Origin: Candidatus Latescibacterota bacterium
Lineage (GTDB): Bacteria; Latescibacterota; UBA2968
Assembly: GCA_022822565.1 (NCBI GenBank)
Contig: JAJEAX010000412.1
Location: 1 to 33,493 of the forward strand
DNA: 33,493 nt
Reading direction: 5' to 3'
Part shown: piece after piece, positions 1 to 33,493 of the stretch
Layout: the number at the start of each line of letters is the position of its first letter
How positions within the stretch are numbered: position 1 is the stretch's first letter
The notes under the pieces: generated by a model
Databases searched by the model: none
What the model saw: only the letters and a program-made list of their open reading frames with translations
What the model was told of the DNA's origin: nothing
Program-made: the position numbers and the translations under genes

Positions 1-1686
1 GTCAAAAGTCCTCAACGGATTGGGGATGACCTCTATCCCCTCTTTGCCATCTCCAACATGTGAAGCCAACAACACAGAACTCATAGAAATCACATCATCG
101 GGAAATGTCTGTACAAAAACCGTATCGCGGAACACGCCCACGGTTTTCTTTCCCACATCTCTAATTTCTAAAGACAACGCAAGTGAATCGGCGTCTTGTT
201 GATCTGCTGCCAAAACCAGATCGCGTTGCCCCAATAAATACCGCTCCTTTAATGAATCGGTCCAAACATCCCGAAATGCCTCTGGTTCCCACCTGACATT
301 TGTTACCTCTTGCCCGTTACTTCTGTGTACAAAAATACCTGCATCCAAATCGACTTGATAGGTCTCATAGAGCTTGAGATACTGCAACTGGCGCTTGGGA
401 ATACCCCATGATAGTGCCACTTTGACCTGTCCTTCTCTCGCCTTAAAAAATCCCACCTGTACGGGCAATCCGTATTTCTGATCTCCGTATGGATCGACAT
501 ACCGCTCGGGCAAATAAAAATTGGGCGACAGAACCTGACTTCTGCCCCATCCGCCCGGCACGAATGCCCAGCGCTCATCCTGCATCAATTCCAATTTCCA
601 ATGCACGGAATCATAAGAAAAAAAGGTCATTGAAAAATCTTCATAAGTCCAGATCTCCCGATGCGGAATAAGCGTTCTCACGCGATTGACATAGCGGCCA
701 TAGCGGATCCAGACTTTGCCCATATCCGTTTCCCAACCCGCAATCCCCTCATCGGGCAGACCAAATCTCAAATTTGCATAAGCAACCCGCCCGCGATGTG
801 CCAACTTTCTTTCGTTCACAGGCGTGAGAAATAAAGGATCGCGTTTTTGCCAAAAAAGTGCGTGTGCCTCATCCCCACCGCCCAACAATTCTATTGAAGT
901 CATTGCCGCCTGCCCAACAGAATCCATCTGTGCGTATGCGCGATCATAAGCTTTGCCTGCTGCCTCGTACTTTTCGGCCACATAATACCCCAATCCCAAA
1001 AACAAAAGACCGTCCCGATCCTGTGGCCATCGGTCTAAAAGTGCCCGTGCAATAACAATCAAATCCTCGTTATACCCACCCTCTATACTCAGCATACCCA
1101 ACCCGTAATACGCGCGCCTGCAATAGGGATCATGTGCAAGTGCATAGTGGTAGTAATCCGCGGCCTTTTGCACACTCTCCATTGCAAAAGAACGCATACT
1201 TCCACCTCCGTCAAAACGTCGTGCATCAACGTATTTTAACATATCCTGCAAATAATAATCGCCCACTTCACAGGCTGCTTCAACCTGTGTTGAATCTATG
1301 CTGAGCACCTTTTCAAAATATCGCCTGGCATTGTACCGAAAGCCCTTCTTGCGCTGCAGAGTCGCGTAAGACAGATGATAGTCTATATTCTCAGGATCCA
1401 ATACAATCGCGCGATAAATATATCGATCTGCACGCAACCTCGCCGCAGGCGTATTCTTTTCCATAAATAATGCACCCAATGCCGCACAGACATCAGCGCG
1501 ATCGCCATCCACCCTCAGCGCTTTTCGAAGCAAACCAATGCGGTAATCAAGCGGTTTCAACGTATCGCTCTGCGCGCGTGCCAGCAGCGAATCAACCGAA
1601 TTTGCATTTGCTGTCACACACGCCATCAATACAAAAACAAAAAGGACGCCCAAACAGGACGTCCTCATTTTCAGTACACGAGCCAT
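1..1686 (-). CDS. GWxTD domain protein, C-terminus cut by window edge
   Basis: The minus-strand frame is open from the ATG at 1686 to the window edge (562 codons), so the C-terminus is missing. The protein starts with a signal peptide: basic MARVLKMR, then a hydrophobic stretch ending LMAC, so it could be a lipoprotein (a poor lipobox because of the Met) or be cut after TANA. Residues about 35-250 are helical and TPR-like, with DPEN and DPY turns. A GWETDMGKVWIRYG motif at about residue 317 is the hallmark of the GWxTD domain, followed by W/F-rich beta sequence. GWxTD proteins are known mainly from Acidobacteria, Gemmatimonadota, Latescibacterota and relatives; their function is unknown. The ATG lies 2 nt after the stop of the upstream TPR gene and has no clear ribosome site, so translation is probably coupled. 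Periplasmic or outer-membrane location is inferred. Confidence 0.85.
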   Translation of the reverse strand, partial: MARVLKMRTSCLGVLFVFVLMACVTANANSVDSLLARAQSDTLKPLDYRIGLLRKALRVDGDRADVCAALGALFMEKNTPAARLRADRYIYRAIVLDPENIDYHLSYATLQRKKGFRYNARRYFEKVLSIDSTQVEAACEVGDYYLQDMLKYVDARRFDGGGSMRSFAMESVQKAADYYHYALAHDPYCRRAYYGLGMLSIEGGYNEDLIVIARALLDRWPQDRDGLLFLGLGYYVAEKYEAAGKAYDRAYAQMDSVGQAAMTSIELLGGGDEAHALFWQKRDPLFLTPVNERKLAHRGRVAYANLRFGLPDEGIAGWETDMGKVWIRYGRYVNRVRTLIPHREIWTYEDFSMTFFSYDSVHWKLELMQDERWAFVPGGWGRSQVLSPNFYLPERYVDPYGDQKYGLPVQVGFFKAREGQVKVALSWGIPKRQLQYLKLYETYQVDLDAGIFVHRSNGQEVTNVRWEPEAFRDVWTDSLKERYLLGQRDLVLAADQQDADSLALSLEIRDVGKKTVGVFRDTVFVQTFPDDVISMSSVLLASHVGDGKEGIEVIPNPLRTFD

Positions 1687-1688
1687 TT

Positions 1689-2003
1689 TCAAATATTTTG
1701 AGAGAGTTTGTGAGAAATAGCCATTTCCTCTTCGGCCTCGTCAATCATCCCTTTCTGCTGATACAAGCGCGACAGACTCGTATGGGCCAGTGCCTCATCG
1801 GGAACTATTTGCAAAGCGAGATTGACCTGTTCTATCGCCTCGTCAATCTTCCCCTGCCGATCCAGTGCCTGTGCCCATCCCAGATGCGCCATGTAAAACG
1901 AAGCATCATCGGCAACAGCCTTCTCAAATTCGACAATCGCGCCTTCCAGGTCTCCAGTTCCCAACTTACCCAATCCCGCCATGTAATACTCTTTGGCTGT
2001 CAT
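1689..2003 (-). CDS. Small TPR-repeat protein
   Basis: A 104-residue protein made almost entirely of about three tetratricopeptide repeats, with the typical pattern of small residues (GDLEGAIVEFEKAV, GKIDEAIEQVNLAL, GMIDEAEEEMAIS). No signal peptide or membrane segment is visible, so it is probably cytoplasmic, and TPRs normally mediate protein binding. It lies 2 nt upstream of the GWxTD gene, which also has TPR-like sequence, so the two are very likely co-transcribed and translationally coupled. A weak ribosome site (GGGAT) precedes the ATG. The partner is unknown. Confidence 0.85.
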   Translation of the reverse strand: MTAKEYYMAGLGKLGTGDLEGAIVEFEKAVADDASFYMAHLGWAQALDRQGKIDEAIEQVNLALQIVPDEALAHTSLSRLYQQKGMIDEAEEEMAISHKLSQNI

Positions 2004-2272
2004 AACAAATCCCGATTACGGATGCAATGGTGTACAACTGGCTGTTTCCCAAGCCAGTTCAACGGATTAAAGGATTTCGCGGATTGAAACATATGCAATC
2101 ATTAATTATATCAAAAAATCTCACGCACGGGAAACGATACATCGGGAGCAAACGCGCTGTCAATAACATCGCCCACACCTAAAATACAAAAAAAATCGCC
2201 ATCCATCAACCCAACAAAAAGAGGAGAGACGCACAGCACGCCTCTCCTTTTTTATCTGCGTCTATCTGCGGA
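2004..2272. other. Intergenic spacer with repeat-like sequence
   Basis: No gene is seen here. The spacer holds repeat-like words (GGATTAAAGGATTTCGCGG near 2063-2081), the terminator at 2216-2253, and a dispersed repeat copy that touches the stop codon of the gene to the right. The promoter of the TPR/GWxTD pair should also lie here, but no convincing -35/-10 pair stands out. Confidence 0.4.
2216..2253 (-). terminator. Rho-independent terminator of the peptidase/barrel gene
   Basis: GGAGAG (2223-2228) pairs with CTCTCC (2242-2247) around a 13-nt loop. Read on the minus strand the hairpin is followed by CTTTTTG, and on the plus strand by TTTTTT, so it could work both ways. It lies about 20 nt past the stop of the 2273-5542 gene. 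Confidence 0.65.
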
Positions 2273-2273
2273 T
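2254..2273. repeat. Dispersed ATCTGCGT-type repeat, copy 1
   Basis: ATCTGCGTCTATCTGCGGAT. Near-copies occur at 22955-22974, 30995-31014 (inverted) and inside 19765-19822. This copy ends exactly at the stop codon of the adjacent minus-strand gene. Confidence 0.7.
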
Positions 2274-5200
2274 TAAAACAATCCAGTGAAATCAATTGAA
2301 AAATACTGGTATGGATGATATGTTTGCGCGAGATCTGTAGGCCAGGCCAGATCGTATCGGAACAGGAAATAACCCAAATTCACCCGCACGCCAAACCCGT
2401 ATCCGGCAGCCATTTGGGGTTTTGGCAGTCCGTGTCTCGATCCGCTGCGAAAGTGCTGCGGGACATTGAGCTCAAACCCGCCATCTCTGGAGGTCCATCC
2501 GTCTCTCCAATCGGCGCGGTTAAATGCTCCTCCGATGTCGAAGAACAATTCACCCTGTACATTCTGGAAGAAAAACGGCAGAGGCCAACCCATGGCCAAT
2601 TGCCGGATGAGCGGGAACCGGAATGCGACATTGGCCAGCACATAAGAATCGCCCGCCATTTCGAGCAATCTCGCGCCGCGCAGGGGCCAAACATAAGAAG
2701 AGAAAAATACGCGACTCTGATCAACACTGGCAATGGTTGAAAATGTCGGATTGACCGGATTGTTCACACCGCCGAGGAAAAACATAGTGCTGTTGGGACC
2801 ATAACTCGTCCCACCCGACATCCGGATGGCAAAGGTATATTCGTTCAACAACCGCATATATTTACGATAATCCAGCGTAAATGTGGCAAATTTCATGCCC
2901 GTGCCGGAACCTTCAAAATTCAACCGATAGCGATGCCCATCTACCGCGCCAAACAAACTGTACAGCGCGCTATCGCCCACCAGAGCCACTTCGCCGATAG
3001 CCGCCCGACGACGGTCGATCAATTGGCTCGAAAACCGCCCAACGCCGCGAAAGCCCGGCTGATACAAATAATTGTTGATATCAGTAAACACCTCTTCGCG
3101 ATCAACAGATACAAAACGCGTACTGAGTTCCAAACGGGCAAACCGATTAAATGGCCGCTCGAGCATTCCCGAAAGCCCATAATATCGATCCGCAGTCAGA
3201 CGACCTGTATTATCAAAGAAGAAGAACCGCGTGTGAAAAAGCTGCGCACCGTAATTTGTACGATTCTTCAAATAGGCATAAGCAAGCAGAAAGTCGCTGT
3301 CTTTGAGCGAAAAATTCAAACTCGTCACCAGCGTGGCGCGGTGATCTCCCATCACATCACTCATAGACAATACGATAGAGCTACTCACGCCGTAGAACGT
3401 ATCAAATCCCGCCTGTGCACCAAACAGTTCAGGCTTGAATTTTAGCTTGTACTTCTTAACCTGAAATTCCTTTTCGCCCCAGTTTTTCACCCCTTGTTTG
3501 CCAGTATCGGCCATTTCTGGGCTGCCTGCGACCGGATGCGTGGTATCGATCTCAGCCGTACTATCTGCAGACGCGCTCTCTGCCGCTGCAAGCGCTTCCT
3601 GATCGGAAATCCACTGCGCCACTTTCTTCTCTGTCTTTTCTGCTGTCGAATCGATCGCGGTACTGTCGGCTTCTACTTTGGCAATCTTGCGGCTCGCATA
3701 CTTTTCCTTTTGCAACTCAACAAACATCTTTTCATCTTCACCGGCGAGGCGTTTGACAAATCGAGTACGCGGCAAATCCACCATTTCTTTTCGCTGCGCG
3801 AGTGGGTCGCGCATCACAAATATATCCAGAGCTCCCTTGTGAAAAGCATTGAACACGATCTTTTTGCCATCGGCCGACCAATCGAGATATTGCGCCCCCG
3901 ACAATAAATTCGTAATGGGATATATCTCCTGCGTACTGTCAACATTTGCAACATAAATATTGCCCACACCCGTACGGTCAGAAACAAAGGCAATGTGTTT
4001 GCTATCGGCACCCCACACGGGATGTGAATCTTCCGCGTCTTCAGACGCGACAACGCGGCGCATTTCAGAGCCATCTGTACGCAGTAAGAAAATATCGTAC
4101 TGACCAAAAGCAAAATCCTTCCCTCCGCTGAACTCCAAATGGGTATCGGGACGATCAGAACTCATGGCGATCCAGGTGCCGTCGGGCGACCAATCCAGAT
4201 GCCGCTCGTCATAGGGATCATTTGTAAGCCGCGTAAGCGACTCGTCGTTCAAATCGACCACATAGACATCGGACCAGCCATCTTTAATACCCGCGACGGC
4301 TATTTTTTTCCCATCTGGCGACCAGGTGGGTTCAAACAAGCCATCGAGGTCAAACTTAAAGCGCTTGCGAATCTGTTTATTTTTAACTTCGAGGATATAC
4401 AGGGTATTTTTATTATTCGATTTAGCGGCGAATGCAATGTGCCGACCATCCGGCGACCAGGTAAATCCGGGTCGCAAAACAAACATCGACTCAAAAGCAG
4501 ACGATTTTTGTCCCTCGACCAAACGCCCCAGATCTTTGCCATCAATAGCCGACATCAAATAAATATCAAATGTGCCATTCCGGTCGGTCAAATACGCGAC
4601 CTTGTCGCCTTGTGGAGATAACGCAGCAGATAAATTATACGCCGAACGCCTATCTTCGCGCTCTGTCAAATTTGTTGCCATCTCTTTGGGCGTATGGCGC
4701 AAATTGATCTCATTCCAGTATTGCCGCTTGAGCCACAATTGATATTTTTCCTCCAATTCCTTCATCCCAAATCCCAGAGATGCTTTGAGTGCTTTATCGG
4801 GACTCTTGGCCGTGCGGAAAGAAGAAATAAAGGACGCTACCTTATCCTTGCCGTATTCCTGTTCTATCATATAAAAAACTGAATTGCCACCGGGATAAGC
4901 AAAATAACTCAGAGACATCATTTCGATAGTCGGCACATATCCGGTAATGGTTGCATCGCGCATAAAATTGTCGTGCTCTTTGTGCCAGCCATATCGAGAC
5001 ACATACTCGGCAATCCCCTCGGCAATCCACAGCGGAGGCAATGTCGATGTCTGCGAAACCAGAGACCCCAACCAGCCGCCACCAGTCCACAACTCAATTG
5101 TAACAGCGTGAACGAGTTCGTGAAGAATGACGTGCTGCAAATCGCCATAAGACCCCGTAAAGGGAATCACCACGCGACCCTGTGCAAACTCGGTATATCC

Positions 5201-5542
5201 GCCCGTAAACTCAGACTGTTCCCCGCTGATAATATTCGATACCGAAAACCCATTGTGAGAATTGTAAATAACAATGGGATAGCGATCCTTCAGCGTATAT
5301 TTCAGCGTTTTCTCAATGTGTACCAGTGATCTTTCGGCTTCTTTGGCAACAAACTCGGCCAGCCCCAGAGAACCCTTGTCAAAATAAACCGTGAAGTGTT
5401 CACTGTCGATATAATGCCACGCATACTGGCTGTAATTGACCTTGTTTTTCCCAAAATATTCTTGCCCAAAAGCAGAGGTTGAAACCCCCAAAATGAGGAC
5501 GAATATTGCGTTTCGCGCGAAAAGACGATACCACCGAGCCAT
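2273..5542 (-). CDS. Zinc peptidase / TolB-like propeller / outer-membrane beta-barrel fusion
   Basis: A 1089-residue secreted protein. The ATG at 5542 is preceded by AAAGGAG and starts a clear signal peptide (cleavage near AFG-QE); a TTG start 23 codons earlier is less likely. Residues about 45-290 form a gluzincin-type peptidase domain with HELVH at 141-145 and WIAEGIAEY at 172-180, which supplies the third zinc ligand Glu175, so the site looks intact. Residues about 310-620 hold six TolB/PD40 blades (for example KVAYLTDRNGTFDIYLM). A charged Ala/Glu/Ser linker follows, and the last 370 residues are a beta-barrel like the bacterial surface antigen (BamA/Omp85) family, ending in Phe. The three parts are each known; related fusions occur in the FCB group. 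Likely role is outer-membrane-anchored surface or periplasmic proteolysis, but the substrate is unknown. It is monocistronic, with a terminator behind it. Confidence 0.9.
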   Translation of the reverse strand: MARWYRLFARNAIFVLILGVSTSAFGQEYFGKNKVNYSQYAWHYIDSEHFTVYFDKGSLGLAEFVAKEAERSLVHIEKTLKYTLKDRYPIVIYNSHNGFSVSNIISGEQSEFTGGYTEFAQGRVVIPFTGSYGDLQHVILHELVHAVTIELWTGGGWLGSLVSQTSTLPPLWIAEGIAEYVSRYGWHKEHDNFMRDATITGYVPTIEMMSLSYFAYPGGNSVFYMIEQEYGKDKVASFISSFRTAKSPDKALKASLGFGMKELEEKYQLWLKRQYWNEINLRHTPKEMATNLTEREDRRSAYNLSAALSPQGDKVAYLTDRNGTFDIYLMSAIDGKDLGRLVEGQKSSAFESMFVLRPGFTWSPDGRHIAFAAKSNNKNTLYILEVKNKQIRKRFKFDLDGLFEPTWSPDGKKIAVAGIKDGWSDVYVVDLNDESLTRLTNDPYDERHLDWSPDGTWIAMSSDRPDTHLEFSGGKDFAFGQYDIFLLRTDGSEMRRVVASEDAEDSHPVWGADSKHIAFVSDRTGVGNIYVANVDSTQEIYPITNLLSGAQYLDWSADGKKIVFNAFHKGALDIFVMRDPLAQRKEMVDLPRTRFVKRLAGEDEKMFVELQKEKYASRKIAKVEADSTAIDSTAEKTEKKVAQWISDQEALAAAESASADSTAEIDTTHPVAGSPEMADTGKQGVKNWGEKEFQVKKYKLKFKPELFGAQAGFDTFYGVSSSIVLSMSDVMGDHRATLVTSLNFSLKDSDFLLAYAYLKNRTNYGAQLFHTRFFFFDNTGRLTADRYYGLSGMLERPFNRFARLELSTRFVSVDREEVFTDINNYLYQPGFRGVGRFSSQLIDRRRAAIGEVALVGDSALYSLFGAVDGHRYRLNFEGSGTGMKFATFTLDYRKYMRLLNEYTFAIRMSGGTSYGPNSTMFFLGGVNNPVNPTFSTIASVDQSRVFFSSYVWPLRGARLLEMAGDSYVLANVAFRFPLIRQLAMGWPLPFFFQNVQGELFFDIGGAFNRADWRDGWTSRDGGFELNVPQHFRSGSRHGLPKPQMAAGYGFGVRVNLGYFLFRYDLAWPTDLAQTYHPYQYFSIDFTGLF

Positions 5543-5889
5543 GTTTAGCTCCTTTGCGACGTAATCAACTGTGAGAAATATCCTTGTGCGACAACATTGA
5601 CATATTCTCAAAGCTCACTGTATGTTGGAATTTACTGCTTTCTTTTTAAATGCGTAAAGAAAAAGAAAGTTGCATATCTCTAAAAATTTATAACTTGTAG
5701 CATTAAACAACCATCTGAGACACTTCGTTCCCATGAAAATTGTAATAAATTGTAACAGGTTAAAAAAAACGCACACCTCTTTGCCAAATTAACTGCAAGC
5801 GGACTTTTTCGCGCTTGACGCCACAAGGCCGCACGGCTTATGTTTAGCTAGATCCCGTATTTTATTTCTTATAACAAGGAGTTTAATTC
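5543..5889. other. AT-rich divergent intergenic region
   Basis: A 347-nt region between divergent genes with no open reading frame of note. It holds several A/T runs and TTGTAATAAATTGTAACAGG near 5740-5760, and the forward promoter described separately. The promoter of the minus-strand peptidase gene must lie here as well, but no clear hexamer pair is visible. Confidence 0.5.
5815..5843 (+). promoter_or_regulatory. Possible sigma70-type promoter of the 59-residue gene
   Basis: TTGACG (5815-5820), a 17-nt spacer and TTATGT (5838-5843) lie about 45 nt ahead of the ATG at 5890. The -35 is good and the -10 is weak. Confidence 0.4.
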
Positions 5890-6069
5890 ATGGCAAAACC
5901 AACCCGCCTGTATCAACAAGCACTTGAAGCAGCAAATGGAGAACTTCAAGACATCGACGCACAAATCGATCAGTTGCGCGTGCAGATTGACCGCCTTGAG
6001 CGCAAAAAAGCCGCTGTCGAATCCATCTGCCAGGCCATTGGACAATGGGTTGAAACCCAGGCATCTTAA
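5890..6069 (+). CDS. 59-residue coiled-coil protein
   Basis: A short gene with a strong ribosome site (AAGGAG at 5876-5881, 8 nt ahead of the ATG). The product runs MAKPTRLYQQALEAANGE and continues as one amphipathic helix of about 45 residues with heptads of Ile/Leu (DIDAQIDQLRVQIDRLERKK), then QAIGQWVETQAS. No signal or membrane segment. It resembles other tiny bacterial coiled-coil proteins, but I do not recognise a family. Its own promoter, its good ribosome site and the precise fit of its stop against the convergent neighbour (they share TTAA at 6066-6069) argue that it is real. Confidence 0.75.
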   Translation: MAKPTRLYQQALEAANGELQDIDAQIDQLRVQIDRLERKKAAVESICQAIGQWVETQAS

Positions 6070-6902
6070 ACAAAATAGGGATTGTGCGCCAGTTCCTGTA
6101 CTACAGACGTAATCGGACCGTGACCGGGGAAAATAGTCGTTTCCTCCGGCAAAGAGAGTACTTTTGCACGCACAGCCTGAATTTGCCCTCGGTAGGCATC
6201 ACCCCTCGCCCCTCCCAGGGAACCCGCAAATAGCGCATCGCCCGAAAAAAACACGGGCGCAGTATAATAACCAATGCCACCATCCGTATGTCCAGGCAGA
6301 CTCACCGTATCAATACCGAGTTCGCCAATCGCTGTTTGCCAGCCCTCATCCACCCGTTCAGCCACCCGCTGGCTGCGCCCTCCCATCAACCCAAAATCGC
6401 GCTCGCAACCACATACCTGCGCCTGTGTCGCATCGGCAACTGCTTCGAGTGCTCCAACGTGGTCGCCGTGCCCGTGTGTGAGCAAAATGTGCGTCACCTG
6501 CACACCGGCTATCGCATCCAAAACCAACTGCGCTTGCCCACCGGGATCAATCACGGCTCCTTTGCCCGATGTCTTGCATATTAGCACATAACAATTCACC
6601 GTCATGCCCGCATCGAGAATCAATCGAACAACCCGCATATTCTCATCTTCAAACGCCGCATTGCCCCGCGTCGGCACCCATCCACGCGCCACCTCCACCA
6701 ATTTTTCGCCATCGAGATGAAGAGCGTCTGCAAGTCGGCAAATGGTCTGATCGTCAGGCGTCAGATCGTACGATTCTATTTGCCCGATTTCTCGAACACT
6801 AAGCCCCACCTGACGAGCCAACTCCGATTCCGAAATCCCCTGCCCCCGACGCGCTTTTCCCACAATATCACCAAAAAAATCTTCCAATGTGCGATAAGCC
6901 AT
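6066..6902 (-). CDS. XRE-type HTH fused to metallo-beta-lactamase-fold hydrolase
   Basis: A 278-residue protein in two parts. Residues about 10-75 are an XRE/Cro-type helix-turn-helix (ELARQVGLSVREIGQIESYD, then LADALHLDGEKLVEVA). Residues about 88-278 are a glyoxalase II-like metallo-beta-lactamase domain with HGHGDH at 143-148, PGHTDGG, FSGDALF and FPGHGP, so all metal-ligand motifs are present. Such hydrolases usually cut thioesters or related esters; the substrate here is unknown. The HTH suggests it senses the same metabolite or binds its own promoter. GGAGA precedes the ATG. A nested dyad lies 31-60 nt upstream. rpiA is divergent, and the stop overlaps the convergent small gene. Confidence 0.9.
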   Translation of the reverse strand: MAYRTLEDFFGDIVGKARRGQGISESELARQVGLSVREIGQIESYDLTPDDQTICRLADALHLDGEKLVEVARGWVPTRGNAAFEDENMRVVRLILDAGMTVNCYVLICKTSGKGAVIDPGGQAQLVLDAIAGVQVTHILLTHGHGDHVGALEAVADATQAQVCGCERDFGLMGGRSQRVAERVDEGWQTAIGELGIDTVSLPGHTDGGIGYYTAPVFFSGDALFAGSLGGARGDAYRGQIQAVRAKVLSLPEETTIFPGHGPITSVVQELAHNPYFV

Positions 6903-6932
6903 ATTTTTCTCCGAATTTAATCATATTCAACT

Positions 6933-6962
6933 TTGTCATGTCTATTTGATAGAGTATGACAA
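6933..6962. promoter_or_regulatory. Nested inverted repeat, candidate operator
   Basis: TTGTCAT (6933-6939) pairs with ATGACAA (6956-6962), and inside it TCTAT (6941-6945) pairs with ATAGA (6949-6953) around TTG. The dyad sits between the divergent HTH-hydrolase gene and rpiA, a natural site for binding by the HTH protein. That binding is inferred. Confidence 0.5.
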
Positions 6963-7076
6963 TTTCCAAAAAAAATAAATAGAAAAATACCGTGCCTGTC
7001 TGGGTCAAAATCATTGCCAAATTATTATATTGCGTTTATCTTTTCGCTTGTTTTTACCTTTCGAAATGGGAGAGCC

Positions 7077-7757
7077 ATGACAATTAACTCAAAACAATTA
7101 TCAGGAGAACGGGCTGCCGAATATGTCGAAGATGGCATGGTCGTCGGTCTGGGCACGGGATCAACGGCTTTTTTTGCAATCCAAAAACTCGGCCAGCGCA
7201 TCGCAGAAGGACTCGATATATGCGGCATACCCACCTCAGAGCAATCGCGCGTTCAGGCGAAATCTGAAAATATTCCACTCATCGACTTCGGCAAAGTTAC
7301 CCGCATTGACCTGACCATTGACGGCGCAGATGAATTTGACCCGGACTTTAACCTCATAAAAGGTGGCGGCGGCGCGCTTTTGCGAGAAAAAATCGTCGCG
7401 TCACTATCCGACAGGGAAATCATCGTCGCCGACGAATCCAAAACAGTGGCGCACCTGGGAGCTTTTCCCCTGCCCGTTGAGGTCATCCCATTTGGCTGGC
7501 AAGCCATACAACGCCTGCTCGCAGACCTCGGCTGTCAACCCACACTTCGCAACGCGCAGGACAATACGCCTTTTGTCACAGACAACGGCAATTACATTAT
7601 CGATTGCGACTTTGGGCGCATTGACAACCCGCCCGCGCTCGAAGCAAAAATCAATGCCTTGTGCGGCGTCGTCGAATGCGGCCTTTTTATAGGACTGACA
7701 GACCGTATCATCATCGGCAAAACAGATGGCACAATCGAAGAACGAACGCTTGAGTAA
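7077..7757 (+). CDS. rpiA: Ribose-5-phosphate isomerase A
   Basis: A 226-residue enzyme that interconverts ribose 5-phosphate and ribulose 5-phosphate in the pentose phosphate pathway (cytoplasm). It has the family motifs in order: GLGTGSTA (24-31), the phosphate-binding loop; DGADEFD (82-88), holding the catalytic acids; KGGGGALLREK (95-105), with Lys95 and the general base Glu104; and VADESKTVAHLG. Length matches the family (about 220). The start at 7077 follows GGGAG and is in the right place; an upstream in-frame ATG at 7014 would add a hydrophobic stretch without a ribosome site. The sucD-like gene begins 18 nt after the stop, so the two are probably one operon. Confidence 0.95.
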   Translation: MTINSKQLSGERAAEYVEDGMVVGLGTGSTAFFAIQKLGQRIAEGLDICGIPTSEQSRVQAKSENIPLIDFGKVTRIDLTIDGADEFDPDFNLIKGGGGALLREKIVASLSDREIIVADESKTVAHLGAFPLPVEVIPFGWQAIQRLLADLGCQPTLRNAQDNTPFVTDNGNYIIDCDFGRIDNPPALEAKINALCGVVECGLFIGLTDRIIIGKTDGTIEERTLE

Positions 7758-7775
7758 ACGAACATTGGAGATATT

Positions 7776-8663
7776 ATGAGCATCCTCATTGACAACAACA
7801 CCCGCGTGATCGTCCAGAGCTTTTCCAGCAGCAGAGCAATGGGCGGCGAAGCGCGATTTCATCTGGAACAAATGGTAGATTACGGCACGCGTGTCGTCGG
7901 CGTGGTCAACGCGGGCAAAGGCGGCGAGAGCGTTGATGGCATACCCGTTTTTGACACTGTATCCGATGCCGTAGAACAAACAGGAGCCACGGCATCGGCC
8001 AATTTTGTTCCCGCGCCCTTTGCAGCCGACACCATCATGGAAGCAGCCGATGCAGACTTACCTCTGGTCGTTTGCATCTCCGAGAATATCCCTGTGCTCG
8101 ACATGCTAAAAGCCAAACACTATCTGGCAGATAAAAACACGCGCTTGATCGGCCCCAATTGTCCGGGCCTGATTTCTCCTGGCAAGTGCAAAATCGGCAT
8201 TATGCCCGGCGCGATTCATCGCGAAGGTCGCATTGGTGTCATTTCGCGCAGCGGCACGCTCACCTATGAAGCGGTCTCGCAACTCACCGATAGTGGCTTT
8301 GGCCAATCGTCGTGTGTGGGTATTGGTGGCGATCCCATCATCGGCACAACCTTTACAGATTGCCTCGCGCTCTTCAAGGACGACCCCGACACAGATGCCG
8401 TCATCATGATCGGAGAAATTGGCGGCACCGCCGAAGAAGAAGCCGCCGCTTACGTCAAAGCGCACTTTGGCAAACCCGTGATCAGTTTTATCGCGGGCCA
8501 AACAGCACCGCCGGGCCGGCGCATGGGACATGCAGGCGCAATTATCTCTGGCGGCCAGGGCACCGCCGCCGACAAAATGGCCGCGCTTCGAGATGCGGGC
8601 ATTCACGTATGCGAAAGCCCCGCCGAAATGGGCGCAACAATGAAACGCGCCCTATCGGGTTAA
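7776..8663 (+). CDS. Succinyl-CoA ligase alpha subunit-like protein, divergent and unpaired
   Basis: A 295-residue relative of SucD, which forms succinyl-CoA or succinate plus ATP/GTP with a beta subunit. The phospho-histidine motif is intact (RMGHAGAI, His252), as are [10 protein letters not shown] and [16 protein letters not shown]. The N-terminal CoA-binding loop is not: the usual GxTGxxG segment reads [15 protein letters not shown], with an insertion, and VTPGKGG reads VNAGKGG. No sucC lies next to it. It may be a true SucD of a divergent lineage or a subunit for another acyl-CoA. The ribosome site TTGGAG precedes the ATG. Probably co-transcribed with rpiA. Confidence 0.85.
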
Positions 8664-8763
8664 ATCAGGTATAGATGTAAGGATAGAATCTTGAAAAGCC
8701 CAAAATCCTGAACACGCGCAGTACAACGTCAGTCATCCTGACCCTGAACGTGGAGAAAAGAAA

Positions 8764-11142
8764 ATGGGCGAACCACTAAAAGTATTTATTACTTATTCGC
8801 ATGAGGATACAGACTCAAAGGACAAATTGAGACAGTGCCTTGCTGTAATGGAACAACAAGGCCTGATAACGATTTGGCACGATAACGAAATCCTCCCGGG
8901 TGACAAGTGGTATAAAAAAATTTCCAAAAATCTCAACGATTCGGACATCCTGCTCTACATCGTCTCCGCTTCGAGTCTTGCCTCTAAAAACTGCAATAAG
9001 GAATTGGCAGATGCATTAAGCGGAGAGATAAGGATCATCCCTATTATCCTTGAAGACTGTGATTGGCAAAATCATCAACTCAGTGATGTCCAGGCTCTAC
9101 CTGATCAAGGCAAGCCTATTAACGAATGGCAACCTGAGAGCAAAGGCTGGCAAAATGTGGTAGTAGGTCTCCAAAAAGTCGTTGAAATAATGCGTCCTAA
9201 TGTATCTGATGATGTAAAAGAAACATTACCTGAATGGGTGTTTCAACAGGGTAATTTTTTGATGATGTTAGGGCAAAGCGACAAGGCAATAGAAGCCTAC
9301 TCACATGCTATTGAACTAAATCCCAATAATACCATTGCCTATTACAATCGTGGCATTGCTTACGGTGACAAAGGTGCACATGACCATGCTATCTCAAACT
9401 ATAGCAAGGCGATAGATTTGCAACCAGATTACACCGATGCCTATTACAATCGCGGAAATACTTATAGCGACAAAGGCGTATATAACCGTGCCATTACAGA
9501 TTACAACAAGGCGATAGAACTTAACCCAGATAATGCCATGGCCTATTGCAATCGCGGCATTGCTTACAACTGCAAAGGCGCATATAACCGTGCCATCGCA
9601 GACTACAACAAGGCGATAGAACTGAATCCAGAGCTTGCCGAATCCTATAATAATCGCGGCATTGCTTACGGTAGCAAAGGCGCGTATGACCGTGCCATCG
9701 CAGACTTCAGTAAGTTAATAGACCTGAACCCAGAGTTTGCCTTAGCCTATCACAATCGCGGTAATACTTACCACAATAAAGGCGCGTATGACCGTGCCAT
9801 CGCAGACTTCAGTAAGTCAATAGACCTGAACCCAGAGTTTGCCTTAGCCTATCACAATCGCGGTATGTGTTGGCTACACTTGCAAAATTGGCAAGAAGCC
9901 AGATCAGATCTGACAGTTGCCAAGAGCATAGGGGAGGATATTATCGCGGCATTTCGCAACGATTACAAAAATGTTGAGGCATTTGAACGCAGACATGGTT
10001 TGCAGTTGCCAGCAGATATTGCGGCGATGCTGACGCAACGGCGACGGAGCCGTTTTCCCAAGATACAAAAAGACTTGATACAACAATCCTCTCCACTCAA
10101 CCTTTCCTCACAAAAGAAAGAAATTTTAAGTGCTAATGTCACGCTCCCTAAATCGCCTGATGTAGTGAATTTGCTCGAGGAACTTCGCGACACAGGAATA
10201 CCGTTAGAGCAATATGTCGCAATGCCATCTCATTTCGGTATCAAGACAGGTATGGACGATGCGTTTGTGGTAGATGGAGAGCTACGAGATAAGCTCATCG
10301 CGGATCACTCTTCATCCGCTGACATTTTGAAGCCATTTTTGCACGGACGGGATATAAAACGCTGGCAGGTAGATGCACAGGATTTGTGGTTGATATTTGC
10401 CTACCACGGAATAGAGATAGACGCTTATCCAGCAATTCTGAAACACATAAAAAAATACAGGGATTCCCTGAGTAAAAGGACGGGGAAACAGAAATGGTAC
10501 GAGCTACAGGCAGTCCCTGGTGATTCCGAATATTTTACGCAACCAAAGCTGGTCTGTCCAAACCGCTATAACCACCAAACTTTTGCTGTAGATACAGATG
10601 GTCTTTACTGTGGAAATACCTGCTATCTTATCTCGACTGAGGAAACATGGTTATGCGGCATCCTCAATTCCAGCGTTGTGGAGTGGTTTTATTCACAAGT
10701 GTCAGACCAATTAACAGCCGATGAACTCCGCGCACTCAGTGGTTATATCCAGCAGGTCCCTATCCCCAATGTCACCTCAACGCAAAAGGCATTGATCGGC
10801 AAAATCGTCAATTACCTCATCTATCTCCAGAAACAGCCAACGACAAATAGCAAAGATTTGGCACATGCCCGCGACTATATGATGCTCAAATATTTTGAGC
10901 GGATCATTGACGGATTGGTTTATGAGTGCTATCTGCCCGAGACACTTCATCAAGGTGACAAATATTTCTTCAAACCGCTGTTAGACGAACACTTGCCGCA
11001 ACCTGACGAGATCTCGGGTAATAAAATGTCCGTATTCCGGGGTATCTTCGAGCACCTGTATGAAAGAACACATTCAGTCCGAAAGAATCTTTTCTTTCTC
11101 GATAGCGTAAAACCAGTCCGCATCATTGAGGGCAAGTGGTGA
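8764..11142 (+). CDS. TIR - seven TPRs - TaqI/Eco57I-type DNA specificity domain protein
   Basis: A 792-residue three-part protein. Residues 4-140 are a bacterial TIR domain: VFITYSHED, WHDNEILPGDKWYKKI, and SASSLASKNCNKEL, whose Glu80 is where TIR NADases have their catalytic Glu. Residues about 157-392 are seven 34-residue TPRs. Residues about 460-792 match the TaqI-like C-terminal specificity domain of Eco57I/PglX-type methylases: GIKTGMDDAFVVD (492 on), FLHGRDIKRW (525-534), LVCPNRYN, GNTCYLIS, CGILNSSVVEWF, then RKNLFFLDSVKPVRIIEGKW at the end. There is no methylase NPPY/SAM motif and no nuclease motif. Inferred role: a defence sensor in which a DNA-recognition domain controls NAD+ cleavage by TIR. 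GGAG lies 8 nt ahead of the ATG. It overlaps the following ATPase gene by 4 nt. Base composition is more AT-rich than its neighbours, suggesting transfer. Confidence 0.88.
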   Translation: MGEPLKVFITYSHEDTDSKDKLRQCLAVMEQQGLITIWHDNEILPGDKWYKKISKNLNDSDILLYIVSASSLASKNCNKELADALSGEIRIIPIILEDCDWQNHQLSDVQALPDQGKPINEWQPESKGWQNVVVGLQKVVEIMRPNVSDDVKETLPEWVFQQGNFLMMLGQSDKAIEAYSHAIELNPNNTIAYYNRGIAYGDKGAHDHAISNYSKAIDLQPDYTDAYYNRGNTYSDKGVYNRAITDYNKAIELNPDNAMAYCNRGIAYNCKGAYNRAIADYNKAIELNPELAESYNNRGIAYGSKGAYDRAIADFSKLIDLNPEFALAYHNRGNTYHNKGAYDRAIADFSKSIDLNPEFALAYHNRGMCWLHLQNWQEARSDLTVAKSIGEDIIAAFRNDYKNVEAFERRHGLQLPADIAAMLTQRRRSRFPKIQKDLIQQSSPLNLSSQKKEILSANVTLPKSPDVVNLLEELRDTGIPLEQYVAMPSHFGIKTGMDDAFVVDGELRDKLIADHSSSADILKPFLHGRDIKRWQVDAQDLWLIFAYHGIEIDAYPAILKHIKKYRDSLSKRTGKQKWYELQAVPGDSEYFTQPKLVCPNRYNHQTFAVDTDGLYCGNTCYLISTEETWLCGILNSSVVEWFYSQVSDQLTADELRALSGYIQQVPIPNVTSTQKALIGKIVNYLIYLQKQPTTNSKDLAHARDYMMLKYFERIIDGLVYECYLPETLHQGDKYFFKPLLDEHLPQPDEISGNKMSVFRGIFEHLYERTHSVRKNLFFLDSVKPVRIIEGKW
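9679..9864 (+). repeat. Recent 102-bp tandem duplication inside the TPR array
   Basis: Segments 9679-9762 and 9781-9864 are the same over 84 nt except one base (T at 9716, C at 9818), with a 102-bp period that is exactly one TPR of 34 codons. Earlier TPR units are similar but more diverged. Confidence 0.85.
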
Positions 11143-12545
11143 GAATTACCAAAATAAAAATAAAAAATTTCAGAGCCTTTTATGGGCGGCCATATCAACT
11201 CAATCTGCATAGGGCTGGAAAAAATCTGCTAATCTACGGCGAAAATGGAAGTGGAAAATCATCGCTGTATCTCGCGTTAGAATGCTTTCTTGAATCGAGT
11301 GAGGATGATTCCTATCAATTTGAAAACTATCAAAACATCTTTATTGCCGATGCTGGCTACATCAAACTACATCTCCGCGCTGACCGACGGTCAAATGAAC
11401 AAACCTACGAATGGTCACAGAGCGTTAAAGAGACAAATGATCCTCTGTTTATTGAAGCATCAAAGGCAAATGGTTTCCTCGACTATAAGGCACTCTTAGA
11501 GACACACTATGTCCATCGAGAAAGTGGGATTGTAAACGTTTTCGATTTGCTGGTTAAGAATCTCCTGGCAAATACTGTCAGTGCTCTGACAGGCCGAAGC
11601 CTTGCCGACGATTGGGAAGACATTCAGCCACCATTTCCACGCCGAAACGCGACAAATCAAATTGCAATTCTTGAAGAACAGATAGAGAATTTCAACCTCG
11701 AATTAGCAGACAGATTAACAGAATTGCGAACGAAGGCATCCGAAATTCTCGAAAAATTTGGGTACGATGTTAAGGTCGAGTTCGACTTTCAGGGTATCAC
11801 ATATAACCGCGACAACAAGATGCTTGATGGTGAACAGATACTCTTGAAGGTCAAGTTCTTCGACAGAGACATCCCTTTGCATCACCGCTTCCTGAATGAA
11901 GCAAAATTATCCGCAATTGCTATTGCAATCTACTTTTCGTCAATACTGGTTCAGCCAGAAAGCGATCTGAAAATTCTGGCATTGGATGATGTGCTAATCG
12001 GCCTGGACATGTCAAATCGCCTACCTGTAATCGACATTTTAGAAGAATACTTCTCAGATTATCAGATATTCTTCCTGACCTATGATCGCACCTGGTATGA
12101 AATTGTCAGACAACGGACGGAAGAAAGCAAATGGAAATATGCTGAATTCTACTTCAAGAAAACTCCAGAAAACGAAATTCCGATCTATGAAGAAGATCGA
12201 CCGTATCTTGCAAAAGCGAAGGAGTATTTTGATAACAACGACTATAAAGCCTGTGCAATTTACATTCGCACCGCTTTTGAAGAGGCAATCAAGAATTTTT
12301 GCGATAAAAAGAGGCTTCCTGTCCGCTACTCCGAAGATCCCAAAAAATTGACAAGTGAAGATTTCTGGACAGCTATAAAAAATGAAGCCTTTTTACAAAA
12401 CTCTCTCATTAACGAGATTGAACTGTACCGCAAATTTATCCTGAACCCGCTAAGTCATGCTACCATTGTCAATATCATCAAAAAAGAAATTTCCGGGGCA
12501 ATAGACGCAGTGGAAAACCTCGAACAGGAATTAAAGAAGTTATGA
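11139..12545 (+). CDS. RecF/SbcC-like AAA ATPase with C-terminal helical domain
   Basis: A 468-residue ATPase read from the GTG at 11139, which overlaps the previous stop as GTGA and lies 6 nt after GAGGG; a GTG at 11136 is too close to that site. It opens with RITKIKIKNFRAFYG as in RecF/SbcC-like ATPases. Walker A is GENGSGKSS (34-42). A short coiled coil lies at about 185-225. LNEAKLSAIAIAIYF stands for the signature motif, and LALDDVLIGLD (about 280-290) is Walker B plus D-loop. Residues about 345-468 are a separate all-helical domain (AKEYFDNNDYKACAIYIRT; LNPLSH at 435-440) that recalls HEPN-like or abortive-infection domains, though the Arg-His spacing is not canonical. There is no zinc hook, so it is not RloC. 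It probably senses infection or drives the TIR partner. Confidence 0.85.
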   Translation: MRITKIKIKNFRAFYGRPYQLNLHRAGKNLLIYGENGSGKSSLYLALECFLESSEDDSYQFENYQNIFIADAGYIKLHLRADRRSNEQTYEWSQSVKETNDPLFIEASKANGFLDYKALLETHYVHRESGIVNVFDLLVKNLLANTVSALTGRSLADDWEDIQPPFPRRNATNQIAILEEQIENFNLELADRLTELRTKASEILEKFGYDVKVEFDFQGITYNRDNKMLDGEQILLKVKFFDRDIPLHHRFLNEAKLSAIAIAIYFSSILVQPESDLKILALDDVLIGLDMSNRLPVIDILEEYFSDYQIFFLTYDRTWYEIVRQRTEESKWKYAEFYFKKTPENEIPIYEEDRPYLAKAKEYFDNNDYKACAIYIRTAFEEAIKNFCDKKRLPVRYSEDPKKLTSEDFWTAIKNEAFLQNSLINEIELYRKFILNPLSHATIVNIIKKEISGAIDAVENLEQELKKL

Positions 12546-12597
12546 AAATGGAATGCCTTTGAAGCCAGGGTCGCAAGCTATTTAAGCGAAAAAATTA

Positions 12598-12628
12598 AAA
12601 ACCCCACAAGAACTTCTTGTAGGGTTTT
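12598..12628. terminator. Strong bidirectional hairpin terminator
   Basis: AAAACCCCACAAGAA and TTCTTGTAGGGTTTT form a 15-bp stem (one G-T type mismatch) around a single C, flanked by A and T tracts. It lies between the convergent ATPase gene and the sugar isomerase gene and can serve both. Confidence 0.85.
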
Positions 12629-12657
12629 AGGAAATAACATATTGACAAAAAAATAAC

Positions 12658-13521
12658 TTATCCCAAAATATCTTCGAGATAGCTCTTTGCAGCCAAAATA
12701 CCCGCCGCATTCTTTTCGGCACTGCCGCTATAGCGATGGTCTTCCAATTCAATAGCCAGCGGCCCGTCATAGCCCAACTCTTCCAGACGCGCAATCACCC
12801 ATTTCCAATCCACCACACCCCATCCGGGGATGCAATAACGCCACCACCCCTCGCCATAACCGTAGCGCTGACCAAACGATTGACCCAAACAGCCAAACTC
12901 GTACAATCCATCCGCCAACAACTCGGTATCCTTTGCATGCACATGCCGCACCCGATCGCCAAACTCCCCCAACACCCGCTTGTAATCGACGCCGATACGC
13001 GCAAAATGTGACGGATCGTAACAAATACCCAGATTGGGTGACGGAACAACCTCAAAAACTGCCCGCAAGGTCTCGGGCGTACAACCCAAATTCGGATACG
13101 CAGGTGCGGGACCGGGCCAGGGTTCAATGGCGAGAAAAACCTCGTGCACTTCTGCCTTTTCCACAATCTCTGGATAGACTTGTTTGAATACCTCAAATGT
13201 CTCAGCCCGCGCCTGCAACCGGTCATCGGGAGCCAAACACAAAAAAATCACCCCTGAACCGTATTCGCCAACCGCCTGAATACGCGCTTGCATCGCGGCC
13301 ATAGCTTCTTCTCGCGCACCATCATCTTTGCTCAACAACCCACCTCCTGCCCCCCAATCCACAGTACCGATCCCAATCTCAGCACTATCACACATCTTGC
13401 GAATTTCAGCATCTACTTCTGGCAGATCAATTGACCCCAAACCGTTTTCTGATGCCCATTGAATAATGCCTTCCAAACCCATTTCCCGACCCATCGGCGG
13501 GATTCGCATACCCACATGCAT
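12658..13521 (-). CDS. Sugar phosphate isomerase/epimerase family TIM barrel
   Basis: A 287-residue member of the xylose isomerase-like (AP endonuclease 2) family. Metal-binding acid and histidine positions are visible as FLAIEPWPG (Glu), GICYDPSHFARIG (Asp and His), RHVHAKDTE (His, Asp) and AIELEDHRY (Glu). There is no signal peptide, so it is cytoplasmic. The family includes epimerases, inosose dehydratases and hydroxypyruvate isomerases; the substrate cannot be told from sequence alone. A near-perfect AGGAGGT ribosome site precedes the ATG. It is probably a single-gene unit, 108 nt downstream of the barrel gene of the transporter operon. Confidence 0.88.
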   Translation of the reverse strand: MHVGMRIPPMGREMGLEGIIQWASENGLGSIDLPEVDAEIRKMCDSAEIGIGTVDWGAGGGLLSKDDGAREEAMAAMQARIQAVGEYGSGVIFLCLAPDDRLQARAETFEVFKQVYPEIVEKAEVHEVFLAIEPWPGPAPAYPNLGCTPETLRAVFEVVPSPNLGICYDPSHFARIGVDYKRVLGEFGDRVRHVHAKDTELLADGLYEFGCLGQSFGQRYGYGEGWWRYCIPGWGVVDWKWVIARLEELGYDGPLAIELEDHRYSGSAEKNAAGILAAKSYLEDILG

Positions 13522-13629
13522 TGCGTTACCTCCTGAATAAAAAAACTGTTGTCAGTTATCTCGGCTGCGCTGATATGAAAACGCCTTGTGAAGGTGAAGT
13601 CAAGGAAAATGATCAAAGTCTGAATCGCG

Positions 13630-14817
13630 TCAGTAATAAATTCGGAACGAAAAAAACAGAATATTGGAATACCCACCGAACTCAGATTGAAATTGTCCAT
13701 CTTTCGGGCGATCACCAATACCGATAAACGCGCCCGCAGAAAGATAGAAATCCTGCTCGATATTGTATTCGATAGTAGAAGAAAAAAAGAACGACGGATC
13801 AGTGACATTGGCAAGAAATTGCCCGCTCAACGCGACAAGCGGCGTGAGTTGATGGGTGGTGCCGAATGAGAAGTAGTGGATGCCCATGAGATAGACGACA
13901 GCATCGCGATATGTCGGGCGGTTTAAGTTGACGAGATAATCTTGGGGATCGCGCACCCCCGCACCGTTGAAGTGGTATTCGATGAATCCATAAGTCTCGC
14001 CACCAAAGCTGTAATCCATGCCAGTAGATACGCGAAAATAGTCGCTAATCGCGTCATCCTGCTCCATCGTGAAAACGCGGGTCCCCTCTATCCACGCGCC
14101 AACACTTCCAATGCCACGCGCAACATCAATACCGACGAGCAACTGCTCGCGGAAACGGACGAACAGCGGCGACACATCGGTTTTCGCCACATTGAATTGA
14201 CCACGGGCAAAAAACGCGCTTCGATCAACCGCGAAGTCTCGTCCAAATACATACCCCGCATCGACTTCGCTCAGAGCTCCAATCGGAACGCGCACGCGCA
14301 CGGCATCGACACCGGTGCGGTCTTCCGTATCCAACTCGCTATAGGTAAAAGGCGCGATCACATCCGTCGGATTGACAACCCGCGCACTCCCCCACGCAAT
14401 CGCCTGCCGACCAACAATCACATCTGCAAATGACAAACGCGCTGCCACATTAGCTCGGTCGAGGTTTTGAAACACGCCGACACTGCCGATGGGATCACTG
14501 TCGCCGGGATAAATAGGCGAATCCAGATCGGCAACGCGATAATCGAGCGGATCAACGGTAAAGACCTCCGCCCGGTTCTCAAACAGCGATGGATCCTGAA
14601 TACGCAGGAAAAAATCGTAGGCGAAATCAAACGACAGGTGATCGCTGAACGAATTGGCGAGATTGAACCGCAATCGATTACTCACCACACCCTTCACAGG
14701 AACACCTGCTTGCGGCGAATCAAAGGCGATGGAAAAACTCTTGTAAAAACCGCTCAGTTGTGCAGCCATGCCGACATGTGGCAAAAGCACAATCATTGGC
14801 CCAACGAGCCATCTCAT
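13630..14817 (-). CDS. Outer-membrane beta-barrel protein of the exporter operon
   Basis: A 395-residue protein with a signal peptide (MRWLVGPMIVLLPHVGMAAQ, cut near MAA-Q) and then repeated amphipathic beta-strands with aromatic girdles (LRFNLANSFSDHLSFDFAYDF, YGFIEYHFNGAG, FYLSAGAFIGIG) ending FFSFRIYY, a typical outer-membrane barrel C-terminus. It contains VGRQAIAWGSARVVNPTD, seen in DUF1302-like and related porin-type proteins. It is the last gene of a five-gene minus-strand operon and overlaps the ATPase gene by 4 nt (ATGA), so it probably works with the transporter, either as the outer-membrane exit or as a receiver. The substrate is unknown. Confidence 0.82.
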   Translation of the reverse strand: MRWLVGPMIVLLPHVGMAAQLSGFYKSFSIAFDSPQAGVPVKGVVSNRLRFNLANSFSDHLSFDFAYDFFLRIQDPSLFENRAEVFTVDPLDYRVADLDSPIYPGDSDPIGSVGVFQNLDRANVAARLSFADVIVGRQAIAWGSARVVNPTDVIAPFTYSELDTEDRTGVDAVRVRVPIGALSEVDAGYVFGRDFAVDRSAFFARGQFNVAKTDVSPLFVRFREQLLVGIDVARGIGSVGAWIEGTRVFTMEQDDAISDYFRVSTGMDYSFGGETYGFIEYHFNGAGVRDPQDYLVNLNRPTYRDAVVYLMGIHYFSFGTTHQLTPLVALSGQFLANVTDPSFFFSSTIEYNIEQDFYLSAGAFIGIGDRPKDGQFQSEFGGYSNILFFSFRIYY

Positions 14818-15506
14818 GGCGACCTCACCTCATCGCGCTCAATCTCTCCGTCTTTCAGCGTAATCAGCCGTCGCGCGCGCGCCATCACCATCGGGTCGTG
14901 CGTAGAAAAAATAAATGTCATTTCAGTCTGCATATTGAGCCGAGACATCATATCGAGCAACTCTGCACCAATCTTTGAATCGAGATTCGCTGTCGGTTCA
15001 TCCGCCATAATAGTCGCTGGCTGAGAAACCATAGCCCGCGCAATCGCGACCCGCTGTTGCTGCCCACCCGAAAGTTGTGTCGGATTGCGACTCGCCATCC
15101 CACCCAGGCCCACCTCCTCCAGTATCGCCAACACGCGCTCGTGCCGCTCGGATTTGGGTATCTTTTGCAGGAGCATGACGTATTCGATATTCTCCTCGAC
15201 AGTCAGCACAGGAATCAAATTATACGCTTGAAAGACAAAACCGATATTGTCCCGTCGAAAATCCGAAAGCGCGTTACCGCTCATACGCGACAAAAGTTTG
15301 CCATTGAGCCATACCTTTCCATCTGTTGGTGTATCCAGCCCGGAGATGATATTGAGAAAAGTCGTTTTTCCAGACCCAGACGGTCCAACCAACGCCGCAA
15401 ATTCACCTCGCTCAATGGTCAAATCAATCCCGCGCAAGGCGTGAACGGGCACGCCATCGTCCGAATAAACCCTGGTCACTCCTTCTGTCACAATTACAGG
15501 AGCCAC
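14814..15506 (-). CDS. LolD/MacB-type ABC transporter ATPase
   Basis: A 230-residue ATPase with Walker A GPSGSGKT (41-48), Q-loop VFQAYNLIP, signature LSGGQQQR, Walker B IMADEPTANLD and H-loop STHDP. The sequence type matches LolD, MacB and FtsE-like ATPases that drive permeases without a transport channel through the cytoplasm. The start is GTG with AAGGAGATATCC just upstream. It sits 11 nt after the second permease and overlaps the barrel gene. It probably energises extraction of a lipoprotein or lipid from the inner membrane. Confidence 0.93.
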   Translation of the reverse strand: MAPVIVTEGVTRVYSDDGVPVHALRGIDLTIERGEFAALVGPSGSGKTTFLNIISGLDTPTDGKVWLNGKLLSRMSGNALSDFRRDNIGFVFQAYNLIPVLTVEENIEYVMLLQKIPKSERHERVLAILEEVGLGGMASRNPTQLSGGQQQRVAIARAMVSQPATIMADEPTANLDSKIGAELLDMMSRLNMQTEMTFIFSTHDPMVMARARRLITLKDGEIERDEVRSP

Positions 15507-15517
15507 GGATATCTCCT

Positions 15518-16747
15518 TCAGAAACTCTTTCGCATCGCCGTTGCCACAGACATCTTCGCCGCATACCGCGCCGGATACAGCCCCGCGATAAGCGTGAAGA
15601 CAAAGATCCAGATCGAATAAAAAATGAACGGTTGAATACGCATTTCCAGATAGATCAACTCCTGCATGGTGATACCCATCATCTCGATCCCCGTGTAGTC
15701 AATGCCAATCGTCGCAAAAATTAAAGTGACACAGAACCCAAAAATCGCACCCAAAATGATACCCAGAACTGCCAATGCCCCTGCCTCAAACAGAATCAGT
15801 CGCGCCATGCCAAACGACCGCGTACCAATTGCTCGCAAAACGCCAAATTCAAACATCCGTTCGTAAAGCGACATAAAAAGCGTATTGACAATGCCAAAAA
15901 CAACCACGCCAAACAGCACAACGCCCATAATGTACTTGCTGAACTTCGACATCTCGAACATCGCTTGCACCTCTGGCAAAACCTCTGTCCAACTGCGCGC
16001 TTTGTTTCCCCCTTGCGAATAAGTTTTCCAAAACGGCAGATTCTGATCCTCGGCTGATGTCAAATCGATGAACCTCAGCGCGATCTCGTGCGCCTCTGTG
16101 CCGAGAGCGAGCATCTGCTGCGCCTTCCCCAATCGAATAAACGCCATGCCGCTGTTCATCCCCTCGTCGGCAAAACGATAAATACCAGAAACGCGAAACA
16201 TCTCCTGCGAGAGATCGCCACTCCCGGCTTGCGCCACCGTCACGACAACCCTGTCGTTTAACCCCACCTCAAGGCGTTCCACGAGTTCCTCGCCGATGAC
16301 AATGTCCCGCGAATTTGATCCCTCAAAATACGCGCCTTCAATAATCTCATCGTCAATTTGAGACAAATACCGCTCGGTAGATGGTTCCACACCTACGAGA
16401 TTGACCGCCGCGACAGTTGCAGGTGAAGTTATCATGCCAAAGGCGAACGTCCGCAAAGTGAAGTGCGCCACGATACCATCCCGCCGAAGATTGGCGACCA
16501 CCGCATCGAGATGGTTAATCGTCAACTCGACTGCCTGCTCGTCGGAAAACCCCTCCCGATGAATCTGTCCATCTCCCAGAAATGACGCCGTCGCCGTTTT
16601 GACCATGTTCTGCTCCATCCCCAACCAGAGTGCATCGGCAAAGATAAGTGCAGCAAGTCCAATTCCCATAGCTGTTGCAGCAATGATGGAGCGGCGTTTA
16701 TGCCGAAAGAGATTCTTCCACGCGAGCTTTATCAGTATCCAGGACAT
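15518..16747 (-). CDS. FtsX/MacB-type ABC permease 2
   Basis: A 409-residue inner-membrane protein. One N-terminal transmembrane segment (about 20-42) follows LAWKNLFRHKRRSI, the usual motif of LolC/MacB permeases. A periplasmic MacB-like domain spans about 45-270, and three C-terminal segments end at YPARYAAKMSVATAMRK. FEFGVLRAIGTRSFGMARLI is the coupling-helix motif. It is 33% or so similar by eye in layout to the upstream permease, so the two would form a heterodimer. A weak AGGA precedes the ATG. It lies 10 nt after the first permease. Confidence 0.9.
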   Translation of the reverse strand: MSWILIKLAWKNLFRHKRRSIIAATAMGIGLAALIFADALWLGMEQNMVKTATASFLGDGQIHREGFSDEQAVELTINHLDAVVANLRRDGIVAHFTLRTFAFGMITSPATVAAVNLVGVEPSTERYLSQIDDEIIEGAYFEGSNSRDIVIGEELVERLEVGLNDRVVVTVAQAGSGDLSQEMFRVSGIYRFADEGMNSGMAFIRLGKAQQMLALGTEAHEIALRFIDLTSAEDQNLPFWKTYSQGGNKARSWTEVLPEVQAMFEMSKFSKYIMGVVLFGVVVFGIVNTLFMSLYERMFEFGVLRAIGTRSFGMARLILFEAGALAVLGIILGAIFGFCVTLIFATIGIDYTGIEMMGITMQELIYLEMRIQPFIFYSIWIFVFTLIAGLYPARYAAKMSVATAMRKSF

Positions 16748-16757
16748 ACACCAATTC

Positions 16758-17969
16758 CTAATGCGCTCTCATCGCGCTGGCCGGGGCAATTCGCGCGGCT
16801 CTCAACGCGGGAAACAGGCTGACAAAAATTGCAGAGACAAAGACCGTAACTGCGGGAATAGCAAGGCTCTGCACAGTGACTGCGGCGTATATCGTCTGAA
16901 ACACAATACCCCCATAGGAGAACTCTTGCGGCAGTGAGAGGCCGTAGATCGACAGCAAGTAATTGAGACCCGCGCCGAGCATTGCACCAATGACAATACT
17001 GCCAAGCGCGATGAACGTCACCTCGGCCACCACCACCCCGAAGATCTGCCTCGGTTTTGTCCCCATCGCTTTCAACACACCGTACTCTCGCGTGCGCTCC
17101 AGCACCGACATCAGCACTGTATTCAGTACGCCAATAGCGACAATCAACAGAATAATCAGGCGTCCGATAAGTTCGCCCTGTCTATCGGCCTGCATCGCGC
17201 GATAAAATGATTTCGCGACGACCTGCCACGGCGACACCTCGAGCGTTGTGTCGTTGATCTGCGCCTCAATCGCCGCAGTGATTTTGGGAACGCGATCCAA
17301 CGCTTCGGCAATCACGGCGATTTCGTGAACGCGCCCGTCGAGCACGAGCAAGTCCTGCGCGTCATCAATATGGAGATAACACGCCATCCGATCAGTCGCT
17401 TTATCGCCGCTTTCTGCAATGCCGATAATCGCGTATAAATCATTGGCAATAGCACCATCCGTGCCCTGCGTGACGAGCACAATTTCGCGGCCTACATCCG
17501 CCTTCAGAGTGCGCGCCAATCCAACGCCGAGAATCGCTTCGCGCGCGGCAGCTTCTGAAAATACCGCCCCACTGGTGATCTTCCGATCAAAACGCGTGGC
17601 CTTCACCTCGCGCCCCACATCTACGCCGATGATTTGCACCGCCATCGTCTTATCGCCCACCGAACCGAGCCCCGCCGAATATATGCGAGAAGTCCACGCC
17701 TCAACGCCCTCAACCCCGGCAATCTTCTCGCCAATAGATTCATAACCATCAATCACGTCGTAAAGTGATGGCTTATCGAGGTAACCCGCGCGATGCACCT
17801 GAATATGCCCGATGCGATTTCGCGTGAACATTGAAATAATATCCGAATACGCGCCATCTGACCAGCCAATAAAAACCGACGAAAGCGTGAACCCCACGAT
17901 CATTGCAAGCGCAGTCAACACAGTGCGACGCTTTTGGCGAAAAATATTGCGAAATGCTATTTTGAGCAT
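16758..17969 (-). CDS. FtsX/MacB-type ABC permease 1
   Basis: A 403-residue permease with the same plan as its downstream neighbour: N-terminal MLKIAFRNIFRQKRRT and a membrane segment, a large periplasmic domain (about 45-270), then three membrane segments and LFPALRAARIAPASAMRAH. ERTREYGVLKAMGTKPRQI is the coupling helix. Two ATGs are possible: that at 17975 overlaps the previous stop (ATGA) but is only 2 nt from AGAGG, while that at 17969 has an 8-nt spacing and is preferred. It forms the membrane part of the Lol-like transporter with the second permease. Confidence 0.9.
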   Translation of the reverse strand: MLKIAFRNIFRQKRRTVLTALAMIVGFTLSSVFIGWSDGAYSDIISMFTRNRIGHIQVHRAGYLDKPSLYDVIDGYESIGEKIAGVEGVEAWTSRIYSAGLGSVGDKTMAVQIIGVDVGREVKATRFDRKITSGAVFSEAAAREAILGVGLARTLKADVGREIVLVTQGTDGAIANDLYAIIGIAESGDKATDRMACYLHIDDAQDLLVLDGRVHEIAVIAEALDRVPKITAAIEAQINDTTLEVSPWQVVAKSFYRAMQADRQGELIGRLIILLIVAIGVLNTVLMSVLERTREYGVLKAMGTKPRQIFGVVVAEVTFIALGSIVIGAMLGAGLNYLLSIYGLSLPQEFSYGGIVFQTIYAAVTVQSLAIPAVTVFVSAIFVSLFPALRAARIAPASAMRAH

Positions 17970-17971
17970 CG

Positions 17972-18724
17972 TCATTTCCTCTGAAGGTTGCGCCGGGTGA
18001 ACACATCGTCATCTATCGGTATATCAAACTCGGCCTTGAGATAACGCACAACGGTTTTATGCCGGTCCTTGTTCTGCGGCACCATCTCCATAACAGATGG
18101 AATCGTCTTGCCGCCGAACGACGCGATCTCCTTGAAATTCAAAACCCGCATCAAATTGCCCTTCTCGTCATAGAAATGCTGCCACACCGGAATCAGATCA
18201 TCTGCCCGCACAGCCGTGATGAGCTTGCCCCAAACAATCGGAGAATCTTCCTTCGGAATGAACTGGATGTAAAGGTGACCCGGTTGCGCGTCATCCGGCA
18301 CAATCATCTCGTAGATATAATCGCTGAGCATTGACGACTCTTTGACGAGGTCATCATTCGTAAAATCCGACCCCATCCACGACCCCATCATCATCGATGG
18401 CGGCACTTTTATCACCTTGTTGGTCTTTGGAAGATAATTCCACATCTCGTTGCCAATGCGCAGCGTTGTAACGCCCTTCTCCTTTTTGGGCGCGTCAATG
18501 CGGATGAACGTCTTATCCATTCCCTTTGTCCACGCCCTCAGCGACAGCGTGCGTTCCCAGTGCGGCGTAACAATCTGCATCTCCATATCCGCCACGCTGG
18601 TTTTGCTGCGGTAAAGTTCGTCAATTTTTCTCACAATAGATTCCACATCCCGCTCAGATGCCAACGGCACAGTGGGGTTGGCAAACAGGATGACAAATGC
18701 AATAAAAAACAATCGATAGATCAT
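17972..18724 (-). CDS. LolA-like outer membrane lipoprotein-sorting protein
   Basis: A 250-residue secreted protein: signal peptide to about residue 23 (FFIAFVILFANPTVPLASE), then the LolA_like fold seen in the TP-0789 family (WTKGMDKTFIRIDAPKKEKG, LRIGNEMWNYLPKTNKVIKVPPSMM, WMGSDFTNDDLV, ending DDVFTRRNL). Family members carry hydrophobic cargo such as lipoproteins or lipids in the periplasm. It is the first gene of the operon with two permeases, the ATPase and a barrel, so it is likely the carrier between inner-membrane complex and outer membrane. GAGGAT precedes the ATG. Confidence 0.9.
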   Translation of the reverse strand: MIYRLFFIAFVILFANPTVPLASERDVESIVRKIDELYRSKTSVADMEMQIVTPHWERTLSLRAWTKGMDKTFIRIDAPKKEKGVTTLRIGNEMWNYLPKTNKVIKVPPSMMMGSWMGSDFTNDDLVKESSMLSDYIYEMIVPDDAQPGHLYIQFIPKEDSPIVWGKLITAVRADDLIPVWQHFYDEKGNLMRVLNFKEIASFGGKTIPSVMEMVPQNKDRHKTVVRYLKAEFDIPIDDDVFTRRNLQRK

Positions 18725-18818
18725 TTTGATATCCTCATGCCCTTCGGCGGCAGATTATTTTGACGAATCTCTATTTCTCCTTGCCCCACACCTGCCTCTA
18801 ACATAAATTTCCCTCATC

Positions 18819-19544
18819 ATGGACACCTTTGAAAACTACCGCATCCTCATGGATAGCCTCGATCCCCAAGATACCCCTGTGGTGCAATTTGTACATCGAG
18901 CCGCACCTCGGCACCCCAAACATATCGGGATACTCGACGCATCCTTCAATCCGCTCACCCTTGCCCACGAAGCACTTGTACACCATGCACAAAATACCTT
19001 TAACTTTGACGAAATCGTCCTCCTCCTCGCCAAAGCCAATGTCGATAAAGCCCTCTTTGGTGCAGATTTAGGCCAACGCCTCGCCATGATGGTCAATTAC
19101 GCAGATTCTGATACCCAATTGGACACCTGCCTGTCAATTGCTGGATGTAGCCATGCCCGCTTTATCGACAAAGCACGCGCTCTTAGAGCACATTATTCAC
19201 CCAACGCCCAAATCTACTTTCTCGTCGGTCACGACACCCTGATACGCATCTTTGATCCGCACTATTACACCGACATGATCGCTGAACTCACGGTGCTATT
19301 TTCACTGTGTCACATTATATCTGCCAACCGCGAAAATCCTTCGCGGGAAGTCTTTCACAGATTTATGTCACGCCCCGAATGCGCGCCTTTTACAAACCGC
19401 GTACACCCCCTTCAACTACCCCCATCCTTTGGCAATATTTCCTCTACTGAAGTACGCAAACGCATCCGAGCAGGAGATTCCATCACCGACCTCGTGCCAA
19501 AATCTATAGCCCAATTTATAGAGACATTTGACCTTTACAAATAA
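18819..19544 (+). CDS. NadD-like nucleotidyltransferase
   Basis: A 241-residue protein of the cytidylyltransferase-like (nicotinate-nucleotide adenylyltransferase) superfamily. GILDASFNPLTLAH (37-50) is the HxGH-type nucleotide-binding motif in the TxAH form, FLVGHDTLIRIFDP is the substrate-side motif, and ISSTEVRKRI (about 213) is the ISSTxxR motif. It could make NAD precursors or be a related transferase; the extra 35 N-terminal residues and the TxAH form make the specificity uncertain. No clear ribosome site is seen before the ATG. It is divergent from the transporter operon. Confidence 0.82.
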   Translation: MDTFENYRILMDSLDPQDTPVVQFVHRAAPRHPKHIGILDASFNPLTLAHEALVHHAQNTFNFDEIVLLLAKANVDKALFGADLGQRLAMMVNYADSDTQLDTCLSIAGCSHARFIDKARALRAHYSPNAQIYFLVGHDTLIRIFDPHYYTDMIAELTVLFSLCHIISANRENPSREVFHRFMSRPECAPFTNRVHPLQLPPSFGNISSTEVRKRIRAGDSITDLVPKSIAQFIETFDLYK

Positions 19545-19644
19545 ATAGGAAGTGGAAAGGATGAAGAGTGATGGTGAATCGAGAGGTAGGATGATATACC
19601 AGTTTTTGGGTGGATCGGAGTGGACTTCTTGTATCTTAAAAAAC

Positions 19645-19697
19645 GGGCGAGGCATGCCTCGCCCCTACATGGAATTGGCGTGCGAAAAATTTTTCGC
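19645..19697. repeat. Pair of perfect palindromes in a repeat mosaic
   Basis: GGGCGAGGCATGCCTCGCCC (19645-19664) and GCGAAAAATTTTTCGC (19682-19697) are perfect palindromes, and each is followed by the same word CGCCCCTACA. Further hairpin-forming words follow (GCAGAC/GTCTGC near 19714-19727). Such REP-like elements are common between genes in repeat-rich bacteria. Confidence 0.8.
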
Positions 19698-19722
19698 CCC
19701 TACACACGGTAGGGCAGACAGG

Positions 19723-19820
19723 TCTGCATTCATCCCTGCTTACACCCGCAGGGACATGCCTGCATTCATCTGCGTTCATCCCTGCTTACACCCGCAGGGA
19801 CATGCCTGCGTTCATCTGCG
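19723..19820. repeat. 46-bp tandem repeat, two copies, overlapping aroQ
   Basis: Copy 1 is 19723-19768 and copy 2 is 19769-19814, followed by the first bases of a third (TCTGC at 19815). The copies differ only at A/G changes. Each carries the hairpin CCCTGC/GCAGGG. The ends resemble the dispersed ATCTGCGT repeat. The second copy lies within the coding 3' end of aroQ. Confidence 0.85.
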
Positions 19821-20257
19821 GATACTTCTCGCAACATGCCAACCAGCATCTCAAGCGCCGACACATAGCCTCGCCACCTGAATCCGGCAATAATGCCCAC
19901 TGCAATTTCAGAAAACAGAGAATGCCGCCGCCATGCTTCTCGCGCGTGGATATTGGACAGATGAATTTCGACCAGTGGTAAACCCGCGTCTTCGAGTGCG
20001 TCCCGCAGCGATACGCTCGTTGTGGTCAGCCCTGCGGGATTCATAAGAACACCATCTACAGAATCGCGCATCTCCTGCACTTTTTCAACGAGTGCCCCCT
20101 CGTAATTAGACTGAAAACACGCAATCTCGCAATCCAGTTCATCCGCTTTTTGTTCGAGATATGCGTGAACCTCATCCATTGTCACAGTACCGTAGTGCTC
20201 GGCTTTGCGCCGTCCCAACATGTTAATATTGGGACCTTGTAAAACGAGAATCTTCAT
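19766..20257 (-). CDS. aroQ: Type II 3-dehydroquinate dehydratase with repeat-derived tail
   Basis: A 163-residue enzyme of the shikimate pathway that removes water from 3-dehydroquinate. Family motifs are present: LQGPNINMLGRR, HYG (base Tyr), SNYEG, EIHLSN with the catalytic His, and HAREAWRRHS. The usual NPGAxTHTS loop reads NPAGLTTTS, so the histidine of that loop is missing. Typical length is about 145; the last 17 or so residues (ADERRHVPAGVSRDERR) are encoded by the 46-bp repeat, and the stop lies in it. The ATG overlaps the accD stop (ATGA), so the two are coupled. Confidence 0.88.
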   Translation of the reverse strand: MKILVLQGPNINMLGRRKAEHYGTVTMDEVHAYLEQKADELDCEIACFQSNYEGALVEKVQEMRDSVDGVLMNPAGLTTTSVSLRDALEDAGLPLVEIHLSNIHAREAWRRHSLFSEIAVGIIAGFRWRGYVSALEMLVGMLREVSADERRHVPAGVSRDERR

Positions 20258-21123
20258 GAAGTAACCTCGGGGGGATTTTTATTCAACATCTCAATCAACT
20301 GAGACAGCGTAGCTCTCATTTTATCTCGAGAAACAATCATATCGACAAAACCGTGTTCGAGCACTTGCTCCGCGCGCTGTGCTTGCCTCAGAGCTTCCAT
20401 CTCGGAGGCACTCACAGAAGACCCTGTAATACGCGATCCCGTAAACCCAATCAGCGCATTTGGCTCGGCGATATTGATATCGCCAATTGACGCATAACTG
20501 GCGTTTACACCGGCTGTTGTGGGATCTATAAGAACAGAAATAAACAGCAGTCCCGCATCTGCAAATTGGGATAACCTGGCATTGACTTTCGCCATTTGCA
20601 TCAGCGAAAAAATGCTCTCTTGCATGCGCGCACCGCCAGACCGGCACACAATAATCAGCGGCAATTGATCGCGCATGCATCGATCAATCACCCGACAAAT
20701 TCGCTCGCCTTCAGCCGAACCGAGCGACCCCCCCATAAAACCAAATTCATGCACGGCAATACCCACAGGCACATCATCGATTTTCCCCACACCTGCCAGT
20801 ACAGCGGCATCCATATTGGTGCGTTTGCGATATTCCTTGATCCGATCGGGATAGGGCTGTAGATCGACAAATGCGAGGGGATCGGCCGATTTGACTTCCC
20901 GGCCTATTTCTTCAAATGAATCTGCATCGAGCACAGCGGCGATATAATCGGCACTGGATATGCGAAAGTGATGTTTGCAATGCGGACAAATACCTGTATT
21001 TTGCTCGAGTTTCTTTCGGTAAACTATTTGCTCACATCGCTCGCACTTAACCCAAATATTTTCGGGCATACGCTTTCGCACAAGCGTCCGAATGCCAGAT
21101 TTGAGCTTGTTAAACCAGTTCAT
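20254..21123 (-). CDS. accD: Acetyl-CoA carboxylase carboxyltransferase subunit beta
   Basis: A 289-residue subunit that, with AccA, moves the carboxyl group from biotin to acetyl-CoA to make malonyl-CoA, the first step of fatty acid synthesis. It has the N-terminal zinc ribbon (Cys27, 30, 46, 49) and the crotonase-like core with FMGGSLGSAEGERI, CRSGGARMQE, LIDPTTAGVNAS and DINIAEPNALIGFTG. Length is normal. GGAG is 8 nt before the ATG. It leads an operon with aroQ and faces a LysR gene across a 266-nt AT-rich gap. accA is not in this window. Confidence 0.95.
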   Translation of the reverse strand: MNWFNKLKSGIRTLVRKRMPENIWVKCERCEQIVYRKKLEQNTGICPHCKHHFRISSADYIAAVLDADSFEEIGREVKSADPLAFVDLQPYPDRIKEYRKRTNMDAAVLAGVGKIDDVPVGIAVHEFGFMGGSLGSAEGERICRVIDRCMRDQLPLIIVCRSGGARMQESIFSLMQMAKVNARLSQFADAGLLFISVLIDPTTAGVNASYASIGDINIAEPNALIGFTGSRITGSSVSASEMEALRQAQRAEQVLEHGFVDMIVSRDKMRATLSQLIEMLNKNPPEVTS

Positions 21124-21291
21124 AAGTGATCTCCATATAGCGATAACAAATTGAAGTATAAGGTGTTCTGGCGTTTTTTACAAGAGCAAATCCAAAATTG
21201 GCGTTTTGGCAAATCGGCCTTACCAAAATCGTACCCCGATTTTTTTTTACGCTGTTCAAAATGGGCACTATTTCTCAAATCCAGTTTTTCT

Positions 21292-21320
21292 ATTGACATA
21301 GTTTCAATTTTCTTATAGAT
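21292..21320 (+). promoter_or_regulatory. Sigma70-type promoter of the LysR gene
   Basis: TTGACA (21292-21297), a 17-nt spacer and TAGATT (21315-21320) form a good promoter about 70 nt ahead of the TTG start. Being in the accD/LysR divergent gap it could be self-regulated. Confidence 0.6.
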
Positions 21321-21389
21321 TTGCCGTCCTAATTTGCACCCTCTCGCAATTTCATATCCCCTTATAATTTTAACAGTGGAGAAAGCCCC

Positions 21390-22289
21390 TTGCTGATTAC
21401 GAGCCTGAAAGTCTTCTGTGACCTGATTGAAACGCAGAGTTTTTCCAAAACAGCTGTCCTTAATTCCGTTACTCAATCCGCGGTAAGCCAGCAACTCAAG
21501 AGCATTGAAAAACGCCAGGGAAAACAACTCATCGAACGCGTTGAAAAAAGACGTCTGTCACTCACTGCAGAAGGCGAAATTTTTTACACCTATGCCCGAG
21601 ACATTGTCCGGCGCTACGAAGAAATGGAACACCGCATTCAGGCTCTGGGTGGGGTGGTTTCGGGAACTGTTCGTCTGGCATCTATTTACAGCGTGGGTAT
21701 GCTCGAACTCACGCCCTTTCTCAAAACCTATCTCAAAGCCTATCCCCGGGTTAATTTTCGTCTCCAATACGATCAGGTAAATAAAATTTATGACGATGTT
21801 GCCAATGGCGAAGTCGATTTGGGCATTGTGCCATATCCCCGCACCCAGCGCAATGTAGATGTAATGCCTTTTACACAAGACAAGATGGTCGTGGCCATGC
21901 ACCCCGATCATGAATTGGCCTCTCGCAACGCATTCTTGCCACAAGAACTCAACAAATTTCCGCTGGTTCTCTTTACCCCCGAAACCCCAACTCGGCGTGC
22001 CGTTGATCAGTTCTTAAAAAAATACAAAATACGCCCCGATATCGTCATGGAACTCGACCACATAGCCCCCATTAAACACGCCGTAGAAGTCGATATTGGC
22101 ATCTCTATTTTGCCACTCAATTCCATTGAGCAAGAACTCGCTCGCAAAACCCTTGCATATCTTCACTTTGTAGATCGCGATTTTGAGCGTCCATTGGGCA
22201 TCCTCTTTCGAAAAGGGCGCAGTTTGTCAATCGCCACCCAAAAACTGCTCGATATTCTCGTAAACAGCGATCAAAAACCCGCCTCCTGA
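21390..22289 (+). CDS. LysR-family transcriptional regulator
   Basis: A 299-residue regulator. Residues 1-60 are the winged HTH (SFSKTAVLNSVTQSAVSQQLKSIE), followed by a linker helix and a substrate-binding domain at about 90-290 (VSGTVRLASIYSVGMLELTPFL; GEVDLGIVPYP; FPLVLF; GISILPLNSIEQEL). The order suggests the CysB/CbbR-like group; the effector is unknown. The start is the TTG at 21390, 6 nt after GGAGAAAG, with the correct N-terminus for the family. The divergent accD-aroQ operon is a candidate target, as is itself. A Lon-domain gene follows after 4 nt. Confidence 0.92.
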   Translation: MLITSLKVFCDLIETQSFSKTAVLNSVTQSAVSQQLKSIEKRQGKQLIERVEKRRLSLTAEGEIFYTYARDIVRRYEEMEHRIQALGGVVSGTVRLASIYSVGMLELTPFLKTYLKAYPRVNFRLQYDQVNKIYDDVANGEVDLGIVPYPRTQRNVDVMPFTQDKMVVAMHPDHELASRNAFLPQELNKFPLVLFTPETPTRRAVDQFLKKYKIRPDIVMELDHIAPIKHAVEVDIGISILPLNSIEQELARKTLAYLHFVDRDFERPLGILFRKGRSLSIATQKLLDILVNSDQKPAS

Positions 22290-22293
22290 CCCA

Positions 22294-22893
22294 ATGGAAC
22301 TGCCCCTCTTTCCCCTCGACCTGGTGCTGCTGCCACATCGGCGTGTTCCCTTGCACATCTTCGAAGAGCGATACAAGCAAATGATCGGTGAGTGTCTTGA
22401 CAACGATACCGAATTTGGTCTTGTATGGGGTACGGACGATGATTTTAGCGACATCGGATGCGCGGCGCGTGTTGTCGGCCTGCTCAATCGATTTCCCGAT
22501 GGCCGAATGAACATCATGATTGAAGGGACGCGACGCTTTCGCGTTATTCAGCAATACGATATCCATCCGTATATATCGGGCTTTGTGGAAGACGTAGAAG
22601 ACGATGACGAAGCCTTTGACATCGCTTTGGGGAACCGCGCCAAAAAACTCTATACCGAAGCCCTGAAGCTCTCATCTGGCTGGATATCGCCCCCAATACC
22701 CGCCATGGAACTCGGCGCACTCTCATACATCCTCGCAGCAAATCTCGCCTTATCCCTCGACGAGCAGCAAGCACTTCTGGAAAATACCTCACCCAACGAA
22801 CGCCTCGAAACCGTGTCCAATGCACTCGAAAAGTCACTCGTCACTCTGCGCGAAGTAAAACGCCGAACGCGCGGAAATGGACATCTGTTGTAA
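22294..22893 (+). CDS. Lon N-terminal substrate-binding domain protein
   Basis: A 199-residue protein that starts like the Lon protease N domain (ELPLFPLDLVLLPHRRVPLHIFEERYKQMI) with GTRRFRV and a helical second half (LSYILAANLALSLDEQQALLENTSPNERLE). There is no ATPase or peptidase domain. Stand-alone proteins of this family are widespread; their function is poorly known, perhaps substrate recognition. It starts 4 nt after the LysR stop without a clear ribosome site, so it is probably translationally coupled. Confidence 0.88.
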   Translation: MELPLFPLDLVLLPHRRVPLHIFEERYKQMIGECLDNDTEFGLVWGTDDDFSDIGCAARVVGLLNRFPDGRMNIMIEGTRRFRVIQQYDIHPYISGFVEDVEDDDEAFDIALGNRAKKLYTEALKLSSGWISPPIPAMELGALSYILAANLALSLDEQQALLENTSPNERLETVSNALEKSLVTLREVKRRTRGNGHLL

Positions 22894-22894
22894 C

Positions 22895-22911
22895 AGTAGT
22901 CAGTGGTCAGT
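22895..22911. repeat. GTCAGTGGTCAGT-type dispersed repeat, copy 1
   Basis: AGTAGTCAGTGGTCAGT follows the Lon-domain gene. An inverted relative lies at 27187-27208. Confidence 0.55.
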
Positions 22912-22954
22912 TCACCTCGCCCAATTCCCAGTCCCTCTTTACCTCCCGCCTTTC

Positions 22955-22974
22955 ATCTGCGTCCATCTGTGGAT
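22955..22974. repeat. Dispersed ATCTGCGT-type repeat, copy 2
   Basis: ATCTGCGTCCATCTGTGGAT lies 5 nt past the stop of the Gfo/Idh/MocA gene; it matches the copy at 2254-2273 at 18 of 20 positions. Confidence 0.7.
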
Positions 22975-22979
22975 GATTT

Positions 22980-23969
22980 TCAGATTTGCGAATCGTAAAT
23001 CGCATCGACCAATTCCATAGATTTTGCCGCGTCTTCAAAATTTGTTTCGGGTTGTTGACCCGTTTTTACGCAATCGATAAAATGGCGATTAATGGCATAA
23101 GCTCCAAAAGCGACATGCGGCTTCTCGCTTTCACTCAGCGTCCAGGGATCGAGCACACGCGCGGGTTCTACTTTGCCATCGGCAAATACCTGCCCGCCTT
23201 CTTCGGGATCGCCAAACATCGAAATACCCGTCGAATGCACCTCCACCGTGAACATCCGACGTCCCATCATGTAACAATTTTGTAGCACACCTGTCGCGCC
23301 AGACGAAAACTTCACCAGCGCAGTGTGCATATTTCTAAACGTAGCGTCCAATCGCCGCACATCGCTCGCCACGGCTTCTACTTCTCCACCACACAAATAT
23401 CGCAGCGTATCCACCGCGTGAATACCATCGCAGGTCAATTTTTCCATCGCACCCTTGTAAATGGGTTGCCCACCCACTTCGTTTTTATAAAAATACGACG
23501 CCGCGCTGTGCACTGGCCCATTTTTCTCGCATATTTCTTTTCCCGTGCGGATCACTGGCGCAAACCGCCTCTGGAATGTCACGCCCGTAACCACATTGTT
23601 CTTTTTTGCCAACAACGCCATCTGTTTGGCCTGTTCGGTCGTTACTGAAGGCGGTTTTTCGATGATAATATTAACGCCCATCTCCATAATATTCGCCGCC
23701 ACATCGTATATGTGATGCGGTGGCATAATCGCATAAACCACATCGGGTTTTTCCCGTTCGATCATCGTCACATAATTGGTGTATCGCGCTGGAATATCGT
23801 ATTCCCCCGCCACCTCGATCATACGCACTTCATTTAACTCACATACAGCCACCATTTTGACATCGTCCATATCGTTCAGCGAGGGATAGTGTACACTGCG
23901 CGACCGCCCCCCCGCACCGATCATGGCAACCTTGACGACCTTCTGAGAACTCGCCGTATTCTTTTCCAT
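22980..23969 (-). CDS. Gfo/Idh/MocA family oxidoreductase
   Basis: A 329-residue NAD(P)-dependent sugar or inositol oxidoreductase, cytoplasmic. N-terminal Rossmann fold with MIGAGGRSRSVHYPS (16-30), EKPPSV at 104-109 (the conserved EKP lysine) and the C-terminal family domain (CDGIHAVDTLRYL holds the catalytic Asp/His pair). The ATG at 23969 follows AAGGAGAACAAT; an upstream start at 24044 would add a tail of Cys, Arg and Gly without a ribosome site. It is 14 nt after the mannonate dehydratase-like gene and forms an operon with it, so sugar acid catabolism is likely. The precise substrate is unknown. Confidence 0.92.
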   Translation of the reverse strand: MEKNTASSQKVVKVAMIGAGGRSRSVHYPSLNDMDDVKMVAVCELNEVRMIEVAGEYDIPARYTNYVTMIEREKPDVVYAIMPPHHIYDVAANIMEMGVNIIIEKPPSVTTEQAKQMALLAKKNNVVTGVTFQRRFAPVIRTGKEICEKNGPVHSAASYFYKNEVGGQPIYKGAMEKLTCDGIHAVDTLRYLCGGEVEAVASDVRRLDATFRNMHTALVKFSSGATGVLQNCYMMGRRMFTVEVHSTGISMFGDPEEGGQVFADGKVEPARVLDPWTLSESEKPHVAFGAYAINRHFIDCVKTGQQPETNFEDAAKSMELVDAIYDSQI

Positions 23970-23983
23970 ATTGTTCTCCTTTT

Positions 23984-24925
23984 TCAATAAACCGCCTGAA
24001 TCAACGCACGCATGTACCCCACGGCAAACGCGCGCCCTGCCCACTCGGTACCCGATTGCCAGAACCTGGGCGTGTGGTCCATCATAAACGGACCATTAAA
24101 TCCCACTCCCTTGTAGGTTTGCATCGCCTTGTGCATATCGTTTTGCCCCTCATCGATAAACACCTCTCGAAAACTTCTCGGCGTACCCTGAATATCTCGA
24201 AAATGCACGTACACAATTTTGTCCCGACCGCCAATATCGCGGATCGCTTCGCAAACATCTTCGCCCATTTCAGCCACGCATCCCTGACAAAATAGCATGG
24301 CATTGCACGAACTGGGGGCAAGGTCAAAGATGCGATGATATTGCTCCAATGTAGATACAATGCGAGCGGCCCCGCCCATCGGTTCGGGAATGGGCGGATC
24401 ATCCGGATGCAATGCCATCCTCACGCCGTATTCTTCGGCCACGGGTATCACGCGCTTCAAAAAGTATTCGATATTTTCCCACATGCCAGCTTCTGAGATA
24501 GCTTTCTCGGGCACATACACGCGCTCGCGCGCCCATTCGTCGTAATCAAACGTGCTGTATTTGACGCCGCCGCGCCCCGTCGCCGACTCCGTTCGAAAAT
24601 TGCCAATCGGCTTAAAATTGTATCCCAAAGTAGGTATGCCCGCTTCTCCCAAATTGCGGATAAACATACACCAGGCATCTATTTTTTCATCCCGATCTTC
24701 CAAACCCAGAGTAAATTCATCCCAACCATAGCTGGCGGCATTCCGCAAAATCAGGCCGTGATCCGCGGCTTTATCTCGCATATCTTCCCAGTACGCGCGG
24801 CGGTCTTTGCCATCGCGCATATCCATCGACGGATTGATCGTCAGATAGTCAACGCCAATCGCTTTGAGAAAACTCAGCGACTCGTCATTCACCTGCTCGT
24901 AGTGCAACTGCTCCTGAATGGTCAT
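23984..24925 (-). CDS. Mannonate dehydratase-like (UxuA family) enzyme
   Basis: A 313-residue TIM-barrel protein. It shows the UxuA-type signatures RMALHPDDPPIPEP (metal-binding His and Asp), NAMLFCQGCVAEM, VYVHFRDIQGTP and EVFIDEGQNDM. UxuA dehydrates D-mannonate in glucuronate breakdown; this protein is shorter than the E. coli enzyme (394), so the substrate may differ. GGAGGT precedes the ATG. It is the first gene of an operon with the Gfo/Idh/MocA oxidoreductase, supporting a role in sugar acid catabolism. Confidence 0.85.
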   Translation of the reverse strand: MTIQEQLHYEQVNDESLSFLKAIGVDYLTINPSMDMRDGKDRRAYWEDMRDKAADHGLILRNAASYGWDEFTLGLEDRDEKIDAWCMFIRNLGEAGIPTLGYNFKPIGNFRTESATGRGGVKYSTFDYDEWARERVYVPEKAISEAGMWENIEYFLKRVIPVAEEYGVRMALHPDDPPIPEPMGGAARIVSTLEQYHRIFDLAPSSCNAMLFCQGCVAEMGEDVCEAIRDIGGRDKIVYVHFRDIQGTPRSFREVFIDEGQNDMHKAMQTYKGVGFNGPFMMDHTPRFWQSGTEWAGRAFAVGYMRALIQAVY

Positions 24926-25013
24926 AGCAACCTCCGTTAAAATCTCAAATCCTCAATATCCGACAAGGCATGCATAAATCACTCAAAAATAGAAGTCAAG
25001 AAAACAATAGAGC

Positions 25014-25037
25014 GCAAAAAACCGGCAAAAGCCGGTT
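25014..25037 (-). terminator. Rho-independent terminator of the ATPase/TOPRIM pair
   Basis: On the minus strand AACCGGC and GCCGGTT pair around TTTT, followed by TTTTTG. It lies about 92 nt past the stop at 25129. Confidence 0.8.
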
Positions 25038-25128
25038 GGGGGTCGGTTGGCGAAAACTAACTAAAATTATGGCCTTAAACTGCTAGCCTACCCTAGAAAC
25101 TATAGGAACATCTATGTCGCCCAGCCCA

Positions 25129-25725
25129 TCACAGATTTCTCAACCGATTTAGAAGTACCTCGGCATGTGGACATGCTGCTTCGACAAGGGCAGGGTCAAT
25201 TTGCGCCAGCAAATCGAATGAGACCTTGCCCTTGGAATAGCGTTTGGAGCAGGAGGCGGTGGCTCGTCTAAGTACATCATCGACTGTTGATTTGGGCACA
25301 CTCTCTAAGTTGGACCATTGCTTGAGTACGTTCTGCCTAAACCTCGTGCCAAAGTACTTTCGCAACGCAACACGATCAGCTAAGAACCAGGTCTCCATAA
25401 TCTGAACCATCAGAAATGCCTGATCGTCGCCTGCGCCGGGAGGCTTATGCCAACCATCGCGAGCGTGCAAATGCTGCCAGACCGAGTGCCTCCGATCAAC
25501 CCGATCCTCACTATCGACAAGCAAAAGAGAGACCGTGCCGGGACGACCTACCTCAACGGCTGTGGCAAATCGGTCAAAGGTCTGTCGGCGTGTGCCTCCT
25601 CGTACTATCTTTGTCCTGCTGCCAACACCCGCGGATTCGAAAAATTCGTTCCAGCCCTCACGGAAACGCGCACCGAGTTCTCTACCTTCTCCGCCACCTT
25701 CAATATATAGCGTCGCCGTCACCAT
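25129..25725 (-). CDS. TOPRIM-like (DUF4276-like) partner of the ATPase
   Basis: A 198-residue protein that begins VTATLYIEGGGEGREL and has LLLVDSEDRVD at about 80-90, giving the Glu and the DxED positions of a TOPRIM-type fold as in OLD-family and DUF4276 proteins. FLMVQIMETWFLAD and LLNRLRNL match the DUF4276 layout in my reading. In defence pairs of this kind (PARIS- or AbiL-like) the TOPRIM protein is the nuclease effector held by the ATPase. The ATG at 25725 overlaps the ATPase stop by 7 nt, so the two are coupled. Family assignment is by eye. Confidence 0.78.
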   Translation of the reverse strand: MVTATLYIEGGGEGRELGARFREGWNEFFESAGVGSRTKIVRGGTRRQTFDRFATAVEVGRPGTVSLLLVDSEDRVDRRHSVWQHLHARDGWHKPPGAGDDQAFLMVQIMETWFLADRVALRKYFGTRFRQNVLKQWSNLESVPKSTVDDVLRRATASCSKRYSKGKVSFDLLAQIDPALVEAACPHAEVLLNRLRNL

Positions 25726-26927
25726 CGATTTCCGCCCAACTCGCCTGAAGTCCAAAGATCGCCAAGTCTGTATTTTTCTAACCACTTTGACAAATCTTTC
25801 TTATCGAGACGGCGCATTTCCGTCTGCGCATCGTGTTTCTCGCAGACTACGACGCTCTCCGGCTTATCAGTCAACGTATCCACAAGCACATCGGAATGAG
25901 TCGTAACGATCACTTGACTGTGCTTTGATGCTTCACACAACAAGTCACTCAACGTGGGCAGCAAATCAGGGTGTAGCCCCAATTCTGGTTCCTCAATACA
26001 GATTAGAGACGGTGGCTCGGGATGCAATAAAACCGCCAACAAACTCAAGTAACGCAGTGTTCCATCCGAGAGGCGGGTGGCAGGAATTGAGCGGTCGCCT
26101 TCTTCTTCGAGAAATAACGAGACCGTACCGCTCGTTACAGGACAATTCACATCGACTATGCCATCGAATAGCTTACCCAATGCATTCAGTAGCCGCCTTT
26201 TGTGGGGACCACGCAGTTGGGATAGCACGAGCGGCAGATTCTCAGCACCCTCATCCAGGAAATCGCTATGAGCGTGTGCGTTGCAAGGTTGGCGAAAATT
26301 TGCGCCAGGTCCGAACGACCAGTTTCGATAGAGGCGAATACGCTTGTATTGTCGATTTAGATACCAAAGTGCATAATTTTCTATAGTGGCAGAGTGAGAA
26401 AGCAGGGACTCAGTCGGTTGGAATGCGAGCGGAAACTCGACAACACCTGGTCGGCGCTTGACCTTGAGCTTCTCTGGTTCCAACAGTGTCAGTGCTTTAG
26501 TATACGCCATCGCTAATGACTCTTGCTCGTCTTGAGAGGGACGATAGTAGGACTGCCCATAGCTATCTTTGGAATGCACTTCCGTGGGTTCGACTTGTTC
26601 ATTAGCTATCACAGGATGCCCAACATGCTCGGTGAGAGTCAACAAATGCCGCAGCATGTCGCCCATCGAATAATTAACCATGGCCTCCAGAGTAATCGAA
26701 TGCGACGCCTCTGGCCCCTTCCACAACCACTCACGGATACCGCCCAGGCGCGAGATAGGTTCCTCGATACCGCGCGGTGCGGCGCGGAACAACGAAATCG
26801 CCTCCAGAAAGTTGGACTTGCCCGAACCGTTCGGACCGATCAGGACGTTCAATGGTCCCATCGGCAAATCAATCCCCTGCGGACCAAAGGACAAAATTCC
26901 CGAAAATTTCAACCTGTGAAATAACAT
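25719..26927 (-). CDS. AAA_21-type ABC-like ATPase, defence pair
   Basis: A 402-residue ATPase of the OLD/RecF-like AAA_21 type. Walker A is IGPNGSGKSN (30-39); the signature is RLSDGTLRYLSLLAVLL; Walker B is LICIEEPELGLHP; the H-loop is VIVTTHSDVLVD. No long coiled coil. The ATG at 26927 follows AAGGA with an 8-nt spacing, and it starts the family sequence MLFHRLKFSGILSFG; an upstream start at 27005 adds an unlikely hydrophobic tail. It leads the operon with the TOPRIM-like gene and is in the same window as the TIR cassette, suggesting that this region tolerates defence genes. Confidence 0.88.
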   Translation of the reverse strand: MLFHRLKFSGILSFGPQGIDLPMGPLNVLIGPNGSGKSNFLEAISLFRAAPRGIEEPISRLGGIREWLWKGPEASHSITLEAMVNYSMGDMLRHLLTLTEHVGHPVIANEQVEPTEVHSKDSYGQSYYRPSQDEQESLAMAYTKALTLLEPEKLKVKRRPGVVEFPLAFQPTESLLSHSATIENYALWYLNRQYKRIRLYRNWSFGPGANFRQPCNAHAHSDFLDEGAENLPLVLSQLRGPHKRRLLNALGKLFDGIVDVNCPVTSGTVSLFLEEEGDRSIPATRLSDGTLRYLSLLAVLLHPEPPSLICIEEPELGLHPDLLPTLSDLLCEASKHSQVIVTTHSDVLVDTLTDKPESVVVCEKHDAQTEMRRLDKKDLSKWLEKYRLGDLWTSGELGGNRW

Positions 26928-27138
26928 ACCTATTCCTTGGCCAGTGTGCCCGTACACAAAAACTAAATTCTTGAACAAAGAAACGAATTTGTTATGAAAA
27001 ATCAATCGGATATTTTCAAACCGCCGCTCTGTCGCGTGTCCAATCGGCTATCCTTTTCATTTTTTAACGCGATGTGTGACTTCAAAATGGTCACAGAATA
27101 ATGCCGACAAACAGAGACAAGAAAGTCAAAACCACTGG

Positions 27139-27163
27139 ATTGCGGCTAACATCCTGCCGCAAT
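27139..27163. repeat. Hairpin repeat ATTGCGGC/GCCGCAAT
   Basis: An 8-bp stem (27139-27146 with 27156-27163) with a 9-nt loop, flanked by CTGG and GACGG. This has the form of the short CTGGATTxCxGC...AATGACGG dispersed repeats seen in many bacterial genomes. Confidence 0.6.
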
Positions 27164-27186
27164 GACGGCTCTAAAATCCTTGTTTT

Positions 27187-27208
27187 GCTGACTGCTGACC
27201 ACTGATTG
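27187..27208. repeat. GTCAGTGGTCAGT-type dispersed repeat, copy 2 (inverted)
   Basis: Reads GCTGACTGCTGACCACTGAT on the plus strand; inverted it matches the words at 22895-22911. Confidence 0.55.
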
Positions 27209-27251
27209 CTTGTTTTTTTCACCGTTATTCTAAAGTCACACATGACATATA

Positions 27252-27257
27252 TATAAT
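27252..27257 (+). promoter_or_regulatory. Possible -10 box of the molybdopterin/nuo operon
   Basis: A TATAAT hexamer about 45 nt before the ATG at 27302; no good -35 at the usual distance. Confidence 0.35.
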
Positions 27258-27301
27258 AATCACACAACCTGAAATTCACCTCTCCCGACGAGGACCACGC
27301 T

Positions 27302-29608
27302 ATGGCGACAAAAAAAGAAGACTATTTGGGAATAGAAAATTACAAAGTAGTGGGCACGCGACCAATACGGCACGATGGAACGGACAAAGTGACGGGTCGC
27401 GCGGTATATGGTCCAGACTTTTATCTGACCGGATCGCTATACGGCAAAACGCTGCGAAGCCCGCATGGGCATGCGCGGATCAAATCCATCGACACCAGCA
27501 AAGCAGAAGCACTACCCGGCGTAAAAGCCGTCGTACTGGGAAAAGACCTCGTACAAAATTACGAAGACAAAGTATCCGACCTCGGTGAGGGATCCGTCGA
27601 TCTGCGGTTCTTAATCGCCAATGTCCTCGCCGGAGACAAAGTCCTCTACGACGGGCACGCCATAGCAGCCATAGCAGCCACCTCTGCACACATCGCAGAA
27701 GAAGCGTTAAACCTGATCGAAGTAGAATACGAAATACTCGAACCCGTACTCGAAGTGCGCCGCGCAATGGAAAACGATGCCCCGTTATTGCACGACGACT
27801 TAAAAATGAAATCACTCGGCGAAGAAACGGATCAGGCCAGCAACATCGCAAATCACTTCCAGCACAAACAGGGCGATATAGAAAAGGGATTTGAAGAAGC
27901 AGAAGTAGTCATAGAGCGAGAATTTGCGACCGGAACAGTACACCAGGGATACATCGAACCACACAACGTAACCGCACACTGGGCCGAAAACGGAAAGCTC
28001 ACGATCTGGTGCAGCACCCAGGGACCATTTGAAGTGCGCGGACAGGTCGCCGATGTACTCGGCCTCGAAGTAGGTGACGTCCGCGTGATCCCGCAGGAAA
28101 TCGGCGGCGGATTTGGCGGAAAATTCCGCGTCTATGAAGAACCGACCGCAGCCCTGCTCGCGCAAAAAACCGGCAAACCCGTAAAAATGGTCATGTCCCG
28201 CACAGAAGTATTAAAAGCCACTGGACCAACGCCCGCATCCTACATCAAAGTCAAAATGGGCGCAACGCGGGACGGCATGCTAACAGCGGCACAAGCCTAC
28301 ATGGCATATGAAGCCGGAGCCTATCCCGGCTCTGCCGTAGGCGCAGGTGCGGGATGTATCTTCTCGCCCTACAGCATTCCAAACTCCCTCATCGATGGCT
28401 ACGATGTCGTCGTGAACAAACCCCAATCTTCCGCCTACCGCGCACCGGGCGCAACCAATGCGGCATTTGCCTCTGAAACAGTAATAGATGAAATATGTGA
28501 ACAGATCGGAATAGACCCGCTCGAATTCCGACTGAAAAACGCCTCCAAAGAAGGCACCCGACGAGCAGACGGACCGGTCTTCTTGCGCATTGGTCAGGAA
28601 GAAGTCGTCAAAGCGGCCCTGGCGCATCCACACTACAGCGCGCCTCTCGAAGGACCGAATCGGGGACGCGGCGTCGCCGCTGGATTCTGGTTCAACGGCG
28701 GAGGCACATCAACAGTGGTCGCCAGCGTAAACCCGGACGGCACAGTAGCACTCGTCGAAGGCTCAGCCGATATTGGAGGAACGCGCACCTCAGTTGCCAT
28801 GCAATTTGCCGAAGTCCTGAATCTCCCCATCGAAGACATCAAACCCAATGTGACAGACACCGACACCATCGGACAAACAGATGGGACGGGCGGAAGCCGC
28901 GTGACATTTGCAACCGGCTGGGCCAGCTATGAAGCGGCTCAAGATGTAAAGCGACAAATGATCGAACGAGCGGCGACATTATGGGAAATATCAAAAGACG
29001 ACATCGTCTTTGAAGACGGCTCTTTCCGATCCAAATCGGACGCATCCAAATCGATGACATTCAAAGAACTCGCCGGCAGAGTCAACCGCGCGGGCGGTCC
29101 GGTCGTAGGACGCGCTGCCATAAGCGGCAAGCAAGCCGGCCCGGCATTCGCACTATTAATCGTAGATGTCGAAGTCGATCCAGACACGGGCAAAGTGGAT
29201 ATCTTGCGGGCGACCATTGTTCAGGACGCCGGCAAAGCCATTTATCCCGGCTATGTAGAAGGACAGATGCAGGGCGGCGTGGTACAGGGAATCGGATGGG
29301 CATTGAGCGAGGAATTTGTGTACAACGACCAGGGGGTAATGGTCAACGCCTCTTTCCTGGATTATCGGATGCCCACAACACTCGACATGCCAATGATTGA
29401 GACCGTCATAGTGGAAGTACCCAACCCGGGCCATCCCTACGGCGTGCGCGGTGTGGGCGAAGTGCCCATTGTCCCACCACCAGCCGCGGTTGCCAATGCG
29501 ATTTACCGCGCCGTTGGCATTCGGTTAAACGAGTTACCCATGTCGCCATCGCGAGTCCTGCAAGCACTATGGAAAACGGATGGCAGCCATGGTCAGGCAG
29601 CAGATTGA
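27302..29608 (+). CDS. Xanthine dehydrogenase family molybdopterin-binding subunit, unpaired
   Basis: A 768-residue large subunit of the aldehyde oxidase/xanthine dehydrogenase family, which carries the molybdenum cofactor and oxidises aldehydes, purines, CO or aromatic acyl-CoAs by hydroxylation. Motifs: HDGTDKVTGRAVYGPDF at the start; GGGFGGKF; SSAYRAPGATNAAFASE; GQTDGTGGSR; and GVGEVP with the catalytic Glu720. The CO dehydrogenase Cys loop (AYRCSF) is absent, so it is not CoxL. No iron-sulfur or FAD subunit is next to it. GAGG lies ahead of the ATG. Its stop is 17 nt before nuoA, with nothing to end transcription, so it probably shares the nuo transcript. Confidence 0.92.
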   Translation: MATKKEDYLGIENYKVVGTRPIRHDGTDKVTGRAVYGPDFYLTGSLYGKTLRSPHGHARIKSIDTSKAEALPGVKAVVLGKDLVQNYEDKVSDLGEGSVDLRFLIANVLAGDKVLYDGHAIAAIAATSAHIAEEALNLIEVEYEILEPVLEVRRAMENDAPLLHDDLKMKSLGEETDQASNIANHFQHKQGDIEKGFEEAEVVIEREFATGTVHQGYIEPHNVTAHWAENGKLTIWCSTQGPFEVRGQVADVLGLEVGDVRVIPQEIGGGFGGKFRVYEEPTAALLAQKTGKPVKMVMSRTEVLKATGPTPASYIKVKMGATRDGMLTAAQAYMAYEAGAYPGSAVGAGAGCIFSPYSIPNSLIDGYDVVVNKPQSSAYRAPGATNAAFASETVIDEICEQIGIDPLEFRLKNASKEGTRRADGPVFLRIGQEEVVKAALAHPHYSAPLEGPNRGRGVAAGFWFNGGGTSTVVASVNPDGTVALVEGSADIGGTRTSVAMQFAEVLNLPIEDIKPNVTDTDTIGQTDGTGGSRVTFATGWASYEAAQDVKRQMIERAATLWEISKDDIVFEDGSFRSKSDASKSMTFKELAGRVNRAGGPVVGRAAISGKQAGPAFALLIVDVEVDPDTGKVDILRATIVQDAGKAIYPGYVEGQMQGGVVQGIGWALSEEFVYNDQGVMVNASFLDYRMPTTLDMPMIETVIVEVPNPGHPYGVRGVGEVPIVPPPAAVANAIYRAVGIRLNELPMSPSRVLQALWKTDGSHGQAAD

Positions 29609-29625
29609 TCAGATAGGAGCATACA

Positions 29626-30000
29626 ATGGACTGGTTTTCTCAATACGGCTTTCTCGGCGCCCTGCTCCTCTCGGGGATTGTCCTCGGTGCAATTCCCGTC
29701 GTACTGCCCCTCATCATCTCCCCGCGCGCGCGCGGACGCAAAAGCCGCGAAACCTACGAATGCGGCATGGACACAATTGGCAGTGCATGGGTGCGCTTCG
29801 ACATTGCCTATTATCTGTTTGCACTCATCTTTGTCGCGTTTGAAGTCGATGTACTGTATATTCTACCCATCGCCGTAATATACAATTCGGGCACCTACGT
29901 CTGGCGCGACTTCATCGAACTCACGATCTTCGTCGGCATTCTTTTTCTCGCCATCGTGTACGCCTGGAGCAAAGGCGTCTTACACTGGAGAAGTCGATAA
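29626..30000 (+). CDS. nuoA: NADH-quinone oxidoreductase subunit A
   Basis: A 124-residue membrane subunit of complex I with three transmembrane helices. [24 protein letters not shown] and then [13 protein letters not shown] are the family signature loop and second helix (with VAFEVD in place of IAFDVE-type sequence). GGAG precedes the ATG. The stop and the nuoB start overlap by one base (TAATG). Confidence 0.95.
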
Positions 30001-30533
30001 TGGCACAAATAGAGCTCCCTCTCGTAGCAAACGACCCCAAAGACATCGAAGAACTACGCGAAGAGGTCGGCCCATTAGTACACATGGACCTGCTGGAAAA
30101 CCTGCTCAATCACGCGCGGTCTCGATCCCTGTGGCCCCTCACATTTGGTCTGGCCTGCTGCGCCATCGAAATGATGGCCGCAGGCGCAGCGCGCTTTGAC
30201 CTCGACCGCATTGGCGCGGGCGTCTTTCGTCCCAGCGCGCGACAAGCCGATGTCATGATTCTCGCAGGCACAATCTCCCGCAAAATGGCGACACCCATCA
30301 AAACGCTCTGGGACCAGATGCCATCGCCAAAATGGGCCATAGCCATGGGGGGATGCACCATTGATGGCGGCCCCTTTAAATATCCCGGGCAATATGCCAT
30401 AGTAGAAGGTGCAGACAAAATTGTACCAGTTGATGTGTACGTACCGGGTTGTCCCCCGCGCCCCGAAGCGCTCTTCGCCGCACTCTTCAAACTCGAAGAA
30501 AAAATCCGAGCCGGAAAGAAATTCAAGAAATGA
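30000..30533 (+). CDS. nuoB: NADH-quinone oxidoreductase subunit B
   Basis: A 177-residue subunit that holds cluster N2, the last iron-sulfur cluster before quinone. Ligands are Cys53-Cys54 in [10 protein letters not shown], Cys119 in [12 protein letters not shown] and Cys151 in [10 protein letters not shown]. An amphipathic N-terminal helix precedes them. The ATG overlaps the nuoA stop, and the stop overlaps nuoC. Confidence 0.96.
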
Positions 30534-30988
30534 TCGCCGACAAACTCTCTTTACTCGTCCCCGACGCGACCGAGGTCCAATACGACGCGCGTGGCTTTCA
30601 TATACAATACACCGCTTCAGCCGACACCCTCCCCCAGATCGCAGATGCATTCCTATCCGAAAATTTTCACCTCGAAATGATAACCTGTCAGGATCGGCGT
30701 GAAAACGACAATGCTTTTCGCCTGATTTATCAGTTTAACCAATACGGCACGCCCCAACGGCATGTCATCCTCGCCGACATAGCCCCCGATGCAACAGCAC
30801 CCAGTATTGCCGCAACCTTTCCCGCCGCCGACTGGTACGAACGCGAAATTTTCGACATGTATGGCGTCAGCTTTGACGGCCATCCCGATTTGAAACGCAT
30901 CTTGATGGAAGAAGATTATTTTGGTCATCCCCTGCTCAAAGACTTTGTCGATCCCCCCAATCCCTATCGCAGCGAGGACGACGCGTAA
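30530..30988 (+). CDS. nuoC: NADH-quinone oxidoreductase subunit C
   Basis: A 152-residue peripheral-arm subunit (30 kDa type). [24 protein letters not shown] is the family signature, followed by GHPLLKDF. The ATG at 30530 overlaps the nuoB stop (ATGA), a better start than an in-frame one at 30449 inside nuoB. C and D are separate genes here, not fused. Confidence 0.94.
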
Positions 30989-30994
30989 GGCTTT

Positions 30995-31055
30995 ATCCGC
31001 AGATGTACGCAGATATGCACAGATAATTAAAAGTATTCGCAAATACACGCAGATG
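30995..31055. repeat. Dispersed ATCTGCGT-type repeat, copy 3, inside the nuo operon
   Basis: ATCCGCAGATGTACGCAGAT (30995-31014) is the inverted form of the repeat at 2254 and 22955, followed by degenerate copies (GCACAGAT, CGCAAATACACGCAGATG) to 31055. It fills most of the 78-nt nuoC-nuoD gap. Confidence 0.7.
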
Positions 31056-31066
31056 AAAGGTGCTTA

Positions 31067-32197
31067 ATGAACAGCCGATATGAGGTCGAACAAGACCCGA
31101 AAAGTCGAGATACCTATTATCTCAACATGGGGCCTCAGCATCCCTCTACACACGGCGTCATGCGGATCAAATTGCACCTGGATGGCGAACGCATAATTTC
31201 GGCAGAACCCATTATCGGATACGGGCATCGCGCACACGAAAAAATGGCCGAAAACCGCGACTATATCCAGTTCTTGCCCAACCCGAGCCGCGTGGATTAT
31301 CTCGGCGGCATGATCTACAACATAGGCTATTGTCAAGCCGTAGAGCGCGCAATGAATATCGAAGTGCCAGAACGCGCCGAATACATCCGCATCATCTGCA
31401 ATGAACTCAACCGCATCTCCAGCCACCTGCTCTGGCTGGGCACTTTTTTGATGGACCTGGGCGCATTTACCCCATTTCTCTATGCCTTTGACGACCGCGA
31501 AAAAATTCTCGACATCCTCGACCGCATCACCGGATCGCGCCTCACGTATTGTTACGCGCGATTTGGCGGCGTAATCCTCGACATCGACGATGTATTTCTC
31601 GATAATGTCTCCAACTTTTGCACCTACTTTGTCGAGCGATTAAAAGAATACGAAAAACTCGTCATAGGCAACGTCATCTTCCGCGAACGCACCATTGGCG
31701 TGGGTATCTTCGCACCCGACCTCGCTCAAAAATACGCCATAACAGGTCCCTGTCTGCGCGCCATGGGCCATGTTCACGACGTCCGTAAAGACGAACCCTA
31801 CGGCATCTACGACCGCTTTGACTTTGACGTACCCACGCAAACAGAAGGCGACTGCTTTGCCCGCACACTCGTTCGCGTGGAAGAAATGCGCCAGAGCATC
31901 CGCATCATCGAACAAGCCGTAAGCGACATGCCCGACGGCCTCTTTCTCGCAGCCCGGGTGCCCAAACGCATCCGCCCGCCCGAAGGCGACTATTACTTCT
32001 GCGTCGAATCACCTCGAGGCAATTTCGGCATGTACATCGCAAGCGACGGAAGCGACATCCCCTTTCGCCTCAAATTGCGAACCCCATCGTTCTCACATAT
32101 CTCGGCCATGCCCGCCGTCATGGCAGGCACCATGCTCGCCGATGCCGTGGCAATCCTCGGCAGCATCGACATTGTCGTTCCCGAAATAGACAGATAA
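31067..32197 (+). CDS. nuoD: NADH-quinone oxidoreductase subunit D
   Basis: A 376-residue subunit (49 kDa type) that forms the quinone pocket with NuoB. MGPQHPSTHG with its quinone-side His is near the start; YGHRAHEKMAENRDY, SRVDYLGG, RISSHLLWLGTFLMDLGA and ESPRGNFGMYIASDG follow, and the C-terminus IVVPEIDR is complete. The ATG has a weak GGTG site. Confidence 0.96.
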   Translation: MNSRYEVEQDPKSRDTYYLNMGPQHPSTHGVMRIKLHLDGERIISAEPIIGYGHRAHEKMAENRDYIQFLPNPSRVDYLGGMIYNIGYCQAVERAMNIEVPERAEYIRIICNELNRISSHLLWLGTFLMDLGAFTPFLYAFDDREKILDILDRITGSRLTYCYARFGGVILDIDDVFLDNVSNFCTYFVERLKEYEKLVIGNVIFRERTIGVGIFAPDLAQKYAITGPCLRAMGHVHDVRKDEPYGIYDRFDFDVPTQTEGDCFARTLVRVEEMRQSIRIIEQAVSDMPDGLFLAARVPKRIRPPEGDYYFCVESPRGNFGMYIASDGSDIPFRLKLRTPSFSHISAMPAVMAGTMLADAVAILGSIDIVVPEIDR

Positions 32198-32206
32198 CGA
32201 AAAACT

Positions 32207-33181
32207 ATGAAAACAGACATCATCCAACTATTCGAAAACCCCTATCTCGCGCTCGGTGTGACCATAGCCGTCATCATGGCCTATTTGAGCGTTAATGCCA
32301 TCATGTTAATCTGGCTCGAACGCAAACTCAGCGCACGCATACAGCGCCGCATTGGCCCGCAGCGCGGACCCTTTGGCCTGATGCAACAAATTTTTGACAT
32401 GGGCAAATTGCTCAGCAAAGAACTCCTCACACCCGAACACGCCAACAAACTGCTCTATGTCATTGCCCCCATCCTGGTCTTTGCACCCGTCGTCGCGCTT
32501 TCGTCCCTCTTTCCCATTACGAGCACGTACATCTTTCACGACTTCAACATCGCCATTGTCCTGATCCTCGCCATCAGCGGCATCAACGTAATCGGCATAT
32601 TCTTAGCAGGCTGGGGATCCAATAACAAATACGCCCTGCTCGGTGCGGTGCGCTCAGTCGCGCAAAATATCTCCTACGAAATCCCCCTCATCCTATCGGT
32701 CATCCCCATCGTCATGATAACCCGCACCATGTCGCTCTACGACATCACCCTCGCGCAGGAAACCTATCCCTTTATACTGGTACAACCCATTGCCCTGATC
32801 ATCTTTATCATCTCAGCCACAGCCGAAACCAATCGCGCGCCCTTCGACATCCCCGAAGCGGAATCCGAACTCGTCGCCGGGTTCCACACCGAATATTCCG
32901 GCATGCGCTTTGGCCTGTTTTTCTTTGCCGAATACTCCAACATGATCTTTGCCTGTGCACTGGCAACCGTGCTCTTCCTGGGAGGATGGCATGGACCTTT
33001 CCTGCCAGACGCCGTATGGTTCTTCATCAAAGTCTATGCACTCATCGTCCTCATGATGTGGTTCCGCTGGACGTTTCCGCGGCTCCGCTTTGACCAGCTC
33101 ATGAAATTCGCATGGGTGGTACTCGTCCCCCTATCGCTCATCAACCTGCTGATCACAACACTGGTCTTAAAAATCGTATAA
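32207..33181 (+). CDS. nuoH: NADH-quinone oxidoreductase subunit H
   Basis: A 324-residue membrane subunit with about eight helices that joins the peripheral and membrane arms near the quinone site. LERKLSARIQRRIGPQRGPFG and AETNRAPFDIPEAESELVAGFHTEYSG are the family signatures. It starts 9 nt after nuoD. Genes nuoE, F and G, usual between D and H in many bacteria, are absent. Confidence 0.96.
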   Translation: MKTDIIQLFENPYLALGVTIAVIMAYLSVNAIMLIWLERKLSARIQRRIGPQRGPFGLMQQIFDMGKLLSKELLTPEHANKLLYVIAPILVFAPVVALSSLFPITSTYIFHDFNIAIVLILAISGINVIGIFLAGWGSNNKYALLGAVRSVAQNISYEIPLILSVIPIVMITRTMSLYDITLAQETYPFILVQPIALIIFIISATAETNRAPFDIPEAESELVAGFHTEYSGMRFGLFFFAEYSNMIFACALATVLFLGGWHGPFLPDAVWFFIKVYALIVLMMWFRWTFPRLRFDQLMKFAWVVLVPLSLINLLITTLVLKIV

Positions 33182-33199
33182 ACCTTTCAGGAAAATCCC

Positions 33200-33493
33200 A
33201 TGACACTCATAAAAGAAATCCTCGACGGCACCAAAACGCTCCTGACCGGCATGAAAGTCACACTGGACAACTTTCGCAAACCGCCCGTCACCTCGCAATA
33301 TCCAATGGAAAAAATCGAGATGTCGGAAGCGTTCCGCAATGTCATCATCCTCATCGAAAAAGAAGACATCGGCTCGCACGACTGCATCGACTGCAAACTC
33401 TGTGAGCGCGTATGCCCCTCCTTCTGCATTTACCTCGACGGGGAACGCCCCGAAGGGTTAAGGCGCAAAAGATCGACCAAATTCGAAGTCGAT
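33200..33493 (+). CDS. nuoI: NADH-quinone oxidoreductase subunit I, C-terminus cut by window edge
   Basis: The first 98 residues of a ferredoxin-like subunit. CIDCKLCERVCP (Cys62, 65, 68, 72) is the first 4Fe-4S site; the second lies past the edge. AGGAAAA precedes the ATG, 18 nt after nuoH. Confidence 0.93.
   Translation, partial: MTLIKEILDGTKTLLTGMKVTLDNFRKPPVTSQYPMEKIEMSEAFRNVIILIEKEDIGSHDCIDCKLCERVCPSFCIYLDGERPEGLRRKRSTKFEVD

What the first reader, a model, noticed from the sequence alone, without database searches (positions are those of the whole stretch)
8764..12545. Two-gene cassette: TIR-TPR-TaqI_C protein plus RecF/SbcC-like ATPase
The first protein has a TIR domain with the NADase Glu80, seven TPRs, and a C-terminal domain that reads like the target-recognition part of Eco57I/TaqI/PglX methylases, yet no methylase or nuclease motif. 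The second, overlapping by 4 nt, is a RecF/SbcC-like ATPase. I know TIR-TPR defence proteins and TaqI_C-containing modification enzymes as separate families, and I do not know this fusion. A DNA specificity domain placed on a TIR suggests that recognition of foreign or unmodified DNA, with the ATPase, triggers NAD+ depletion. The cassette is AT-richer than its neighbours and sits between housekeeping genes.
Basis: partly seen in the sequence, partly recalled or inferred. Interest (0 to 1): 0.92.

Follow-up and report, generated by a model that had tools for sequence, protein, structure and literature searches.

The report
TIR effector fused to restriction-enzyme DNA reader
A bacterium of a sponge-symbiont type carries an inserted two-gene cassette that joins a predicted NAD-destroying (TIR) domain to the DNA-reading half of a restriction enzyme and pairs it with a Rad50-like ATPase; relatives swap the TIR for other killing modules, so it looks like an undescribed modular anti-phage system built on a restriction-modification core.

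Summary
ORF1 (8764-11142) is TIR (E80 present) + 7 TPRs + a TaqI_C target-recognition domain (TRD), without methylase motifs; ORF2 is a Rad50/SMC-type ATPase overlapping by 4 nt. The pair is a ~3.9-kb insertion: in nine of ten same-genus genomes the two flanking genes lie only 57-170 bp apart.

The fusion belongs to a family. In 22 genomes all 30 proteins ending in this TRD plus a conserved ~80-aa tail have the ATPase gene (one a remnant) beside them; none of 37 tail-less TaqI_C matches does. The N-terminal module is swapped: TIR, FRG, HNH-like, TPR only with separate effector genes, none, or a complete Eco57I methylase (at least 13 changes on the ATPase tree). Methylase forms sit with a PLD(HKD)-SNF2 helicase, so the cassette looks like a restriction-type system whose methylase half was replaced by suicide effectors.

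Most likely mechanism: TRD + ATPase engage invading DNA, the TIR is switched on, NAD+ is consumed. Anatomy and pairing are shown; DNA binding, activation and defence are inferred. Sensing of unmethylated DNA is not supported. It works like Lamassu/ABC-3C but fails Lamassu's membership tests.

The parts
8664..12597 (+). inserted cassette between a succinyl-CoA-ligase-like gene and the shared terminator; absent from 9 of 10 same-genus genomes
   Evidence: flanks align at 89-97% identity and lie 57-170 bp apart in relatives
8752..8755 (+). GGAG ribosome-binding site of ORF1
   Evidence: sequence
8764..11142 (+). ORF1: TIR-TPR-TaqI_C-tail protein, 792 aa
8764..9198 (+). TIR domain (TIR_2; ThsB-like)
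   Evidence: Pfam TIR_2 E 4.6e-18; PADLOC ThsB 7.3e-27
9001..9003 (+). codon of predicted catalytic Glu80 (CNKEL)
   Evidence: invariant in 11 family TIR domains
9244..9963 (+). TPR array (7 repeats)
9964..10143 (+). post-TPR linker/cap, also found on stand-alone TPR proteins of the same genome
10225..10899 (+). target-recognition domain (TaqI_C), residues 488-712
   Evidence: Pfam TaqI_C; profile match to M.BseCI 332-573, E 1.6e-17; Foldseek to CamA and M.BseCI, E down to 3.7e-8
10900..11139 (+). C-terminal helical tail, residues 713-792, found only on ATPase-paired proteins
11139..12545 (+). ORF2: Rad50/SMC-head ABC ATPase, 468 aa, no long coiled coil
11238..11261 (+). Walker A (GENGSGKS) of ORF2
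   Evidence: core residues invariant in 25-26 homologues
11973..11990 (+). Walker B-like ILALDD: the usual catalytic Glu is Asp in every homologue
12598..12628 (.). terminator-like hairpin, counterpart of the hairpin that fills the empty site in relatives

Best explanation
A horizontally acquired, two-gene anti-invader module. ORF1 carries a target-recognition domain inherited from a type IIG/Eco57I-like methylase, with a tail that docks on the Rad50-like ATPase ORF2. The TRD and the ATPase (as a dimer) scan and clamp invading DNA; engagement frees or clusters the TIR-TPR part, whose TIR consumes NAD+ and stops the infected cell. The effector is exchangeable (TIR, FRG, HNH-like, or TPR partners of separate effectors) on a constant TRD-tail + ATPase core. 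Shown: domain content, tail-ATPase linkage, module exchange, TRD type exchange, insertion with empty sites in relatives. Inferred: DNA binding, tail-ATPase contact, NADase activity, phage defence.
For: TRD homologous to the TRDs of M.BseCI and CamA, solved on DNA, by profile and by fold. All 30 tail-bearing proteins have the ATPase adjacent (one a remnant) against 0 of 37 tail-less ones, Fisher p 1e-19. The tail alone finds only the ATPase-paired protein among 72,556 plasmids, while the whole TaqI_C half finds 64 records. At least 13 changes of N-terminal module on the ATPase tree. TRD types are exchanged against a constant tail and ATPase: L033 against L051, ATPase 77%, tail 80%, TRD core 39-48%; the TRD data reject placing L033 with its ATPase neighbours, p-AU 0.005. 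TIR and FRG are both NAD-related effectors and E80 is invariant. Patchy distribution: 4 of 64 phylum genomes, empty site in 9 of 10 congeners. Methylase-bearing forms with an HKD-SNF2 helicase point to restriction-modification descent.
Against: No experiment. How self DNA is spared is unexplained: there is no methylase at this locus. Type-A TRDs are more conserved across loci than the ATPase, unlike the fast diversification usual for specificity domains under phage pressure. The TRD model is only moderately confident (mean pLDDT 74.7, weakest in loops of the recognition part). The ATPase has Asp in place of the catalytic Glu, so hydrolysis may be slow or absent. No complex was modelled.
Confidence: 0.5

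Rival explanations
1. The TRD is only a docking scaffold: sequence-specific DNA recognition has been lost, and the ATPase senses DNA ends or replication structures (Lamassu-like) and switches the TIR.
For: Rad50/SMC-head fold; best PADLOC match of the ATPase is LmuB; type-A TRDs are conserved at 62-91% across very different effectors.
Against: Discrete TRD types exchanged within a constant tail and ATPase look like specificity alleles; a scaffold alone would not need the whole TRD fold, and the tail already offers a dock.
Confidence: 0.28
2. Restriction-like self/non-self discrimination: a methylase elsewhere in the genome modifies the TRD's site, and unmethylated phage DNA triggers the TIR.
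For: Relatives carry an Eco57I methylase fused to the TRD, or a methylase gene upstream (L029, L039, L041, L043, L045, L046, L050); the own genome has an Eco57I-TaqI_C methylase at a contig end.
Against: TRDs of neighbouring methylases are only 25-33% identical to the effector TRD and do not co-vary with it; the own-genome candidate is 32% identical. Many loci, the window's included, have no methylase.
Confidence: 0.14
3. A regulated cell-death or stress switch of symbiont lineages, not anti-phage.
For: Mostly found in Poribacteria and Latescibacteria MAGs, lineages rich in TPR proteins.
Against: Patchy, inserted, module-swapping distribution; relatives on plasmids and on virus-derived contigs, the latter with restriction-type partners.
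Confidence: 0.06

Closest known systems
Lamassu / ABC-3C (LmuA-LmuB-LmuC; DdmABC)
   Same: SMC/Rad50-type ABC ATPase paired with a protein that has an exchangeable N-terminal effector (TIR included) and a conserved C-terminal docking part (PMC10586767)
   Different: C-terminal part is a restriction-type TRD plus tail, no LmuA match; no LmuC gene; ATPase lacks a long coiled coil
Type IIG / Eco57I-type restriction-modification enzymes and BREX PglX
   Same: TaqI_C target-recognition domain at the C-terminus; a family member (L034) has the complete methylase
   Different: methylase replaced by TIR-TPR; ~80-aa ATPase-linked tail; ABC ATPase partner
DndD/CxC ABC ATPase + DndE cores
   Same: ABC ATPase with a sequence-specific DNA-binding partner that has a C-terminal helical extension, to which other enzymes are recruited (PMC10853773)
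   Different: partner is a TRD, not ribbon-helix-helix; the effector is fused to it; no CxC hook region (no long coiled coil)
BREX-related Type-2 BR systems and DISARM (HKD or SNF2 helicase + adenine methylase)
   Same: the longer relatives have an HKD-SNF2 helicase and an Eco57I methylase
   Different: Rad50-like ABC ATPase in place of DUF499 or DrmB; the window form lacks helicase and methylase
Thoeris ThsB and other bacterial TIR effectors
   Same: TIR domain with the catalytic Glu (PADLOC ThsB 7e-27)
   Different: no ThsA; the TIR sits on a DNA-recognition protein

Membership tests
Lamassu | LmuB: SMC-like ATPase with long coiled coil | tested here: not met
   468 aa, one ~36-residue helix between the lobes in the model; LmuB profile matches only part (1.8e-11)
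Lamassu | LmuA effector protein | tested here: not met
   no LmuA model among the 22 PADLOC hits of ORF1
Lamassu | LmuC middle component (absent in some systems) | tested here: not met
   two genes only, overlapping by 4 nt
Type IIG / Eco57I restriction-modification | adenine methylase domain and motifs | tested here: not met
   no Eco57I or N6_Mtase hit, no motif IV or I
Type IIG / Eco57I restriction-modification | TaqI_C target-recognition domain | tested here: met
   Pfam 8e-16; M.BseCI 1.6e-17; CamA fold 3.7e-8
Thoeris | ThsB TIR | tested here: met
   PADLOC ThsB 7.3e-27 over residues 7-143
Thoeris | ThsA partner | tested here: not met
   partner is an ABC ATPase
BREX | PglZ, BrxC/PglY, BrxB neighbours | tested here: not met
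   flanks of this locus are metabolic genes
NAD+-consuming TIR effector | catalytic Glu | tested here: met
   E80 invariant in 11 sequences
NAD+-consuming TIR effector | NADase activity | not testable with these tools
   needs biochemistry
ABC ATPase (Rad50/SMC clade) | Walker A, signature motif, Walker B with catalytic Glu | tested here: inconclusive
   Walker A perfect; signature region reads LNEA[KR]LS in nearly all; Walker B is DD, not DE, in all homologues

The most novel reading that the evidence does not exclude
A previously undescribed hybrid class of immunity: a restriction enzyme's target-recognition domain, detached from its methylase and coupled by a dedicated tail to a Rad50-like ATPase, triggers exchangeable suicide effectors (TIR, FRG, HNH-like and others) on reading specific sequences in invading DNA, so that restriction-type sequence recognition drives abortive infection without methylation.
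Probability: 0.4. Interest if true: 0.9.

Novelty: new variant of a known kind. Interest (0 to 1): 0.8.

Why it matters
It links two large branches of bacterial immunity that are usually treated apart, restriction-modification (DNA sequence recognition) and NAD-depleting abortive infection, through one conserved core (TRD + tail + Rad50-like ATPase) with exchangeable effectors. If true, it shows how a restriction system can be turned into a suicide switch, raises a sharp question of how self DNA is spared without methylation, and gives a clean sequence marker (the ~80-aa tail next to this ATPase) for finding more such systems.

Tried and rejected
Mis-assembly: rejected (same architecture in other genomes, single-contig chromosomes among them). 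Decayed methylase or pseudogene: rejected (intact ORFs, invariant E80 and Walker A). Effector TRD as a copy of the neighbouring methylase's TRD: rejected on identity (25-33%). Methylase or HKD helicase of this system elsewhere in the own genome: only one Eco57I-TaqI_C methylase cut by a contig end, other Eco57I methylases without TaqI_C, and a generic helicase stretch. HEPN-type RNase at the ATPase C-terminus: only a sub-threshold DUF4145 match, not claimed. Phages: no match to the ATPase in 50,697 phage records, but five virus-derived contigs hold relatives, four with an adjacent methylase, three of those with the HKD-SNF2 helicase in the held stretch. Literature: no paper in the library was found to describe a TIR-TRD fusion; the 2020 survey of ABC ATPases (10.1093/nar/gkaa726) is not held, so an earlier mention of the ATPase clade cannot be excluded.

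Full report
OBSERVATION. ORF1 (8764-11142, 792 aa) and ORF2 (start GTG at 11139, end 12545, 468 aa; GTGA overlap of 4 nt) are intact. Pfam finds TIR_2 (4.6e-18), seven TPRs (4.7e-59) and TaqI_C (8e-16, residues 523-667) in ORF1, and SMC_N/AAA_23 in ORF2. E80 of the TIR is invariant in all 11 family TIRs aligned; no methylase motif is present. GC is 0.43 against 0.50-0.52 around it.

INSERTION. In all ten same-genus genomes the succinyl-CoA-ligase-like gene on the left is found; in nine of them the right-hand isomerase gene follows after only 57-170 bp, which hold little but a terminator hairpin. The cassette (8664 to about 12597) lies between that gene's stop and the equivalent hairpin (12598-12628). 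In 64 genomes of the phylum only four have a full-length match to the ATPase. This is an accessory, laterally acquired unit.

WHAT THE C-TERMINAL HALF IS. A profile of the half (A4) matches the C-terminal TRD of M.BseCI (residues 332-573, 1.6e-17). The predicted structure (pLDDT 74.7) matches CamA, M.BseCI and MmeI (best 3.7e-8), all of them solved with DNA. The sequence match ends near residue 712; the last ~80 residues are an extra helical tail modelled with high confidence.

PAIRING. ATPase relatives were collected from genomes (28 loci), plasmids and virus-derived contigs. In 22 genomes every one of the 30 tail-bearing TaqI_C proteins is followed by the ATPase gene (one is a remnant, one lies 884 bp away behind small genes), and none of 37 tail-less TaqI_C matches is (Fisher p 1e-19). 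The genomes were chosen because they hold the ATPase, but the contrast between tail and no tail within them does not depend on that choice. Among plasmids the TaqI_C half finds 64 records, the tail alone only the one with the ATPase. I infer that the tail docks on the ATPase.

MODULE EXCHANGE. The N-terminal part varies: TIR (window, L027, L028, L029, L037, L117-L120), FRG (L030, L039, L043, L045, L115), HNH-like (L051, below the Pfam cut-off), TPR only with a separate upstream TIR-TPR (L032, L046), FRG-TPR (L036, L038, L047), NERD-UvrD (L033, L035, L036) or methylase gene (L041, L046, L050), the complete Eco57I methylase (L034 with a TIR gene downstream, L042, L049, L052, L122, L124), or nothing (cyanobacteria: L011, L044, L048). 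On the ATPase tree at least 13 changes of module are needed. FRG belongs to the ART superfamily and may be a NADase (PMC9503650), so the two commonest effectors are both predicted NAD+ consumers.

TRD EXCHANGE. TRDs fall into discrete types. L033 and L051 share 77% in the ATPase and 80% in the tail but 39-48% in the TRD core. The ATPase tree puts L033 with the type-B set (100/99); the TRD data reject that placement (p-AU 0.005). This is the pattern of swapped specificity modules, which argues that the TRD still reads something. Against it, type-A TRDs are very conserved across loci (62-91%).

DESCENT. Methylase-bearing relatives sit in operons with a PLD(HKD)-SNF2 helicase (L034, L042, L049, L052, L123, L124, L125). 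The helicase of L034, L123 and L124 matches PADLOC model C3a139 HKD+Snf2 at about 1e-122 to 1e-124. L029 holds helicase, methylase, TIR-TPR-TRD-tail and ATPase in one row and so links the full and the reduced forms. L034, with the full methylase, branches inside the window's own ATPase clade (five rows, 96/96). The simplest reading is a restriction-modification-type system whose methylase half was replaced by TPR-borne suicide effectors; the tree cannot give the direction by itself.

ATPASE. The model (pLDDT 81.5) matches SMC1 and Rad50 heads (1e-11); a profile matches Rad50 (3.5e-12). There is one ~36-residue helix between the lobes and no long coiled coil. Walker B reads ILALDD: Asp where most ABC ATPases have the catalytic Glu, in all homologues. 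LmuB of Lamassu is likewise described as putatively defective in ATP hydrolysis (PMC10586767).

MECHANISM AND RIVALS. Most likely (0.5) TRD and ATPase together engage invading DNA and switch on the TIR. The chief rival (0.28) is that the TRD only docks and the ATPase senses DNA ends or structures. Sensing of unmethylated sites (0.14) is weakened because there is no methylase here and neighbouring methylases' TRDs do not match. How self DNA is spared is the main open point.

NOVELTY. It works like Lamassu/ABC-3C (exchangeable effector + SMC-like ATPase) but fails the defining features tested, and uses a restriction-type TRD in place of the LmuA docking part. DndD-DndE is a second analogue. I call it a new variant of a known kind. 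Literature coverage is partial: the 2020 survey of ABC ATPases is not held.

Noticed in passing
window 25129-27005, minus strand: A second candidate defence pair: AAA_21 ATPase (HEC-01A, PADLOC 1.2e-137) overlapping a 218-aa partner (HEC-01B, 5.9e-66).
   Followed up: partly
L034:2279-12636; L123:816-10621; L124; L125; L049: Apparent full parental system: PLD(HKD)-SNF2 helicase + Eco57I methylase with TRD + Rad50-like ATPase, with add-ons such as a TIR gene (L034) or a DUF4062 protein that matches Argonaute-associated models (L052).
   Followed up: partly
L118 (8618-11215, minus strand): Intact TIR-TPR-TRD-tail gene whose ATPase is reduced to a 55-residue remnant: a natural loss of the partner.
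   Followed up: partly
L012-L015 (Nostoc and Calothrix plasmids): Related TaqI_C methylase + HTH regulator + HKD-type helicase operons without the ABC ATPase.
   Followed up: partly
G000 C229 and C125 (L002, L005): Stand-alone TPR proteins with the same post-TPR cap as ORF1, so TPR + cap is a building block shared in this lineage.
   Followed up: partly
window 11973-11990: The ABC ATPase family has Asp-Asp at Walker B and an LNEA[KR]LS signature region, unlike canonical ABC ATPases.
   Followed up: no
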